A DNA stretch of 64,000 nt, taken from positions 992,474 through 1,056,473 of the forward strand of contig NZ_RAQJ01000001.1 of NCBI RefSeq assembly GCF_003610635.1, in the 5' to 3' direction. Positions 1 to 64,000 of this stretch are shown here, piece by piece. The DNA comes from Ichthyenterobacterium magnum (GTDB taxonomy: Bacteria; Bacteroidota; Bacteroidia; Flavobacteriales; Flavobacteriaceae). The number at the start of each line of letters is the position of its first letter. Within the stretch, counting starts at the first letter, position 1. Both the position numbers and the translations under genes were made by a program. The notes beneath the pieces were generated by a model. The model did no database searches and was not told where the DNA came from. It saw only the letters and a program-made list of their open reading frames with translations.

Positions 1-7
1 ACCAACG

Positions 8-2554
8 TTGAATACATCTTTAAAACCTTTATTATATCTCTTTTGTGCTGCACTTTTTGTTTCAAGCTGTTCGCGTAAAAAAAACACTTTTGTAAACCGT
101 AATTTTCATGCTCTTGGCACTAAGTACAACATCTTGTACAATGGTAATATTGCATTAGAAAAAGGTAGAGAAAGTGTAGATGATGCTTCTACAGATAATT
201 TTTGGGAGTTATTGCCTATAGAGCGTATGCAACTAATGGACGAGGTTGTACTTCCTGGTCAATCTAAAAATCAAGATTTTGAACGTGCTGAAGAAAAAGC
301 AATAAAAGCAGTTCAAAAACACGGAATGAATATAAAAGGGAAAGAGTACAATCCTCAAATTGACGAAGCTTATTTATTACTTGGTGAAGCAAGATATTTT
401 GACCAACGTTTTGTTCCTGCCTTAGAAGCATTTAATTACATTCTTTATAAATATCCAGCAAGTGATAAAATAAATACAGCTAAGGTTTGGAGAGAGAAAA
501 CAAACATTAGATTAGACAACAATGAGTTGGCAATCAAAAACCTTAAACGTCTTTTAGAACAAGAAGAGTTAGAAGATCAAGATTTAGCAGATGCAACCTC
601 TATGCTTGCACAAGCTTATATTAATATTAAAGCAAAAGATAGTGCTTTAACACAATTAAATATTGCTGCAGAATACACCAAAAAGAATAAAGAAAAAGCA
701 AGGTATAATTATATAATTGGCCAACTTTATAATGAGTTTGGAGATAAGGATAGCGCAAATATTGCATTCGATAAAATTATAGACATGCATCGTAAAATCC
801 CGAGACCGTATTATATAAATGCACATCTCGCTAAAGCAACTAATTTCGATTTTGATAACGGTAATAAACTTGAATTTATAGAGTATTTAACAGATTTAGA
901 AGAAGATAGAGAAAACCGTCCGTTTTTAGATAAAATCTATTATCGTATTGCAGAATACCACAGAACAAATCAATCAGACACAATAGCTGAAGCTTATTAT
1001 AATAAATCATTACGTACAAACACAGAAGATAAAAACTTAAGATCACTTAATTATTCTACTTTAGGAGATATGAGTTTTGATAAAGCGCAATACAAAGAAG
1101 CAGGCGCGTATTATGACAGTACAATGAATAATATGAAGCTTAATTCTAAGCCGTATAGAATTGTAAAACGCAAACGAGAAAATCTTGATGATGTTATTTA
1201 TTACGAAGCCATTGCTCAAACAAATGATAGTATTTTAAATTTAGTTAGTTTATCTGAAGCTGATAGACTTACAGTTTTTACAGAATACACTAATAAGTTA
1301 AAGGAAGAAGCAAAAGCATTAAAAGAAAAAGAAGAAGCTGCAAAAAGAACAAATACAGGGCTTGCAACAATAAATAATAATGCAGTAAACAAATCTTTAC
1401 GAGCCGATCCAACATCTAAAAATGGCAAACAAAAATTCTATTTTTATAACCAAACAACAGTATCATATGGTAAAAACGAATTTGTTAAAATTTGGGGAGA
1501 TAGAGAATTAAAAGATAACTGGAGAATATCTGACGCTAGAAAAAGCTTAGCTTCAAATCAGCAAAATGATGTAGCTTCAATAGCTTCAGATGAAGAACGT
1601 TATGATCCAAATTTTTACATTTCAAAAATCCCATCGGATCAAAAAGTTATAGATAGTATCGCTAAAGAAAGAAACTTAGCGTATTATAGATTAGGGTCTA
1701 TTTATAAAGAGAAGTTTAAAGAATATGAATTGGCAAAAGACAAACTCCAAAAGCTTTTAAATAACAATCCAGAAGAGCGCTTAATATTACCATCAAAATA
1801 TAATTTGTATAAAATTTATATGGAGATGAATTTGATAGATGAAGCCGAAATTGCTAAAAATGATATTTTAAATAATTATTCAGATTCACGTTACGCAGAG
1901 ATATTACGTAATCCACAATCAGGATTAGCTAAAGACGAAAACAGCCCCGAAAGCTTATACGAAGCATTGTATGATCAATATTCTAAAGAAGAATATGCAC
2001 AAGTCATAAACAAAGCAGAAACATATATCACACAATTTGAAGGCGAATTAATTGTTCCGAAATTTGAAATTCTAAAAGCTTCAGCAAAAGGCCGATTATT
2101 TGGTTTTAACGCTTATAAAGAAAGTGTCAACTTTATTGCTTTAAATTATCCTAATTCTGAAGAAGGTAAGCGAGCTCAAGAAATAATTAAAAGTGTTATT
2201 CCTGTATTAGCAAAAAAAGAATTTTCTAGTAATGATGACACTAAGCATTTTAATGTGTTATATCCATTTAATGCAAATGCAGCAGAAGAGATTAATGACT
2301 TTGTAAAAAAATTAGACGATGCAGTTTCAAAAGTTAGCCATTTTAATTTAACAACGTCAATTGATGTATATGATGATAAAACAAAATTTGTGGTTGTACA
2401 TGGTTTAACAAGCATTCAAGGCGCATCGGGATTTGCAGAAATTTTAAAAGAAAACAAGCATAAAATAGACAGATTATTTTATGCAATATCATCTCCAAAC
2501 TACGAAATTGTTCAAAGGCATAAAAACTTAAATGAGTATTTAGAATCTCAATAA
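8..2554 (+). CDS. sprE: SprE/PorW-like TPR lipoprotein of gliding motility and type IX secretion
   Basis: An 848-residue lipoprotein. Residues 1-21 form a lipoprotein signal peptide ending in V-S-S-C, so the mature protein is probably lipid-anchored at Cys21. The rest is mostly helical, with TPR-like stretches near residues 120-270 and 560-740 and a charged Lys/Glu segment near 420-450. Length, signal and overall sequence resemble SprE of Flavobacterium johnsoniae (PorW in Porphyromonas), a lipoprotein needed for gliding and type IX secretion. The start is a TTG at the very edge of the window; it gives a complete signal peptide, but an upstream start cannot be excluded. A bactofilin gene follows 13 bases later, then the atp genes. 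The assignment is by recognition of the family, not by a search. Confidence 0.78.
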   Translation: MNTSLKPLLYLFCAALFVSSCSRKKNTFVNRNFHALGTKYNILYNGNIALEKGRESVDDASTDNFWELLPIERMQLMDEVVLPGQSKNQDFERAEEKAIKAVQKHGMNIKGKEYNPQIDEAYLLLGEARYFDQRFVPALEAFNYILYKYPASDKINTAKVWREKTNIRLDNNELAIKNLKRLLEQEELEDQDLADATSMLAQAYINIKAKDSALTQLNIAAEYTKKNKEKARYNYIIGQLYNEFGDKDSANIAFDKIIDMHRKIPRPYYINAHLAKATNFDFDNGNKLEFIEYLTDLEEDRENRPFLDKIYYRIAEYHRTNQSDTIAEAYYNKSLRTNTEDKNLRSLNYSTLGDMSFDKAQYKEAGAYYDSTMNNMKLNSKPYRIVKRKRENLDDVIYYEAIAQTNDSILNLVSLSEADRLTVFTEYTNKLKEEAKALKEKEEAAKRTNTGLATINNNAVNKSLRADPTSKNGKQKFYFYNQTTVSYGKNEFVKIWGDRELKDNWRISDARKSLASNQQNDVASIASDEERYDPNFYISKIPSDQKVIDSIAKERNLAYYRLGSIYKEKFKEYELAKDKLQKLLNNNPEERLILPSKYNLYKIYMEMNLIDEAEIAKNDILNNYSDSRYAEILRNPQSGLAKDENSPESLYEALYDQYSKEEYAQVINKAETYITQFEGELIVPKFEILKASAKGRLFGFNAYKESVNFIALNYPNSEEGKRAQEIIKSVIPVLAKKEFSSNDDTKHFNVLYPFNANAAEEINDFVKKLDDAVSKVSHFNLTTSIDVYDDKTKFVVVHGLTSIQGASGFAEILKENKHKIDRLFYAISSPNYEIVQRHKNLNEYLESQ

Positions 2555-2567
2555 AAATTTAAACCAA

Positions 2568-2999
2568 ATGTTTTCAGATCAAAAAAAAGGAAAGATGGCA
2601 ACAGAAACATACACACAGCAAAACAGTATTGCTCAAGGTACTACCATTACAGGAGATATTATTAGCGATGGTGATTTTAGAATTGAAGGTTCAGTTCAAG
2701 GTAACATTAAAACCCCAGGAAAGGTTGTAATAGGTAAAACCGGATTAATAAACGGTACACTCAATAGTGCTAATGCAGATATTGAAGGTAAGTTTTCAGG
2801 TAAACTAATGCTTTCAGACACCTTGTCTCTTAAATCTTCAGCACATGTAGAAGGCGAAGTTGTTGTGGGTAAACTTGCAGTAGAAACAGGCGCAACTTTT
2901 AACGCAACATGTGTAATGAAGGGAACTTTAAAAGAACTAAATAAAGGTGCAGGACAACAAACCACAATCAAAAGGCCAGAAAAAGAGCACACAGCTTAA
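2568..2999 (+). CDS. Bactofilin (polymer-forming cytoskeletal protein)
   Basis: A 143-residue protein of the bactofilin family (DUF583). These proteins polymerise into filaments without nucleotide through a right-handed beta-helix. The core (about residues 20-115) shows the regular pattern of short beta-turn repeats rich in G, V and I (for example I-T-G-D-I-I-S-D-G, then V-Q-G-N-I). A second in-frame ATG at 2595 gives a 134-residue version starting M-A-T-E-T and is an equally good start. It lies 13 bases after sprE, and its last 53 bases overlap the next gene, so sprE, bactofilin and the atpZ-like gene are probably cotranscribed. Cellular role here is not known; in other bacteria bactofilins organise envelope machinery. 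Confidence 0.85.
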   Translation: MFSDQKKGKMATETYTQQNSIAQGTTITGDIISDGDFRIEGSVQGNIKTPGKVVIGKTGLINGTLNSANADIEGKFSGKLMLSDTLSLKSSAHVEGEVVVGKLAVETGATFNATCVMKGTLKELNKGAGQQTTIKRPEKEHTA

Positions 3000-3189
3000 A
3001 AACGTAGCTATACTCTCAGGAATAGGAATTGAAATGGGAGCCATTATCTATGGGTTTGTCATGTTAGGTAAGTGGTTAGATAATTCTTATAATGATGGCG
3101 AAAAAATGTATATAATTATTTGCACACTCTTAGGTGTTGCCGCTTCACTTTTTATAGTTGTAAAACAACTTAACAGAATCCACAAATAA
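2947..3189 (+). CDS. AtpZ/AtpI family small membrane protein
   Basis: An 80-residue protein with two predicted membrane helices (about residues 22-44 and 54-73) after a short basic N-terminus. Gly-rich first helix, position directly ahead of the F0 genes and length fit the AtpZ/AtpI family, thought to help c-ring assembly or ion handling of the ATP synthase. The start is a GTG at 2947 inside the bactofilin gene (53-base overlap in another frame); the next in-frame ATG would remove half of the first helix. The stop abuts the ATG of the following gene. Confidence 0.75.
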   Translation: MQDNKPQSKGQKKSTQLKNVAILSGIGIEMGAIIYGFVMLGKWLDNSYNDGEKMYIIICTLLGVAASLFIVVKQLNRIHK

Positions 3190-3576
3190 ATGAATCAATC
3201 TTTACTTAAGTTTTCTACAAAGCTTATTTTAATTCTTACCATTGCATTTGGTATACACATAGCAGTATTACATTTTTTAGAACTTTCGCTTTTTGAAAAC
3301 AAAATTATTCTCGCATATATTGTAAATGCAGTTCTCGCAATTTTAATTTATGGCTTTCTTCTTAAAATGAAAGAAAAGTATAAAGAACAGCTAGGCTTTA
3401 TGTTTCTTGGAGGAAGCTTTTTAAAGTTCATTGTTTTTTTTATTCTATTTTACCCATCATATAAAGCAGATGGAGACATCTCAAAATTAGAGTTTGCAGC
3501 TTTTTTCATTCCTTATCTTTTATGTTTAATTATAGAAACTTCCAGCTTAGCTAAATGGCTAAATAAAATGGAATAG
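3190..3576 (+). CDS. Small four-helix membrane protein upstream of atpB (DUF6168-like)
   Basis: A 128-residue hydrophobic protein with four predicted membrane helices (about 8-30, 38-58, 70-92 and 100-120), starting the base after the atpZ-like stop. In flavobacteria a small membrane protein of this type regularly sits between atpZ/I and atpB; I believe it belongs to the DUF6168 family but cannot confirm this. Location suggests a role in F0 assembly, comparable in position to AtpI. No catalytic motif is visible. A promoter for atpB lies in the 116-base gap that follows. Confidence 0.65.
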   Translation: MNQSLLKFSTKLILILTIAFGIHIAVLHFLELSLFENKIILAYIVNAVLAILIYGFLLKMKEKYKEQLGFMFLGGSFLKFIVFFILFYPSYKADGDISKLEFAAFFIPYLLCLIIETSSLAKWLNKME

Positions 3577-3630
3577 AAGCTCCTTTTTAGTCAAAGAAAA
3601 ATACACCTATAAATAAAGTTTAAAATAGTT

Positions 3631-3659
3631 TTTGTTTTTGATATAAAAACATACCTTTG
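3631..3659 (+). promoter_or_regulatory. Predicted promoter of atpB
   Basis: A TTTG at 3631-3634, a 17-base spacer and TACCTTTG at 3652-3659 match the Bacteroidota housekeeping consensus TTTG-N17-23-TAnnTTTG. Transcription would begin near 3666, about 27 bases before the ATG at 3693. This makes the upstream in-frame TTG at 3657 unusable as a start codon. Confidence 0.65.
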
Positions 3660-3692
3660 CAGCGATTTTTAAGCCACTATTATTTAAGTGAT

Positions 3693-4811
3693 ATGCATAG
3701 AAAAATAACTGTTAAGACAATTACCTTATTACTGTTTTTAGTATCCTTTACTGGTTTTGCTGGTGGAGATGCTGAAAAAGGAGATCAAAAATCTGAAATT
3801 AAAGAATACATTCAACATCACTTGAAAGATTCTTACGATTTTAGCTTATTATCTTATACTACAGATTCTGGAGAGCACAAATATATTGGAGCACCGCTTC
3901 CAATTATCCTTTGGGATAATGGATTAAAAGTGTTTTCGTCTTCAAAATTTCACCATGGTGAAACTGTTGCTGAGGTAGATGGTAACTTCTACAAGCAATA
4001 TCACAGTAAGATTTATAAAACTGATGCAGAAGGAACTATAAATTATGATGCAGATCATCACCCAACAAATGTAAAGCCATTAGATTTTTCAATCACTAAA
4101 GGTGTTGTAATGATATTAATTACAGGACTGTTAATGTTTTTCTTGTTTAGAGGCTTAGCACGTTCTTATGCAACAAATGGTGGTATTGCAAAAGGTGTTG
4201 GTCGTTTCTTCGAGCCAATTGTATTGTATATTAGAGATGATATTGCAGTCCCTAACATAGGAAAGGAAAAGTATATGAAATATATGCCATATTTACTGAC
4301 TGTATTTTTCTTTATCTGGTTTTTAAATATTTTTGGTTTAACACCATTAGGAGTTAATGTTACAGGAAACATAGCGGTAACAGCATGTTTAGCATTATTA
4401 ACTTTTTTACTAACAAACTTTACAGGAACTAAAGATTACTGGAAGCATATTTTTGATCCATTAGGAGATTCTATGCCTTGGTATGCTAAAATTCCTTTAT
4501 ACATTATATTAATCCCTATTGAAGTATTAGGGATATTTATAAAACCTTTCTCATTATTAATACGTTTATATGCAAATATGCAAGCAGGACATATTGTATT
4601 AATGAGTTTAATTGGATTGATGTTTATTTTCAAGAGTTGGATAGGAAGCCCAATGTCATTTGGATTAGCTTTCGCCATTTCACTTATTGAAATATTAGTA
4701 GCATTGCTACAAGCATATATTTTTACAATGTTATCGGCGCTTTACTTTGGTTTTGCTGCTGAAACTCATGATCATGCAGAAGAGCATGAAGGTGAGATTC
4801 AACATTTGTAA
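3693..4811 (+). CDS. atpB: ATP synthase F0 subunit a
   Basis: Subunit a of the F1F0 ATP synthase, forming the proton half-channels against the c-ring. The protein starting at ATG 3693 has 372 residues, longer than the ~270 of E. coli AtpB because of an N-terminal extension: a signal-like hydrophobic stretch (about 8-23) and a ~100-residue soluble, His-rich domain before the first membrane helix. That extension is usual in Bacteroidota. The conserved core with the essential arginine region (F-S-L-L-I-R-L-Y-A-N-M near residue 290) and the following helices is intact; a His/Glu-rich tail ends the protein. An in-frame TTG at 3657 would add 12 residues but overlaps the -7 promoter box. A 70-base gap with a dyad repeat separates it from atpE. 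Confidence 0.95.
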   Translation: MHRKITVKTITLLLFLVSFTGFAGGDAEKGDQKSEIKEYIQHHLKDSYDFSLLSYTTDSGEHKYIGAPLPIILWDNGLKVFSSSKFHHGETVAEVDGNFYKQYHSKIYKTDAEGTINYDADHHPTNVKPLDFSITKGVVMILITGLLMFFLFRGLARSYATNGGIAKGVGRFFEPIVLYIRDDIAVPNIGKEKYMKYMPYLLTVFFFIWFLNIFGLTPLGVNVTGNIAVTACLALLTFLLTNFTGTKDYWKHIFDPLGDSMPWYAKIPLYIILIPIEVLGIFIKPFSLLIRLYANMQAGHIVLMSLIGLMFIFKSWIGSPMSFGLAFAISLIEILVALLQAYIFTMLSALYFGFAAETHDHAEEHEGEIQHL

Positions 4812-4831
4812 GATAATTGATTACAAGTTCA

Positions 4832-4856
4832 GGTTGTTGAGCTTGTCGAAACAGAA
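4832..4856 (+). repeat. TGAGCTTGTCGAA-type dispersed repeat (atpB-atpE gap)
   Basis: The gap holds TGAGCTTGTCGAA at 4838-4850 flanked by TGT and ACA, a short imperfect dyad. The same core appears at 12646 and 17556, with related versions at 7891 and 8795. It appears to belong to a small dispersed intergenic element, not a gene-specific site. Confidence 0.6.
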
Positions 4857-4881
4857 TGTTTAATTTTTAAATATATTTATT

Positions 4882-5073
4882 ATGGAAATCCCAGTAATGG
4901 TAGGTGCAGGTTTAGTTGTAATCGGAGTTGGTATTGGTATTGGTAAAATTGGTGGTTCTGCTATGGAGGCAATCGCTCGTCAACCAGAATCTTACGGTAA
5001 GATCCAAACAGCTATGCTTATTGCAGCAGCTTTAATTGAAGGTATTGGATTTGCTGCTTTATTTGCAGTATAA
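4882..5073 (+). CDS. atpE: ATP synthase F0 subunit c
   Basis: A 63-residue two-helix hairpin protein that forms the rotating c-ring. Helix 1 is Gly-rich (G-x-G-x-G pattern at about 15-25), the polar loop is A-R-Q-P-E-S at 32-37, and the ion-carrying carboxylate is Glu53 in helix 2 (A-L-I-E-G-I-G). The Gln and Ser/Thr partners expected for sodium binding are not seen around helix 1 and Glu53 (Gly follows), so proton coupling is the likelier reading; this is an inference from motif only. An RNA hairpin follows the stop before atpF. Confidence 0.95.
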   Translation: MEIPVMVGAGLVVIGVGIGIGKIGGSAMEAIARQPESYGKIQTAMLIAAALIEGIGFAALFAV

Positions 5074-5086
5074 TTAAAAACCAAAA

Positions 5087-5117
5087 GTAACCTTGTAACG
5101 GTTGGTTGCAAGGTTGC
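5087..5117 (+). other. Intercistronic hairpin after atpE
   Basis: GTAACCTTG (5087-5095) pairs with CAAGGTTGC (5109-5117), nine pairs with one G-U, around a 13-base loop. No T-run follows, so it is not a normal terminator. It could protect or process the atpE message to support the high c-subunit ratio; that role is inferred only from position. Confidence 0.45.
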
Positions 5118-5159
5118 TTTAATTAAAAATTAAAAAACAACATTATATATTTACTATAA

Positions 5160-5660
5160 ATGGAAAAGTTAATTAATGAATTTTCGTTTGGTTTGTTTTT
5201 CTGGCAATTATTATTGTTTTGCCTGTTATTGTTTCTTTTAAAGAAATATGCATGGAAACCAATTTTAAATGCGGTAAACGATAGAGAAGAAGGTATTAAA
5301 AATGCATTAGACTCTGCAGAAAAAGCAAAGTTAGAAATGCAAAACCTTCAAGCTGATAACCAAAAACTACTTCAAGAAGCTAGAGTAGAGCGTGAAGCAA
5401 TGCTTAAAGAAGCACGTGACATCAAAAACAAAATGATAGAAGATGCTAAAGATGAAGCTAGAGTTGAAGCTGGTAAATTAGTAGCTCAAGCAAAAGCATC
5501 AATCGAAACAGAAAAGAAAGCAGCAATTTCAGATTTAAAATCTCAAGTTGCTAACTTATCTATTGAAATTGCAGAAAAAGTAGTACGTGAAGAATTATCT
5601 AACAAAGACAAGCAAATTAAATTGGTTGAGTCTATGTTGGGTGAAGCAACACTAAACTAA
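5160..5660 (+). CDS. atpF: ATP synthase F0 subunit b
   Basis: A 166-residue peripheral-stalk subunit. One N-terminal membrane helix (about residues 8-27) is followed by a long charged coiled coil (about 35-150) rich in Ala, Glu and Lys, the standard b-subunit layout and length. It links the F0 sector to delta and alpha. The start ATG is 86 bases after atpE; the stop is seven bases before atpH. Confidence 0.95.
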   Translation: MEKLINEFSFGLFFWQLLLFCLLLFLLKKYAWKPILNAVNDREEGIKNALDSAEKAKLEMQNLQADNQKLLQEARVEREAMLKEARDIKNKMIEDAKDEARVEAGKLVAQAKASIETEKKAAISDLKSQVANLSIEIAEKVVREELSNKDKQIKLVESMLGEATLN

Positions 5661-5667
5661 GATTATA

Positions 5668-6204
5668 ATGGCAGGAACAAGAGCAGCAATACGTTACGCA
5701 AAAGCTATTTTAAGTTTAGCATCAGATAAAAATGAAGCTGAAGTAGTAAATAACGACATGAAAAGTATTGCAAATACTATTTCAGAGCATAATGATTTAA
5801 ATCAAATGCTTAAAAGCGCAGTTGTTAAATCTGAAGACAAAAAAGCTGTACTCATTAAAGTTTTTCCAAACTTAAACCCATTAAGTTTAGAGTTGTTTAA
5901 TGTTTTAGTAAGTAATAAACGCCTTGAAATTCTAGAAGATACTGCTGTAAAATACAGTATCCTTTTTGATGAAATGAAAGGTAAAGAAAAGGCAACAGTA
6001 ACAACAGCTGTTCCTATGACTAGCGATTTAGAGATTAAAGTATTAGCTAAAATTAAAGAATTGACTAGTAAATCTGTAGAGTTAGAAAACATTGTAGACG
6101 AAAGCATTTTAGGTGGTTTCATTTTACGTGTTGGAGACACACAGTACAATGCAAGTATTGCAAACAAATTGAATAAATTAAAAAGAGAATTTACATTAAA
6201 TTAA
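5668..6204 (+). CDS. atpH: ATP synthase F1 subunit delta
   Basis: A 178-residue delta (OSCP-type) subunit that clamps the peripheral stalk onto the alpha3beta3 head. The N-terminal helical domain (about 1-105) begins with the typical A-x-R-Y-A-K-A, and the C-terminal region carries the conserved I-D-E-S-I-L-G-G-F-x-L-R-V-G segment near residues 142-157. Length is normal. It sits between atpF and atpA in the usual order. Confidence 0.94.
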   Translation: MAGTRAAIRYAKAILSLASDKNEAEVVNNDMKSIANTISEHNDLNQMLKSAVVKSEDKKAVLIKVFPNLNPLSLELFNVLVSNKRLEILEDTAVKYSILFDEMKGKEKATVTTAVPMTSDLEIKVLAKIKELTSKSVELENIVDESILGGFILRVGDTQYNASIANKLNKLKREFTLN

Positions 6205-6242
6205 GTTTAGATATTTAATATCTATCATTTAAATATATTAAA

Positions 6243-7823
6243 ATGGCAGAAGTAAAACCAGCTGAAATATCAGCAATCTTAAAACAACAACTTTCAGGTT
6301 TTGAAGCTACAGCTTCATTAAATGAAGTAGGAACAGTATTAACTGTAGGTGATGGTATCGTACGTGCTTACGGATTAGCTAATGCTCAATATGGAGAGTT
6401 AGTAGAATTCGATGGTGGTTTAGAAGGTATTGTATTAAACCTTGAAGAAGATAACGTAGGTATTGTATTATTAGGTGGTTCTGTTGGAATCAAAGAAGGT
6501 TCTACAGTAAAACGTACATCTCGTATCGCATCTGTTAATGTAGGTGAAGGTATTGTTGGTCGTGTTGTAGATACTTTAGGAAACCCAATAGATGGTAAAG
6601 GACCAATCACTGGAAAAACTTACGAAATGCCTTTAGAGCGTAAGGCACCAGGTGTTATTTACAGAGAACCAGTAACTGAGCCATTACAAACAGGTATTAA
6701 AGCAATTGATGCAATGATTCCAGTTGGTAGAGGTCAACGTGAGTTGGTCATTGGAGATAGACAAACAGGTAAAACTACAGTTTGTATTGATGCCATTTTA
6801 AATCAAAAAGAATTTTACGATGCAGGTAATCCTGTATATTGTATATATGTTGCAGTTGGACAAAAAGCATCAACAGTAGCAAACATTGCTAAAACTCTAG
6901 AAGAAAAAGGAGCATTAGCTTATACTACAATAGTAGCTGCAAATGCATCAGATCCTGCTGCAATGCAAGTTTATGCACCAATGACGGGAGCATCTATTGG
7001 AGAATATTTTAGAGATACAGGTAGACCAGCTTTAATTGTATTTGATGATTTATCAAAACAAGCCGTTGCTTACCGTGAAGTATCTTTATTATTACGTCGT
7101 CCACCAGGACGTGAGGCGTATCCTGGAGATGTATTTTACCTTCACTCTAGATTATTAGAGCGTTCTGCAAAAGTGATTAATAACGATGCTATTGCTAAAG
7201 AAATGAATGATTTACCAGAATCATTAAAGCCAATCGTAAAAGGTGGTGGATCTTTAACAGCACTACCAATTATTGAAACACAAGCAGGTGACGTTTCTGC
7301 ATATATTCCAACAAACGTAATTTCTATTACAGATGGACAAATCTTCTTAGATGGAGATTTATTTAACTCTGGTGTACGTCCAGCAATTAACGTAGGTATT
7401 TCTGTATCTCGTGTTGGTGGTAATGCACAGATTAAATCAATGAAAAAAGTATCTGGTACATTAAAACTAGATCAAGCACAATTCCGTGAATTAGAAGCTT
7501 TCGCGAAGTTTGGTTCAGATTTAGATGCAGTTACTTTAAATGTAATTGAAAAAGGAAAGCGTAACGTTGAAATCTTAAAGCAAGCACAAAACGATCCGTT
7601 TACAGTTGAAGATCAAGTCGCAATTATTTATGCTGGATCTAAAAACTTATTAAGAGACGTGCCAGTAAATAAAGTAAAAGAATTTGAAAGAGATTTTATC
7701 GAGTTCTTAAAAGCTAAACATAGTGATGTGCTTTCAACTTTAAAAGCAGGAAAATTAACTGATGAAGTTACAGATACGTTAACAACTGTAGCTAAAGATT
7801 TATCAGGTAAGTATAGAGCCTAA
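6243..7823 (+). CDS. atpA: ATP synthase F1 subunit alpha
   Basis: A 526-residue alpha subunit, the non-catalytic nucleotide-binding subunit of F1. The P-loop G-D-R-Q-T-G-K-T lies at 171-178, and the conserved region around [23 protein letters not shown] is intact, with the arginine finger region further on (S-V-S-R-V-G-G). Codon use is visibly smoother than in neighbouring accessory genes, as expected for a highly expressed gene. It is followed by 107 bases containing a dyad repeat before atpG. Confidence 0.97.
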
Positions 7824-7889
7824 AAAGTTATAAGTTTAGAGTTAAAAGTTAAGGGGCTAATAACTCTAAATTTCAAATATAAAATTAAT

Positions 7890-7916
7890 GTCACTCTGAG
7901 CGCAGTCGAAGAGTCT
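7890..7916 (+). repeat. Dispersed dyad repeat (atpA-atpG gap)
   Basis: TCACTCTGAGCGCAGTCGAA followed by GAGTC at 7891-7915. ACTCT and AGAGT form the ends of a small hairpin around the TGAGCGCAGTCGAA core, related to TGAGCTTGTCGAA at 4838, 12646 and 17556. It sits 15 bases before the atpG start. Confidence 0.6.
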
Positions 7917-7930
7917 TTATAAAATAAAGA

Positions 7931-8791
7931 ATGGCTAATCTTAAAGAAATACGTAATAGAATATCATCAGTATCTTCAACGATGCAGATTACTAGTGCCA
8001 TGAAAATGGTATCTGCTGCAAAGTTAAAGAAGGCACAAGATGCTATTACAGCAATGCGTCCTTACGCAGATAAGTTAACTGAGCTTTTACAAAGTTTAAG
8101 TGCTACTTTAGATGCAGATTCTGGAAGTAAGTTTTCAGCGCAACGCGAAGTAAAAAACGTTTTAATTGTTGCTATTACTTCTAACAGAGGTTTATGTGGT
8201 GCTTTTAACTCAAACATTATTAAACAAACACAAAACCTTATTAGTAATGTTTATGCTGGTAAAAAAGTGTCGGTTTTAGCAATAGGAAAAAAATCTAACG
8301 ATGCTTTTTCTAAACAAGGCATTGTTATTGCTAATAAAAGTGAGATTTTTGATAACCTAACTTTTGATAATGTAGCAGAAGTAGCAGAAATGCTAATGGA
8401 AAAATTTGTTGAAGGCGAGTTTGATAAAATTGAAATCGTTTACAACAAGTTTAAAAATGCTGCTACTCAAATTGTAATGACAGAACAGTTTTTACCAATT
8501 GTTCCTGTTGAAGGAGATGCTAATGTAAATGCAGATTATATTTTTGAACCTTCAAAAGTTGAAATTGTTGAGCAATTAATTCCTAAGTCTTTAAAGACAC
8601 AATTATATAAAGGCATTAGAGATTCTTTTGCAAGTGAACATGGTGCGCGTATGACAGCAATGCATAAAGCGACAGATAATGCTACAGAATTGAGAGATCA
8701 ACTTAAGTTAACTTATAATAAAGCACGTCAAGCAGCTATTACTAACGAAATCCTTGAGATAGTTGGTGGAGCAGAAGCTTTAAACAATTAA
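7931..8791 (+). CDS. atpG: ATP synthase F1 subunit gamma
   Basis: A 286-residue gamma subunit, the central rotor shaft. The N-terminal helix (M-A-N-L-K-E-I-R-N-R-I) and C-terminal helix (about 235-280, with R-Q-A-A-I-T-N-E-I-L-E-I-V-G-G-A) that form the coiled coil are conserved, as is the N-R-G-L-C-G-A-F-N motif near residue 87. This is the last atp gene here. Genes for beta and epsilon are not in the window; in Bacteroidota they are usually a separate unit. Confidence 0.96.
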   Translation: MANLKEIRNRISSVSSTMQITSAMKMVSAAKLKKAQDAITAMRPYADKLTELLQSLSATLDADSGSKFSAQREVKNVLIVAITSNRGLCGAFNSNIIKQTQNLISNVYAGKKVSVLAIGKKSNDAFSKQGIVIANKSEIFDNLTFDNVAEVAEMLMEKFVEGEFDKIEIVYNKFKNAATQIVMTEQFLPIVPVEGDANVNADYIFEPSKVEIVEQLIPKSLKTQLYKGIRDSFASEHGARMTAMHKATDNATELRDQLKLTYNKARQAAITNEILEIVGGAEALNN

Positions 8792-8794
8792 TTA

Positions 8795-8819
8795 TCACCT
8801 TTAGCGTAATCGAAAGGTC
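8795..8819 (+). repeat. Dispersed dyad repeat after atpG
   Basis: ACCTTT (8797-8802) and AAAGGT (8813-8818) enclose AGCGTAATCG. Layout matches the other dyads (arms, then an AGC..TCGAA core), with altered arms, three bases after the atpG stop. Confidence 0.45.
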
Positions 8820-8835
8820 TAATTAAAAATATTTT

Positions 8836-8864
8836 AAGCCTCACTTTTTAGTGAGGCTTTTTTT
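8836..8864 (+). terminator. Rho-independent terminator of the atp operon
   Basis: AAGCCTCAC (8836-8844), loop TTTTTA, GTGAGGCTT (8851-8859), then a T-run. A perfect 9-bp stem 45 bases after the atpG stop. Confidence 0.9.
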
Positions 8865-9007
8865 ATGGCATCAATTTTGAAATTGTATCTTTATAAGACT
8901 TAAGGTTAGTTAAAATGAAACGCACATGATTTATTTTTTAATCACGCTACTAGATGTTAATATATGCGTTCCATGTGACCATTAAAAAAACAAATAAATA
9001 TTAACAC

Positions 9008-9538
9008 ATGAAACTATTAAAAACAATTATATCATCACTATTAATGTTGCTTGTAATGGCTAGCTTTTCGCAATGCTCATCATCAAAAGAAGCAGCAAAA
9101 CAAAGCAAATTTAAATTTCAAGACATGGCTCCATTTGTAATAGATAATATTAGTTGTCAGCGTTGGACAGCTGGTATTAAAGAAGGTGGTTCAGGAATAC
9201 ATATGTATGTAATGTTTAAGTCTATGAAAAAAGATGCTTCTCTGGATAGTGTTTATTTTAGAGGATTAAGAGGTAAAGTAGAAGTTGGTAAAATGGGTTA
9301 TTATGCTAACCTTAAATCTGAATTAAATAAAACTAATGATTTGATTTTAAGTAGCGATTCTAATGAAGAATATGGAAATCAACTGACAAAGACTTCAACT
9401 AAAATGCCTTTTGAGTTAAATAATAATGAGTGTGTTTTAAGTTATAGTTATAAAAACGAACGTTTATATTATAAAGTATCAGATATTGTTGAGAAACAAC
9501 CTATAAATTATCCCAGTACTCCACCAAACAAGCAATAA
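9008..9538 (+). CDS. Hypothetical lipoprotein
   Basis: A 176-residue predicted lipoprotein: basic N-terminus, hydrophobic stretch (about 4-20) and Cys23 after S-F-S-Q. The mature part is mixed beta-strand and polar sequence with two further cysteines (about 50 and 142) and a Pro-rich tail. I recognise no catalytic motif; similar lipoproteins of unknown role occur in flavobacteria. It has its own upstream region after the atp terminator and is followed by the flippase gene 67 bases later. It probably sits in the periplasmic face of a membrane. Confidence 0.7.
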   Translation: MKLLKTIISSLLMLLVMASFSQCSSSKEAAKQSKFKFQDMAPFVIDNISCQRWTAGIKEGGSGIHMYVMFKSMKKDASLDSVYFRGLRGKVEVGKMGYYANLKSELNKTNDLILSSDSNEEYGNQLTKTSTKMPFELNNNECVLSYSYKNERLYYKVSDIVEKQPINYPSTPPNKQ

Positions 9539-9605
9539 AATCTGTTTTAAACGGTTTGGTTTGCGTTAGCTAAAAACGTATTTTTAGCAGAACAAAATAT
9601 AACCT

Positions 9606-11036
9606 TTGAGCGTACTAAAAACTTTTTTAAAAGACACTGTTATTTATGGTTTAGCCATTGTAGTGCCTAAGCTAATTAATGTTCTTTTGGTACGTTTACA
9701 CACAGATGTTCTCCCTAATGAGGGTTATTCAGAAAACACAGAGTTTTATGTAGTTGCCGCTTTTTTTAATGTGATTCTAACGTATGGGATGGAAACCTCA
9801 TTCTTTAGATTTTTTAGTAAGAATAAAGATAAAAACAGTGTATTGTCAACTGCTATGATAACCATTGTTGCTACTACTTTTATTTTTGGAATACTACTAT
9901 TCTTATTTAGAGTTCCAATTTCTGAAACTTTAAATATTAATGCAAATTTCTATTCGCTTCTTGTTGGCATAACACTTCTTGATACCTTGATTGTGATTCC
10001 ATTTGCTTACTTAAGAGTTACTGGAAGACCAATAAAATTCGCCTCAATAAAACTGATTAATATTTTTGTAATAGTTCTTTTAAACGTACTTCTATTATCT
10101 ACAACATATGGCTCTGAAAATTTGAGAGCTTTGTTTAATGTTGAAAACAATGTAGAATACATATTTATAGCAAATCTAATTGCAAGTGCCGTTGTTTTAG
10201 TTTTAGTGTTGCCATATTTCTTTAAGGCAAAATTAAATTTTGACTTAAAAATTTTAAAGCAATTATTAAATTATGGTTGGCCAATAATGGTTGCTGGCTT
10301 AGCTTTTGTAATTAATGAAAACTTAGATAAGTGGTTACTACCACAAACAGAAGGCGAATTTATTAATGGAGCATATAGTGCTTGTTATAAATTAGCCGTT
10401 TTCATGACATTGTTTATTCAAGCCTTTAGAATGGGAGCAGAACCTTTTTTCTTTAACCATTCAAACAAAGAAAATGCAACACAAACCTATGCTACTATTT
10501 TAAAGTATTTCACCATTGTGGGTTCTCTTGGACTTATGATTGTGATAGTTTATATAGATATCTTACAACCTTTTCTTATTAAAAAAGAGAGTTATTTATT
10601 GGCTTTAGATATTGTTCCAATAGTGTTATTAGCTAATTTGTGTTTAGGCATTTATCACAACCTTTCTATTTGGTATAAACTTACAGATCGTACACGTTTT
10701 GGGATGTATATCTCTCTTATAGGAGCAGCAATTACAATTGGGTTTAATGTTATATTCATTCCAAAAATTGGATTCATGGCTTGTGCCTATGCAACACTTT
10801 TTGCATATGGTTTAATGATGCTGATTTCTTATGTTCTAGGCCGAAAATATTATCCAGTACCTTATAATGTGAACAGAATAGCAATTTACCTGCTAATAAG
10901 TACTGCACTAAGTTTTATAACTTATTATCATTTAGATAGAAATATGTTAATAGGAACTGTATTTTTGTTACTCTTTGTAGCTTTAGTTGCTTTTTTAGAA
11001 CGAAAGGAATTAAAACAAATAGTAATTAAGAAGTAG
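9606..11036 (+). CDS. Polysaccharide/lipid-linked oligosaccharide flippase (MATE/Wzx superfamily)
   Basis: A 476-residue integral membrane protein with about 12-14 predicted helices spread over the whole length, in the polysaccharide-biosynthesis exporter family (Wzx/MurJ-like MOP superfamily). Such proteins move lipid-linked sugars across the inner membrane. The start is TTG at 9606; the resulting N-terminus (M-S-V-L-K-T-F-L-K-D-T-V-I-Y-G-L) is the normal family start, and no ATG lies nearby. It heads a conserved flavobacterial block with dut, a sugar nucleotidyltransferase and envelope genes, which supports a surface-glycan role. The exact substrate cannot be told. Confidence 0.82.
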   Translation: MSVLKTFLKDTVIYGLAIVVPKLINVLLVRLHTDVLPNEGYSENTEFYVVAAFFNVILTYGMETSFFRFFSKNKDKNSVLSTAMITIVATTFIFGILLFLFRVPISETLNINANFYSLLVGITLLDTLIVIPFAYLRVTGRPIKFASIKLINIFVIVLLNVLLLSTTYGSENLRALFNVENNVEYIFIANLIASAVVLVLVLPYFFKAKLNFDLKILKQLLNYGWPIMVAGLAFVINENLDKWLLPQTEGEFINGAYSACYKLAVFMTLFIQAFRMGAEPFFFNHSNKENATQTYATILKYFTIVGSLGLMIVIVYIDILQPFLIKKESYLLALDIVPIVLLANLCLGIYHNLSIWYKLTDRTRFGMYISLIGAAITIGFNVIFIPKIGFMACAYATLFAYGLMMLISYVLGRKYYPVPYNVNRIAIYLLISTALSFITYYHLDRNMLIGTVFLLLFVALVAFLERKELKQIVIKK

Positions 11037-11058
11037 AATTTCAAATTAGAAATAAAAC

Positions 11059-11493
11059 ATGCAAATTAAAATCATCAATAAATCCAATCACAATTTACCG
11101 CATTACGAAACCATAGCTTCTGCTGGAATGGACTTACGTGCTAATTTATCTGAACCAAGAATATTAAAACCTTTAGAACGAAGCATAGTAGGTACAGGAT
11201 TATTTATAGAGTTACCAGTTGGTATTGAAGCACAAGTAAGACCACGAAGTGGTTTAGCCGCTAAAAAAGGAGTTACAGTACTCAATGCTCCAGGAACAGT
11301 CGATGCAGATTACAGAGGCGAAATAGGAGTGATTTTAGTGAACTTATCTAACGAAGATTTTACAATTCAAAACGGAGAACGTATAGCGCAATTAGTAATC
11401 GCAAAGCATGAACGCGCAGAATGGGTTTCTGTCGAAGAACTTTCACAAACCTCTCGAGGCGAAGGCGGTTTTGGTAGTACAGGAGTAAAATGA
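11059..11493 (+). CDS. dut: dUTP diphosphatase
   Basis: A 144-residue trimeric dUTPase that hydrolyses dUTP to dUMP and diphosphate, keeping uracil out of DNA and supplying dTMP synthesis. All five family motifs are present: A-G-M-D-L at 22-26, R-P-R-S-G-L-A at 61-67, [10 protein letters not shown] at 79-88, the N-G-E-R-I-A-Q-L segment and the C-terminal [10 protein letters not shown] loop. Length is typical. It lies 22 bases after the flippase gene. Confidence 0.97.
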
Positions 11494-11602
11494 TTAACGA
11501 ATTACGATTAACGATTTTTGATTTCAGAATAATAAAAAAACATTTGTGAGTTTGTGACAAAACGAATAAACAACTCAACAAATAAACGAATTAACTCAAA
11601 AC

Positions 11603-12622
11603 ATGAAAATAATAGTACCAATGGCAGGTCGAGGTTCTCGATTAAGACCACATAGTTTAACAGTTCCAAAACCATTAATTCCGGTTGCAGGACAACCAAT
11701 TGTACATCGATTAGTAAAAGATATTGCTAAAGTTTTAAAGCAACCTATTGATGAAATTGCTTTTGTATTAGGTGATCCAGCGTGGTTTGGAGATGATGTT
11801 GTTGAGAGTTTAAAAGCGTTAGCAACTAGTTTAGGCGCAAAACCATCTATATACCGTCAAGATCAACCTTTAGGTACAGGTCACGCCATTATGTGCGCAA
11901 AACCATCACTATCTGGTCCTGCGGTTATTGCTTATGCAGACACACTTATACGTGCTGAGTTTGATTTAGACCCGAATGCAGATAGTGTAATTTGGACTAA
12001 AAGAGTAGCAAATCCAGAAGCATATGGTGTTGTTAAACTTAACGAGAATCAAGAAATTGTTGAACTTGTAGAGAAACCTAAAACCTTTGTTAGTGACCAA
12101 GCTGTTATCGGTATTTATTATTTTAAAAATGTAGCTGTTTTAAAAGGAAAGCTTCAAGAAATTTTAGACGAAAACATAATGAATGGAGGCGAATACCAAA
12201 TTAATGATGGTATAAAACGTATGATGGCTGAAGGCAAAATATTCAAAACAGGAACAGTTGATGAATGGATGGATTGTGGAAACAAAAATGTAACACTAGA
12301 GACAAATACTAGAATGCTTGGGTTTTTAAAAGCAGATAATAAAGAGCAACTTGTTGCAGATTCTGTGGTAAATAATAACGCCACAATTATTGAACCTTGT
12401 TTTATAGGCGAAAATGTAACTTTAAATAATTCAACAATTGGTCCAAATGTATCTATTGGAAATAACTGTGTTTTAGAAAACGCAACCGTTAAAAATAGCT
12501 TAATACAAACACATACAACAATTAAAAACGCTAATTTAGACCAAGCTATGATTGGTAATCATGTAAAATATGATGGCGAGTTTAAAGCCATAAGCATTGG
12601 TGATTATTCGGTTTTGGAATAA
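11603..12622 (+). CDS. Sugar-1-phosphate nucleotidyltransferase with hexapeptide-repeat tail
   Basis: A 339-residue enzyme of the NTP-transferase family (RmlA/GlmU/mannose-1-phosphate guanylyltransferase type). The N-terminal Rossmann-like domain (about 1-235) carries the nucleotide loop M-A-G-R-G-S-R-L-R-P at 7-16 and the P-K-P-L-I-P-V motif at 23-29, plus Y-A-D-T (about 112-115) for metal binding. Residues about 255-335 contain left-handed beta-helix hexapeptide repeats. It activates a sugar phosphate to an NDP-sugar for glycan synthesis, fitting the flippase two genes upstream. Which sugar and nucleotide are used cannot be read from the sequence. Confidence 0.85.
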   Translation: MKIIVPMAGRGSRLRPHSLTVPKPLIPVAGQPIVHRLVKDIAKVLKQPIDEIAFVLGDPAWFGDDVVESLKALATSLGAKPSIYRQDQPLGTGHAIMCAKPSLSGPAVIAYADTLIRAEFDLDPNADSVIWTKRVANPEAYGVVKLNENQEIVELVEKPKTFVSDQAVIGIYYFKNVAVLKGKLQEILDENIMNGGEYQINDGIKRMMAEGKIFKTGTVDEWMDCGNKNVTLETNTRMLGFLKADNKEQLVADSVVNNNATIIEPCFIGENVTLNNSTIGPNVSIGNNCVLENATVKNSLIQTHTTIKNANLDQAMIGNHVKYDGEFKAISIGDYSVLE

Positions 12623-12638
12623 CTATTGATTAATCAAT

Positions 12639-12662
12639 GTCATGCTGAGCTTGTCGAAGCAT
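12639..12662 (+). repeat. TGAGCTTGTCGAA-type dispersed repeat
   Basis: GTCATGCTGAGCTTGTCGAA followed by GCAT; ATGC and GCAT form the ends of the dyad around the TGAGCTTGTCGAA core at 12646-12658. It lies between the nucleotidyltransferase and TPR genes. Confidence 0.65.
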
Positions 12663-12670
12663 CTTAATAA

Positions 12671-14032
12671 ATGAAAAAATCTATTCACATATTAATTTTT
12701 TTCTTCGGAACACTTTTATTTCCGAAGTTTACCTATGCTCAAGTTGATTTTAATAAGCGACCTAATGATGATTTAGGTAACGTTGAAGATGTATACCAAG
12801 AGCACTTTTTTGAAGCCTTGAAGCAAAAAGGAATAGAGAATTATCAAAGATCGGTTGATGCATTATTAAAATGCATTAAAATAGACGATTCAGATGCGGT
12901 TTTATATTTTGAGTTAGGTAAAAACTATAAGCTACTTAAAAATTTTGGTGCCGCAGAAGATGCTTTACTTAAAGCAACGTCAAAACAGCCAAAAAACGAA
13001 TGGTATTTAGACGAATTGTACGATGTGTATATTTTGCAAGACGATATGGATAAGGCTGTTAAAACAGTCAAACAATTGGTTAAATTTCATCCAGATTATA
13101 AACAAGATTTAGCATCACTTTATATAAAAGCAAAAAAGTACAATAATGCTTTAGAGATTTTAGACGAATTAGATAAAGAATTTGGAACTAATGAAGACCG
13201 TGATTATTTAAGAAATCAAGTTTATAATATCACAGGAAACGATAAAGACCGTATTGAAAACCTAGAAGATCGCGTAAAAAACAACCCAGAAGACGAAGCT
13301 AATTATTTAAGACTTATCTATAGATATAGCGAAATGGGTAATACTAAAAAGGCATTTAATGCAGCTAAAAATTTGCTAGCATTAAAGCCAAATTCACATT
13401 TAGTACATCTAGCACTTTATAAATTTTATTTAGACAATAATAATACTAGTAGCGCAATTGCATCTATGAAAACTGTTTTAACGAGCTCAGAAATTAAACC
13501 AGAAGCTAAAGCTAAAGTTCTTAAAGACTTTGTAGATTTTGTAGCATTACATCCTGAACATGAAGGCGATTTAATAGAAATAACATCACTAGTTAGTGAA
13601 GAGAAAAGTGTTAAAACATTAGTTGAGTTGGCACAATATCACTTAAAAGCTAATGATAAACAAAAGGCATTGTCATATTATCAAGAAGCTTTAAATGAAG
13701 AACCTAATAACTTCACTATTATAAAAGATGTATTGTTGCTTCAAATAGATTTAAACCTTGATAAAGAAGCTTTAGTTAAGAGTAATGAAGCTTTAGAGTT
13801 GTTTCCAGCTCAACCTATTTTTTATTTAATTAATGGCGTAGCAAATAATAAATTAAAGCAGTCTAAAAAAGCCATAGAGAGTTTAGAAACGGGTTTAGAT
13901 TACCTTATTGATAATCCTAATATGCAAAGGGATTTTTATTCTCAATTAAGCATTGCCTATAAACAAGTTAATAATATTGTAAAATCTCAAGCGTTTACTA
14001 AAAAAGCCGAAGCTTTAACTAAAGAACAATGA
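12671..14032 (+). CDS. Secreted TPR-repeat protein
   Basis: A 453-residue protein with a Sec signal peptide (about 1-23, ending Y-A-Q) and tandem TPR-like helical pairs through the mature part (about 40-450), for example near 75-140, 225-275 and 320-440. TPR proteins are interaction scaffolds; no enzyme motif is seen. Signal and lack of a lipobox place it in the periplasm or outer-membrane periphery. Its stop overlaps the ATG of the next gene by four bases (ATGA), so the DUF4292 lipoprotein is translationally coupled. Confidence 0.8.
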   Translation: MKKSIHILIFFFGTLLFPKFTYAQVDFNKRPNDDLGNVEDVYQEHFFEALKQKGIENYQRSVDALLKCIKIDDSDAVLYFELGKNYKLLKNFGAAEDALLKATSKQPKNEWYLDELYDVYILQDDMDKAVKTVKQLVKFHPDYKQDLASLYIKAKKYNNALEILDELDKEFGTNEDRDYLRNQVYNITGNDKDRIENLEDRVKNNPEDEANYLRLIYRYSEMGNTKKAFNAAKNLLALKPNSHLVHLALYKFYLDNNNTSSAIASMKTVLTSSEIKPEAKAKVLKDFVDFVALHPEHEGDLIEITSLVSEEKSVKTLVELAQYHLKANDKQKALSYYQEALNEEPNNFTIIKDVLLLQIDLNLDKEALVKSNEALELFPAQPIFYLINGVANNKLKQSKKAIESLETGLDYLIDNPNMQRDFYSQLSIAYKQVNNIVKSQAFTKKAEALTKEQ

Positions 14033-14826
14033 TTAAAAAGAACACTCTTTTTTTTAGACTAAGTTTAGTACTACTTGTTTTAAGTATTACTTTTGGTTGT
14101 AAATCAACTAAAAGCATAACGAGTACTGGAGCTTTAAATAAGGAGCTTTCTGCAAAGCAAATTATTAAAGAAAACACTAAACAGGCAGCAAACTTTAAAA
14201 CACTTCAAGCTAAAATAAAAATAGAATATAAAGAAGGTGAAAAATCTAAATCTGTTGGTGTTAATTTGCGATTAGAAAAAGATAAAACCATTTGGATGAG
14301 TGCATTTTATGGTGTAGCAAAAGCATTAATTACCCCAAATAGAGTTGCTTTTTACGACAAATGGAACAACCAATATTTTGATGGTGATTATACAATATTG
14401 AGTAATTTATTAGGTATTGAATTAGATTTTGATAAAGTTCAGAACCTAATGCTAGGTGAATCATTATTCAACCTTAAAAAGAATAATTATAAAGCATCAA
14501 CCAATGAAGCATCTTATGTGTTAGAGCCAAAAAGACAAAACACTTTGCTTGAATTATTTTTATTATTGAATCCAGCACATTTTAAAATCGATTCGCAACA
14601 ACTATATCAACCACTTAAAAAACGCTTTCTTCAAATAGATTATAAAACATATCAAGATGTAGACAATCAAATTTTACCTCAAAATATAGAAATAGTTGCA
14701 GTTGAAGATGATGAACAAGTTTTAATTGAAATGGAATACAAATCAGTATCATTAAATGAAGACATGCGTTTCCCTTTTAAAATCCCTTCTGGGTTTAAAG
14801 AAATAGTTATTAAAGATGCTGAATAA
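14029..14826 (+). CDS. DUF4292 family lipoprotein
   Basis: A 265-residue predicted outer-membrane lipoprotein: hydrophobic signal and Cys24 in T-F-G-C. The mature domain alternates beta-strands and resembles DUF4292, a Bacteroidota family whose fold has been compared with lipoprotein-carrier (LolA/LolB-like) proteins; I offer that only as a possibility. It overlaps the TPR gene upstream by four bases and the EnvC-like gene downstream by 11, so all three form one tightly coupled unit of envelope proteins. Confidence 0.78.
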   Translation: MIKKNTLFFRLSLVLLVLSITFGCKSTKSITSTGALNKELSAKQIIKENTKQAANFKTLQAKIKIEYKEGEKSKSVGVNLRLEKDKTIWMSAFYGVAKALITPNRVAFYDKWNNQYFDGDYTILSNLLGIELDFDKVQNLMLGESLFNLKKNNYKASTNEASYVLEPKRQNTLLELFLLLNPAHFKIDSQQLYQPLKKRFLQIDYKTYQDVDNQILPQNIEIVAVEDDEQVLIEMEYKSVSLNEDMRFPFKIPSGFKEIVIKDAE

Positions 14827-16039
14827 ATCAACCTATATAATCTTAGTTATTTGCTTGTTTGTAAGCAGTGTTTCATTACATGCTCAAAGCCCTAAACAAA
14901 AGGAACTTGAGGCTAAGCGACAGAAATATCAAAATGAATTAAAACAACTTAATGCGTTATTGTTTTCAGATAAGAAAAAAGAAAAATCTGTTGTTACTCT
15001 AGCTGAAGATTTGAGTTATAAGGTTAGCGTTAGACGAAATTTAATAAAGGTTACTAATGATCAAGCCAATTTATTAACACGAGAGATTAATTCTAATCAA
15101 AAAGAAATATCGAGCCTAAGAAACCAACTTAAAACTTTAAAAGAGGAATATGCTGCTATGGTAGTAAAATCATATAAGAGTAAATCTGAGCAAAGTAGAG
15201 TGATGTTTCTATTATCATCAGATAATTTTAAACAAGCATATAAACGCTTGCAGTATATTAAGCAGTATGCTAACTACCAAAAGGAACAAGGCGAACTTAT
15301 AAAAGGTAAAACTCAAAAATTGCAAGAATTAAATACGTCACTATTAAAGCAAAAAGAGGATAAACAAAAGCTAGTTAAAGAAAACAGAGTAGCCAAAAAA
15401 CGTTTAGAAGAAGAGTTAAAAGAACACGAAACATTAATAGCATCAATACGTAAAAACCTTAACGCATATGCTTCAAAAATTAAGAAGAAGCAACAGCAAA
15501 TAGATAAAATAGATAGAGAGATTAATAAACTTATTAGAGAAGCCATTGCGGCTTCTAATAAGAAAGCTGGAAAATCGACATCATCAAAAGGGTTTGCATT
15601 AACACCTGAAGAAAAGGTATTGGGCGCAAATTTTATATCTAATAAAGGAAAACTACCTTGGCCTGTAGAAAAAGGTGTTGTAAAAGTAAGGTATGGTAAA
15701 CAACCATCACCAATAGACAAATCTATAGTTATTAATAGTTCTGGTGTAAGAATAGCTACTGAGAAAAAAGCAGAAGTTAGAGCTGTTTTTGAAGGTAAAG
15801 TATTAGCGGTTATAGTAAAAAAATACTCAAACCCATCAATACTAATACAACATGGTAATTACATTACTGCCTATAAAAATCTATCTAAAGTTTTAGTAAA
15901 TAAAGGCGACAAAATCTATACAAAGCAAGTAATAGGTGAGGTCTTTACAGATAAAAGTAATGGTCAATCAACTGTATTTTTTGGAATTTACAAAGAAGAC
16001 AAACCTCAAAATCCAGCAAGTTGGATTTACAAAATGTGA
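14816..16039 (+). CDS. EnvC-like murein hydrolase activator (degenerate LytM domain)
   Basis: A 407-residue periplasmic protein: signal peptide (about 1-23, ending H-A-Q), a long coiled coil (about 25-245) and a C-terminal LytM/M23-type domain (about 280-407). The zinc-binding positions of active M23 peptidases are missing: where active enzymes have A-H-L-S this protein has K-N-L-S, and where they have H-L-H-F it has T-V-F-F. Coiled coil plus dead LytM domain is the plan of EnvC, which activates cell-wall amidases at division. The gene overlaps the DUF4292 gene by 11 bases. Its last codons and stop lie in a 40-bp tandem duplication that continues past the gene. Confidence 0.85.
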   Translation: MLNKSTYIILVICLFVSSVSLHAQSPKQKELEAKRQKYQNELKQLNALLFSDKKKEKSVVTLAEDLSYKVSVRRNLIKVTNDQANLLTREINSNQKEISSLRNQLKTLKEEYAAMVVKSYKSKSEQSRVMFLLSSDNFKQAYKRLQYIKQYANYQKEQGELIKGKTQKLQELNTSLLKQKEDKQKLVKENRVAKKRLEEELKEHETLIASIRKNLNAYASKIKKKQQQIDKIDREINKLIREAIAASNKKAGKSTSSKGFALTPEEKVLGANFISNKGKLPWPVEKGVVKVRYGKQPSPIDKSIVINSSGVRIATEKKAEVRAVFEGKVLAVIVKKYSNPSILIQHGNYITAYKNLSKVLVNKGDKIYTKQVIGEVFTDKSNGQSTVFFGIYKEDKPQNPASWIYKM

Positions 16040-16115
16040 TAGCATTTTGAAACACTCTTTTTGGATTTACAAAATGTGATAGCATTTTGAAACACTCTTT
16101 TTGGATTTACAAAAT
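16021..16115 (+). repeat. 40-bp tandem duplication across the envC-like stop codon
   Basis: Two identical 40-base copies (16021-16060 and 16061-16100) and a 15-base third start (16101-16115). Each copy contains CAAAATG-TGATAG-CATTTTG, a small hairpin, and the first copy encodes the final W-I-Y-K-M-stop. The copies are perfect, so the duplication is recent. Confidence 0.9.
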
Positions 16116-16127
16116 ATAATCTTCAAA

Positions 16128-16340
16128 TTATACGCGAACTAAAACATAGCCCTTTCTCGTTTTTTTGTAATGTTTCCCATTCCAGAAATAGTATCGTTTC
16201 CCTTTAACTCTAATAATTTTGTAGTGTTTAGGAGGTGATTTTATAACAGTAACTGTTGCTGGTCTTGTCACAACACGAGTTGCACAAGAAGAAAGACTCA
16301 AAAAACATATAGCAGAAAGTAAAACGACAAAAGTTCTCAT
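16128..16340 (-). CDS. Small basic lipoprotein, function unknown
   Basis: A 70-residue predicted lipoprotein (lipobox L-S-S-C, Cys19). The mature part is strongly basic with many Tyr, Lys and His (for example K-G-K-R-Y-Y-F-W-N-G-K-H-Y-K-K), a pattern of small flavobacterial surface proteins with a Y-x-x-x-G-K-x-Y-Y style. No function is recognised. It converges with the envC-like gene. A real gene is likely because of the clean signal and lipobox, but it is short. Confidence 0.6.
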   Translation of the reverse strand: MRTFVVLLSAICFLSLSSCATRVVTRPATVTVIKSPPKHYKIIRVKGKRYYFWNGKHYKKTRKGYVLVRV

Positions 16341-16440
16341 AGTTTAAAAGATTTGATTCAACTATAAGACACAAAAAACTTAACAAGGTTTAATCTAAAA
16401 AAATTCCTCTATGCTCTGCGTCGAGGTTTCCGTTGAAATT

Positions 16441-16464
16441 GTCATTCCCGTGAAAACGGGAATC
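16441..16464. repeat. Inverted-repeat element (ATTCCCG...CGGGAAT)
   Basis: ATTCCCG (16444-16450), loop TGAAAA, CGGGAAT (16457-16463), preceded by GTC. It lies 22 bases beyond the end of the thioesterase gene and could act as its RNA 3' hairpin. A diverged copy (TTCCCA..TGGGAA) lies at 20814-20831 before trpS. Confidence 0.6.
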
Positions 16465-16485
16465 TATATACAAGAAGTGTTTTAC

Positions 16486-16995
16486 TTACTCAAACAACGC
16501 TTTTAATTCTGTAGCATCATTTGGCTTCATTTTACCTGCAACAACTAGGCTTAGTTGTTTACGTCGCAACGCCGCTTCAAAACGTTGTTTTTCTAAATCT
16601 GTTTCAGCAATTAACTCAGGAACACGAATTGGTCGTCCAGTTTCATCTACAGCAACAAAGGTGTAAATAGCTTCATTTGCTTTAATGCATTCTCCAGATT
16701 CTCTATCTTCTATCCAAACATCTAAATAGACTTCCATAGAGCTTTTAAAAGCACGAGACACCTTAGCTTCTATCGTTACAACACTTCCTAAAGGGATGGA
16801 CCTATTAAAAGCTACATGATTTACAGATGCGGTAACAACAATACGTCTGCTATGTCTTCTTGCTGCAATACTAGCTGCACGATCCATACGTGCTAACAAT
16901 TCGCCTCCAAACAAGTTGTTTAAAGGGTTGGTTTCACTAGGTAAGACCAAATCGGTCATTATTGTCTTAGATTCTTCTGCAGTTCTTGCTGTCAT
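16486..16995 (-). CDS. Acyl-CoA thioesterase, hotdog fold
   Basis: A 169-residue cytosolic hotdog-fold thioesterase of the YciA/BACH type, which releases CoA from acyl-CoAs. The characteristic N-x-x-N-N-L-F-G-G-E-L-L-A-R-M-D motif (about 22-38) and the H-V-x-F-N-R-S/P-I-P-L-G-S-V segment (about 60-73) are present, followed by V-x-I-E-A-K-V. Length matches single-hotdog bacterial members. A TACCTTTG promoter box lies 24 bases upstream of its ATG. Substrate chain length cannot be judged. Confidence 0.88.
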   Translation of the reverse strand: MTARTAEESKTIMTDLVLPSETNPLNNLFGGELLARMDRAASIAARRHSRRIVVTASVNHVAFNRSIPLGSVVTIEAKVSRAFKSSMEVYLDVWIEDRESGECIKANEAIYTFVAVDETGRPIRVPELIAETDLEKQRFEAALRRKQLSLVVAGKMKPNDATELKALFE

Positions 16996-17018
16996 TTTAA
17001 TTCAAATTAAGAATAGCG

Positions 17019-17026
17019 CAAAGGTA
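17019..17026 (-). promoter_or_regulatory. -7 promoter box of the thioesterase gene
   Basis: On the minus strand TACCTTTG, followed by CG, ends 23 bases before the ATG. It matches TAnnTTTG, but no good -33 TTG is at 17-23 bases. Confidence 0.5.
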
Positions 17027-17082
17027 TAACGATTTTAAATCTTAAAGCTAAGATTTATGTTATAAAACAAAAAACATGAGAA

Positions 17083-18060
17083 TTAATTTAAGGCTTTAAC
17101 GAGTAACCACGCATCAGCATTATGTGTTCTTTTAATTTGACGTAAAGCACGCAATGCTTCTATTCTATCAACATAGCTAGAATAAACAACTTCATGAAGA
17201 CCATATTTATTCACTCCTATTTTTCGAGCGTTGTAGCCTTTGTCTTTAAGTTGTTGTACTTTTTTATCTGAATTTTTTTCAACTCTAAAAGCGCCAGCAA
17301 CAATATGATAATTACCACTTTGCTTCTCTACAGAAAGTGTTGCAGCAGGTAATGGACTACTAATAATAAATGTAGCTTCTTGCACTTTAGCATCTAGCTG
17401 CTCATTTGCTTCTTCTTGCGCAATTTGGTTATGTGCATCAACTTTATTCACATAATAATTTGAAGCTGTAAAACCACCAATTGTAAGTGCAATTAAAGCT
17501 ACAGCAGCATATTTTAAGTATGGTCTTTTAGTTGTTGAGCCTGCCCAAATTGTTGCTGAGCTTGTCGAAGCACGTTTTTCAGGTGTAATAGCTACAGGAA
17601 TTGCTTCCTCAAGTGCTTCAACGTTTTCTTTGTAAACTTCTCGAGCAATATTTTGCGACACAAATTGAGATAACCCAAAAGCATCAGTTAAATAATTAAC
17701 ATGATAAGAAGGCGTAAATACAATCTTTCCTTCAGTATTCAATAGCATTTCTCCAATGTTGTTAAACGTTAGGGTTTCGCCTTGTATTAAATATGATTTT
17801 ACAGATTTAACGTGTTTTGCAAGTTTTTTAACTGCAACTTCATATGGGATTTTTTCAATTTCAGCAATGTAGCTAGATAATAAACCATCATTGTGTTGTA
17901 ATTGCTCATTAAATGACAACACTTTTTTGGGAGGATAAAAAGAGTTAGTTGTCTCGTGTACTTTTGCAGAAACACGTTCTGTTAAAAACGCTCCAAATTC
18001 AGGAACAGTAACACAGTCATATCTATATAATAAATCGCTTATGTAAGTTTCTAATTGCAT
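17083..18060 (-). CDS. HU-like/CCDC81 and SPOR domain membrane protein
   Basis: A 325-residue inner-membrane protein. Residues about 1-60 and 65-135 resemble the paired HU-type domains of the HU-CCDC81 family; one membrane helix (about 182-203) is followed by a periplasmic region and a C-terminal SPOR domain (about 250-325, beginning N-Y-H-I-V-A-G-A-F). SPOR domains bind denuded peptidoglycan at division sites, and HU-type domains face the cytosol, so a role at the septum is plausible but inferred. The linker (about 160-175) is encoded by a copy of the dispersed TGAGCTTGTCGAA repeat. A TAACTTTG box lies five bases ahead of the ATG. Confidence 0.83.
   Translation of the reverse strand: MQLETYISDLLYRYDCVTVPEFGAFLTERVSAKVHETTNSFYPPKKVLSFNEQLQHNDGLLSSYIAEIEKIPYEVAVKKLAKHVKSVKSYLIQGETLTFNNIGEMLLNTEGKIVFTPSYHVNYLTDAFGLSQFVSQNIAREVYKENVEALEEAIPVAITPEKRASTSSATIWAGSTTKRPYLKYAAVALIALTIGGFTASNYYVNKVDAHNQIAQEEANEQLDAKVQEATFIISSPLPAATLSVEKQSGNYHIVAGAFRVEKNSDKKVQQLKDKGYNARKIGVNKYGLHEVVYSSYVDRIEALRALRQIKRTHNADAWLLVKALN
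17554..17572. repeat. Dispersed dyad repeat inside the HU/SPOR gene
   Basis: TGCTGAGCTTGTCGAAGCA, a TGC..GCA-ended copy of the element seen at 4838 and 12646, lies in frame in the coding sequence, encoding roughly R-A-S-T-S-S-A on the minus strand. A degenerate second core (TTGAGCCTGCCCAA) lies just before it at 17535-17548. Confidence 0.65.
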
Positions 18061-18065
18061 AAAAA

Positions 18066-18073
18066 CAAAGTTA
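18066..18073 (-). promoter_or_regulatory. -7 promoter box of the HU/SPOR gene
   Basis: TAACTTTG on the minus strand ends five bases before the ATG, so transcription would start at or next to the start codon (a leaderless or near-leaderless message). The nearest TTG is 26 bases upstream, outside usual spacing. Confidence 0.35.
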
Positions 18074-18164
18074 ATTTTTTTTGATTACGAATAAAAATTC
18101 AACCTAACTATTTATTAACATCATAAAAAGTAGTTTCTTGTAGACTCAAAATCAAATTTTTACA

Positions 18165-19268
18165 ATGACTGAGGATGAATTACTTTATGTTTTAGCGCTG
18201 CAGCATATCCCAAAAATTGGAGATATTACTGCTAAGAAGCTAATTAATTATTGTGGTTCTGCAGAAGCAGTTTTAAAAGAAAAGAAAGCAAACCTGCTTA
18301 AAATAGATGGTATTGGCACTATAACTTTAAATGATTTGCATAGTAAAATTCACCTTGAAGAAGCAGAAAAAGAATTGCTATTTATTAAAGAAAACGATAT
18401 AGAGTGTTTGTATTTTGCAGATAATGAATATCCTGAAAAATTAAAACACTGTATTGATGGACCTGTTTTAATGTTTCAGTCAGGACAAGTTAATTTAAAA
18501 CAACAACGAATTATTAGTATTGTTGGTGCTCGAAAAATTACAACTTACGGAATTGCTTTTTGTGAAAAACTTGTTGAAGCGTTAAAACCTTTTAATCCAG
18601 TTATTGTATCTGGTTTTGCTTACGGAACAGATATCACTGCGCAAAAAGCAGCTATAAAGAATGATTTACAAACTATTGGTTGTTTAGCTCATGGGCTAAA
18701 TCAAATTTATCCATCTGTACATAAAAAGTATGTTGCTCAAGTTGAAAAAAATGGAGGCTTTTTAACAGACTTTTGGAGTACTGATACATTTGACAGGAAT
18801 AATTTTTTAAAACGAAATAGAATTATAGCTGGACTTAGCGAAGCTACAATTGTTATTGAGTCTGCCGAAAAAGGTGGAAGCTTAGTAACTGCAGATATTG
18901 CAAATTCGTACAATAGAGATGTATTTGCTGTTCCTGGCCGTACAACAGATAGCCAAAGTATTGGTTGTAATAATTTAATTAAGCATCAAAAAGCACATGT
19001 GTTATCAAATCCTTTAGATGTGCCTTATATTTTAAATTGGAAACTAGAAGACAGTAAACAACCAGTAGTACAAAAGCAATTGTTTGTTGAACTAGATACT
19101 GAAGAAAAATTAATTTATAATTATCTTAAAACTAACAATAAACAATTGTTAGATGTTATTGCATTAGAGTGTCAATTACCAATATTTAAAGTAGCAAGCG
19201 TACTATTAAATATGGAATTAAAAGGTGTGATTAGGCCATTACCTGGAAAACTATTTGAACTTGTTTAA
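18165..19268 (+). CDS. dprA: DNA-processing protein DprA
   Basis: A 367-residue DprA/Smf protein that loads RecA onto incoming single-stranded DNA during transformation. The N-terminal helical SAM/HhH-like part (about 1-75) includes I-P-K-I-G and I-D-G-I-G turns; the Rossmann core (about 80-290) carries V-G-A-R-K-x-T-x-Y-G, V-S-G-F-A-Y-G-T-D and the A-E-K-G-G-S-L-V-T-A motif; a winged-helix tail (about 305-367) follows. Length and order are normal. It is divergent from the HU/SPOR gene. Other competence genes are not in the window. Confidence 0.95.
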   Translation: MTEDELLYVLALQHIPKIGDITAKKLINYCGSAEAVLKEKKANLLKIDGIGTITLNDLHSKIHLEEAEKELLFIKENDIECLYFADNEYPEKLKHCIDGPVLMFQSGQVNLKQQRIISIVGARKITTYGIAFCEKLVEALKPFNPVIVSGFAYGTDITAQKAAIKNDLQTIGCLAHGLNQIYPSVHKKYVAQVEKNGGFLTDFWSTDTFDRNNFLKRNRIIAGLSEATIVIESAEKGGSLVTADIANSYNRDVFAVPGRTTDSQSIGCNNLIKHQKAHVLSNPLDVPYILNWKLEDSKQPVVQKQLFVELDTEEKLIYNYLKTNNKQLLDVIALECQLPIFKVASVLLNMELKGVIRPLPGKLFELV

Positions 19269-19341
19269 AGAATTGTAACGATAGTGTGTAAGTGTTATTT
19301 TATAATAAGTATAGTAGGTAAGCTACTCATTTTCTTTATTA

Positions 19342-19821
19342 TTAACTAACTAAATACTTTTCAATAACATCTTTTAACTCATTGTGTTTTTGGGTTCCAA
19401 TGACGAATTTTTTTCCGTTAGTTAATTCTAAAGCAAGCCCTTTATTACCATTTATATTGTATACAGTTCCATACGTACTTCCTAGTCTAATTCCATATCC
19501 TACAAAACCATAATTTACAATTTTTGCAGATTTTAATTCGTTCCATTTTATTTCCTTTTTTATGAATGGAACGAATCTCATTTTTATTCCATCATTATTA
19601 ATTTGGGTAATTAATGTTATATAATAAGTGAAGTATATAAATCCAAAAATAAATATTGAAAAAATGATAATTCCTATATTCGACATTGGTTTGTCTCCAA
19701 ATGGTTCTTTAAGAATTAGCTGTTTAACAATTCCAAAAACAGTAAATAACCCAAGTCCGATTAAAATCAACCAAATCCACCATTGCGTGAATTTTTGTTT
19801 CTCTACGAACTGAATTTTCAT
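19342..19821 (-). CDS. Hypothetical membrane protein with two helices and a PH-like tail
   Basis: A 159-residue protein with two membrane helices (about 13-35 and 48-71) and a soluble C-terminal part (about 75-159) of alternating strands (I-K-W-N-E-L-K-S-A-K-I then L-E-L-T-N-G-K-K-F-V-I-G-T-Q) ending in an amphipathic helix, the pattern of bacterial PH-like domains. I recognise no specific function. It ends convergently with dprA and starts 18 bases after the trpS stop, so it may be cotranscribed with trpS. Confidence 0.68.
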   Translation of the reverse strand: MKIQFVEKQKFTQWWIWLILIGLGLFTVFGIVKQLILKEPFGDKPMSNIGIIIFSIFIFGFIYFTYYITLITQINNDGIKMRFVPFIKKEIKWNELKSAKIVNYGFVGYGIRLGSTYGTVYNINGNKGLALELTNGKKFVIGTQKHNELKDVIEKYLVS

Positions 19822-19839
19822 GTTATTTATTAGTAAAAT

Positions 19840-20808
19840 TTAATAACCTACTTTTTCTCTTACACGTTTTAAAACATTGTTAGCAACAGTTTTTGCTTTA
19901 TTAGCACCAATGGCTAATACATCGTCTATTTCGTTGAGGTTGTTCATATAATAATTATAACGTTCACGTTGTGGGGCAAATTTTTCAAGTATTAGCTCAA
20001 ATAAAGCTTGTTTTGCATGGCCGTAACCGTAACCACCTTTTTCGTAATTAACTTTCATGGTATTAATTTTATTTTCTGAAGCTAATAGTTTGTACAGGGC
20101 AAAACAGTTGCAAGTTTTCCAATCTTTTGGGTCTTCTAGCGGTGTGCTATCCGTTTCAATAGACATGATTTGTTTACGTAATTTTTTGTCGTCTAAAAAA
20201 ATATTGATAGTATTACCTCTACTTTTACTCATTTTTTGACCATCTGTTCCAGGGATTAATTTAGTCGATTCTTGAACTTTTCCTTCTGGCAACACAAAAG
20301 TGTCTCCCATTTTATTATGAAAACGAGAAGCGACATCTCTGGTTATCTCAATATGTTGTAATTGATCTTTTCCAACAGGAATAATTTCAGCATCATATAA
20401 TAATATATCGGCAGCCATTAACATTGGGTATAAAAATAAGCCAGCATTAACATCTTCTAATCGATCAGCCTTGTCTTTAAAACTATGAGCAAGAGTTAAG
20501 CGTTGATAAGGGAAAAAACAACTTAAATACCAAGATAACTCAGTTACTTGCGGAATATCACTTTGTCTATAAAAGACTGTTTTTTCAACATCTAATCCAA
20601 ACGCTAACCAAGTAGCAGCAACAGAATAGGTACTATAACGTAACGTTGCTGCATCTTTAATTTGCGTAAGTGTATGCATATTAGCAATAAACAAAAACGA
20701 ATCGTTAGTATCGTTTTTTGATATTTCGATAGCGGGTTGTATTGCGCCTAAAATATTTCCTAAATGAGGTGTTCCTGTACTTTGAATTCCTGTAAGTATT
20801 CTTGCCAT
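19840..20808 (-). CDS. trpS: Tryptophanyl-tRNA synthetase
   Basis: A class I aminoacyl-tRNA synthetase that charges tRNA-Trp; 322 residues from the chosen start. The HIGH-type motif is T-G-T-P-H-L-G-N (about 10-17) and the KMSKS motif is intact (G-Q-K-M-S-K-S-R-G-N, near residue 192). The ATG at 20808 gives the usual M-A-R-I-L-T-G-I-Q-S-T-G start; an upstream in-frame TTG at 20820 would add M-G-N-I and lies in a hairpin. A TACCTTTG box lies about 55 bases upstream. Confidence 0.96.
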   Translation of the reverse strand: MARILTGIQSTGTPHLGNILGAIQPAIEISKNDTNDSFLFIANMHTLTQIKDAATLRYSTYSVAATWLAFGLDVEKTVFYRQSDIPQVTELSWYLSCFFPYQRLTLAHSFKDKADRLEDVNAGLFLYPMLMAADILLYDAEIIPVGKDQLQHIEITRDVASRFHNKMGDTFVLPEGKVQESTKLIPGTDGQKMSKSRGNTINIFLDDKKLRKQIMSIETDSTPLEDPKDWKTCNCFALYKLLASENKINTMKVNYEKGGYGYGHAKQALFELILEKFAPQRERYNYYMNNLNEIDDVLAIGANKAKTVANNVLKRVREKVGY

Positions 20809-20811
20809 AAT

Positions 20812-20833
20812 ATTTCCCAAGAAAATGGGAATC
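20812..20833. repeat. Inverted-repeat element at the trpS start
   Basis: TTCCCA (20814-20819) and TGGGAA (20826-20831) with a short A-rich loop, resembling the ATTCCCG..CGGGAAT element at 16444. It ends five bases before the trpS ATG and would form a hairpin in the trpS leader. Confidence 0.5.
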
Positions 20834-20863
20834 TTTTTTAATTCAACTTAATTCTTATAGTCG

Positions 20864-20871
20864 CAAAGGTA
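20864..20871 (-). promoter_or_regulatory. -7 promoter box of trpS
   Basis: TACCTTTG followed by CG on the minus strand, matching TAnnTTTG; the expected leader is about 50 bases and contains the 20814-20831 hairpin. No clear -33 TTG at normal spacing. Confidence 0.5.
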
Positions 20872-20893
20872 ATTTTTTTACACAAAATTTAAG

Positions 20894-20901
20894 TAGTTTT
20901 G
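20894..20901 (+). promoter_or_regulatory. -7 promoter box of the acyltransferase gene
   Basis: TAGTTTTG matches TAnnTTTG. Transcription would start about seven bases later, at or beside the ATG at 20908. It overlaps the alternative TTG start codon at 20899. Confidence 0.4.
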
Positions 20902-20907
20902 AAGCGC

Positions 20908-21648
20908 ATGATTGTATTTAAATATATCTTTTGGGTTTTGTATCGCATATGGTTCTATATTCTTGTAGCATTACCTATTCTTATTTTATTTCCGCTACTT
21001 GTCATTTCAATTTTAAAGGAGTCTTGGTATCCTTTCTTTTTTAAGCTTGCTCGTTTTTGGGCAAAATTTATTTTAGTTGGTATGGGTTTTAATACCAAGA
21101 TAAAACGAGAACAAATTCCAGAACCTAACAAAAGCTATATGTTTGTTGCTAACCACACATCTATGGCAGATATTATGCTTATGCTGGTTGCGGTTAAGAA
21201 TCCTTTTGTTTTTGTTGGAAAAAAAGAATTGGCAAAAATCCCTTTATTTGGGTTTTTCTATAAGCGTACAAGTATTTTGGTTGATAGAAGCAGCGCAAAG
21301 AGTAGGCAAGCAGTTTTCTTGCGCGCACAAAGGCGACTTAAGCAAGGCATGAGTATTTGTATTTTTCCAGAAGGCGGCGTTCCTGAAGAACAGATTGCTT
21401 TAGACAAGTTTAAAGATGGTGCTTTTAGAATGGCAATTAATCATCAAATACAGATTGTTCCAATTACATTTATAGATAATAAAAAGCGTTTTTCTTATAC
21501 ATTTTTTAGTGGTGGTCCTGGGAGAATGCGAGTGAAAATTCATAAGTTTATAAATACTGAAGGGTTGAAAGTTGAAGATACAAAGCAGCTTAATAAAGAG
21601 GTAAGAGACATCGTACTAAAAACTCTCACTCTCACAAAGACAAAGTAA
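20908..21648 (+). CDS. plsC: 1-acyl-sn-glycerol-3-phosphate acyltransferase
   Basis: A 246-residue membrane-bound acyltransferase that makes phosphatidic acid from lysophosphatidate. After an N-terminal hydrophobic region (about 1-30) come N-H-T-S-M-A-D (the N-H-x4-D catalytic motif, near 77-83), G-K-K-E-L-A-K-I-P, and F-P-E-G-G (near 152-156), with V-P-I-T-F further on. Length is standard. An in-frame TTG at 20899 would add three residues, but it coincides with a TAGTTTTG promoter box, so I prefer the ATG. A perfect 14-bp hairpin follows the gene. Confidence 0.9.
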   Translation: MIVFKYIFWVLYRIWFYILVALPILILFPLLVISILKESWYPFFFKLARFWAKFILVGMGFNTKIKREQIPEPNKSYMFVANHTSMADIMLMLVAVKNPFVFVGKKELAKIPLFGFFYKRTSILVDRSSAKSRQAVFLRAQRRLKQGMSICIFPEGGVPEEQIALDKFKDGAFRMAINHQIQIVPITFIDNKKRFSYTFFSGGPGRMRVKIHKFINTEGLKVEDTKQLNKEVRDIVLKTLTLTKTK

Positions 21649-21666
21649 GAAAAATCCCAAAAACAA

Positions 21667-21683
21667 TTACGGAAAAACCGTAA
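21667..21683. promoter_or_regulatory. 17-bp palindrome, copy 1
   Basis: TTACGGAAAAACCGTAA: 6-bp arms around five A. The identical sequence occurs at 39879-39895 and, reversed, at 44924-44940. Here it lies 120 bases before the small secreted protein gene at 21804 and 18 bases after plsC, with a terminator hairpin in between. Confidence 0.6.
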
Positions 21684-21702
21684 CAAATTAACTATTAACT
21701 AC

Positions 21703-21742
21703 TTAAAAGTGTTAAATATTGATGTTTAACACTTTTAATTTT
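21703..21742 (+). terminator. Terminator after plsC
   Basis: TTAAAAGTGTTAAA (21703-21716), 8-base loop, TTTAACACTTTTAA (21725-21738), then TTTTG. A perfect 14-bp, AT-rich stem. Confidence 0.7.
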
Positions 21743-21803
21743 GTTAATAGTCTTTTTTTTTTCACATTTGATGTAATACTAACCTTATAAATTTTATTTT
21801 ATT

Positions 21804-22100
21804 ATGAAAAAATTTCTTGTTTTATTTGTTATGGCATTCTTTTTGTTTTCCTTTTCAAGTACTGGTGAAAATAATAACATTGAAAGTAAACAAAATATGC
21901 TATTTCAACTACAATCTTGTTGTACAGCTAGTGTGACTTACAATGGAAGAGTTGTTAAAACATTTACTAATTGTATTTCTGGAATTGGACCAGCAGCGGT
22001 ATCTCTCGCATGTTCAATTTCAACAAATGAAGCAGAAGACTATATTGCAAATGCACAAGCTGCTATTGAGGCTTTAAACAACGCCTTAAAGGAATTTTAA
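21804..22100 (+). CDS. Small secreted four-cysteine protein, function unknown
   Basis: A 98-residue protein with a Sec signal peptide (basic start, hydrophobic 4-17; probable cleavage near residue 20) and no lipobox. The mature part of about 75 residues has four cysteines (39, 40, 57, 70), enough for two disulfides, and an Ala-rich amphipathic C-terminal helix (about 75-98). I do not recognise a family. It starts the AT-rich module with a GLPGLI protein (10 bases downstream) and a large outer-membrane protein, downstream of palindrome copy 1. Context suggests a secreted product or periplasmic partner of that outer-membrane protein; that is inference. Confidence 0.65.
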   Translation: MKKFLVLFVMAFFLFSFSSTGENNNIESKQNMLFQLQSCCTASVTYNGRVVKTFTNCISGIGPAAVSLACSISTNEAEDYIANAQAAIEALNNALKEF

Positions 22101-22110
22101 AAATTGAAGT

Positions 22111-22848
22111 ATGAAGTTTAAAATATGCTTTTTTTTAATGTTTTCTATGCTGTGTTATGGTCAGAATAATAGTACATTAAATATTGAATATAGTTATTCA
22201 ACTAAATTAGAAGGTACATATTCTAGAATAACTATTAATTCTACTTTAATTGCAAATCAAATACATTCTATATATGAAATGAACTTTAATGAAAACAATA
22301 AAGAAACTCTTAGCCAAGAAAGTGGAGAGGAAGGAACTGTTTATAATATAAAGTCAAAAGTAAACCCTAAAATTTATAAAGATTTAAAAAGTAAAAACAT
22401 TTATAGTGTTGAATTAATAGGCTTAAAACCCTTTATTGTTAGAGACACTATGGCTGTATTTAAGTGGAACTTCCTTACTGAATATAAATCTATTTTGGGA
22501 TATAAATGTCAAAAAGCCAATGTGAATTATAGAGGGCGAGATTATGTCGCTTATTTTACTACGGAACTACCATTTAATGCTGGGCCATGGAAGTTTTCAG
22601 GCTTACCAGGAGTTATCTTAGAAGTTGCATCTTTGGATAATGTTTTTGAAATTAAAGCTAATAAAATTCAACTTAAAAATGAAGCTACAAATCTTCATAG
22701 ACCTAACTTAAAAAATCTATCGATAACTTGGAATGATTATATTAAAGAGTATAATAAGAAATATAATGAATTATTATATTATACGAGCCCAAATGGAGGA
22801 ACAAGTTCTTTACCAAAACGACAAATTGAAGTATTAGTTGAAGAATAA
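22111..22848 (+). CDS. GLPGLI family secreted protein
   Basis: A 245-residue exported protein with a signal peptide (about 1-17, ending C-Y-G-Q) and the hallmark motif F-S-G-L-P-G-V-I-L-E near residues 164-173, preceded by G-P-W-K. It belongs to the Bacteroidota GLPGLI family, whose members are commonly encoded beside TonB-receptor-like outer-membrane proteins. Biochemical role is unknown. It overlaps the following gene by 11 bases, implying coupled translation. The AT content of this gene and its neighbours is markedly higher than that of the atp or hem genes. Confidence 0.88.
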   Translation: MKFKICFFLMFSMLCYGQNNSTLNIEYSYSTKLEGTYSRITINSTLIANQIHSIYEMNFNENNKETLSQESGEEGTVYNIKSKVNPKIYKDLKSKNIYSVELIGLKPFIVRDTMAVFKWNFLTEYKSILGYKCQKANVNYRGRDYVAYFTTELPFNAGPWKFSGLPGVILEVASLDNVFEIKANKIQLKNEATNLHRPNLKNLSITWNDYIKEYNKKYNELLYYTSPNGGTSSLPKRQIEVLVEE

Positions 22849-25489
22849 AACAGAAGCATATTTATTTAATAGTAGAACCATAATATCAATTATGGTTCTA
22901 TTTTTTTTATTAAAAACAACGTGTTTTTCACAACATACTATAAAAGGAGTAGTTACAGAGAAAGTAACAAATCAAATAATTCCTTTTGTAAATATTTTAG
23001 TAAAAACGCAAGAAGGGAATCTTATTGATTTTACTTCAACTAACGAAAGTGGATACTATTCTATTGAAATGCCAAAAAAAGTAGACTCTTTACGTATTGA
23101 AACTTCAATTATTAGCCATTTACCAAAAAGTGAATTACTTATTTTAGAGAAAAGTAAAAATAAGTATACCTTAAATTTTAGTTTACAACAAAGACTCACC
23201 GAATTAGATGAAGTTTATATTGAAAGTGAAAAAAAACCCATAATAGTAAAGAAAGATACTACAATCTATAATCTTATAGAATTTAAAGATGGAAGTGAAC
23301 GTGTTGTTGAAGATTTACTAAAAAAACTTCCAGGAATTATAGTAGAAGACAGTGGTTTAATAAAATTTAAAGGTAAACAAGTTACTAGAGTACTACTAGA
23401 TGGAGATAACTTATTTAACGAAAACTATTCAGTAGGCACAAAAAATATAGATTCTGAAATAGTAGAAAGCGTACAAGCAATTGAAGATTACAATACAAAC
23501 CCATTGCTAAAAGGTATTAAAAGCTCTCAAGATGTTGCGGTTAATTTAATGCTAAAAAAAGGGGTTACGGATATTTCTGGAAACGCAGAGATTGGTTTAG
23601 GCATAGAAAACAAAAAGTATTTAAAAACCAATGTTATTTCTGTATCAAAAAAACTAAAAGGGTTTTCTACATTAAGTTACAATAATATTGGAGAAAATTA
23701 TAGCCCTTATAATTTTTTATCAAATACTTTTGACTTATCAAAAGCTAATGAAATTAACCAAAGAACTTCCAATTTGGTCAGTAATAATGCATTTAACTCA
23801 GCCTTGCCTGATAATAGAACCAGAGTTAACAATAATGTTTTTGGAAGCCTTAATTCGCTATTTAAATTTAATAAAAAAACCTCTTTTAAGCTTAATTACA
23901 ATATTTTCAAGGATAAATTAATTAGAAATGAATCTATAAGTACTATTTATAATTTTGATAATGAACAGATAAATATTTCAAACCAAAAGAGTATTAGTAA
24001 GAGACCATTAATACATACTTTTGAGTATGATTTAATATATGAAATTAATAAAAAATCACGTTTGACTTCTATAGGAAAATTAGATTCTCAAAATATTAAA
24101 AACACATCAAGTGGATTTAATAATAATAATAGTTTTGATAATATTATAGAAAGTGAAGATTTGTTTTTAAAAAATGATTTAGAGTATACATATCGTATTA
24201 ATAATAGTAATGTTTTTCAAATCTCGACAAATATTTCGACAAATAAAATCCCTCAAAATGTCAATGTATTAAATGAAATAAATAATTTAAAACAAAACAT
24301 TAATTTTAAAAAGAACAAGTTTGAAATACAATCTTCTTTGTTGTCTAAAACCCCAAAGGGTGAATATTCAATTTCTTTAGGATATGATTTTATAGAAAAT
24401 TTCGTTAATTCAAGTTTACAAGGATCTAATATTAATAACCAGTTATTATCAAACAATATTTACTATAAACTATCTGTGCCTTATGCGGATTTTAGATATC
24501 AACTTAGAATTAATAAATGGCAATTTATAGCCAACTTAAGCAATAGATTATTTAATGTAATGCTAGATGATGTTAATTTAGACACAAATTTAAATATATC
24601 TACTTTTGTTACTTACCCATCAATATCTATAAACTATTTTTTTAATAGTAAAGCTAACTTTTATACAGATTATAGATTATCTAACCAAGTACCACAACCC
24701 AATACTGTTTTTTCTGGTTTAATTTTAACAAACAATAGAGCTTATTTAAATAACGATTTTAAATTTAAGCTGTTTAATAATCATTCATCTACTTTAGGTT
24801 ATAGAATAAATGATTTTTACAATCTATTTCAATTTAATATTTATGCGTCTTATAATTTTAGTAAGTATGGTTTAATTAATAAATTTAATGTAAATGAGAA
24901 TACTGATTTTTACACATCGATAGTTGATATTACAAATAATAAAAATTTAAATTTCGGATTGAATTTTGAAAAGTATTTACACTTTTTAAAATCTACAATT
25001 AACATAAACAGTTCTTATTCTATTAGTAAATATCAAAATATAATTAATACTTCTGGATTAAGAAAAAATGAAAGTAAATCTCTGTTAGGAGAGTTTCATA
25101 TTAGAACAGGACTAAAAGGCTCATTTAACCTTGAGAATAAAGCACTTTTTATCAATAATACTTTTAGTACAACTAATGCTACATCAAATGTATTTGCAAC
25201 TTTTCAAAATGATTTTAAAATAAAGTATAATAAAAAAGGGTTTAATTTTATTATTAATAGCCAATATTTTAATCCAAATTTAAACTCTAATATTTCAGGC
25301 GATTTCTTTTTAGATGCCTTGGTTAGATATAAAACAAAAAAAGGTAAAATAGAATACCAAATTAAAGCTAACAATTTACTTAATAACCAAATTTATCAAA
25401 ATATAAATACTTCAGATTTTTCAAGGTCAGTTTTTCAACATAATTTACAAGAAAGGTTTATGCTTTTATCAGTTCAATTCAAATTTTAG
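22838..25489 (+). CDS. TonB-dependent-receptor-like outer-membrane protein
   Basis: An 883-residue outer-membrane beta-barrel protein: signal region ending T-C-F-S-Q (about residue 32), a carboxypeptidase-regulatory-like beta-sandwich (about 33-120), a plug-like domain (about 140-245, with V-E-D-L-L-K-K-L-P-G-I and V-L-L-D-G-D-N-L-F) and a long Asn-rich barrel ending in V-Q-F-K-F. This is the type normally paired with GLPGLI proteins. The start is a TTG overlapping the upstream gene; the later ATG (22892) would remove the basic part of the signal peptide. Asn/Ile/Lys-rich composition and very high AT suggest either low constraint or acquisition. Likely cargo is unknown. Confidence 0.82.
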   Translation: MKNKTEAYLFNSRTIISIMVLFFLLKTTCFSQHTIKGVVTEKVTNQIIPFVNILVKTQEGNLIDFTSTNESGYYSIEMPKKVDSLRIETSIISHLPKSELLILEKSKNKYTLNFSLQQRLTELDEVYIESEKKPIIVKKDTTIYNLIEFKDGSERVVEDLLKKLPGIIVEDSGLIKFKGKQVTRVLLDGDNLFNENYSVGTKNIDSEIVESVQAIEDYNTNPLLKGIKSSQDVAVNLMLKKGVTDISGNAEIGLGIENKKYLKTNVISVSKKLKGFSTLSYNNIGENYSPYNFLSNTFDLSKANEINQRTSNLVSNNAFNSALPDNRTRVNNNVFGSLNSLFKFNKKTSFKLNYNIFKDKLIRNESISTIYNFDNEQINISNQKSISKRPLIHTFEYDLIYEINKKSRLTSIGKLDSQNIKNTSSGFNNNNSFDNIIESEDLFLKNDLEYTYRINNSNVFQISTNISTNKIPQNVNVLNEINNLKQNINFKKNKFEIQSSLLSKTPKGEYSISLGYDFIENFVNSSLQGSNINNQLLSNNIYYKLSVPYADFRYQLRINKWQFIANLSNRLFNVMLDDVNLDTNLNISTFVTYPSISINYFFNSKANFYTDYRLSNQVPQPNTVFSGLILTNNRAYLNNDFKFKLFNNHSSTLGYRINDFYNLFQFNIYASYNFSKYGLINKFNVNENTDFYTSIVDITNNKNLNFGLNFEKYLHFLKSTININSSYSISKYQNIINTSGLRKNESKSLLGEFHIRTGLKGSFNLENKALFINNTFSTTNATSNVFATFQNDFKIKYNKKGFNFIINSQYFNPNLNSNISGDFFLDALVRYKTKKGKIEYQIKANNLLNNQIYQNINTSDFSRSVFQHNLQERFMLLSVQFKF

Positions 25490-25494
25490 CAATT

Positions 25495-25528
25495 AAAAAG
25501 CTGCTCTTGCAGAGAGCAGCTTTTTTTT
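25495..25528 (+). terminator. Terminator after the outer-membrane protein gene
   Basis: GCTGCTC (25500-25506) pairs with GAGCAGC (25514-25520), extended by A5/T5, then a run of eight T. Strong stem; could also serve the minus-strand gene ending at 25570. Confidence 0.88.
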
Positions 25529-25569
25529 GTATTGCGTATTTGCAATAACTATCTAACCAACTAAAAAAC

Positions 25570-27108
25570 CTAAAATTTAAAACTTAAACCTGTATACACG
25601 CCAATAAAATATGGTTGAAAATCACCAGAACTGTTATTGAATGTGTTTATTTGATATTTGAACATAGGCTCAAGATTTACTTTTAATTTTTCTGACACAT
25701 TATAATTAACACCAATACCAAAATTTGCACTATAACTCGTACTATTAATATTTGTAGCTTCACCTATAAGTGTACTGTTTCCATTTACATTTGAGTAGAC
25801 TTCGTTTTTGTCTAAAAATAATGTGCTGAAACCTCCAATAACATTCAAATCAATTTTTTTATTGATAATATTATATTCTACCTCAACAGGAATTTCAATA
25901 AAACCAATACGTTGGTCTAAAGAAGATTTTACATTTTCTGCTAATACCTGAGGTAGTGCTATAAAGCTTATAGACTCACTACTTAATATATTTGTACTTT
26001 GAGTATTACCATTAAATTTTATATTTCTTAATTGTGTATTTCCTTCAAAAGAAGAGTTTCCAACAAATGAGGCGTTTGTACTGTTGTAAACTATAACGTC
26101 ATTAGTGTTGTACCCTAACGCTACTTTATTAATTCCTGCTCGTACTTTTAGTTTTTTGTTTATGGCATAGCTACCACCAACACCATAACTCATATTTATC
26201 TCACCATTTTTAGAATTGTCTACAAATTGCTGATCGATTGATGAGCCTTTTCCTAAAGAGTTAAAATACACGGGAGCAACGTTTGGAGATACGCTCCATC
26301 TTTTTAATTTTTCTTCATTTTCATCTTCTTCTTTCTCATTGGCATTAGCAATTGCATCCTCAATAGAAGTCTCTTTTTTGAGGTCTTCTAATTTTTCTTC
26401 AAGTATTAAATTTTCTTCTTCCTCAAGGTTTTCTTCGTTTTTTGCAATAGCAGTAATTGTTGATTTCTCATGGATTTGCTCTTTGTTAATAAGAGCATCA
26501 ATCTCTGATTTACTTTTTAGAGTAATGTTAGGTTTAGGTAGATTTGAAGTGTTTTTCACTACAGAAATTTTTGTTTTATCTGTAGTAGTTTCATTTTTAT
26601 AATGCTGTGATTTAGCATATAAATTTTTAATTATAGCATCAGTGTTTTGATTGTTTGTTTTAGTATTAGAGCTTTTGTTAGCAATTTCATTATTATGCTT
26701 TTCTGAAGTATTAGAAGTAAGTTTTAAACTGTTAGCTTCTGTTTTATTACTATTTATGGCATTATTCTCTTTTGTAACTATTTTTAGGTTTAGTTCTTCT
26801 GAAGGGTTTTTAACATTGTCTGTATTAGAAATTTGAGTATCTAAATTTGAGTTTTCAGTATTTACAATTGGGTTTGTTTGTATAGTATTGTTAGATGAAT
26901 CGTTAAAAAAAGTACTACCAACTGTAAAAAGCAAAGCTAAAATTGCGGCAACTCCAGCTAATTTCCACCATATAGGAATAACTCTTCGTTTACGTTTATC
27001 TTTATGTAGCTCTTTTTCTATATTGTCCCAAACAGCATCGTTTGGGGAAGCTTCAAAGTTTTTTAGCTTCTCCTGAAAAAGCCTATCTATATGTTTTTTG
27101 TCACTCAT
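25570..27108 (-). CDS. Anti-sigma-like protein with C-terminal outer-membrane beta-barrel
   Basis: A 512-residue protein of unusual design. Residues 1-42 are a charged cytosolic segment starting with a conserved-looking R-L-F-Q-E-K-L-K-N-F-E-x-x-P-x-D-A-V-W-D-N-I helix, as in anti-sigma proteins of ECF pairs. One membrane helix follows (about 43-68), then a ~200-residue low-complexity linker rich in Asn, Lys, Glu and Thr (69-270), then a beta-rich domain (271-512) resembling outer-membrane porin-family barrels and ending in L-S-F-K-F with C-terminal Phe. The layout fits the dual membrane-spanning anti-sigma factors described in Bacteroides (Dma type). Its ATG overlaps the sigma stop (TAATG), so the pair is coupled. 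Which sigma step it inhibits is inferred from position. Confidence 0.75.
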   Translation of the reverse strand: MSDKKHIDRLFQEKLKNFEASPNDAVWDNIEKELHKDKRKRRVIPIWWKLAGVAAILALLFTVGSTFFNDSSNNTIQTNPIVNTENSNLDTQISNTDNVKNPSEELNLKIVTKENNAINSNKTEANSLKLTSNTSEKHNNEIANKSSNTKTNNQNTDAIIKNLYAKSQHYKNETTTDKTKISVVKNTSNLPKPNITLKSKSEIDALINKEQIHEKSTITAIAKNEENLEEEENLILEEKLEDLKKETSIEDAIANANEKEEDENEEKLKRWSVSPNVAPVYFNSLGKGSSIDQQFVDNSKNGEINMSYGVGGSYAINKKLKVRAGINKVALGYNTNDVIVYNSTNASFVGNSSFEGNTQLRNIKFNGNTQSTNILSSESISFIALPQVLAENVKSSLDQRIGFIEIPVEVEYNIINKKIDLNVIGGFSTLFLDKNEVYSNVNGNSTLIGEATNINSTSYSANFGIGVNYNVSEKLKVNLEPMFKYQINTFNNSSGDFQPYFIGVYTGLSFKF

Positions 27109-27650
27109 TATAATGTTTGCGAATTTAAATTCGCTTTGTATTTTTCTATTTTTTCTTTTAAAATTAATCGAGCTCTCGCTAGATTAGATTTTGAGGTTCC
27201 TGTTGAAATGTTTAACATTTCAGCAACCTCTTTGTGAGAATAACCATCTAAAGCATATAAATTAAATACTAATCGATAACGATCTGGTAATTCTTGAATT
27301 ATCTCTAACAAAAAATCGATACTTATTTCATCTTCATTTATTTCTACAGTTATGTCTTCTATTTGATCTTCATTAATAATATCAAATACACCAACACTTC
27401 TATAACATTGTAAAGCAGTGTTAATGGTAATTCGCTTCATCCAACCTTCTAAAGACCCTTTATTTTTAAACTGTGTTATTTTTTTAAAAATAGTTATAAA
27501 TGCGTCTTGCAAATTATCTTCTGCTTCGGCATAATTTCTCGAATACTTTAAGCAAAGCGAAAATAGTTTACTCGCATGGAGCTTGTATATTTGGCTTTGA
27601 GCTTTAGCATCATTTTTTTTACATTGTTCTATGAGTTGCTCTAAACTCAC
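27108..27650 (-). CDS. ECF-type RNA polymerase sigma factor
   Basis: A 180-residue extracytoplasmic-function sigma-70 factor. Region 2 (about 20-90) contains the A-E-D-N-L-Q-D-A-F-I-T-I-F helix and G-S-L-E-G-W-M-K-R-I-T-I-N; region 4 (about 120-172) is a helix-turn-helix with L-P-D-R-Y-R-L-V-F-N-L-Y and G-Y-S-H-K-E-V-A-E-M-L-N-I-S. The start is GTG at 27650, giving the usual M-S-L-E-Q-L-I-E-Q-C. It lies 22 bases after a lipoprotein gene and overlaps the anti-sigma-like gene by one base, which points to direct control by that partner. Confidence 0.92.
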   Translation of the reverse strand: MSLEQLIEQCKKNDAKAQSQIYKLHASKLFSLCLKYSRNYAEAEDNLQDAFITIFKKITQFKNKGSLEGWMKRITINTALQCYRSVGVFDIINEDQIEDITVEINEDEISIDFLLEIIQELPDRYRLVFNLYALDGYSHKEVAEMLNISTGTSKSNLARARLILKEKIEKYKANLNSQTL

Positions 27651-27672
27651 ATTGGTTAGGTATTTAGTTAAT

Positions 27673-28086
27673 TTATTCTGTAACTGGCACTTCTACTATG
27701 TAATATAAATCATTGCCATTTTCGTCTTCGCCTTGCCAAAATTTAAACACATATGGACTCATATTATTAACCTGAAAATTAAAAGAAACTTCTACTTCTT
27801 CATTTGTAAATGTTTCACAGACTTCATCAGTGTAAACAGTATTAACTATAGCAACAGTACGCTGGTTTTCTTCACTTAAGTAATAAAAGTCATTAAAAAC
27901 ATGACATCCTGATGGTCTTAAGTATGAAAGTGAAATCTCATAAGTTTCTCCATATGCAAATTCTTCAGGAATAGTAACTGTTTCTACTGGTAAAATTTCA
28001 TAATAAAAATTAGGCCCAGTCACTTCTGTGCTACAAGAGGATAAAAGTGCTATGATAAATAGACACAGAAAACTTATGTTTTTCAT
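27673..28086 (-). CDS. Predicted lipoprotein upstream of the sigma factor
   Basis: A 137-residue predicted lipoprotein from the ATG at 28086: M-K-N-I-S-F-L-C-L-F-I-I-A-L-L-S-S-C, Cys18 as the lipid anchor. The mature part is beta-rich with two further cysteines (in S-G-C-H-V and E-V-C-E-T) that could pair. A longer in-frame start (28131) adds 15 residues before the signal and is unlikely. No family is recognised. It is 22 bases ahead of the sigma gene and is probably cotranscribed, making it a candidate part of that signalling locus. Confidence 0.68.
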   Translation of the reverse strand: MKNISFLCLFIIALLSSCSTEVTGPNFYYEILPVETVTIPEEFAYGETYEISLSYLRPSGCHVFNDFYYLSEENQRTVAIVNTVYTDEVCETFTNEEVEVSFNFQVNNMSPYVFKFWQGEDENGNDLYYIVEVPVTE

Positions 28087-28152
28087 AGAATAAATAGATT
28101 TAGGATATACCTTTACAGAATGTAGATGCACTATTATTACAAAGGTTGCGTC

Positions 28153-28197
28153 TTAAAACCAAAAAATCTCATTTTAAATGAGATTTTTTGGTTTTAA
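28153..28197 (-). terminator. recA terminator, 22-bp perfect inverted repeat
   Basis: Two 22-base arms (28153-28174 and 28176-28197) are exact reverse complements with a single base between them. The right arm includes the recA stop codon (28194-28196). A/T-runs on both sides make it usable on either strand. Confidence 0.8.
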
Positions 28198-29198
28198 GCG
28201 TTAGTCTTTATTATTTCTTTTACTTTACCTTCAAGCTCATCCATGAGTTCAGGGTTATCTTTAATCAAGCTTTTTACGGCATCTCTACCTTGCCCAAGTT
28301 TGGTTTCGTCATAACTAAACCAGGACCCACTTTTTTTAATGATTTCATGTTCTACAGCAATATCTAGTATTTCACCAACTTTTGATACGCCTTCACCATA
28401 CATAATATCAAATTCTGCCATCTTAAAAGGAGGCGCAACTTTGTTTTTAACAACTTTAACTCTAGTTTTATTACCAGCTACACTACCATCACTTTGTTTA
28501 ATTTGAGTAGACCGTCTAATATCTAATCTTACAGAGGCATAGAATTTAAGAGCATTTCCTCCAGTTGTAGTTTCTGGGTTTCCAAACATGACTCCAATCT
28601 TTTCACGTAATTGATTAATAAAAATAACTGTACAATTAGTTTTACTAATAGACCCCGTTAGCTTTCTTAGAGCTTGCGACATTAAACGTGCATGCAAACC
28701 CATTTTCGAATCTCCCATTTCACCTTCTATTTCACTTTTAGGTGTTAATGCAGCAACAGAATCAATAACAACGATATCTATAGCACCAGAACGAATTAGA
28801 TTATCTGCAATCTCTAAAGCTTGCTCACCATTATCTGGCTGAGAAATAATTAAATTATCTATATCTACTCCAAGTTTTTCTGCGTAATAACGATCAAAAG
28901 CATGCTCAGCATCAATAAACGCAGCAATACCTCCAACTTTTTGCGCTTCAGCAATAGCATGAAGTGTTAACGTTGTTTTTCCAGAAGATTCAGGGCCATA
29001 AATTTCTATTACTCTACCACGTGGATATCCACCTACGCCTAATGCGATATCTAAACCAAGTGAACCAGAAGAAATGGCGTCGACATCTACAACAGCTTGG
29101 TCACTCATTTTCATTACTGTTCCTTTTCCGTAAGCCTTATCTAATTTATCTAAAGTTAACTTTAATGCTTTTAGTTTTGCGTCTTTTTCACTACTCAT
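28194..29198 (-). CDS. recA: Recombinase RecA
   Basis: A 334-residue RecA, the strand-exchange ATPase of recombination and SOS induction. Walker A is G-P-E-S-S-G-K-T at 68-75; the L1/L2 loops and the [22 protein letters not shown] segment are intact. The start at 29198 (M-S-S-E-K) matches the family; a further in-frame ATG at 29273 lies upstream of the promoter. The C-terminal tail is short and mildly acidic. The stop codon lies inside the terminator hairpin. No SOS box could be recognised. Confidence 0.97.
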
Positions 29199-29230
29199 TT
29201 GTGTGTGCTTTTTCTTAATTGATATGACAG

Positions 29231-29260
29231 CTAAAATACGACATCTTTTAATTTTTTCAA
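29231..29260 (-). promoter_or_regulatory. Predicted recA promoter
   Basis: On the minus strand TTG (29260-29258), exactly 19 bases, then TATTTTAG (29238-29231), one mismatch from TAnnTTTG. The expected leader is about 25 bases. Confidence 0.5.
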
Positions 29261-29321
29261 CTTTATGACGCAACCTTTTTGTTCTTTTTGCATCTACTAA
29301 TTGAGATTGGAAAATCTTGCT

Positions 29322-29393
29322 ATGAAAGAAATCGTTTTAGGACGATATATTCCATCTGAATTTTTAAAAAATACGACAGATGAAATTTTTTAA
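29322..29393 (+). CDS. Possible 23-residue ORF in the recA-trhO gap
   Basis: ATG at 29322 opens a 23-codon frame (starts M-K-E-I-V-L-G-R-Y, ends T-T-D-E-I-F) whose 3' end overlaps a second small ORF. No family or promoter box is recognised. It could be chance or a remnant; listed because it lies in the only 400-base region here with no clear gene. Confidence 0.2.
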
Positions 29394-29472
29394 GAAAATT
29401 ATTTTTAACAACGCATTAGGTGTTTCAGCTGCTGTAAGTGTAAATGGCAACTGTAAAGCCGATGGTGGCTAA
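29380..29472 (+). CDS. Possible 30-residue peptide ORF
   Basis: ATG at 29380 opens a 30-codon frame: basic start (M-K-F-F-K-K), a hydrophobic middle (A-L-G-V-S-A-A-V-S-V) and N-G-N-C-K-A-D-G-G at the end with one Cys and a terminal Gly-Gly. The stop codon lies in the left arm of a long hairpin, and a terminator follows, so a short transcript ending near 29557 is plausible. Function unknown; could be a remnant. Confidence 0.3.
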   Translation: MKFFKKIIFNNALGVSAAVSVNGNCKADGG

Positions 29473-29523
29473 CTCGTATTATATTTTTAAGAACATTTTA
29501 AAAATATTGATAACGAGTTAGCC
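29467..29523 (+). other. Long hairpin between recA and trhO
   Basis: GGCTAACTCGT (29467-29477) and ACGAGTTAGCC (29513-29523) are exact reverse complements; inside them ATATTTTTAA pairs with TTAAAAATAT. About 21 pairs in total with a small internal bulge and a short loop, directly followed by a terminator. It may be the end of a small RNA. Confidence 0.6.
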
Positions 29524-29524
29524 T

Positions 29525-29557
29525 AAAAAGCACTTTGGAAAGACCAAAGTGCTTTTT
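29525..29557. terminator. Terminator upstream of trhO
   Basis: GCACTTTGG (29530-29538), loop AAAGA, CCAAAGTGC (29544-29552), extended by A5/T5 and followed by T. Works in either direction; on plus it would end a short transcript from the recA-trhO gap. Confidence 0.8.
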
Positions 29558-29588
29558 TATTTTAAAAAAATAAACCACTTAAAAGTAT

Positions 29589-29596
29589 TATCTTTG
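29589..29596 (+). promoter_or_regulatory. -7 promoter box of trhO
   Basis: TATCTTTG followed by CAC fits TAnnTTTG; the leader would be about 30 bases. No clear -33 TTG at normal spacing. Confidence 0.5.
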
Positions 29597-29633
29597 CACA
29601 AAATAAATCTTTAACCTTAAAAATTAGTATAGC

Positions 29634-30698
29634 ATGCAACTGTACAACAACTTAAGTAATAAAGAAAGAGCAGAACTTATTGAAAAAGCTGGAAAAGAAC
29701 GCTTAACAATCTCTTTCTACAAGTATGCCAAAATTGGTAACACTCAAATTTTTAGGAATCATATGTTTTTAGCCTGGGATCAACAAGATGTCTTAGGAAG
29801 AATATATGTAGCTAAAGAAGGCATTAATGCACAGCTTTCTGTTCCTGCAGAGAATTTTGAAACTTTTAAAAAACACCTAGACACGATTTCGTTTTTAGAA
29901 AATGTGAGATTAAATATTGCTGTAGAGCATGATAATTTTGCGTTTTTAAAACTTAAAGTGAAAGTGCGTAATAAAATTGTTGCTGATGGACTTGAAGATG
30001 AAACTTTTGATGTAACAAATAAAGGAATACATGTTGGGGCAGAACAATTTAATGAACTAATTGAAGACAAAAATACAGTTCTGGTTGATATGCGTAACCA
30101 TTACGAAAGTGAAATAGGACATTTTAAAAATGCTGTAACTCCAGATGTTGATACGTTTAGAGAATCTTTAGATTTGATTGAAGAAGATTTAAGAGCGCAC
30201 AAAGAAGACAAAAAATTAGTCATGTATTGTACTGGAGGCATCCGTTGCGAAAAAGCAAGTGCATACTACAAGCATAAGGGATTTAAAAACGTATACCAAC
30301 TGGAAGGCGGAATTATAAACTACGTGCGTCAGATTAATGAAAAAGGTCTTGAGAATAAATTTTTAGGCAAAAACTTTGTGTTTGATGAAAGGCGCTCTGA
30401 GCGTATTTCTGAAGATGTAATTGCCAACTGCCATCAATGCGGTAAACCTGCAGATTTGCATACTAACTGTGCAAATGAAGCTTGTCATCTATTATTTATT
30501 CAATGTAACGAATGTAAAGAGCAAATGGAAAACTGTTGCTCAGCAAACTGTATGGAGATTAATAAATTGCCATATGAGGAACAAAAAGCACTTCGTAAAG
30601 GACAAGGTAATAGTAATGATATATTTAAAAAAGGAAGAGCGAATCACTTACCTTTTAAAAAGGATTTAAGAAATATATTTGAATCGCAATCTAAATAA
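29634..30698 (+). CDS. trhO: tRNA uridine-34 hydroxylase TrhO (rhodanese family)
   Basis: A 354-residue protein of the YceA/TrhO family, which uses oxygen to hydroxylate U34 of certain tRNAs. An N-terminal domain (about 1-110) is followed by a rhodanese domain (about 125-235) with the active-loop Cys199 in Y-C-T-G-G-I-R-C-E-K-A. The C-terminal part (about 260-310) carries a cysteine-rich region (C-H-Q-C-G-K, N-C-A-N-E-A-C, C-N-E-C, N-C-C) likely to bind zinc. Length and motif order are as expected. It stands alone between two terminators. Confidence 0.92.
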   Translation: MQLYNNLSNKERAELIEKAGKERLTISFYKYAKIGNTQIFRNHMFLAWDQQDVLGRIYVAKEGINAQLSVPAENFETFKKHLDTISFLENVRLNIAVEHDNFAFLKLKVKVRNKIVADGLEDETFDVTNKGIHVGAEQFNELIEDKNTVLVDMRNHYESEIGHFKNAVTPDVDTFRESLDLIEEDLRAHKEDKKLVMYCTGGIRCEKASAYYKHKGFKNVYQLEGGIINYVRQINEKGLENKFLGKNFVFDERRSERISEDVIANCHQCGKPADLHTNCANEACHLLFIQCNECKEQMENCCSANCMEINKLPYEEQKALRKGQGNSNDIFKKGRANHLPFKKDLRNIFESQSK

Positions 30699-30728
30699 AA
30701 AAGGCTCCTAATTATTAGGAGCCTTTTT
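30698..30728. terminator. Bidirectional terminator between trhO and the M23 gene
   Basis: AAAAAGGCTCCTAA (30698-30711), loop TTA, TTAGGAGCCTTTTT (30715-30728). Perfect 14-bp stem between two convergent genes. Confidence 0.92.
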
Positions 30729-30731
30729 AGT

Positions 30732-32138
30732 TTATTCTTTAAGAACCTTAATTGTTTTCTTTTGATTTAGGTCATTTTTTAAGGATAAGAAATATACTCC
30801 ATTAGAAAGATTTTCAAGGTTTAATGTTGAAATGCCTTCTGTGTCATTAGTTATGTCTCTAATCTTTTTTCCTAAGATATCTATAATTTCTACATTAATA
30901 ACTTTACTACTTGTTTTTATGTTAATGATGTCCTTAAAAGGATTTGGGTATATTGAAGTTGCGCTAAAATCGTTCTCATCTAGGCTCAAAGTTCCTACAT
31001 TAAAATTATGAGTAATTGTTTCTCCACCAAAAGTTGCTCGCCATTTCCATTCGCCTTCCATATCAAAATAACCACTATAATACCAATAATAGTACCAAGA
31101 TGAAGCTGTGTTCATAGGGCCGACTATGACATCCCAAACACCAAATAAAGACGAACCATCTGGTCTAATAATTTCAAGGTTTATAATATCACCAGCGGTC
31201 TGATCTCTTAGATAAATAGCAAAATATATTGTGTCGCTAGTTTCAAAGTCATTATTTATATATGGTGTTTCTGTTGTAGGGCAAGCAGGAAAGATATTAG
31301 GAGCTTGGCTATGTGTTAATACTGCATTGATTCCTGGGTTTTTATAGGGTTTTTGGTTTTGCCACCAAGAATCACCATTCATATTATTACAACTTCCAGA
31401 ATAAGGGTCAACTAGCTGAGTGTAGTTGTCATCTGTATAAACTTCAAAATGTAAATGAGGTCCAGTTGAGTTTCCAGAACTCCCAACAATACCAAGATAT
31501 TCACCTTGAGTAACTATATCGCCTACATTTTTTGAAGTAAGCGACCCATTTTTCATATGCCCATACCAAGCCACACTACCATCACTATGTTGAACATATA
31601 CTGCGTTCCATGGGTTGTTGTTAAAATTACAACTTCTATCAAATTGACCATCACCTTTAGCAATAATTTGACCTGTAGCTGCAGCAATAATTTCTACGCT
31701 ATCATCATCCATTAACTTCCAAGTAAAAGGCCAAGTATATATATCTAGACCTTGATGGTTATATGTTGGAGTATCATAAGTGGTTGCGCCACAGTTATAA
31801 TCTAGTAATGCATTAGGATTAATATTATGATCAACATAGCCAGAAATAGACCAAACATGATTAAAAGTAACACCACCAGCTTTTTGTATTGGCCAAATAA
31901 ATAAGGGGTGATTGCCTCTATACTCAACATTTGAGGTTAATTTATTTTGAGATCTTAATAGTAAAGTGTTTTTTTTTAATAATTTTTTCACCTCTAATCT
32001 TTGAGCAGGAGTTAAACAAGGTTTTTGAGATTCATTAAAGACATATTCTCCGCCACCAGAAGGCTCATTAAAGATTTGTGCATTTCCAAAATTTATAAAA
32101 AGGAATGTAAAAAAGAATAGTGTAATTTTAGACAGCAT
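30732..32138 (-). CDS. Secreted M23 metallopeptidase with T9SS sorting domain
   Basis: A 468-residue secreted peptidase: signal peptide 1-20 (ends G-N-A-Q), an N-terminal region, a catalytic LytM/M23 domain (about 85-240) and a C-terminal type IX sorting domain (about 395-468, Y-P-N-P-F-K-D then G-V-Y-F-L-S-L). The zinc set is complete: H128 and D132 (H-Q-G-L-D), H230 in H-L-H-F, with H228 and H194 (Y-G-H-M) as catalytic histidines. M23 enzymes cut peptide cross-links, usually in peptidoglycan or Gly-rich proteins; a surface or secreted location argues for attack on other cells or external protein. In contrast to the envC-like gene this one is clearly active by motif. Confidence 0.92.
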   Translation of the reverse strand: MLSKITLFFFTFLFINFGNAQIFNEPSGGGEYVFNESQKPCLTPAQRLEVKKLLKKNTLLLRSQNKLTSNVEYRGNHPLFIWPIQKAGGVTFNHVWSISGYVDHNINPNALLDYNCGATTYDTPTYNHQGLDIYTWPFTWKLMDDDSVEIIAAATGQIIAKGDGQFDRSCNFNNNPWNAVYVQHSDGSVAWYGHMKNGSLTSKNVGDIVTQGEYLGIVGSSGNSTGPHLHFEVYTDDNYTQLVDPYSGSCNNMNGDSWWQNQKPYKNPGINAVLTHSQAPNIFPACPTTETPYINNDFETSDTIYFAIYLRDQTAGDIINLEIIRPDGSSLFGVWDVIVGPMNTASSWYYYWYYSGYFDMEGEWKWRATFGGETITHNFNVGTLSLDENDFSATSIYPNPFKDIINIKTSSKVINVEIIDILGKKIRDITNDTEGISTLNLENLSNGVYFLSLKNDLNQKKTIKVLKE

Positions 32139-32355
32139 AATTATGAGTTTTAAGGTTACAAATTAATATCGCTTTTATTTAAAAAAGTGAGCAAGTATAG
32201 TAAACAATGCGTCTTAGGAAGAAAATAAAGATACAAAAACAAATTGTAAAACAATAGAAATCAATATATTATATTTTAAAGGTGCTGGTGAGTACGTATG
32301 TTCTCTACTTAATAAATAATCTTATCTTTACGTTTTAAATAAATTACTAATCTTC

Positions 32356-32378
32356 ATTCGTTATAAGTTATAACGAAT
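32356..32378. promoter_or_regulatory. 23-bp palindrome just upstream of ricT
   Basis: ATTCGTTATAA, one base, TTATAACGAAT: perfect 11-bp arms ending 14 bases before the ATG. It could be an operator or a leader hairpin that affects translation. Confidence 0.5.
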
Positions 32379-32392
32379 TTTATATATATTTT

Positions 32393-33565
32393 ATGAGTTG
32401 TAACAGTTGCTCAACTGGAAAAGACGGTCAGCCAAAAGGATGTAAAAACAATGGCACTTGTGGCACAGATAGTTGCAATAAACTTACGGTTTTTGATTGG
32501 CTTTCTAACATGTCATTACCTCAAGGAGAAGAACCGTTTAAAGGCACTGAGGTGCGTTTTAAGAACGGAAGAAAACAGTATTATAAAAACACAGAAAATC
32601 TATCATTAAGCATTGGTGATATTGTCGCTACTCAAGCTCAATCTGGTCATGATATAGGGATGGTTACACTAACAGGAGAATTGGTTAAAATTCAAATGAA
32701 ACGTAAAAAAGTTGATATTGATGATAAGGAGAGTGTTTTAAAAATTTACAGAAAAGCAAGTCAGAAAGATATAGATATTTGGTCTTCAGCAAGAGATAAA
32801 GAAGAACCAATGAAAGTTAAAGCGCGTCAATTTGCTATTGATTTAAATCTGAAAATGAAAATTTCAGATATTGAATATCAAGGTGATGCAAGTAAAGCTA
32901 CATTTTATTATACAGCAGAAGAACGTGTTGATTTTAGAGAGTTGATTAAAGTGTTTGCTAAAGAGTTTAGAACGCGAATAGAAATGAAACAGGTTGGGTT
33001 TAGGCAAGAAGCGGCTCGACTAGGTGGTATTGGATCTTGCGGAAGAGAATTGTGTTGTTCTACATGGTTAACAGATTTTAGATCAGTAAGCACATCTGCA
33101 GCTAGATATCAGCAACTATCATTAAACCCATTAAAACTTGCAGGGCAATGTGGTAAATTAAAATGTTGTTTAAATTATGAGTTAGATGCTTATCTAGATG
33201 CATTAAAAGCATTTCCTAAAACAGATACAAAACTATACACAGAAAAAGGAACAGCAGTATGTCAAAAAACCGATATATTTAAAGGACATATGTGGTATGC
33301 CTATGAAGGCGAATGGATGAATTGGCACGTATTAACTACGCAGCAGGCAAATGAAATTATTGAAAAAAATAAGAAAAAGCAAAAAGTTGCTAGCCTAGAA
33401 GAGTATGCTGCATTGTTGTTAGTAGATACTAAAGTTGAGTTTGAAAACGTTGTTGGTCAAGATAGTTTAACACGATTTGATAGTCCAAAACGTAAAAACA
33501 AACGTAAAAATAATAGAGGAAAACAAAGACGAAATAATAAGCCACGAAACAATGCTAAAAAATAG
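32393..33565 (+). CDS. PSP1-domain protein, RicT-like
   Basis: A 390-residue cytosolic protein of the PSP1/YaaT (RicT) family. The N-terminus is cysteine-rich (Cys 3, 6, 17, 23, 28), and the core has the two family motifs G-S-C-G-R-E-L-C-C-S-T-W and C-G-K-L-K-C-C-L-N-Y. In Bacillus the RicT complex binds iron-sulfur clusters and affects RNA processing and biofilm genes; a similar role here is inferred. The last ~30 residues are a basic, Asn/Arg/Lys-rich tail that may bind RNA. It overlaps gldH by 14 bases; this ricT-gldH-pbp1A order is usual in flavobacteria. Confidence 0.88.
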   Translation: MSCNSCSTGKDGQPKGCKNNGTCGTDSCNKLTVFDWLSNMSLPQGEEPFKGTEVRFKNGRKQYYKNTENLSLSIGDIVATQAQSGHDIGMVTLTGELVKIQMKRKKVDIDDKESVLKIYRKASQKDIDIWSSARDKEEPMKVKARQFAIDLNLKMKISDIEYQGDASKATFYYTAEERVDFRELIKVFAKEFRTRIEMKQVGFRQEAARLGGIGSCGRELCCSTWLTDFRSVSTSAARYQQLSLNPLKLAGQCGKLKCCLNYELDAYLDALKAFPKTDTKLYTEKGTAVCQKTDIFKGHMWYAYEGEWMNWHVLTTQQANEIIEKNKKKQKVASLEEYAALLLVDTKVEFENVVGQDSLTRFDSPKRKNKRKNNRGKQRRNNKPRNNAKK

Positions 33566-34061
33566 TTGCTGGATTACTACTTTAATAGTATGCTTAATAG
33601 TATTTAGTTCTTGTGATTCTAATAGAGTGTTTGATGAGTATAAATCTGTACCAAATCAATGGCATAAAGATTCTATAATCTCATTTAATATTACACCTCC
33701 AGACTCAACAAATGCCTATAACTTATTTGTAAATCTTAGAAACACTAACGATTATAAATACAGTAATTTGTTTTTAATTGTTGATATAGATTTTCCTAAC
33801 GGAAAAACAATAAAAGACACTTTAGAATACCAGATGGCACAACCTGACGGAAAGCTTTTAGGCGTTGGTTTTACAGATGTAAAAGAAAATAAATTATGGT
33901 ATAAAGGGCAAGACGATAACCCTTTTGTTTTTAATGAATCTGGTATATATAAAGTAAACATTCAACATGCTATGAGAGAGAATGGCAAGGTTAATGGTGT
34001 TGATAACCTTGAAGGAATTACCGATATTGGGTTTAGAGTAGAACAGTTACAAACAAATTAA
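33552..34061 (+). CDS. gldH: Gliding motility lipoprotein GldH
   Basis: A 169-residue lipoprotein from ATG 33552: hydrophobic signal with lipobox F-S-S-C (about Cys21). The mature beta-rich domain with W-x-K-D-S-I-I-S-F and the D-G-K-L-L-G-V-G segment fits GldH, a lipoprotein required for gliding and for stability of the motility/T9SS machinery. An in-frame ATG at 33477 would add 25 Lys/Asn/Glu-rich residues ahead of the signal and is rejected. It overlaps ricT by 14 bases and is two bases from pbp1A. Confidence 0.88.
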   Translation: MLKNSCWITTLIVCLIVFSSCDSNRVFDEYKSVPNQWHKDSIISFNITPPDSTNAYNLFVNLRNTNDYKYSNLFLIVDIDFPNGKTIKDTLEYQMAQPDGKLLGVGFTDVKENKLWYKGQDDNPFVFNESGIYKVNIQHAMRENGKVNGVDNLEGITDIGFRVEQLQTN

Positions 34062-34063
34062 TT

Positions 34064-36406
34064 ATGGCTAAAAAAACAGCAAAGAAAAAACAAGCTACAA
34101 CCTTAGATTTTTCTAAGTATGTACGTTGGTTTTGGATGACCTTTTTGGGAGGTGTTTTAGCAGTTATTTTAATATTTCTTTTAGCTTCTTGGGGTGTTTT
34201 TGGTGAGTTGCCAGACCACACACAATTAGAAAACCCATCAACACACCTAGCTACAGAAATTATTTCTTCGGATGCTAAAACAATTGGTAAATTTTATTTA
34301 AAAGATAACAGAACTCCTGTTGATTATAGTGAGCTACCACAACATTTAGTTGATGCGTTAATTGCAACAGAAGATGCACGTTATCGAGACCATTCTGGTA
34401 TTGATGCTGTAGGGACTTTAAGGGCTTTTTTCTTTTTAGGGAAAAGAGGTGGAGCCAGTACGATTTCTCAACAATTGGCTAGACAATTATTTGTTGGAGT
34501 AGCTTCTAAAAGCACAATTAGTAGACTTACTCAAAAATTTAAAGAGTGGATTATTGCTACACGTTTAGAACGTCAATATACAAAGGAAGAAATTATAGCG
34601 ATGTATTTTAACATCTACGATTTTGGTAATAATGCAGATGGTATTAGGAGTGCTTCTAGTATTTATTTTAATAAAGAACCTAGAGATTTAAGCTTAAAAG
34701 AATCTGCCATGCTTGTTGGCATGTTTAAAAACTCTTCATTATATAACCCTAGAAGAAATTCTGTAGGTGTAAAAAATAGACGTAATGTGGTGTTGGGACA
34801 AATGGGGAAATATAACTATATAACCGAAACAATTAAAGACTCACTTCAAAGTACGGAGTTAGATATAAAATATACACCTCAATCACATCGTGATGGGATT
34901 GCTACTTATTTTAGAGCATATCTTAATAAGTTTATGAAAGATTGGATTAAAAATAATCCAAAACAAAACGGCGAAAAGTATAATTTATATAATGACGGAT
35001 TAAAAATATATACAACTATTGATTCCCGAATGCAAAAGTATGCTGAGGCAGCTGTGCAAAAACATATGCCGAGACTTCAAGCCGAATTTGATAACCAAAA
35101 TACACCCAAACGAAATCCTACAGCACCTTTTTTAGAACTTGATAAATCTGAAATAGATAAATTATTGAATGACGCTATGAAGCGTGGTGAACGTTGGAGG
35201 ATTTTAAAAGAAAAAGGAAAAACAGATAAAGAAATTAAAGCGTCATTTTATAAACCAACAGAAATGACTGTTTTTAAATGGAAAGACGGAAAAGCTTCAG
35301 AGGTTGATACAATTATGAAGCCTATAGATTCTATGCGTTATTATAAATCATTTTTACATCCAGGAATGATGTCTATGGATCCGCTAACAGGTCATGTTAA
35401 AGCTTGGGTAGGCGGCATGAATTATAGACATTTTCAATACGATCATGTAAAACAAGGTAAACGACAAGTAGGTTCTACATTCAAACCTTTTGTATATGCA
35501 ACAGCAATAGATCAATTACACTTATCACCTTGTGATACATTGCCAAGACAGCAAATCACTATTGAAGCTAATAAGTTTGGAAACCCAGAACCTTGGACTA
35601 CCAAAAACTCTGATGGAAGATATGATGGCTCTTTAACATTAAAGGCAGCGTTAGCAAATTCAGTAAATACAATCACAGCACGTTTAATGGATAAAGTTGG
35701 GCCACAACCAGTTATCGATATGGCTAAACGACTTGGCGTAGAGGAAGATATTCTAGCGGTACCTTCAATTGCATTAGGAACAGAGATTTTAAGTGTTTAC
35801 GAAATGGTTGCAGCTTACTCAACCTTTGCAAATAAAGGTGTTTATAATAAGCCAGTTATGGTAACTCGCATTGAAGATAAAAACGGAACAATTTTATACC
35901 AATTTACACCAGAAAGTAGAGATGTATTAAGTGAAGAAGTCTCATACGTTACCGTTAATTTAATGCAAGGAGTTACAGAAAGTGGATCAGGACAACGTTT
36001 AAGGCATAATTGGGCATCTAAAGTACCTGTATATAAAGAGATAATCACAGGTTATCCTTACGGTTTTGATAATCCAATTGCAGGAAAAACAGGTACTACA
36101 CAAAACCAAAGTGATGGTTGGTTTATGGGTATGGTTCCTAATTTAGTAACCGGTGTTTGGGTAGGAGCAGAAGATAGAGCAGCTCATTTTAAAACTATCA
36201 CATATGGTCAAGGCGCATCTATGGCTTTGCCAATTTGGGGAATGTATATGAAAAGCTGTTATGAAGATGCTGAGTTGGGTATTTCTAAAGGTAATTTCGA
36301 AAAACCTAACGACTTATCTATAAAAGTAGATTGTAGTAAACGAGATGAAGATGCTTTAATAGATAGTAATCCCGTTGATGAACTAAAAGATGTATTAGAT
36401 TTCTAA
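34064..36406 (+). CDS. Bifunctional penicillin-binding protein 1A
   Basis: A 780-residue class A PBP that polymerises and cross-links peptidoglycan. After a basic cytosolic start comes one membrane helix (about 24-46). The glycosyltransferase domain has catalytic Glu103 in E-D-A-R-Y-R-D-H and the G-A-S-T-I-S-Q-Q-L-A-R-Q motif. The transpeptidase domain has S471-T-F-K474, S533-V-N and K675-T-G. All catalytic sites are intact, and length is typical for Bacteroidota PBP1A. It is the last gene of the ricT-gldH unit and is followed by a terminator. Confidence 0.95.
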   Translation: MAKKTAKKKQATTLDFSKYVRWFWMTFLGGVLAVILIFLLASWGVFGELPDHTQLENPSTHLATEIISSDAKTIGKFYLKDNRTPVDYSELPQHLVDALIATEDARYRDHSGIDAVGTLRAFFFLGKRGGASTISQQLARQLFVGVASKSTISRLTQKFKEWIIATRLERQYTKEEIIAMYFNIYDFGNNADGIRSASSIYFNKEPRDLSLKESAMLVGMFKNSSLYNPRRNSVGVKNRRNVVLGQMGKYNYITETIKDSLQSTELDIKYTPQSHRDGIATYFRAYLNKFMKDWIKNNPKQNGEKYNLYNDGLKIYTTIDSRMQKYAEAAVQKHMPRLQAEFDNQNTPKRNPTAPFLELDKSEIDKLLNDAMKRGERWRILKEKGKTDKEIKASFYKPTEMTVFKWKDGKASEVDTIMKPIDSMRYYKSFLHPGMMSMDPLTGHVKAWVGGMNYRHFQYDHVKQGKRQVGSTFKPFVYATAIDQLHLSPCDTLPRQQITIEANKFGNPEPWTTKNSDGRYDGSLTLKAALANSVNTITARLMDKVGPQPVIDMAKRLGVEEDILAVPSIALGTEILSVYEMVAAYSTFANKGVYNKPVMVTRIEDKNGTILYQFTPESRDVLSEEVSYVTVNLMQGVTESGSGQRLRHNWASKVPVYKEIITGYPYGFDNPIAGKTGTTQNQSDGWFMGMVPNLVTGVWVGAEDRAAHFKTITYGQGASMALPIWGMYMKSCYEDAELGISKGNFEKPNDLSIKVDCSKRDEDALIDSNPVDELKDVLDF

Positions 36407-36415
36407 AAAAAAACC

Positions 36416-36444
36416 AAAGCCATTCGTTTCAGAATGGCTTTTTT
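36416..36444 (+). terminator. Terminator after pbp1A
   Basis: AAAGCCATTC (36416-36425), loop GTTTCA, GAATGGCTTT (36432-36441) and further T. Ten perfect pairs, starting ten bases after the stop. Confidence 0.9.
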
Positions 36445-36477
36445 ATTTCGTAATTTTCGACTACAAAATTTATAAAA

Positions 36478-37179
36478 ATGATTAGTAAAAAAGTTGCTGA
36501 TGTAACAACAGCTTTACAAGGTGTAAAAGACAATATGACTTTTATGCTAGGAGGCTTTGGCTTGTCTGGTATTCCAGAAAATTCTATTGCAGAGTTAGTA
36601 AGGCTTAATGTAAAAGGTGTTACATGTATATCTAACAATGCAGGCGTAGATGATTTTGGGCTTGGGTTATTGCTTCAAAAGCATCAAATAAAAAAAATGG
36701 TATCGTCTTATGTAGGTGAGAATGATGAATTTGAAAGGCAAATGCTTTCAGGTGAATTAGATGTAGAATTAATTCCACAAGGAACCTTAGCAGAACGTTG
36801 CAGAGCAGCACAAGCGGGTTTTCCAGCTGTTTACACACCAGCAGGCTTTGGAACAGAAGTAGCAGAAGGAAAAGAAACTAGAGAATTTAACGGAAAAATG
36901 TATGTATTAGAACATGCATTCAAGGCAGATTTTGCATTCATTAAAGCTTGGAAAGGTGATGAAGCTGGTAATTTAATTTTTAAAGGAACGGCTAGAAATT
37001 TTAATCCTAACATGTGTGGTGCAGCAAAGACAACCGTTGTTGAGGTAGAAGAGTTAGTTCCTGTTGGAACTTTAGACCCTAATCAAGTTCATATTCCAGG
37101 AATTTTTGTGCAGCGTATTTTTCAAGGAAAGGCTTACGAAAAGCGAATAGAGCAACGAACAGTTAGACAAAGAAATTAA
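36478..37179 (+). CDS. scoA: Succinyl-CoA:3-ketoacid CoA transferase subunit A
   Basis: A 233-residue CoA-transferase alpha subunit. It opens with the family start K-V-A-D-V-T-T-A-L and has the glycine-rich [11 protein letters not shown] motif (about 22-32) and the N-N-A-G-V-D segment. Together with subunit B it moves CoA from succinyl-CoA to acetoacetate in ketone-body and short-chain fatty acid use. Subunit B follows five bases later. Related acetate/butyrate CoA transferases share the motifs, so exact substrate is not certain. Confidence 0.9.
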
Positions 37180-37184
37180 GAATT

Positions 37185-37838
37185 ATGTTAGATAAAAACG
37201 GAATTGCACAACGTATAGCAAAGGAAGTTCAAGATGGATACTATGTAAACCTTGGTATTGGTATTCCTACTTTAGTTGCTAATTATGTTAGAGAAGATAT
37301 AGAAGTTGAATTTCAGAGTGAAAATGGGGTTTTAGGAATGGGGCCATTTCCATTTGAAGGCGATGAAGATGCAGATATTATTAATGCAGGAAAACAAACC
37401 ATAACAACATTACCGGGAGCTAGTTTTTTCGATTCTGCTTTAAGTTTCGCAATGATTAGAGGTCAACACGTAGACTTAACTATTCTTGGCGCAATGGAAG
37501 TTGCAGAAAATGGAGATATAGCAAATTGGAAAATCCCTGGGCGTATGGTTAAAGGAATGGGTGGCGCAATGGACTTAGTTGCAAGTGCAGAAAACATAAT
37601 TGTGGCTATGATGCATACAAATAAACGAGGAGAGTCTAAACTTCTTAAAAAATGCTCGCTACCTTTAACAGGTGTAGGCTGCGTTAAAAAAGTAGTTACA
37701 AACCTTGCGGTATTAGAAGTTACTGCTAATGGGTTTAAATTACTTGAGCGTGCTCCAGGTGTTTCGGTTGAAGATATTAAAAATGCCACAGAAGGCACAT
37801 TGATTATTGAAGGTGATATACCAGAAATGAAAATTTAA
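37185..37838 (+). CDS. scoB: Succinyl-CoA:3-ketoacid CoA transferase subunit B
   Basis: A 217-residue CoA-transferase beta subunit containing the catalytic glutamate, Glu46 in S-E-N-G-V-L-G, that forms the covalent CoA thioester. Early G-I-G-I-P-T-L-V and later G-G-A-M-D-L-V motifs are normal. The start is five bases after scoA, so the two are cotranslated. A 12-bp hairpin lies 32 bases downstream. Confidence 0.92.
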   Translation: MLDKNGIAQRIAKEVQDGYYVNLGIGIPTLVANYVREDIEVEFQSENGVLGMGPFPFEGDEDADIINAGKQTITTLPGASFFDSALSFAMIRGQHVDLTILGAMEVAENGDIANWKIPGRMVKGMGGAMDLVASAENIIVAMMHTNKRGESKLLKKCSLPLTGVGCVKKVVTNLAVLEVTANGFKLLERAPGVSVEDIKNATEGTLIIEGDIPEMKI

Positions 37839-38156
37839 AATCAATAAATTTGTAGGAAAAATCTATTTTAAATGCATTAAATGTTAAAATTTAATGCATT
37901 TCATCGATTTATTGTGCTTTTTAGCTGATTAATTGAAAATATGTTACATATTAGCTAAACCAAATCGAAACAACCAAATTTACCATAAACCTAATTTATG
38001 ATTTGCCCCAAATCTATCATGAATTTTTAACTTATGAATCAAATTGCCCCAAATCTACCAAAACCTACTTTTTTTGAAAACAAGTTTTTTTCAAGTTTTC
38101 AAAGTACTTTAAGACTTTTTAAAAATATCTTAACCTTAACTAAAAAAATATTCATG
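37839..38156. other. Intergenic stretch between scoB and the ABC gene
   Basis: A 318-base, very AT-rich region between convergent genes. It holds a 12-bp hairpin (AAATGCATTAAA at 37870-37881 with TTTAATGCATTT at 37890-37901; no T-run) and a 41-base-period imperfect repeat at 38003-38060. No coding sequence, tRNA or promoter box was found. Confidence 0.6.
38003..38060. repeat. Direct repeat with 41-base period
   Basis: TTGCCCCAAATCTATCA (38003-38019) and TTGCCCCAAATCTACCA (38044-38060), one difference in 17 bases, each preceded by a TTATGA. Purpose unknown. Confidence 0.6.
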
Positions 38157-39848
38157 CTATAATCCTTTTGGGATAGCATGAATTAATTTTTTAGTGTATT
38201 CTTTTTGTGGTGAATCGTAGATAATATCTGCATCTGCCATTTCTTCAATTTCTCCTTTATTCATAACAATGAGTTGGTCAGACATATATTTTACAACTGC
38301 TAAATCATGTGAAATAAAGATATATGTAAATTTAAAGTTCTCTTTTAAATCATTCAATAAGTTTAAAACTTGTGCTTGAACAGAAATATCTAGTGCAGAT
38401 ACAGACTCATCACAAATAATAAGCTTTGGTTCTAAAGCAATAGCTCTGGCAATACCAATTCTTTGGCGTTGTCCTCCAGAAAATTCATGTGGATATCTAT
38501 TAAAAGAAGAATGGTCTAAACCAACTTTGTCGAGTAAATCTAAAACTAGTGTTTTTCGTTGTATATCATTTGTACCAATATTATGAACTTTCATGGGTTC
38601 CGTAATAGCTTTGCCTACAGAAATTCTTGGATTTAATGATGCGTAAGGGTCTTGAAAAATAATTTGTATGTCTTTTCTTAGCTTACGAGTTTCAATTTTA
38701 GATAGTTTGGTAATGTCTTTTCCGTTATAAAGTATTGAGCCTTTAGTTGCTTTATCTAATAATAAAATAGCATTTGCTAAAGTTGATTTTCCACAACCAG
38801 ATTCTCCTACTAATCCTAAAGTTTCGCCTTCAAATAATTTAAAGCTTACATTATTGACTGCTTTAAAGGATTCTGGTTTAGAAAACCATCCAGATTTAGA
38901 AATATATTCTTTTTCTAGATTAACAACCTCTAATAATGGAGAACCTTCATAAAGTTTCTCATGAGATTCATGACGTTGCTCTTTTGTGATGTATTCAGCT
39001 TTAGGTTGTTCATTTAGATAATCCTTAATTGTAGGTAATCGCCTTAAGCGATTGTTTAGTGATGGTTTTGAGCTTAACAAAGCTTTAGTATATGTATGAT
39101 TTGGGTTTTTAAAAACATCACTAACATTACCTTGTTCAACAATTTTACCTTGGTACATAACTAAAACTCTGTCTGCAATTTCTGAGACTAAAGAAAGATC
39201 ATGAGAAATGAAAATAATACTCATGTCTTCGTCTTTTTGTAATTGTTTTAAAAGTAAAATAATGTCTTTTTGTACTGTAACATCTAAAGCAGTAGTTGGT
39301 TCGTCTGCAATTAAAATTTTTGGTTTGCAAGCTATAGCCATTGCAATCATAACGCGTTGTTTCTGTCCTCCAGAAATTTCATGCGGATATGCATTGTATA
39401 CTCTTTCAGGTAATGGTAATTTTACTTTTTCAAAAAGTAAAACAGTTTCTTCTTTTGCTTCTTTTTTTGATAAGTTAGTATGCTGTAATAGAATTTCTTG
39501 TACTTGTTTTCCGCAAGTCATAGATGGGTTTAGAGAACTCATTGGTTCTTGAAATATCATAGCAATGGTATGACCTCTTATTTCTTGAAATTTCTTGTTG
39601 GATAACTGTGTTAAATCTTGTTCATTAAAAAGGATAGAGCCACTAGTAATTTTTGATATTCGCTTTGGTAATAATCCAAGTATAGCAAGTGATGATACAG
39701 ATTTTCCTGAGCCAGATTCACCAACGATTCCAAGGATTTCATTTGTATTTAAATAATATGAAATATCATGTATAATTTCTTTTTCTTCTTTATTAGAAAA
39801 AAAAGAAATAGATAAGTTGTTTATGCTAAGTAAATTTTCATTTTGCAT
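38157..39848 (-). CDS. ABC transporter ATPase, fused double (oligopeptide/nickel type)
   Basis: A 563-residue protein made of two ABC ATPase domains (about 1-265 and 310-563) in one chain, like a DppD-DppF or GsiA-type fusion. Both have Walker A (G-E-S-G-S-G-K-S at 43-50; G-E-S-G-C-G-K-S near 350), signature motifs (S-G-G-Q-K-Q-R and S-G-G-Q-R-Q-R) and Walker B. The first domain has the oligopeptide-type C-terminal extension. Such ATPases power peptide import; no permease or binding protein is adjacent, so partners must be elsewhere. Palindrome copy 2 is 30 bases upstream of its ATG. Confidence 0.9.
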   Translation of the reverse strand: MQNENLLSINNLSISFFSNKEEKEIIHDISYYLNTNEILGIVGESGSGKSVSSLAILGLLPKRISKITSGSILFNEQDLTQLSNKKFQEIRGHTIAMIFQEPMSSLNPSMTCGKQVQEILLQHTNLSKKEAKEETVLLFEKVKLPLPERVYNAYPHEISGGQKQRVMIAMAIACKPKILIADEPTTALDVTVQKDIILLLKQLQKDEDMSIIFISHDLSLVSEIADRVLVMYQGKIVEQGNVSDVFKNPNHTYTKALLSSKPSLNNRLRRLPTIKDYLNEQPKAEYITKEQRHESHEKLYEGSPLLEVVNLEKEYISKSGWFSKPESFKAVNNVSFKLFEGETLGLVGESGCGKSTLANAILLLDKATKGSILYNGKDITKLSKIETRKLRKDIQIIFQDPYASLNPRISVGKAITEPMKVHNIGTNDIQRKTLVLDLLDKVGLDHSSFNRYPHEFSGGQRQRIGIARAIALEPKLIICDESVSALDISVQAQVLNLLNDLKENFKFTYIFISHDLAVVKYMSDQLIVMNKGEIEEMADADIIYDSPQKEYTKKLIHAIPKGL

Positions 39849-39878
39849 AGGTAAATGTAGTCATTTTCTCCAGTTTAA

Positions 39879-39895
39879 TTACGGAAAAACCGTAA
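39879..39895. promoter_or_regulatory. 17-bp palindrome, copy 2
   Basis: TTACGGAAAAACCGTAA, identical to copy 1. It lies in the divergent gap, 185 bases before the reprolysin-like protease and 30 bases before the ABC ATPase gene. Confidence 0.6.
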
Positions 39896-40080
39896 CCAAA
39901 AATTATATCAATGCATTTTAACGAAAACGTCAAAATTAAATTTTCATATTAATAAAATTTTAATACTTTCATGCGGTTTTAAAAATAATATGAATACTTT
40001 TTTTACGAAAAATTTATTTTTAAAACATAAAAACAAAAGAATTATCAAAATTCGTTTAACCATTTTAATAACCATCTAAC

Positions 40081-43000
40081 ATGAGAATTAAATTACTCTT
40101 GCTCATTGTATTAATGAGTACAAGTTTTGCTATGTCACAAAGTAAAGCACTTTGGCAAAAACAATCATTTGACAAAACATCTAGAATTAAATTTAGTAAA
40201 CAAAATTTACCTCAAACCCAGATTTTTAATTTAAATATCGAAGGGTTAAAGCAGGCTTTAATTGAAGCCCCAAAGAGAAAACAATTTTCAACACCATCTA
40301 ATGTGGTTTTGTCGTTTCCTAATTCTGAAGGAAAGCTTGAAAGTTTCAGAATTGTTGAAGCATCTGTTCTTCACCCAGATTTAGCAGAAAGATATCCAGA
40401 TATTAAATCTTATGCAGGACAAGGCATTGAAGATCCTACTTCGGTAATTAGATTTAGTGTATCGCCTTTAGGATTTCAAAGTATGAGATTATCAGCTAAC
40501 AAACCAGCTTCTTTTATTGAGGCTTATACAGAAGACTTAAGTCAGTATGTAGTTTTTAAAAGAGCAGATAAAATAGATTACACAAACGATTTTGAATGTT
40601 CTGTTACTGATAGTATGAACAGAAGTTTTGATAATGGAAATGATGTTGCTTATAGAAATGCTGATGACGGTATTTTAAGAACATATAGATTAGCTGTTTC
40701 TACAACTGGAGAATACACAGCTTATCATGGAGGAACAAAAGCACTAGCATTAGCAGCAATTAATGCAACAATGACTCGTGTAAATGGCGTTTTTGAAAAT
40801 GAGTTTAATGTTACTATGGTTTTAATTGCCAATAACGATACTGTAATTTATACAAACTCAGGTAATGATCCTTATACTTCTTCGGGTAGTTATAATGGAC
40901 AATTACAATCAACATTAACGAGTAATATTGGCGAATCTAATTATGATATTGGACATTTATTTGCTAGAGCATCAAATAACGGTAATGCTGGATGCATTGG
41001 TTGTGTATGTGTAAATAACCAAAAAGGTAGCGGGTTTACATCTAGAACAGATCCAGAAGGAGATCCCTTTGATATTGATTATGTAGCACATGAAATAGGG
41101 CACCAATTTGGAGGAAACCACACATGGACATTTAATGGTAATGAAGGGACAAATGCTCAAATGGAGCCAGGAAGCGGTTCTACAATTATGGGTTATGCAG
41201 GAATTACTGGAGCTACAGATGTACAATCTAATAGTGATCCATATTTTCACGCAAGATCAATAGAGCAAATAACAGATTATATTAAGACAACAAGTTGTCA
41301 AACAAATACTAATACAGGAAATGCTGTGCCAACAGCTAATGCTGGATTAAATTATACAATTCCAAAAGGAACAGCTTTTGTTTTAGATGGTTCTGGATCA
41401 GATTCAAATGGAGGAGATGTATTAACGTATTGCTGGGAGCAATATGATGAGAACAATGCATCAACTACATATCCAAGTGTAACAGCAACATCTGGTGTTG
41501 CATTTAGATCCTATAGCCCTACAACAGATACAAAACGTTATTTCCCTAGATTATCTACAATTAAATCTGGAGCTACATCATGGCAATGGGAAGCAGTTCC
41601 TAATGTTGCTCGTTCATTAAATTTTAGAATGACAGTTAGAGATAACAGAGCTGGAGGTGCAAATAATAATAGTGATGATATGGTAGTTACTGTTAACGGA
41701 ACCGCTGGACCATTTGTAGTAAATACACCTAACTCTAATGTAACATGGAGTGCTGGTTCAACACAAGCTGTAACATGGGATGTAGCAGGAACTACAGGCA
41801 ATGGAGTTAATGCAGCAAATGTTGATATATTTTTATCAACCGATGGCGGAGATACATATCCAATTGCTTTAGCAACAGGAGTTGCAAATGATGGATCTCA
41901 TGATATAGTAGTGCCAAATAATCAAGGTTCAACTAATAGAGTTATGGTAAAAGGAGCAAATAATATCTTTTTTGATATCTCTAATTCAAACTTTACGATA
42001 TCAGGTCAGGTAGTTTGTAATGCAAATGTGCCAAATGGATTAGCAGCTTCTAGTGTAGGATCAACAACTGCAACTTTAAGTTGGGATGCTGTACCTGGAG
42101 CAACATATGATTTAAGATACAGAACAGTTGGGTCATCTTCATGGACAACAAGTGCGGTTGCAGGTATTTCTTCAGCATTAACTAACTTAAGTGCATTAAC
42201 ACAATATGAAGCTCAGGTAAGAAGTAAATGTACTGGAGGAAGTAATTCAGCATATAGTAGTTTGGTTAATTTTACAACGACAGAAGTGCAATTAAATTAC
42301 TGTGCATCTAGCGGAAACACTTCGTATCAAACAGGAGTTTCACGAGTTATATTTGGATCAATAGATAATGCTGATGGTCCAGCAAAAGATGTCGGATATG
42401 AAGACTTTACTAATATAAGTACAACAGTTACTCAATCTACATCAGAAAATTTAACTGTATATGTAAATACAGATGGTAATTATAGAGTTGATGCATTTGC
42501 TTGGATTGATTGGAATAAAGATGGAGATTTCGGAGATAGTGGAGAAGCTTACGATTTAGGTAATATAAGTAATGTAGCTAATGGTGCTTTACCAACTTTG
42601 TCTATTGCTGTCCCTGGAAATGCTCAGTTAGGAAGCACAAGAATGAGGGTTTCTGCAAGATACAATTCAGATCCAACTTCGTGTCAAACAAACTTCGATG
42701 GTGAAGTTGAAGATTATACTATTATTGTTGAAGCTAACGGACCTGATACAATAGCGCCAGTAATAACATTAAATGGCGCATCTACAATTAATTTAAACGT
42801 TGGAGATTCTTATACAGATCAAGGCGCAACGGCAACAGATAATGTAGATGGAGATTTAACGTCAAGTATTGTAACAACAGGTTCTGTAAATACTGCTATA
42901 GCAGGAACATATTCAATAAATTATAATGTTAGTGATGCAGCTGGTAATGCAGCAACTCAAGTTATTAGAACAATAAATGTAATTGCAGATACTACAAAAC

Positions 43001-44832
43001 CAGTTATAACTTTAATAGGAGCTTCTACAATTAGCATAAATGTTGGAGACTCATATACAGATCAAGGCGCAACGGCAACAGATAATGTAGATGGAGATTT
43101 AACATCAAGTATTGTAACAACAGGTTCAGTAAATACAGCTTTAGCAGGAACCTATTCAATAAATTATAATGTTAGCGATGCAGCAGGTAATCCTGCAGAT
43201 ACAGTTACTAGAACAGTAAATGTTAATGAAGTTGTAGATAATGTAGCACCGGTAATTACTTTGGTTGGTGCTTCAACAATTAATTTAACTGTAGGAGATT
43301 CTTATACAGACCAAGGCGCAACAGCAATAGATAATGTAGATGGAGACTTAACGTCAAGTATTGTAACAACAGGTTCAGTAAATACAGCTGTGGCTGGAAC
43401 ATATTCAATAAATTACAATGTTAGTGATGCAGCAGGAAATACAGCGGCACAAGTTACTAGAACAGTAAATGTTTCTGAACCATCTTCAGGATGTTCAGGA
43501 GGTATTTCTAGCTTCCCTTATTCTGAAGGATTTGAAAACACATTAGGAGCTTGGACGCAATCATCATCAGATGATATTGATTGGACTGTTGATGCAAATG
43601 GAACACCATCAAGTAACACAGGACCAGCAAGTGCATCACAAGATACTTACTACGTATATGTTGAAGCATCTGTTAATGGAGAGGGATATCCTGATAAACG
43701 CGCGATTTTAAATTCGCCTTGTTTTGATTTAAGCGGATTATCTACACCAACATTTAGTTTTGACTATCATATGTATGGTGCTTCAGATATGGGAACAATT
43801 ACTCTTGAAGCAAGTACTGATGATGGAGGCTCTTGGACAAGCATCTGGAATGAATCTGGAAACAAAGGAAACTCTTGGTTGACAGCAAATGTTGATTTAA
43901 GTGCTTATGCAGGTGGAACAGTTCAGTTAAGATTTAACAGATTTGTTGGTAGTACTTGGCAAGCAGATATAGCTATAGATAATGTTAGTTTATCAGAGCC
44001 TGTTGCTCCAACATGTAATGATGGCATTCAAAATGGAGATGAAACAGGAGTTGATTGTGGAGGTTCTTCTTGCACACCTTGTTCTACAAGTGATGTTGTA
44101 TTAAATGAAGGTTATTTTGAAACTGGCTGGGATGGCTGGGTTGACGGAGGAAGCGATGCTTTTAGATATTCTGGCAGCAGATCTTATGAAGGATCATACT
44201 CTATTAGACTTAGAGATAATACAAATTCATCTACAATGACGTTGTCTAATATAGATGTGACACCTTATTCTCAAGTTGTGGTTGACTTCTATTTCTATGT
44301 GCTAAGTATGGAGAATGGCGAAGATTTTTGGTTACAATTCTATGATGGATCAAGCTATATTACTGCAGCTTCTTGGGTTGCTGGATCAGGTATAGAAAAC
44401 AATAATTTCTATAATGCTACAGTAACTTTAACTCCAGCACAGTATAATTTTGCAGTAAATTCTGGATTTAGATTTAGATGTGATGCATCAGGAAATCAAG
44501 ATTATATTTATATAGATCAAGTTACCATTACAGGAACAAATTCTGGTAGAGGTGGTAAAGATAACTTAGCTCTTGTTGGATCATTAGATGCTTCTGTAGG
44601 ATTTGAAGAAGATTTCAGATTATATCCTAACCCAGTAAAAGGAGATGTACTTAATATTGAATTACCAGAAGGTGAAAAATTCTCTTACACAATTAAAAAT
44701 ATGGTTGGGCAAACCATAGATAGAGGAAGTTCTGAAGGAAAAGTTAATATTAGTAAACTAGAATCCGGAATGTATTTTATTGAAGTTAATGATGGAGAAG
44801 ACATCATGATTAAAAAGTTTATGAGAAGGTAA
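40081..44832 (+). CDS. Giant secreted reprolysin-like metalloprotease with DUF5011 and MAM-like modules, T9SS cargo
   Basis: A 1583-residue multidomain protein with signal peptide (about 1-19). A propeptide leads to a metzincin domain: H337-E-I-G-H341-Q-F-G-G-N-H347 zinc motif and Met370 turn (I-M-G-Y-A). Then a beta-sandwich region, a fibronectin type III domain (about 645-735), a GEVED domain (740-885), three DUF5011 Ig-like repeats (888-1133), a MAM-like domain (1136-1308), a short Cys-rich C-N-D-G-I-Q-N-G-D-E motif, a carbohydrate-binding-like domain and a T9SS sorting tail (Y-P-N-P near 1517). It is expected outside the cell or on its surface as a protein-degrading enzyme. Strong terminator follows; palindrome copy 2 precedes. 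Confidence 0.92.
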   Translation: MRIKLLLLIVLMSTSFAMSQSKALWQKQSFDKTSRIKFSKQNLPQTQIFNLNIEGLKQALIEAPKRKQFSTPSNVVLSFPNSEGKLESFRIVEASVLHPDLAERYPDIKSYAGQGIEDPTSVIRFSVSPLGFQSMRLSANKPASFIEAYTEDLSQYVVFKRADKIDYTNDFECSVTDSMNRSFDNGNDVAYRNADDGILRTYRLAVSTTGEYTAYHGGTKALALAAINATMTRVNGVFENEFNVTMVLIANNDTVIYTNSGNDPYTSSGSYNGQLQSTLTSNIGESNYDIGHLFARASNNGNAGCIGCVCVNNQKGSGFTSRTDPEGDPFDIDYVAHEIGHQFGGNHTWTFNGNEGTNAQMEPGSGSTIMGYAGITGATDVQSNSDPYFHARSIEQITDYIKTTSCQTNTNTGNAVPTANAGLNYTIPKGTAFVLDGSGSDSNGGDVLTYCWEQYDENNASTTYPSVTATSGVAFRSYSPTTDTKRYFPRLSTIKSGATSWQWEAVPNVARSLNFRMTVRDNRAGGANNNSDDMVVTVNGTAGPFVVNTPNSNVTWSAGSTQAVTWDVAGTTGNGVNAANVDIFLSTDGGDTYPIALATGVANDGSHDIVVPNNQGSTNRVMVKGANNIFFDISNSNFTISGQVVCNANVPNGLAASSVGSTTATLSWDAVPGATYDLRYRTVGSSSWTTSAVAGISSALTNLSALTQYEAQVRSKCTGGSNSAYSSLVNFTTTEVQLNYCASSGNTSYQTGVSRVIFGSIDNADGPAKDVGYEDFTNISTTVTQSTSENLTVYVNTDGNYRVDAFAWIDWNKDGDFGDSGEAYDLGNISNVANGALPTLSIAVPGNAQLGSTRMRVSARYNSDPTSCQTNFDGEVEDYTIIVEANGPDTIAPVITLNGASTINLNVGDSYTDQGATATDNVDGDLTSSIVTTGSVNTAIAGTYSINYNVSDAAGNAATQVIRTINVIADTTKPVITLIGASTISINVGDSYTDQGATATDNVDGDLTSSIVTTGSVNTALAGTYSINYNVSDAAGNPADTVTRTVNVNEVVDNVAPVITLVGASTINLTVGDSYTDQGATAIDNVDGDLTSSIVTTGSVNTAVAGTYSINYNVSDAAGNTAAQVTRTVNVSEPSSGCSGGISSFPYSEGFENTLGAWTQSSSDDIDWTVDANGTPSSNTGPASASQDTYYVYVEASVNGEGYPDKRAILNSPCFDLSGLSTPTFSFDYHMYGASDMGTITLEASTDDGGSWTSIWNESGNKGNSWLTANVDLSAYAGGTVQLRFNRFVGSTWQADIAIDNVSLSEPVAPTCNDGIQNGDETGVDCGGSSCTPCSTSDVVLNEGYFETGWDGWVDGGSDAFRYSGSRSYEGSYSIRLRDNTNSSTMTLSNIDVTPYSQVVVDFYFYVLSMENGEDFWLQFYDGSSYITAASWVAGSGIENNNFYNATVTLTPAQYNFAVNSGFRFRCDASGNQDYIYIDQVTITGTNSGRGGKDNLALVGSLDASVGFEEDFRLYPNPVKGDVLNIELPEGEKFSYTIKNMVGQTIDRGSSEGKVNISKLESGMYFIEVNDGEDIMIKKFMRR
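42760..43480 (+). repeat. Three DUF5011-coding tandem repeats
   Basis: Copies begin near 42760, 43003 and 43252 (81 and 83 codons apart), each encoding P-V-I-T-L-x-G-A-S-T-I and later G-A-T-A-x-D-N-V-D-G-D-L. Copies match at protein level closely and at DNA level less evenly than those of the next gene. Confidence 0.85.
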
Positions 44833-44854
44833 ACACTAACCATTTACTTTAATG

Positions 44855-44887
44855 AAAAGCCTCGATATTTATCGAGGCTTTTTTTTT
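44855..44887 (+). terminator. Terminator after the reprolysin-like protease
   Basis: AAAAGCCTCGATA (44855-44867), TT, TATCGAGGCTTTT (44870-44882) and more T. Perfect 13-bp stem. Confidence 0.92.
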
Positions 44888-44923
44888 AGCTTAACACTCA
44901 AGTAAGATTTATCTTAAAGAAAA

Positions 44924-44940
44924 TTACGGTTTTTCCGTAA
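44924..44940. promoter_or_regulatory. 17-bp palindrome, copy 3
   Basis: TTACGGTTTTTCCGTAA, the exact reverse complement of copies 1 and 2, 91 bases before the M14 protease ATG. Confidence 0.6.
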
Positions 44941-45031
44941 ATTTTAAGTTTAACCGATTTTTTTATGGATAAAGTGTTTTTTTTGAATTAATAATAACTA
45001 ATTTCACAGTAGCTGTTAATTATTAAATCCA

Positions 45032-48000
45032 ATGAATATGAAAACAAAACTACTGTTAATCGTGGTTATCTTATGCTTTAATTTTACTTTTTCTCAAAAT
45101 AAGCATAAGGATAAAGCGGAATCTTACTTAAAGGCTAAAGGAGAAATCACATTTACCTTTAAGATTAAAAATCAATCAGATTTAAAAAGCATTACAAGTC
45201 AATTATCAATTGTAAACTTTGATAGCAAGACTCAAACGGTAAAAGCTTGGGCGAATGAAAATCAATTTAAAGAATTTTTAAGACGAAACATTCCATTTAA
45301 AGTTGATGCTATTGATAATGAAATTGGTCCAGTACAAATGTCAAGCTCTAACTCTGTATTATACAGGGCAAACAATTTAACCTTTCCGCTTACTTCGTAT
45401 CCAACCTATGCAGATTATGCACAACAGATGGCTAATTTTGCCGCAGATAATCCATCAATATGTGAGTTAGTAGACATAGGAGGAACAGTAGAAGGTGCTG
45501 GAGGCGGAAATAAAAGACTACTGTTTATTAAATTATCAGACAATGTTTTAACTCAAGAACAAGAACCTAGAGTTATGTATACATCATCAATGCATGGTGA
45601 TGAAATAGCTGGTTTCCCTATGATGCTAGATCTTATAGATTATTTTATCACAGCTTACAATGATGTAGGGCATTCAGATCATGCAAGAGTTAAAAACTTA
45701 ATAGATAATTCTGAAGTATGGATTAATCCATTAGCAAACCCTGATGGGACATACTATAATAGTGCCTCAAATACATCTGTCGCTAATGCTAGGCGTGCCA
45801 ATGCTAACGGTGTAGATTTAAATAGAAATTACCCCGATCCTTCAGGAGTTTTACATCCAGATAATCAAGCTTATCAAACCGAAACTTTAGCATTTATGAA
45901 CTTGGCAGAAACAAAGCATTTTGTTGTCTCTGCAAACTTTCATGGCGGTACAGAAGTAGTTAATTACCCTTGGGACTATACTTATAATAGACACCCAGAC
46001 GACGCTTGGTGGATTCATGTTAGTAGTGAATATGCTAATAATGTGCAGGCTGATGGTGCTAATAACGGTTTTTCAAATTATTTTACAGATATAAATAATA
46101 ATGGTATTACGCATGGCGCAGATTGGTATTTAGTAAATGGTGGACGTCAAGATTACATGAATTTTGAAAATCAAGCTAAAGAAAGTACAATTGAATTGTC
46201 ACTAGTAAAAACGCCTTCTGCTTCATTGTTAGATAATTATTGGTTATCTAATAAAGAGGCATTAATAGATTACTTAGTTCAAGGAACTTATGGGTTTAGA
46301 GGTGTAGTTAAAGATGCCGTTTCTGGTAACCCAATAGAAGCAACCGTAAAAATGGTTGGTCATGATGATTTAGGTTCATGGACAACAACAGAATTGCCTT
46401 ATGGAGATTATTATCGTCCAATAAAATCAGGAACTTATGATATTATTTTTGAAGCGCCTTGTTACCAGTCATTTACGCTAAACAATCAAATAATTTCAGA
46501 TTTTCAGACAGTAACATTAGCCGATGTTTTATTAACCCCAATAGGAGCTGTATCACCAACAGGTTTAGTAGCTTCAAATATAGGAGCAACAACAGCAACA
46601 TTAACTTGGGATGCGTCTTCTGGGTCAACTTATGATTTAAGATATAGAGAAGTTGGATCATCAAATTGGATTGTAAATGCTGAACCTTCTGCATCTTCAT
46701 CATTATCTGGATTAATTGCTGAAACACAATATGAAGCTCAGGTAAGAAGCAAATGTACAGGAGGAAGTAATTCGCCATATAGTGCTTCAATTAATTTTAC
46801 AACAATAGATGTTCAATTAAGCTATTGTAATTCAGCGAGTACGAACACTAATGATGAATATATAAGTAGGGTTCAACTCAATACTATTGATAATAGTTCT
46901 GGTCCACAGTTTTATTCAGACTTTACAAGTCAGTCTACCATTTTAACTAAAGATTCTCAATATACAATTACTGTAACACCAACATGGACGGGCCAAGTTT
47001 ATAATGAAGCATATTCAGTTTGGATAGATTACAATCGAGATGGAGATTTTAATGATTCTGGAGAGCAAGTTTGGTCACAAGGAAATACACAAGCTACTAC
47101 TGTTAGTGGGAGTTTTACTATTCCAACATCTGCAACTGAAAGTTCAACGCGGATGCGTGTTACTATGAGATATAATCAAGTACCTGGACCTTGTGATTCT
47201 TTTACTTATGGAGAAGTTGAAGATTATACAGTTGTAATTGAAAGCTCAGCTCCAGATACAACTGCACCAGTAATAGTGCTAAATGGTTCTTCGACAATAG
47301 ATTTAGACGTAGGAAGCACTTATACAGAATTGGGTGCAACGGCGAGTGATAATATAGATGGTGATATTACAGGAAGTATAGTAATAGGCGGCGATGTAGT
47401 AAATACAAGTTCAGCAGGTACGTATGTAGTAACTTACAATGTTAGTGATGCAGCAGGCAATGCAGCCACAGAAGTCACAAGAACTGTAAATGTGATACCA
47501 GATACAACTGCACCAGTAATTGTATTGAATGGATCATCGACAATAAGTTTAGATTTAGGCGGCACATACACAGAACAAGGTGCGACAGCAACAGATAATA
47601 TCGATGGCGACATAACAGGAAGTATAGTAATAGGAGGTGATGTTGTAAACACAAGTTTGGCAGGTGCATATGTGGTGACTTATAATGTAAGTGATGCAGC
47701 AGGCAATGCAGCTACTCAAGTAACACGAACTGTAAATGTGATACCAGATACAACTGCACCAGTAATTGTATTGAATGGATCATCGACAATAAGTTTAGAT
47801 TTAGGCGGCACATACACAGAACAAGGTGCGACAGCAACAGATAATATCGATGGCGACATAACAGGAAGTATAGTAATAGGAGGTGATGTTGTAAATACAA
47901 GTTCAGCAGGTGCATATGTGGTGACTTACAATGTTAGTGATACAGCAGGCAATGTAGCCACAGAAGTAACACGAACCGTAAATGTGATACCAGACACAAC

Positions 48001-50053
48001 GGCACCAGTAATAGTGCTAAATGGTTCTTCAACAATAGATTTAGACGTAGGAGGGACTTACACAGAACAAGGTGCGACAGCAACAGATAATATCGATGGC
48101 GACATAACAGGAAGTATAGTAATAGGAGGCGATGTAATAAACACAAGTTTGGCAGGTGCATATGTAGTGACCTATAATGTTAGTGATGCAGCAGGCAATG
48201 CAGCCACAGAAGTCACAAGAACTGTAAATGTGATACCAGATACAACTGCACCAGTAATAGTGCTAAATGGTTCTTCGACAATAGATTTAGACGTAGGAAG
48301 CACTTATACAGAATTGGGTGCAACGGCGAGTGATATTATCGATGGCGACATAACAGGAAGTATAATAATAGGCGGCGATGTAGTAAACACAAGTTTGGCA
48401 GGTGCATATGTAGTGACCTATAATGTTAGTGATGCAGCAGGCAATGCAGCTACAGAAGCTACACGAACTGTAAATGTGATACCAGACACAACGGCACCAG
48501 TAATAGTGCTAAATGGTTCTTCAACAATAAATTTAGATTTAGGCGGCACATACACAGAATTGGGCGCAACGGCGAGCGATAATATCGATGGCGATATAAC
48601 CTCAAATATAGTTGTTGAAGGTGATGTTGTAAACACTAGTTTGGCAGGCACATATGTAGTGACTTATAATGTAAGTGATGCAGCAGGCAATGCAGCTACA
48701 GAAGCTACACGAACTGTAAATGTGAATGAAATAGTTAACGGTTGTACAGGAGGCATATCTTCATTTCCTTATTCAGAAGGATTTGAAAATACTTTAGGAG
48801 CATGGTCGCAGTCTACAAATGATGATATTAATTGGACTGTTGATGCTAATGGAACACCTTCAAATAATACTGGTCCAGCAAGCGCAATTCAAGGTGCATA
48901 TTATGTTTTTGTTGAAGCATCAGTAAATGGTACAGGTTATCCAGATAAAAGAGCAATATTAAATTCACCTTGTTTTGATTTATCAGCATTATCAGAGGCA
49001 ACATTTAGTTTTAAATATCATATGTATGGTGCATCTGATATGGGAAGTATAGATTTAGAAATTAGTAATGACCAAGGAAACACATGGACTAGTATTTGGA
49101 ATCAAACAGGAAATAAAGGAAATTCATGGCAAACAGCAAATGTAGACTTAACGGCTTATGTTGGAGGAGGCGTTCAATTACGATTTAATCGCTTTGTTGG
49201 AAGTACTTGGCAAGCAGATATAGCAATAGATGATGTGAGTCTAGTAGAAGGCGAATTTGTAATAACACAATGTTCTGGAGGAATAACTACTTATCCATAT
49301 ACTGAAGGATTTGAGAACTCTATAGGCGCATGGTCACAGTCAACAGCTGATGACATTAACTGGACAGTAGATGCTAACGGAACACCTTCAAACAACACAG
49401 GACCATCAAGCGCAATAGAAGGTAATAACTATATTTTTGTTGAAGCTTCTGGTAATGGCACTGGATATCCAAGTAAACAAGCAATTATTACATCACCATG
49501 TTATGATTTTACAAACGAAACATTAATAAAATTTGATTTTAACTATCATATGTATGGTTCTACAGATATGGGAACAATCGCCCTTGAAGTTAGTAATGAC
49601 GATGGAAATAATTGGGTTAGTGTTTGGAGCGAATCAGGAAATAAAGGCAACTCATGGCAATCATACAGCGTAGATTTATCTTCATACTCAGGAGAAAGTA
49701 TACAATTACGATTTAATAGAATTACTGGAGGTACTTGGCAAGCAGATATAGCAATTGATAATATTAATTTAACGACATCAAGTGGTTCAGCAAGATTTCA
49801 GCAAGTTAAAGACATAGATTACAATTTTAGTACTATTAAACTATATCCTAATCCAGTAAAAGGAAATAGCTTAAATGTTGTTACTACTTATACTAATATG
49901 AGTTATGAAATATATAATACTGTTGGTCAGATTGTCGCTAAAGGAAAAGTGAAAAACAATACAATTAATATTGAAAATTTAGAAGGAGCTTTTTATCAAA
50001 TAAAGTTTACAACTAAAAACAAAACAATTATAAAACGATTTATTAAAGAGTAA
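45032..50053 (+). CDS. Giant secreted M14 zinc carboxypeptidase with six DUF5011 and two MAM-like modules, T9SS cargo
   Basis: A 1673-residue protein with signal peptide (about 1-22). The M14 peptidase domain (about 110-415) is complete: zinc ligands H188 and E191 (H-G-D-E) and H304 (F-H-G-G), substrate residues in L-N-R-N-Y-P (263-268) and catalytic Glu388. A transthyretin-like domain (about 420-500), fibronectin III (507-590), GEVED (593-737), six 82-residue DUF5011 repeats (745-1235), two MAM-like domains (about 1235-1405 and 1412-1585) and a T9SS tail (Y-P-N-P near 1608) follow. It removes C-terminal residues from external peptides and could act with the endoprotease upstream. The nucleotide repeats are almost identical. 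Confidence 0.93.
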   Translation: MNMKTKLLLIVVILCFNFTFSQNKHKDKAESYLKAKGEITFTFKIKNQSDLKSITSQLSIVNFDSKTQTVKAWANENQFKEFLRRNIPFKVDAIDNEIGPVQMSSSNSVLYRANNLTFPLTSYPTYADYAQQMANFAADNPSICELVDIGGTVEGAGGGNKRLLFIKLSDNVLTQEQEPRVMYTSSMHGDEIAGFPMMLDLIDYFITAYNDVGHSDHARVKNLIDNSEVWINPLANPDGTYYNSASNTSVANARRANANGVDLNRNYPDPSGVLHPDNQAYQTETLAFMNLAETKHFVVSANFHGGTEVVNYPWDYTYNRHPDDAWWIHVSSEYANNVQADGANNGFSNYFTDINNNGITHGADWYLVNGGRQDYMNFENQAKESTIELSLVKTPSASLLDNYWLSNKEALIDYLVQGTYGFRGVVKDAVSGNPIEATVKMVGHDDLGSWTTTELPYGDYYRPIKSGTYDIIFEAPCYQSFTLNNQIISDFQTVTLADVLLTPIGAVSPTGLVASNIGATTATLTWDASSGSTYDLRYREVGSSNWIVNAEPSASSSLSGLIAETQYEAQVRSKCTGGSNSPYSASINFTTIDVQLSYCNSASTNTNDEYISRVQLNTIDNSSGPQFYSDFTSQSTILTKDSQYTITVTPTWTGQVYNEAYSVWIDYNRDGDFNDSGEQVWSQGNTQATTVSGSFTIPTSATESSTRMRVTMRYNQVPGPCDSFTYGEVEDYTVVIESSAPDTTAPVIVLNGSSTIDLDVGSTYTELGATASDNIDGDITGSIVIGGDVVNTSSAGTYVVTYNVSDAAGNAATEVTRTVNVIPDTTAPVIVLNGSSTISLDLGGTYTEQGATATDNIDGDITGSIVIGGDVVNTSLAGAYVVTYNVSDAAGNAATQVTRTVNVIPDTTAPVIVLNGSSTISLDLGGTYTEQGATATDNIDGDITGSIVIGGDVVNTSSAGAYVVTYNVSDTAGNVATEVTRTVNVIPDTTAPVIVLNGSSTIDLDVGGTYTEQGATATDNIDGDITGSIVIGGDVINTSLAGAYVVTYNVSDAAGNAATEVTRTVNVIPDTTAPVIVLNGSSTIDLDVGSTYTELGATASDIIDGDITGSIIIGGDVVNTSLAGAYVVTYNVSDAAGNAATEATRTVNVIPDTTAPVIVLNGSSTINLDLGGTYTELGATASDNIDGDITSNIVVEGDVVNTSLAGTYVVTYNVSDAAGNAATEATRTVNVNEIVNGCTGGISSFPYSEGFENTLGAWSQSTNDDINWTVDANGTPSNNTGPASAIQGAYYVFVEASVNGTGYPDKRAILNSPCFDLSALSEATFSFKYHMYGASDMGSIDLEISNDQGNTWTSIWNQTGNKGNSWQTANVDLTAYVGGGVQLRFNRFVGSTWQADIAIDDVSLVEGEFVITQCSGGITTYPYTEGFENSIGAWSQSTADDINWTVDANGTPSNNTGPSSAIEGNNYIFVEASGNGTGYPSKQAIITSPCYDFTNETLIKFDFNYHMYGSTDMGTIALEVSNDDGNNWVSVWSESGNKGNSWQSYSVDLSSYSGESIQLRFNRITGGTWQADIAIDNINLTTSSGSARFQQVKDIDYNFSTIKLYPNPVKGNSLNVVTTYTNMSYEIYNTVGQIVAKGKVKNNTINIENLEGAFYQIKFTTKNKTIIKRFIKE
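47264..48739 (+). repeat. Six 246-bp tandem repeats in the M14 protease gene
   Basis: The GCACCAGTAAT start recurs at 47264, 47510, 47756, 48002, 48248 and 48494, exactly 246 bases (82 codons) each time. Copies 2 and 3 are nearly identical at DNA level; the rest mix shared variants, and copy 6 is the most diverged at its 3' end, as expected from repeated unequal exchange. Confidence 0.95.
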
Positions 50054-50062
50054 TATAATTGT

Positions 50063-50096
50063 AAAAAAAGCTCAGATGTTTTTCTGGGCTTTTTTT
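50063..50096. terminator. Bidirectional terminator between the M14 protease and exonuclease genes
   Basis: AAAAAAAGCTCAGA (50063-50076), loop TGTTTT, TCTGGGCTTTTTTT (50083-50096) with one G-U pair, between convergent genes. It overlaps the stop codon of the minus-strand gene. Confidence 0.88.
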
Positions 50097-50808
50097 ATAT
50101 GTGAATAATTTCATCTTTAGACAAGATGCTGTCTCCTCGAAGGCGTAAAAAGATTTGAGCAACTGCAATTGTGTCTTTTTCACAATAGTTGATAATTCTA
50201 TCTATTTCATTTTCTTCATAGTATACACGATATACTTCACTACCATCAATATCATCTTTTGGTGAAGGAATTCCTAAAACATTAGTTAATAGTTTTAGAG
50301 ATGTATAGTTTTTATAGTCACCAAACTTCCATAATTCTAAAGTATCTAGATGAGGTACTTCCCAAGGCTTCTTACCAAATAGATTTAACTTATAGGGCAA
50401 CTCAATCTTGTTTATAATCATGCGACGTGCGATATATGGAAAGTCAAATTCTTTACCATTATGAGCACATAATAAATGTTTAGCTTGGCTAAAATGTGAA
50501 ATTAATAGGTTTTTAAAATCCTTCAGAATTTTTACTTCATCACCATAAAAAGATGTAGTTCTAAAAGTTCTTATATCACCTTGAAATGTAAAGTAACCTA
50601 CAGAAATGCAGATGATTTTCCCAAATTCAGCCCAAATTCCTGCGCGTTCATAAAACGCTTCGGCAGTAAATTCATCTTTACGCTGGTATTGTGATTTTAA
50701 TTCCCAAAGCTCTTGCTTGGTTGTATCTAAATCTGAAAAATGCTGAACCTCAGGAACAGTTTCTATATCCAGAAATAAAATATTTTCAAGATTGAGTTTA
50801 GAGATCAT
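50095..50808 (-). CDS. Predicted 3'-5' exonuclease (DNA polymerase B-type exonuclease fold)
   Basis: A 237-residue RNase H-like (DnaQ superfamily) exonuclease close to the PolB-like exonuclease 2 family. ExoI is F-L-D-I-E-T (about 12-17, Asp/Glu metal ligands), ExoII is H-N-G-K-E-F-D-F-P-Y (about 115-124) and ExoIII is Y-C-E-K-D-T (about 208-213). It is free-standing, with no polymerase domain, and so likely acts in DNA repair or trimming. Its start overlaps the serine hydrolase gene by 11 bases. Confidence 0.87.
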   Translation of the reverse strand: MISKLNLENILFLDIETVPEVQHFSDLDTTKQELWELKSQYQRKDEFTAEAFYERAGIWAEFGKIICISVGYFTFQGDIRTFRTTSFYGDEVKILKDFKNLLISHFSQAKHLLCAHNGKEFDFPYIARRMIINKIELPYKLNLFGKKPWEVPHLDTLELWKFGDYKNYTSLKLLTNVLGIPSPKDDIDGSEVYRVYYEENEIDRIINYCEKDTIAVAQIFLRLRGDSILSKDEIIHI

Positions 50809-51949
50809 AACCTAACATTTTATAAGCTTCTTCAATATAAGTTGAAATGTCATCTGTAAATGAAGCGATAGCATCACCAGGACCTTTAGAGTGCCCCAAT
50901 CTTACAATAATAATATTATCATTTGGTTCTACAATTACATATTGCCCCAAATGACCACGCATCATAAAAAACTGTTTGTCATCAATCTTTTTTATCCAAA
51001 AGCCGTAACCATAAATGGGGTTTTCAGGAAAACGCGGCGTAATAGACTTTGCAACAAAAGCAGAATCTAAGAGTTGTTTCCCATTCCATTTTCCATGGTC
51101 TTTATAGAGTTTTCCAAAGCGCGCAAAATCTTTAGCATTACTTGAAATACTTGTAAACGCTTTTGCTAATCTGTTCTCTTCATCATCTAATTGCCATAAA
51201 GCATCTTCTGTAGCACCTAAAGGTTTCCAAAAACTTTCAGAAAGATATTGCGCTAATGGTTTACCTGTTGCTTTTTGAATTATCATTCCTAACAAAGATG
51301 TACTTCCACTTAAGTATTTAAACTCTACTCCTGGAGTTTCAACTATTTTTTGATTTAATATAGTTTCTGCTAAATCATCATCATAATTTGCGCGTGCAGT
51401 TACAGAAAAAGGGCTTGTGTAATGTTCTACCCAATCTAGACCAGAAGCCATTGATGATAAATCGCCAACAGTTGTTTTTGCATAACTATATTCGGGATAA
51501 AAGTCACTAATAGGTTGATCTAAACTCTTAATAAATCCTTGCATTATAGCTTTTCCCAATAAGGCGGAAGTAATACTTTTAGCCATAGAAAACGAATTAG
51601 TTTTAGATGTCTCGTTAAAACCATCATAATAGTTTTCAAACCAAATACTGTCATTCTTTATAATGACATAAGCTATAGTTCCGTTTTCTTTATTTATTTT
51701 ATTTAATTCTATTGTTTCTTTTTTTGAATTATAATTTTTATGATTTGGCCAAGGGCTTGGATTGTTCCCTTTTTCTATAACATCATTTTCAAAATAAGGG
51801 TAATCATCTATAAAAGCAGTTGTATGGCCAGTAAAGTAAACAACTCTTACTCCTTTTAGAATATAGTCGTAGTCAAAAATATAAAGCGTAATAATAATTG
51901 CTATAAGTATTCCAACAATCCATTTCAAGAGTTTTTTAATAAAGGTCAT
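50798..51949 (-). CDS. Beta-lactamase-family serine hydrolase
   Basis: A 383-residue membrane-anchored hydrolase of the class C beta-lactamase/PBP4-like fold. One N-terminal membrane helix (about 8-26) leads to the domain, with catalytic S121-M-A-K124 (S-x-x-K), a Y-L-S-G motif near 213 in place of Y-x-N, and H-L-G-Q near 345. Members are often esterases or peptidases; no evidence here that it breaks down beta-lactams. Its stop overlaps the exonuclease start, so the two are coupled. Confidence 0.85.
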   Translation of the reverse strand: MTFIKKLLKWIVGILIAIIITLYIFDYDYILKGVRVVYFTGHTTAFIDDYPYFENDVIEKGNNPSPWPNHKNYNSKKETIELNKINKENGTIAYVIIKNDSIWFENYYDGFNETSKTNSFSMAKSITSALLGKAIMQGFIKSLDQPISDFYPEYSYAKTTVGDLSSMASGLDWVEHYTSPFSVTARANYDDDLAETILNQKIVETPGVEFKYLSGSTSLLGMIIQKATGKPLAQYLSESFWKPLGATEDALWQLDDEENRLAKAFTSISSNAKDFARFGKLYKDHGKWNGKQLLDSAFVAKSITPRFPENPIYGYGFWIKKIDDKQFFMMRGHLGQYVIVEPNDNIIIVRLGHSKGPGDAIASFTDDISTYIEEAYKMLGYDL

Positions 51950-52016
51950 ATGATAATAATTTATAACTTAAAGATAAAAGTTTTATTCAATATGATATTC
52001 CTTTTTGCAAAGGAAT

Positions 52017-52490
52017 TTAAAACAAAGATTGTTGTTTATAAGGGCTTTCATGTTCTAACAACCATTGTTTTCTGTGTAAGCCACCTGCATAACCTGTTAG
52101 GCTGCCATCACTACCAATAACACGATGGCAAGGCACAATAATCCAAAGTGGATTTTTACCATTGGCATTAGCAACAGCTCTAATAGCTTTTACGTCGCCA
52201 AGTTGTTTAGACAACTCTAAATAAGAAACTGTTTTACCATATGGAATTTGCTCTAATGCATCCCAAACTCTTTTTTGAAAATCTGTGCCTTGAGGATTTA
52301 ATTTAAGGTTGAATTGATTGCGGTCGCCATTAAAATATTCTTGAAGTTGATACACACAATCTTGTAATTCATCAGGAATGATATGAGTTATTACCTCGTT
52401 AGAGTTTAATACTGAGACAGACGAAATACCTTCATTATCACCAATTATTTTAGCGATACCTAAAGGTGTTTCTATCATGCAGGTTTCCAT
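52017..52490 (-). CDS. Methylated-DNA-protein cysteine methyltransferase
   Basis: A 157-residue O6-alkylguanine repair protein that transfers the alkyl group to its own cysteine. The active site is P-C121-H-R-V-I, after the DNA-binding helix-turn-helix (Y-G-K-T-V-S-Y near 84-90, with R-A-V-A-N-A-N-G-K-N-P), and the C-terminal G-Y-A-G-G-L-x-R-K loop is intact. There is no Ada-type N-terminal regulator domain. Its ATG overlaps the stop of the CNNM/CBS gene by one base. Confidence 0.94.
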   Translation of the reverse strand: METCMIETPLGIAKIIGDNEGISSVSVLNSNEVITHIIPDELQDCVYQLQEYFNGDRNQFNLKLNPQGTDFQKRVWDALEQIPYGKTVSYLELSKQLGDVKAIRAVANANGKNPLWIIVPCHRVIGSDGSLTGYAGGLHRKQWLLEHESPYKQQSLF

Positions 52491-53611
52491 TATTCTTCAG
52501 GAGTTGTGTCGTCTAAAATACCTAATTTTTTTGCTCTAGCTTCCCAGTTTTTTCGAGCCTGTACTTGAAGGTCTGATACATTATCGCTTTCGTCCATAAT
52601 CTCTAAGCCAAGTAAGGTTTCAATAACATCTTCCATCGTAACTAAACCACTTACAGTACCATATTCATCAACAACCAAAGCCATATGGTTTCTTGTTTCT
52701 ACAAGTTGCTCAAATAGTATTGGTATTACCATATCTCTATTTACAATAATGATATTTCGTTTGATTTCTGATAGTTTTTTATCACCATTGCCTAAAGCCA
52801 TTTCTTTAAACACATCATCTTTTAAAACAAGACCTTTTATATTGTCTTCGGTATCGATATAAACAGGAATTCTAGAAAAACGAAGGTTGAGGTTTTTATT
52901 AAAAAAATCTTCAACTGTAGTTGTTTCGTTTTCAGTTTTCATGACAGTTCTAGGCGTCATGATATTTTTTGCCATAACATCTTTAAAAGTCAAGAGGTTT
53001 TTAATAACTTTACTTTCAGATTCTTGAAACACACCTTCTTCATGAGCCATATCTGCCATAACATGAAAGTCTTCTCTACTTAATACACTACCATGATGAC
53101 CTTTACCTCCAATAAGTTTTGTGGTAAGTTGAAGTAGCCATAAAATGCCTGTATATTTTAATGGCGCAATTAGTATTTTTAAAGCTTTAGTTGTAAAATT
53201 TGCTAGTTGTTTCCAATAAGTTGCTCCAATAGTTTTTGGGATTATCTCTGAAGCTACTAATATAAAAATGGTCATAATTGAAGAGACAACACCAACCATT
53301 AAGTCTTCTGTAAACTCAATTCCAAAAAAACGCCTAGTTTGCATACCATAAAGCTCAGCATAAGCAACTTTAGCTTGTACACCTACTAAAATAGCTCCAA
53401 CCGTATGCGCAATAGTATTAAGTGTAAGAATTGCTATTAATGGTCTATCTACATCTTTTTTTAAACCTTCTAATGCAGTAGCATAAGCTTTCCCTTCTTT
53501 CTTTTTTACATTAATAAAAGTAGGTGTAACGCTAAGTAAAACGGCTTCTAGAATAGAGCACAAGAATGAAAAGAAAATTGAAATAATTCCGTAGAATAAA
53601 AGTAAAGCCAT
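52490..53611 (-). CDS. CNNM/CBS-domain membrane protein (hemolysin C/CorC-like family)
   Basis: A 373-residue protein with an N-terminal CNNM (DUF21) domain of three to four membrane helices (about 5-170), then two CBS domains (about 215-335) containing I-M-T-P-R-T and D-E-Y-G-T-V-S-G-L-V-T-M-E-D. The family is linked to magnesium or cobalt handling; the old name hemolysin is misleading. The C-terminal CorC/HlyC domain is short or missing, as in other members of this length. It lies 26 bases after the hemB stop and may be cotranscribed with it. Confidence 0.87.
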   Translation of the reverse strand: MALLLFYGIISIFFSFLCSILEAVLLSVTPTFINVKKKEGKAYATALEGLKKDVDRPLIAILTLNTIAHTVGAILVGVQAKVAYAELYGMQTRRFFGIEFTEDLMVGVVSSIMTIFILVASEIIPKTIGATYWKQLANFTTKALKILIAPLKYTGILWLLQLTTKLIGGKGHHGSVLSREDFHVMADMAHEEGVFQESESKVIKNLLTFKDVMAKNIMTPRTVMKTENETTTVEDFFNKNLNLRFSRIPVYIDTEDNIKGLVLKDDVFKEMALGNGDKKLSEIKRNIIIVNRDMVIPILFEQLVETRNHMALVVDEYGTVSGLVTMEDVIETLLGLEIMDESDNVSDLQVQARKNWEARAKKLGILDDTTPEE

Positions 53612-53637
53612 TAATAGTAGTTTGTTAGAGCACTAAT

Positions 53638-54627
53638 TTACGAAATCAATTTCACAACATCTTTGGCAAAGTAACTTGCTATTACATCTGCTCCAGCGCG
53701 CTTGATTGCTGTAATTTGTTCTAACATTACAGCATCATGGTCTAGCCAACCTTTTTCTGCTGCAGCTTTAATCATGGCATATTCTCCAGAGACTTGATAA
53801 ACAGCAACAGGAACGTCAACTTCGTTTTTGATTTCACGAACAATATCTAAGTAAGCAATTCCAGGTTTAACCATAACAATATCTGCGCCTTCGTCAATAT
53901 CCATTTCGGTTTCGCGTAATGCTTCAAAACGATTGGCATAATCCATCTGATATGTTTTTTTGTCTTTAGGAACATTTGCCATATCTACTGGAGCAGAATC
54001 TAGAGCATCTCTAAAAGGTCCATAAAAAGCCGAAGCATATTTAGCAGAGTAACTCATGATTCCTGTATCAATAAATCCTTCATCTTCTAAAGCCTCGCGA
54101 ATGGTAAGAATGCGACCATCCATCATATCACTTGGCGCTACAAAATTAGCACCTGCTTGAGCATGAGATATACTCATTTCTGCTAAAACATCGGCAGTTT
54201 CATCATTTAAGATTAGTCCGTTTTCAACAATTCCGTCATGTCCATAAGCCGAATAAGGATCCAATGCTACATCGGTCATTACCAACATATCTGGACATGC
54301 ATTTTTAACTGTTTTTATAGCACGTTGCATTAATCCGTTTGGGTTTAATGCTTCGGTGCCTTTGTTGTCTTTTAAGTTATCAGGAACTTTTACAAATAGT
54401 AAAACAGATTTCAAACCGAGTTTCCAAAGGGCTTTTACTTCGTTTTCTAATAAGTCTAAACTGTAACGATAGTAATTTGGCATAGAAGCAATTTCTTCTT
54501 TTATCCCTTTACCTTCAACTACAAATAAAGGCACTAAAAAATCGTTTGGTGTAATAATAGTTTCTCTTACTAAACTTCTTATTGCTTCGTTAGTTCTTAA
54601 TCGTCTATTTCGTCTTAATGGATACAT
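53638..54627 (-). CDS. hemB: Porphobilinogen synthase (ALA dehydratase)
   Basis: A 329-residue enzyme that condenses two 5-aminolevulinates into porphobilinogen. Schiff-base lysines are K196 (Y-S-A-K-Y) and K254 (V-M-V-K-P-G). The metal-site segment at 119-131 reads D-V-A-L-D-P-Y-S-A-Y-G-H-D, with Ala/Asp/Asp instead of the three cysteines of zinc-type enzymes; this marks the magnesium-dependent class. Length is standard. It lies 27 bases after hemF. Confidence 0.97.
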   Translation of the reverse strand: MYPLRRNRRLRTNEAIRSLVRETIITPNDFLVPLFVVEGKGIKEEIASMPNYYRYSLDLLENEVKALWKLGLKSVLLFVKVPDNLKDNKGTEALNPNGLMQRAIKTVKNACPDMLVMTDVALDPYSAYGHDGIVENGLILNDETADVLAEMSISHAQAGANFVAPSDMMDGRILTIREALEDEGFIDTGIMSYSAKYASAFYGPFRDALDSAPVDMANVPKDKKTYQMDYANRFEALRETEMDIDEGADIVMVKPGIAYLDIVREIKNEVDVPVAVYQVSGEYAMIKAAAEKGWLDHDAVMLEQITAIKRAGADVIASYFAKDVVKLIS

Positions 54628-54654
54628 TTTAAAAATGTTTAGTTGTTGGTGTAT

Positions 54655-55563
54655 TTATTTGTTTACCCAATCAATAGGGTTTTGCAATACGTTTATTAGC
54701 TTTTCCTCATCACTTCCAGATTCTGGATGGTGGTCGTAAACCCATTGCACATGTGGTGGTAAACTCATGAGGATACTTTCTATTCTTCCGTTGGTTTTAA
54801 GTCCGAATAAAGTGCCTTTATCATGCACTAAATTAAACTCGACATAACGACCACGACGTATTTCTTGCCAATCACGTTGTTTTTTAGTATAAGATAAGCT
54901 TTTTCTTTTTTCTACCACAGGAACGTAAGCGTTGAGGAAACTATTACCAACTTCGGTTACAAAATTATACCAGTTTTGCATACTCATATCTTCTGAAGCT
55001 TTGCAATAATCAAAAAACAAACCTCCAATACCACGACCTTCGTTACGATGTGTATTGTAAAAATACTCATCACAACGCGCTTTATATTTTGGGTAAAATT
55101 CTAGATTATGTTTATCGCAAGCTGTTTTACAGGTTTGATGAAAATGAATTGCATCGTCTTCAAACAAATAGTAAGGCGTTAAATCTTGTCCGCCACCAAA
55201 CCATTGGTCTACAATGTTTCCTTTTTGGTCATACATTTCAAAATAACGCCAATTAGCGTGAACAGTTGGAACCATTGGGTTTTTAGGATGTAAAACAAGG
55301 CTCAATCCACAAGCAAAAAAATCGGCATCTTCAACACCAAAGTATTTTTGCATGCTATCTGGTAATTTTCCGTGAACACCAGAAATGTTTACACCACCTT
55401 TTTCAAAAACACTTCCATTTTCTATAACGCGAGTTCTGCCGCCACCACCTTCTGGGCGTTTCCATGTGTCTTCTTGAAATTTGGCAGTTCCATCTATGGC
55501 TTCTAATTTAGAAGTAATAGTATCTTGAAGCTCGTGTATGTATTTAAAAAATTTATCTTTCAT
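54655..55563 (-). CDS. hemF: Oxygen-dependent coproporphyrinogen III oxidase
   Basis: A 302-residue HemF, using oxygen to decarboxylate two propionates and form protoporphyrinogen IX. Diagnostic segments are G-G-G-R-T-R-V, N-x-S-G-V-H-G, H-A-N-W-R-Y-F-E, W-F-G-G-G-x-D-L-T-P-Y-Y and the R-R-G-R-Y-V-E-F-N-L-V-H-D-K-G-T-x-F-G-L run near the C-terminus. All are intact. Its presence shows that this step is aerobic. Upstream of its ATG is a 94-base gap that holds a possible small ORF. Confidence 0.97.
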   Translation of the reverse strand: MKDKFFKYIHELQDTITSKLEAIDGTAKFQEDTWKRPEGGGGRTRVIENGSVFEKGGVNISGVHGKLPDSMQKYFGVEDADFFACGLSLVLHPKNPMVPTVHANWRYFEMYDQKGNIVDQWFGGGQDLTPYYLFEDDAIHFHQTCKTACDKHNLEFYPKYKARCDEYFYNTHRNEGRGIGGLFFDYCKASEDMSMQNWYNFVTEVGNSFLNAYVPVVEKRKSLSYTKKQRDWQEIRRGRYVEFNLVHDKGTLFGLKTNGRIESILMSLPPHVQWVYDHHPESGSDEEKLINVLQNPIDWVNK

Positions 55564-55590
55564 GTGTTTATAGTTATTGTTTTTAAAAGG

Positions 55591-55701
55591 TCACATGCTA
55601 TTCGCTATTAATAATTCCTTTAGTTGATTAGCTTTTAACATGCTCATTTCATAACCGTTAAACCATTGCTTTATTTCTGTATGTTGCTTTTTCAAAATCA
55701 T
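55591..55701 (-). CDS. Possible 36-residue ORF between the isomerase-like gene and hemF
   Basis: ATG at 55701, inside the upstream gene and in another frame, opens a 36-codon frame (M-I-L-K-K-Q-H-T-E-I, later W-F-N-G-Y-E-M-S-M-L-K) that ends at 55591, before hemF. The composition looks protein-like (amphipathic, no low complexity). It may be a small protein, a remnant, or the original C-terminal extension of the overlapping gene after a frameshift. No family is recognised. Confidence 0.25.
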   Translation of the reverse strand: MILKKQHTEIKQWFNGYEMSMLKANQLKELLIANSM

Positions 55702-56005
55702 TTATATTAATAGCAATAAAGGGAATATTTGGAAACATAATTTTAAGTTTATTTACTATATCTTTTGAAAGATTTGCTTTTTCTTCTGTGCTTCTTCCTT
55801 CCATTATGTTTGCAAATACATGAATAAAATTTTCTTCTTTTCCGCCCACAAGATAGTTTTCTTTAAATGGATTTAATCGCACTTTAATATCTGCTTCTTC
55901 AAACAAGTTTGAATCGTTGGCAGCTTGATGAACTTCTTGTAAAATAGCTTGTGGTTCTTTTATTTCAAGAATATGTTGCGAACAATCAATTACAAAATGT
56001 GGCAT
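55658..56005 (-). CDS. 5-carboxymethyl-2-hydroxymuconate isomerase-like protein
   Basis: A 115-residue tautomerase-superfamily protein of the CHMI family. It begins with M-P-H-F-V-I-D (Pro2 would be the N-terminal catalytic residue), and the conserved I-M-E-G-R-S-x-E-E-K segment is present. The known enzyme isomerises a homoprotocatechuate-pathway intermediate, but no other gene of that pathway is here. In this heme operon its physiological role is uncertain. It is 14 bases from the EI24 gene. The reference enzyme in E. coli is about ten residues longer. Confidence 0.82.
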   Translation of the reverse strand: MPHFVIDCSQHILEIKEPQAILQEVHQAANDSNLFEEADIKVRLNPFKENYLVGGKEENFIHVFANIMEGRSTEEKANLSKDIVNKLKIMFPNIPFIAININDFEKATYRNKAMV

Positions 56006-56019
56006 AATCTATTAAAGTA

Positions 56020-56772
56020 TTAATGTGTGATTTGTTTTTTGTTATTAAGTAATTCAACAGTTGTACTTGAAGCTGCTGTTACAGACAATGGCAACACCAA
56101 AATTACACCAACAACTGGAATTAAAAGAAATAGCATAAAAACAATCCCATTTCCGATAGCAAAACCTCTATTTTGTCTTACAAATTGTAAGCTTTCTTTA
56201 AATTTATAATGACGCTCTAATGTATAATCTATATTACCAAAACCAGCATAATAAGCTTGTAGTAAGAATAACAAAACTGTAGAAAAAATATTAACGACAG
56301 GAATGAATTTTAGAAGCAGTAAAGGAATTGTTAATAGTAACTCCATACCAAGGTTTCTAATATTTATTTTAATACCTCGCCAAAGCTGTTGTTTAAATGA
56401 TGTATTTCTATGGTTGTGTTTTTCAATTCCTGTAAGATGAGTTTCAATTTTTTCTGAAACAGGACTCATAAATGGAGCTGATAAAGCCATAATAATATGC
56501 TTATAAAGGATTAATCCAATAACAATAATTATTAGTCCTCCAATAAAAGTACCTATAGATGTAAAGGTTTCTTTTCCCCATTCCCAAACCCAAATTTTAG
56601 AAATAAAGCGTCCAACATTATCAGATAATCCATAAACAGAAACACCAATTAAGATAGCAGTAGCTAAACTAATTGCCATTGGAATAAAGAAATACTTCCA
56701 AAGTTTAAGTTTGGAAATCAACTGAAATGTTCCAGTATAAGCTTGTATTCCTTTTATAATATTTTTAAGCAC
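56020..56772 (-). CDS. EI24/CysZ-like membrane protein
   Basis: A 250-residue inner-membrane protein of the EI24 domain family with four to six hydrophobic segments (about 28-52, 72-98, 135-160, 160-185 and 205-240). Bacterial relatives include CysZ, a sulfate transporter, but sequence alone does not show sulfate specificity. It overlaps hemE by eight bases, so it is translated as part of the heme unit. The association with heme genes suggests a membrane role in that pathway, which is inference. Confidence 0.82.
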
Positions 56773-57787
56773 GATATTCTTTTACAGCATCAATAAATGC
56801 TTTGGCGTTTTCTAATGGGATATTTGGTAAAATACCATGACCTAAATTTACAATATATCTGTCTTTACCAAAGTCGTTAATCATTTGGTGCACCATTTTT
56901 TTAATTTCTGAAGGTGGAGAAAATAGTCGTGTTGGATCAAAATTACCTTGTAAAGTAATATTTCCACCACTTAAATAACGTGCGTTACGTGCAGAGCAAG
57001 TCCAATCAACACCTAAAGCAGACGCTCCTGATTTAGCCATTTCATTAAGTGCAAACCAACAGCCTTTTCCAAATGCAATAACTGGAGCATCATCTTTTAA
57101 AGCATCAATGATTTGCTGTATATATTGCCAAGAAAACTCTTGATAATCTACTGGAGATAACATGCCTCCCCAAGAATCAAATACTTGAACGGCATTACAG
57201 CCGACTTTCACTTTTTCTTTTAAATAAGCAATGGTTGTATCTGTGATTTTTTGAAGTAAAGTATGTGCAGCAATTGGGTTTGTAAAGCAAAACTCTTTAG
57301 CTTTATCAAAGTTTTTACTGCCTTGACCTTGTACACAGTAGCATAAAATAGTCCAAGGAGAACCAGCAAAACCAATTAATGGGATTTCATCATTCAGCTT
57401 TTCTTTGGTTGCTTTTATCGCTTGATATACATAATCTAATACCACAGTTACATCCGGAACTATTACATTGTCTACATCTTTTTGTGTGCGAATAGGATTT
57501 GGTAAATAAGGCCCAAAATTTGGTTTCATTTGTACCTCAATATTCATTGCTTGAGGAATCACCAAAATATCGCTAAACAAAATAGCAGCATCCATACCAT
57601 AACGACGAATAGGCTGTACAGTGATTTCACTAGCTAATTCTGGAGTTTGGCAACGCGTAAAGAAATCATATTTTGCTTTGATTTCCATAAACTCTGGTAG
57701 GTAACGTCCTGCTTGGCGCATCATCCATACTGGAGGACGCTCAACGGTTTCACCTTTTAATGCTCTTAAAAATAAATCGTTTTTCAT
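56765..57787 (-). CDS. hemE: Uroporphyrinogen decarboxylase
   Basis: A 340-residue HemE that converts uroporphyrinogen III to coproporphyrinogen III. The signature [16 protein letters not shown] (about 17-32) and the second motif G-F-A-G-S-P-W-T (about 145-152) are intact, as is G-H-G-I-L-P near the C-terminus. It overlaps the EI24 gene by eight bases. A four-helix-bundle gene is inserted between it and hemCD. Confidence 0.97.
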
Positions 57788-57790
57788 ATC

Positions 57791-57825
57791 TAGCTTTTGG
57801 CTATTAGCTTTTGGCTACTAGCTAT
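57791..57825 (-). repeat. 14-bp tandem repeats at the 3' end of the four-helix-bundle gene
   Basis: TAGCTTTTGGCTAT (57791-57804), TAGCTTTTGGCTAC (57805-57818) and the start of a third, TAGCTAT. The stop codon of the four-helix-bundle gene lies in this array. A similar TAGCAGTTGGCTAT is at the other border (58181). Confidence 0.75.
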
Positions 57826-58174
57826 TTTTGATTTTACTTATTAAACTATTAATCATTCTTGCTTCTTTTTGAATTAAGCTAAAAATGGCTTCAAGTTCAT
57901 CTTTTTTTATAAAACTTAATTCTTGTGCTATTATTAATGGTGTGTTTACTTCAAATAATGAACCCATTGAAATTTCTAAAAAGCGTTTGAACTCAATTTC
58001 ACTATTTCTACTGCAGCCTTCTGCTATATTAGATGGAACAGAAACCGACGCTCTTGTTAGTTGACTTCTTAAACCAAATTTTTCTTCTGAAGGTAATTTA
58101 TTAGATAATTGATAAACTTGTTTTACAAGCTCAATTCCGTTTTTCCAAATTTCAAGTTTTCTAAAGTCTCTCAT
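57818..58174 (-). CDS. Four-helix-bundle protein (23S rRNA intervening-sequence family)
   Basis: A 118-residue all-helical protein of the four-helix-bundle family first found in 23S rRNA intervening sequences: M-R-D-F-R-K-L-E-I-W-K-N-G-I-E-L-V, then S-Q-L-T-R-A-S-V-S-V-P-S-N-I-A-E-G (about 38-54) and G-S-L-F-E-V-N-T. The family often appears as isolated mobile-looking insertions and resembles the Avd accessory protein of diversity-generating retroelements. Here it sits on the same strand inside the heme operon, bordered on both sides by short TAGC..TTGGC repeats. Function unknown; no reverse transcriptase is near. Confidence 0.88.
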   Translation of the reverse strand: MRDFRKLEIWKNGIELVKQVYQLSNKLPSEEKFGLRSQLTRASVSVPSNIAEGCSRNSEIEFKRFLEISMGSLFEVNTPLIIAQELSFIKKDELEAIFSLIQKEARMINSLISKIKNS

Positions 58175-58180
58175 TTTATC

Positions 58181-58256
58181 TAGCAGTTGGCTATTTACCT
58201 TTAGCCTTTTTTATCAGTAAAAGTGTTGCCAAGAGCTAAAAGCAAAAGGCAAACAG
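58181..58256 (-). repeat. Border repeats at the 5' side of the four-helix-bundle gene
   Basis: TAGCAGTTGGCTAT at 58181-58194 matches the TAGCTTTTGGCTAT units at 57791 in 12 of 14 positions. It is followed by TTTAGCC and, near 58228-58256, by inverted-sense GCCAAGAGCTAAAAGC and AAAAGGCAAACAGC, directly before the hemCD stop. Confidence 0.6.
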
Positions 58257-58259
58257 CAA

Positions 58260-59837
58260 TCAAACGTAGTGCAAATTCACTAATTCTATAACACTTTCTA
58301 CTGTTGGGACTTTTGCAACTCTAACATCTTTAAAATGTTTTTTTGCTTCATTAGCTGTAGTTTCTCCAATACAGAAAGCAATACCATTTGCTTTGTTTTT
58401 TGATATAAAGCTTTGTACTGTTGATGGGCTATAAAACATAATACCTTCAATACTGTCTTCAACTTTTAAAGCATCAAACTTTGTTTGGTAAGCTTCAATT
58501 TCGTTTACTTTTATATTGTTGGTATTAAGTATTGTTGGTAAATCATCTAAACGAATGTCACTACTAAAATAAGTGACTTCAGTTCCGTCAATATACTCAA
58601 CCAAATATTCAGCTAATTTTTTAGCATTTTTTTCAGAATGCTTAACACTCCCAATTCTATTTTCAATAAGACGCTTGGTTCGCCTTCCAACACAGTATAT
58701 GTTTTTAAATTGTAATTCATTTGCTGAAAAATTATGCAATAAAGCTTCAACACCATTTTTACTTGTAATAATTACATTTTGAATTGGTGATTTTACAACT
58801 TGCGGTTTAATTCTATTTAAACTTATTTTAATAGAGTCATTGCTTTTTGCTGCAATATCATCATTAAACAATTGACGCTGCGTTTCTGTTAATGACTTTG
58901 TAGAATAGATATTTGTTTGCTTACTTGAACGCTTTAAATCATCCATTAAACGTTTTCCGCCACGTTCAATTATATAGTCTGAAGCATATTTAGCAATATT
59001 GTGATGTTCACCAAGTTTTTCAACGCGATTTACTTCTATTTTTTTACTTCCATCTTCACTTAAAAGCACACCTTGAAATGTAACTTGCTCGTCCTTAATA
59101 TAGGCAATAGCACCAATTGGAGCTGTGCAACCGCCTTCTAATAGGTTTAAGAATTTACGCTCTATACTCGTGCAAATTTCTGTATCACTATCATTAATCT
59201 CTGCACAAATTGCTTTAATATCTTCGTCTTGATCTAAAGCAGCAATCATTATTGCGCCTTGTGCTGGAGCAGGAATCATCCAATCTAAATTAATTGCATC
59301 TTCAGGTCTTAAGTCTAAACGACCTAAACCAGCAGCGGCGAAAATAGCACCATTCCAATGCTCATTATCCTCTAATTTTTGAAGTCGTGTATTAACATTA
59401 CCTCTTAAATCTTCTGTTGTGTGTGTTGGATATCTATTTAGCCATTGTGCTCGTCGTCTTAAGCTTCCTGTGGCAATAATGGCTTCTCTTTGAGACAAAA
59501 ACTCTTCATTCTTTTTAAAGACTAAAGTATCTCTAACATTTCCGCGTTTTAAAACAGCGGCTTGCACGATTCCTTTTGGTAAAACAGTTGGCACATCTTT
59601 TAAAGAATGTACTGCAATATCTATGTCGTTATTTAACATAGCAATGTCTAATGTTCTGGTAAAAATACCTGTAATCCCAAGTTCGTAAAGTGGTTTATCT
59701 AAAACCAAATCTCCTGTTGATTTTACTGGAACTAAAACCGTTTTATGGCCTAAATGTTCTAATTGACTTTGTACTATTTTGGCCTGCCATAGTGCTAATT
59801 CACTATCACGAGTTCCAATTCTAATTATTTTAGACAT
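58260..59837 (-). CDS. hemC: Hydroxymethylbilane synthase fused to uroporphyrinogen-III synthase
   Basis: A 525-residue fusion of two consecutive heme enzymes. Residues about 1-310 are HemC: R-I-G-T-R-D-S-E-L-A-L-W-Q-A (6-19), catalytic Asp81 (H-S-L-K-D-V-P-T) and the dipyrromethane cofactor Cys237 (E-G-G-C-T-A-P). Residues about 335-525 are a HemD-like domain with V-I-I-T-S-K-N-G-V-E-A and the F-Y-S-P-S-T-V-Q-S-F segment. HemCD fusions are common in Bacteroidota. The fusion channels hydroxymethylbilane directly to ring closure, by inference. It overlaps hemA by eight bases. Confidence 0.95.
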   Translation of the reverse strand: MSKIIRIGTRDSELALWQAKIVQSQLEHLGHKTVLVPVKSTGDLVLDKPLYELGITGIFTRTLDIAMLNNDIDIAVHSLKDVPTVLPKGIVQAAVLKRGNVRDTLVFKKNEEFLSQREAIIATGSLRRRAQWLNRYPTHTTEDLRGNVNTRLQKLEDNEHWNGAIFAAAGLGRLDLRPEDAINLDWMIPAPAQGAIMIAALDQDEDIKAICAEINDSDTEICTSIERKFLNLLEGGCTAPIGAIAYIKDEQVTFQGVLLSEDGSKKIEVNRVEKLGEHHNIAKYASDYIIERGGKRLMDDLKRSSKQTNIYSTKSLTETQRQLFNDDIAAKSNDSIKISLNRIKPQVVKSPIQNVIITSKNGVEALLHNFSANELQFKNIYCVGRRTKRLIENRIGSVKHSEKNAKKLAEYLVEYIDGTEVTYFSSDIRLDDLPTILNTNNIKVNEIEAYQTKFDALKVEDSIEGIMFYSPSTVQSFISKNKANGIAFCIGETTANEAKKHFKDVRVAKVPTVESVIELVNLHYV

Positions 59838-61089
59838 GTGTTGAGGGTTCTAACTGAAATACTTTCTTTATAAGTTCTAAGCTGTCATCAGTTGAGATGT
59901 CATCATCTTTAAGATGGTGTGCAAAATGATTTGTAATTTTTTGAACAATATTATTGCTTATTAATTCTGCTTGTTTCTCATTAAAATCAGCATTTTTCTT
60001 ACGCTGCGTTTCTAATTCGGTTGAGGCAAAATTTAAAAGTTTATGTTTTAAGGCTTTAATTGTAGGTGCAAACTTTCTGGTTTCTAACCACTCATTAAAC
60101 TCTTGATTTACGTCTTTAATAATTGCTTGTGCTAAAGGAATATGCAATTTTCTTTTTTCTAAAGTCTCATCAGTTATTTGAGATAAATCATCTAAATGCA
60201 CTAGTGTTGTCTGACTTAATTCTGAGACATTCTCGTGTACATTTTTAGGAATTGATAAATCTAAAATTAACAGCGGTTTTTTATTTTGAATAAGATGCTT
60301 ATCTACTGTTGGGTTTTGAGCTCCAGTAGCAACAATTAAAATATCTGAAGCATTTATTTCTTCTTGTAAGTTTGAATAGTCTTTAACAACAAGATTAAAC
60401 TTTCCGGCAATTTTTTCAGCCTTATCTTTTGTTCTGTTAATTAAAGTAATATGTTCATTTTTGGTGTGTTTCACCAAGTTTTCGCAAGTGTTTCTACCAA
60501 TTTTACCTGTTCCAAAAAGCAAGATGTTTTTATTTGAAACACTTTCAACATGCTTTAATATATATTGAACTGATGCAAATGATACTGAAGTAGCACCTGA
60601 AGAAATTTCGGTTTCGGTTTTTATACGTTTGCTAGCTTGAATAACAGCATTTACAAGACGCTCAATAAATGGGTTTAATAAACCTGCTTTTTTTGATGCT
60701 CTTGCACTTACTTTTAATTGACTTATAATTTCGAAATCACCTAAAATTTGGCTATCAAGACCCGAACCAACTTTAAACATATGAGAAATAGCTTCTCTGT
60801 TTTTGTAAACATAAGCTACTTTTTGAAACTCTTCCACAGTACCAACAGTATTATCGCATAATAACTTTATAAGTTGAAATGGGTGTTGAGCAAAACCGTA
60901 AATTTCTGTTCTGTTGCAAGTAGAAGTTATTAAAATGCTCTCTATGCCTTCAGCAGTTGCTTGCTCTATTAGTTTTTGTTTTGCTGTGTCATCTAAACTA
61001 AAGTGACCACGAATTTTTGCATCGGCTTTTTTATAACTTAAGCCAATAGCATAAAAGGTCGTTCCTTTAGATTTAACGTAATGCTCCAT
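59830..61089 (-). CDS. hemA: Glutamyl-tRNA reductase
   Basis: A 419-residue HemA, the first step of C5-pathway tetrapyrrole synthesis (glutamyl-tRNA to glutamate-1-semialdehyde). Nucleophile Cys58 is in S-T-C-N-R-T-E; the NADP-binding Rossmann domain (about 165-310, G-T-G-K-I-G) and the C-terminal dimerisation helices follow. The first gene of the minus-strand heme unit; hemL, the next step, is not in the window. A good promoter lies 24 bases upstream. The ATG at 61089 fits the family start. Confidence 0.96.
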   Translation of the reverse strand: MEHYVKSKGTTFYAIGLSYKKADAKIRGHFSLDDTAKQKLIEQATAEGIESILITSTCNRTEIYGFAQHPFQLIKLLCDNTVGTVEEFQKVAYVYKNREAISHMFKVGSGLDSQILGDFEIISQLKVSARASKKAGLLNPFIERLVNAVIQASKRIKTETEISSGATSVSFASVQYILKHVESVSNKNILLFGTGKIGRNTCENLVKHTKNEHITLINRTKDKAEKIAGKFNLVVKDYSNLQEEINASDILIVATGAQNPTVDKHLIQNKKPLLILDLSIPKNVHENVSELSQTTLVHLDDLSQITDETLEKRKLHIPLAQAIIKDVNQEFNEWLETRKFAPTIKALKHKLLNFASTELETQRKKNADFNEKQAELISNNIVQKITNHFAHHLKDDDISTDDSLELIKKVFQLEPSTHV

Positions 61090-61112
61090 ACCTGATTTGG
61101 AATTAACAAAAA

Positions 61113-61144
61113 CAAAAATATAAATGTGAAGTTAAAAAAAACAA
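61113..61144 (-). promoter_or_regulatory. Predicted hemA promoter
   Basis: On the minus strand TTG (61144-61142), 21 bases, then TATTTTTG (61120-61113), matching the Bacteroidota consensus. The expected leader is about 17 bases. Confidence 0.6.
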
Positions 61145-61214
61145 CGCTAAAAGAACTTTAAGTATCGTTTCTGGGTTTTTAAACGTTTTATTTTAAATAA
61201 TATGATAAATGTCA

Positions 61215-61222
61215 TACTTTTG
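61215..61222 (+). promoter_or_regulatory. -7 promoter box of the AraC-family regulator
   Basis: TACTTTTG matches TAnnTTTG, about 75 bases before the ATG at 61298, divergent from hemA. No clear -33 element at normal spacing. Confidence 0.5.
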
Positions 61223-61297
61223 TAGTGAAATCAATGCTTTTTCGATGATTTGTTTAGAATGAATCTAAATAAGAAGCTTTAAACTTTTGAAATTTCA

Positions 61298-62179
61298 ATG
61301 GATAAAAGTATCGCTGTAAGTTCTTTTAATGAAGTGAAAGTTGATGATGGTGTTTTTGTGTTAACCTATCAAAATGATAATTCGACAATGCAAAATGTTG
61401 AACGTGATATAGATAGTAGTTTTATACAATTTCATTTTTGTGTAAAAGGGTCTAGCAGATTTAATTTTAATAATGGTCGTTATACACTAGATGTTATAGA
61501 AGAAAATTCACTTTTACTCTACAACCCACAACGAGATCTGCCTATTCATTTAGATGTTCATCCAAACTCTTGGATTGTAAGTGTTGTTATTTCTATTAAA
61601 AAATTTCATGGCTTATTTTCTCAAGAAGCAGATTATATTACGTTTTTGAGTGAAGATAATAAGGATAAAAAATATTATAAAGATGGAAAAGTGTCGCCAT
61701 CTATGGCAATTGTTTTAAATCAACTTATTAATTATAACCTAAACCAAACCATTAAGGATTTATACTTTAAAGGAAAAGCATACGAGCTTTTAAGTTTATA
61801 CTTTAATAGAAGTGAAGATGCAGATATCGAACAATGTCCTTTTCTAGTTGACGAAACAAATGTTATAAAAATTAGAAAAGCGAAAGATATTATTATATCA
61901 AGAATGGCTGAACCACCAAGCCTTAAAGCATTAGCAGAAGAGATTGATTTAAGCTTAAAGAAGCTTAAAGAAGGTTTTAAGCAAATTTATGGTGACTCCG
62001 TATATAGTTTTTTGTTTGATTATAAAATGGAAGTAGCCAGAAAACTTTTAGAATCTGGTGAGCATAATGTAAATGAAGTTGGATTAAAAGTGGGTTATAG
62101 CACATCTAGCCATTTTATTGCAGCATTTAAAAAGAAGTATGGCACAACGCCTAAAAAATATTTAATGTCATTGACTTAA
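61298..62179 (+). CDS. AraC-family transcriptional regulator
   Basis: A 293-residue regulator. The C-terminal part (about 195-293) contains two helix-turn-helix motifs typical of AraC/XylS: L-K-A-L-A-E-E-I-D-L-S-L-K-K-L-K and V-N-E-V-G-L-K-V-G-Y-S-T-S-S-H-F-I-A-A-F-K-K-K-Y-G-T-T-P. The N-terminal ~190 residues look like a beta-rich cupin-type sensing domain. It is divergent from hemA and nine bases ahead of hemH, so it may control heme or iron response genes; that function is inferred from context. The ligand is not known. Confidence 0.92.
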   Translation: MDKSIAVSSFNEVKVDDGVFVLTYQNDNSTMQNVERDIDSSFIQFHFCVKGSSRFNFNNGRYTLDVIEENSLLLYNPQRDLPIHLDVHPNSWIVSVVISIKKFHGLFSQEADYITFLSEDNKDKKYYKDGKVSPSMAIVLNQLINYNLNQTIKDLYFKGKAYELLSLYFNRSEDADIEQCPFLVDETNVIKIRKAKDIIISRMAEPPSLKALAEEIDLSLKKLKEGFKQIYGDSVYSFLFDYKMEVARKLLESGEHNVNEVGLKVGYSTSSHFIAAFKKKYGTTPKKYLMSLT

Positions 62180-62188
62180 TTAAATTAG

Positions 62189-63217
62189 ATGAAAGGAATT
62201 TTACTTGTAAACCTTGGTTCTCCAGATAGCCCAAGCCCTAAAGATGTAAAAAAATATTTAGGTGAATTTTTAATGGACGAACGTGTTATTGATATTCCGT
62301 TAGTAGCAAGAACAGCCTTAGTAAAAGGAATCATTTTAAATACACGCCCAAAGCAATCGGCTGCTGCATATAAAAAAATATGGTGGAAAGAAGGTTCTCC
62401 GTTAATTGTTATTTCTGAAAGGCTTAAAAAAAGCATTCAAAAACAAGTAGAAGTTCCTGTAGCTTTAGCAATGCGTTATGGTAGTATGACGATTAAAAAG
62501 GGGTTGCAAGAATTAGTAGATAAAGGCGTAGATGAGGTTTTACTTTTTCCTTTATATCCGCAGTTTGCAATGGCAACAACAGAAACGATAACTGTTTTAG
62601 CAGAAGAAATTCGTCAGGAAAGTTTTCCTAATTTAAAAATTGAATCTGTTCCAGCATTTTATAACAAACCAGATTATATTGAAGTGCTAAGTCATTCTAT
62701 TTCTGAAAGCCTAAAAGATAAGCCTTACGATCATTTATTGTTTTCATATCATGGTGTACCAGAACGACATATAAGAAAAAGCGATGTTACAAAATCACAT
62801 TGTAAAATTGATGGTAGTTGTTGCGAAACACCATCTAAAGCACACAAGTTTTGTTATAGACATCAGTGTTTAGAGGTTACAAGACTTGTTAGTGAACGAT
62901 TGGGGCTGAAGAAAGGAAGTTTCTCAACGTCCTTTCAATCTCGTTTAGGTTTTGATCCATGGTTGTTGCCATATACAGACAGAACAATTGAACGTTTAGG
63001 AAAAGAAGGTGTAAAAAACATGGCTATTGTAACACCAGCTTTTGTAAGTGATTGTTTAGAAACCCTAGAAGAAATTGCAATGGAAGGCCAAGAAATTTTC
63101 CACGAAATGGGAGGAAATAACTTTCACACAATCCCATGTTTAAATGATGATAAACCTTTTGTAAACTTACTTTCTAATTGGATAAATGCGTGGAGTAAAC
63201 AATCTGTTATAGTATAA
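62189..63217 (+). CDS. hemH: Ferrochelatase
   Basis: A 342-residue HemH that inserts ferrous iron into protoporphyrin IX. Conserved features are the early L-V-N-L-G-S-P-D-S-P, the F-S-Y-H-G-V-P-E-R-H catalytic histidine segment (about 188-197) and the F-Q-S-R-L-G-F-D-P-W-L-P-Y motif near 250-262. Cysteines near C-K-I-D-G-S-C-C could bind a cluster, as in some other bacterial ferrochelatases, but this is only suggestive. It lies between the AraC gene and hemJ, spaced nine and four bases. Confidence 0.96.
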   Translation: MKGILLVNLGSPDSPSPKDVKKYLGEFLMDERVIDIPLVARTALVKGIILNTRPKQSAAAYKKIWWKEGSPLIVISERLKKSIQKQVEVPVALAMRYGSMTIKKGLQELVDKGVDEVLLFPLYPQFAMATTETITVLAEEIRQESFPNLKIESVPAFYNKPDYIEVLSHSISESLKDKPYDHLLFSYHGVPERHIRKSDVTKSHCKIDGSCCETPSKAHKFCYRHQCLEVTRLVSERLGLKKGSFSTSFQSRLGFDPWLLPYTDRTIERLGKEGVKNMAIVTPAFVSDCLETLEEIAMEGQEIFHEMGGNNFHTIPCLNDDKPFVNLLSNWINAWSKQSVIV

Positions 63218-63221
63218 TTTT

Positions 63222-63770
63222 ATGGAATATTACAATTATATAAAAGCGTTACACCTCATTTTTGTTATCACATGGTTTGCTGGATTATTTTACATACCTA
63301 GATTGTTTGTATATCAAATAGAAGCTTTTCATAAGCCATCTCCAGAAAAAGAAATTTTAGGAAAACAACTAAAATTAATGGCTAAACGGTTATGGACAAT
63401 TATTACATGGCCGTCAGCTATTTTAGCAACAGGTTTTGCTATATGGTTACTTATTTTACAGCCTATTTGGTTACAACAACCATGGATGCATGTAAAACTA
63501 GCTTTTGTAGTATTACTTATTTTATATCATTTAAAAACACATCAGTTTTATAAACAACTTCAAAAAAATGTGGTAAATAAAACATCAAGCTTTATGCGTA
63601 TCTGGAACGAAGGCGCAACATTTATTTTATTTGCTGTTGTGTTTTTAGTCATTTTAAAAAGCAGTATTAATTGGATTTTTGGAGTAATTGGCATTATTGT
63701 TTTAGGCGTGCTTTTAATGTTAGGTTTTAAGCTTTATAAAAATATTAGGTCTAAAAACCCTGAAGCATAA
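63222..63770 (+). CDS. hemJ: Protoporphyrinogen IX oxidase HemJ
   Basis: A 182-residue membrane protein of the HemJ (CopD-like, DUF-type) family with four to five predicted helices (about 6-24, 58-80, 86-105, 128-150 and 152-175). Conserved H11 (A-L-H-L-I-F-V-I-T-W-F-A-G-L-F-Y), the P-R-L-F-V-Y segment, L-W-T-I-I-T-W-P-S and W-M-H-V-K-L-A-F-V are those of HemJ, which oxidises protoporphyrinogen to protoporphyrin. Position directly after hemH agrees. No HemG or HemY is seen here. Confidence 0.9.
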   Translation: MEYYNYIKALHLIFVITWFAGLFYIPRLFVYQIEAFHKPSPEKEILGKQLKLMAKRLWTIITWPSAILATGFAIWLLILQPIWLQQPWMHVKLAFVVLLILYHLKTHQFYKQLQKNVVNKTSSFMRIWNEGATFILFAVVFLVILKSSINWIFGVIGIIVLGVLLMLGFKLYKNIRSKNPEA

Positions 63771-63911
63771 TTGTTGGTGTGATTATTGTTATATTTAGTC
63801 AAATATAAAAGCGTTATAACATTGCAAGAAACATTCGTAACCATTAGTTAGATACTTGAAAGAATGATTATATGAATGCTACATGTTGCCTAAAAAAATG
63901 ATAAAATTCAC

Positions 63912-64000
63912 ATGAAATTAAAAACCCTGTCTTTAAGAGTCCGCATTTTTATTGCAATGATTTTATTAGTTTTAATTGCATCAGTGCTAATCGCAGGAGT
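63912..64000 (+). CDS. Start of a probable sensor histidine kinase (cut by window end)
   Basis: ATG at 63912 opens a frame to the window edge: M-K-L-K-T-L-S-L-R-V-R-I-F followed by a strongly hydrophobic helix (about 13-30), the usual first transmembrane segment of membrane sensor kinases. Only about 29 residues are visible, so the assignment is tentative. It starts 142 bases after hemJ. Confidence 0.4.
   Translation, partial: MKLKTLSLRVRIFIAMILLVLIASVLIAG

Follow-up and report, generated by a model that had tools for sequence, protein, structure and literature searches.

Systems of the Dma/Das type have been reported solely in the Bacteroidota, according to PMC13088901, and that work describes the Dma2/Das2 operon of Bacteroides thetaiotaomicron as BT_1557-1559, where das2 rises once dma2 is removed; it also cites Dma1 as controlling NigD1, a NigD-like effector. 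The locus reported here lies in a window of 64,000 nucleotides, the whole stretch of DNA that was analysed, from Ichthyenterobacterium magnum (Flavobacteriaceae). As set out for Dma2/Das2 in PMC13088901, the features that the two have in common are one membrane helix, a long disordered tether and a C-terminal barrel, together with an adjacent ECF sigma factor gene and a three-gene operon, the further gene of which is BT_1557 in Bacteroides; the N-terminal anti-sigma domain of Dma2 has a putative counterpart here. In the Dma class the adjacent cognate sigma factor belongs to ECF21. The comparison is one of predicted architecture, and by this plan the locus appears Dma-like. We consider it likely that it forms a Dma/Das-type envelope circuit, in which the sigma factor drives its own operon and a set of lipoproteins that are probably surface-exposed.

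Architecture and conservation of the operon

The lipoprotein, sigma factor and Dma-like genes occupy positions 25570-28086 on the reverse strand of the window (Table 1), and on rechecking, the original prediction proved correct as to the coordinates of the sigma factor and 512-residue genes, their TAATG overlap and the position of the lipoprotein gene 22 bases upstream. The sigma factor matches Sigma70_r2 (PF04542, 2.8e-12) and r4_2 (PF08281, 1.9e-16), both over cut-off. Its own genome has sixteen ECF-type matches and, to judge by the length and start of the ORFs that come next, none of the other fifteen precedes a protein of such size and layout. In the best 80 of at least 545 relatives, which are Flavobacteriaceae as far as their titles tell, an ECF gene adjoins the Dma-like gene on its 5' side at every locus (80/80), and the lipoprotein gene lies upstream in 79 of the 80, the exception being L076; at L061 it stands approximately 390 bp from the sigma factor gene. 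A second set of 29 loci of relatives has the sigma factor before the Dma-like gene in 29 and the lipoprotein gene upstream in 24. The lipoprotein-sigma-Dma operon is conserved, as these computations show, and the adjacent ECF genes, in combination with the structure prediction below, support the proposed pairing of a sigma factor gene with a Dma-type architecture. The sigma factor start codon was placed at 78 of 81 loci (the window and the same best 80 of at least 545 relatives, L047-L126), leaving three unplaced, and is TTG in 44 and GTG in 34; such a non-ATG start may keep the sigma factor below its anti-sigma factor.

Table 1. Features of the locus, with positions in the window.
Feature	Position	Strand	Remarks
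Dma-like ORF	25570..27108	(-)	512 aa; start overlaps the sigma factor stop by 1 base
Residues 271-512, OmpA-like outer-membrane barrel	25573..26298	(-)	8 strands by our count, terminal Phe
Residues 73-270, disordered Asn/Lys/Thr/Glu/Ser tether	26299..26892	(-)	conserved short helix 249-262 (I249, A252) just before barrel
Residues 46-72, inner-membrane helix	26893..26973	(-)	KRKRR just before (N-in)
Residues 1-45, putative cytosolic anti-sigma-type segment	26974..27108	(-)	helices 4-14, 24-35; conserved F11, W27
ECF sigma factor gene	27108..27650	(-)	180 aa, GTG start
Operon lipoprotein gene	27673..28086	(-)	137 aa, signal MKNISFLCLFIIALLSSC; 22 bp before sigma factor gene
ECF-type operon promoter CGCAACC-N16-ATCT	28124..28150	(-)	conserved in 90/91 upstream stretches
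Second promoter copy, divergent from recA	29269..29295	(+)	68/78 loci
30-residue ORF MKFF...CKADGG, downstream of second promoter	29380..29472	(+)	20/78 loci, third-position bias

In the window, the Dma-like gene is separated from a plsC-like gene (20899-21648) by a forward-strand segment (21804-25489) holding a small Cys-containing ORF, a GLPGLI protein and a CarboxypepD_reg/plug-type protein. This segment looks like an insertion, since a plsC-like ORF comes directly after the Dma-like gene in five of six relatives inspected. Rfam models gave sub-threshold matches alone over 25400-30000.

The 512-residue protein was modelled with AF2 from 52 family sequences (mean pLDDT 66.9, pTM 0.51). The two N-terminal helices are predicted with modest confidence (pLDDT 65-74 in ten-residue blocks), the tether falls below 50 at residues 73-198 and 209-247, and most blocks of the strands at 271-510 reach 84-98, with the loop at 341-360 at 56-63. 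A single membrane helix is indicated by hydropathy, which peaks at 2.14 at residue 50. Of solved folds, small barrels of the outer membrane resemble the C-terminal part most (OmpA 9fzc, Z 15.3, rmsd 3.0, 164 aligned), and Foldseek matches it to the OmpA type at E 2.8e-8. The model and the fold match thus uphold the outer-membrane-type barrel ending in Phe that had been foreseen from the sequence, with strands 271-510 forming an OmpA-like barrel in the prediction of residues 1-512, and on their strength a soluble C-terminal domain was rejected. The overall plan also stood, but its borders moved: the cytosolic part is approximately 1-45, the helix 46-72 and the tether 73-270, in place of 1-42, 43-68 and 69-270. 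Pfam barrel models stay under cut-off for the window copy (PF13505, 25.3 of 28.7 bits), and PF13568 is matched by 16 of 24 A1 members at E<=0.001. Both barrel ends are predicted to be periplasmic, and the segments 286-299, 343-394, 442-456 and 488-497 would face outward.

Across 104 sequences, a set that includes the window and counts some genomes twice, residues 1-45 and the barrel are on average 67% and 56% identical to the window, the helix 57% and the tether 18%, and Cys is absent from all 104. The architecture is not a product of chance, because the N-terminal part and the barrel are conserved across this set around so variable a linker. Tether length ranges from 105 to 299 residues (median 210); its sequence drifts but its length has a floor, which fits a spacer obliged to cross the periplasm. 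As computation shows it, the predicted chain is built to sit in both membranes.

Matches to the protein at E<=0.001 occur in 36 of 60 genomes, its own included (31 of 37 in the family and 5 of 23 in the order). Profile matches at 1e-5 occur in 79 of 395 genomes of the phylum; those of full length are confined to the family, and outside it most cover the N-terminal part, a few the C-terminal part or both ends (G241, a 477-aa ORF). Second, shorter or more divergent Dma-like matches are found in G005, G007, G018, G026 and G029.

The tether bears on what such a chain could sense. Being long, disordered and unconserved, it would make a poor relay and a good protease substrate, and with the short conserved helix immediately before the barrel it argues for an assembly sensor of the sigma-E kind, where failed barrel insertion would lead to site-1/site-2 proteolysis and the response would rebalance surface lipoproteins; we regard this as possible, if short of probable. 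Alternatively, the tether might gauge the gap between the membranes, so that blebbing would pull it taut and release the sigma factor, tying lipoprotein supply to vesicle formation. Drawn out in full, at 0.36 nm per residue, the shortest tether (105 residues) would reach approximately 38 nm, more than the usual width of the periplasm. Bacteroides dma1 and dma2 mutants are described as over-vesiculating (PMC13088901), and loading of SusG into vesicles is described as needing an acidic signal (PMC6222051); both would suit a gap gauge, a reading that we hold to be unlikely.

The operon lipoprotein is a predicted beta-sandwich (AF2 pLDDT 90) with Cys 61 and Cys 90 invariant in a 46-row alignment. 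Its family consensus after the lipobox, CSxDDD, resembles published surface-export signals, and the window protein, with CSTEV, has one acidic residue only at those positions. The Pfam lipid-attachment model matches 11 of 46 members, and hits to 21 further Pfam families, up to E 10 and in one or two members apiece, look like chance. Fold matches include 5bmt (Z 6.8) and the NigD-like 3qwn (Z 6.0, rmsd 3.6, 92 aligned), below the trusted level (Z <8), and the resemblance to NigD may be merely that of a common beta-sandwich. Evidence for membership of the NigD family went no further than this weak fold match: NigD_C (PF17415) matched none of the 46 members, and PDB chains gave no sequence match to the family. 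The suggestion that the lipoprotein may be a surface partner is supported by its standing as a conserved operon member; the family CSxDDD has the look of a surface-export signal, but the CSTEV of the window copy is a weak one.

The original prediction had an outer-membrane event passed directly to the sigma factor through one chain. In such a model the barrel would be a surface receptor whose outward loops bind a ligand, perhaps the operon lipoprotein, and the signal would travel down the intact chain. Two of the putative outward segments, 286-299 and 488-497, are rich in invariant or nearly invariant columns, and the lipoprotein gene accompanies the operon at 79 of the best 80 loci from at least 545 relatives, both of which favour a receptor, but a tether of 105-299 residues with scant conservation would hardly carry a conformational change, and we find this model rather doubtful.

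A conserved promoter and its predicted lipoprotein targets

Upstream of the lipoprotein gene lies a near-invariant promoter, ACGCAACC...CATCTA. The pair GCAACC and CATCT is present in 90 of 91 upstream stretches, a set from which 13 loci had been dropped beforehand (lipobox or start unplaced by script) and in which some genomes appear twice; the spacer is 15 in 89 and 14 in one, and the single stretch without the pair (L034) is incomplete there. Among the 89, CGCAACC is invariant and preceded by A in 96%, with 94-100% conservation at the -10 positions C-A-T-C-T. In layout it is an ECF-type promoter. The sigma-E promoter, for comparison, reads GGAACTT/GTCTAA.

Allowing up to one mismatch, the window holds two sites, both exact (Table 1). 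The weight of this result rests on exactness and conservation, because 8 of 100 window shuffles likewise reach two sites at one mismatch. Relaxing the pattern brought in chiefly background in the own genome (22 sites versus 17 controls at up to one mismatch; 31 versus 23 with variable spacing), and therefore the exact pattern alone, CGCAACC-N15-YATCT, was used, with the reversed pattern as control. By this measure the own genome has five sites and no reversed control. All 31 family genomes in which Dma is matched have at least one site (134 sites versus 6 controls), and the six family genomes without a Dma match have none (3 controls). Sites away from the operon number 86, in 26 of the 31 Dma-bearing family genomes; the other five have no such site. 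The 23 order genomes hold 2 sites versus 4 controls: one is in G038 (Dma match 8e-40) and one in G049 (weak N-terminal match only), and no site was found in G039 (Dma match 6.3e-23, 76% complete) or in G037 and G055 (weak partial matches).

Elsewhere in the own genome, another ECF gene (L003, C1:940655) has a GCAACC-type -35 with TTGTCT as its -10 in front, and a like GCAACC-type site lies 3.3 kb away at C1:937339; these may belong to a sister regulon whose -10 differs. Overlap of sigma factor specificities is possible because of this L003 promoter, which, along with the Dma-bearing G039 that has no site, might be taken to mean that the motif belongs to another regulator and that the barrel protein is an envelope tether only. 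Against this, 90 of 91 stretches upstream of the operon carry the motif and six of six family genomes without a Dma match lack it, and we consider such an arrangement very improbable.

Targets were sought at 80 of the 86 sites away from the operon, the six left out being from G002, G025, G026 and G027. All 57 such sites in 13 genomes were inspected, and 40 are followed by an ORF of at least 80 aa starting 8-60 bp past the -10; the other 17 are without such an ORF at that distance, several lying within genes. By a scripted rule that accepts any of several starts at 8-60 bp and hence favours lipoproteins, 32 of the 40 encode lipoproteins compared to 17 of 508 background ORFs, the latter being ORFs of at least 150 aa from the best 80 loci described above, on both strands and with the first three ATGs tried, which may include non-genes and differ from a whole proteome. 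By eye, three of the remaining eight look like lipoproteins (L210, L215, L239) and four like other exported proteins (L208, L213, L214, L241), and L219 is within a gene. A hold-out of eight further, mostly more distant genomes, picked once the first result was known and put to an unaltered rule, contributed 20 sites (one of them, L265 in G031, seen earlier): 10 are followed by such an ORF, and all 10 ORFs are lipoproteins; of the 10 sites without one, six are inside long ORFs, as chance hits would be. Three sites outside the count of 57 (L263-L265, from G015 and G031) all lead to lipoproteins by eye. One conserved ECF-type promoter, as computation shows, stands before the operon and, in many family genomes, before lipoprotein genes.

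Among the 32 regulon lipoproteins, Asp is found at mature position +4 in 14 and +5 in 16, with a mean of 1.9 acidic residues in +2 to +6, figures that stand without a control lipoprotein set. The Asp pattern resembles the LES consensus for surface export published as SDDFE and SDDDD (PMC5080379), and the lipoproteins that the sigma factor would drive are probably surface-exposed. In the own genome, the predicted targets are the operon, the transcript beside recA, two lipoproteins (L127 and L247, the latter a short ORF) and a SusC-like receptor (L266). SusC-like receptor genes (L266, L212 and L245; own genome, G005 and G009) share a leader of approximately 142-153 nt between the promoter and the gene start, approximately 145 nt being typical of the own genome, G005 and G009. 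Other exceptions are a DUF3575-type barrel protein (L214) and DUF11/T9SS-type proteins; another DUF3575-type barrel protein, L137 of the own genome, has CGTCT as its -10, hence an inexact site.

The second site of the window is beside recA, the letter signature of RecA being present in 77 of the best 80 loci from at least 545 relatives. It points away from recA, which was rejected as its target. When the pattern is slightly relaxed, 72 loci have the site, and 54 of them have a TTGCTATGA-like element just downstream. The ORF MKFF...CKADGG has 30 residues in the loci that hold it (28 in one), and over its last nine codons in 19 sequences, pairwise differences at codon positions 1, 2 and 3 number 181, 66 and 508. 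Several of the loci that lack this ORF carry remnant-like letters of it, L066, L071 and L083 among them. The unit at 29269-29472 (+) is a predicted small transcript, which may act as a small protein, as an RNA or in both ways.

Proposed circuit

On the Dma/Das-type reading that we prefer, residues 1-45 would keep the sigma factor bound to the inner membrane. The trigger could be a barrel that is uninserted or destabilised, a surface ligand, or an outer membrane drawn away, sensed by the barrel or by its lipoprotein partner, whereupon the anti-sigma factor would be pulled, cut or disengaged and the sigma factor freed. Cleavage or tension is likelier than a conformational relay because the tether is slack, long and unconserved. 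Free sigma factor would then switch on its own operon and the small transcript beside recA, along with genes for lipoproteins, probably surface-exposed, and for a few further exported proteins, and new Dma from the overlapping gene would close the feedback loop; we infer the negative control, the barrel insertion and the feedback. More tentatively, the locus may be part of a family-wide, sigma-E-like stress circuit for surface lipoproteins, where Dma would use its barrel, together with the operon lipoprotein, to gauge their traffic or outer-membrane blebbing, the sigma factor would set vesicle-bound supply, and the recA-side peptide or RNA would be a second arm.

Comparison with known systems

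In Escherichia coli, sigma-E/RseA and Rcs place an envelope regulon under the control of the outer-membrane state; the circuit proposed here would share that control, but neither of these systems is known to have an anti-sigma factor bearing its own outer-membrane barrel. Nearer in plan, the further gene of the Dma2/Das2 operon encodes a DUF4943 protein (PMC13088901), whereas nothing beyond the lipid-attachment model is recognized in the lipoprotein here. Its likeness to the NigD1 partner of Dma1 goes as far as the weak fold similarity to 3qwn, without a NigD_C sequence match. The SM6 regulon of Flavobacterium psychrophilum, as described in PMC9723704, is likewise an ECF regulon of the Flavobacteriaceae; it lists a YceA rhodanese-type gene, and the gene after our second site looks by eye like the same family, but it differs in having a CGT box at the -10 and T9SS genes. 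The pair THC0290_1774-1773 of that system (PMC9723704) could be related to the sigma/Dma pair.

In the parts of the literature covered, with the supplements and the founding PNAS 2024 paper outside its scope, no promoter motif or lipoprotein regulon was found for a Dma-type system, and the word 'motif' is absent from the main text of PMC13088901. The Dma/Das plan is already known; the lipoprotein regulon of the Flavobacteriaceae and the near-invariant promoter before it appear to be new, and neither formed part of the original prediction. They make the signals and direct targets of Dma, a recent class, directly testable, and they suggest why loss of Dma alters vesicles in Bacteroides, a genus whose vesicles carry surface lipoproteins marked by an acidic signal. 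The circuit that we propose would be a clear case of a single polypeptide joining the cytosol and the outer membrane in signalling.
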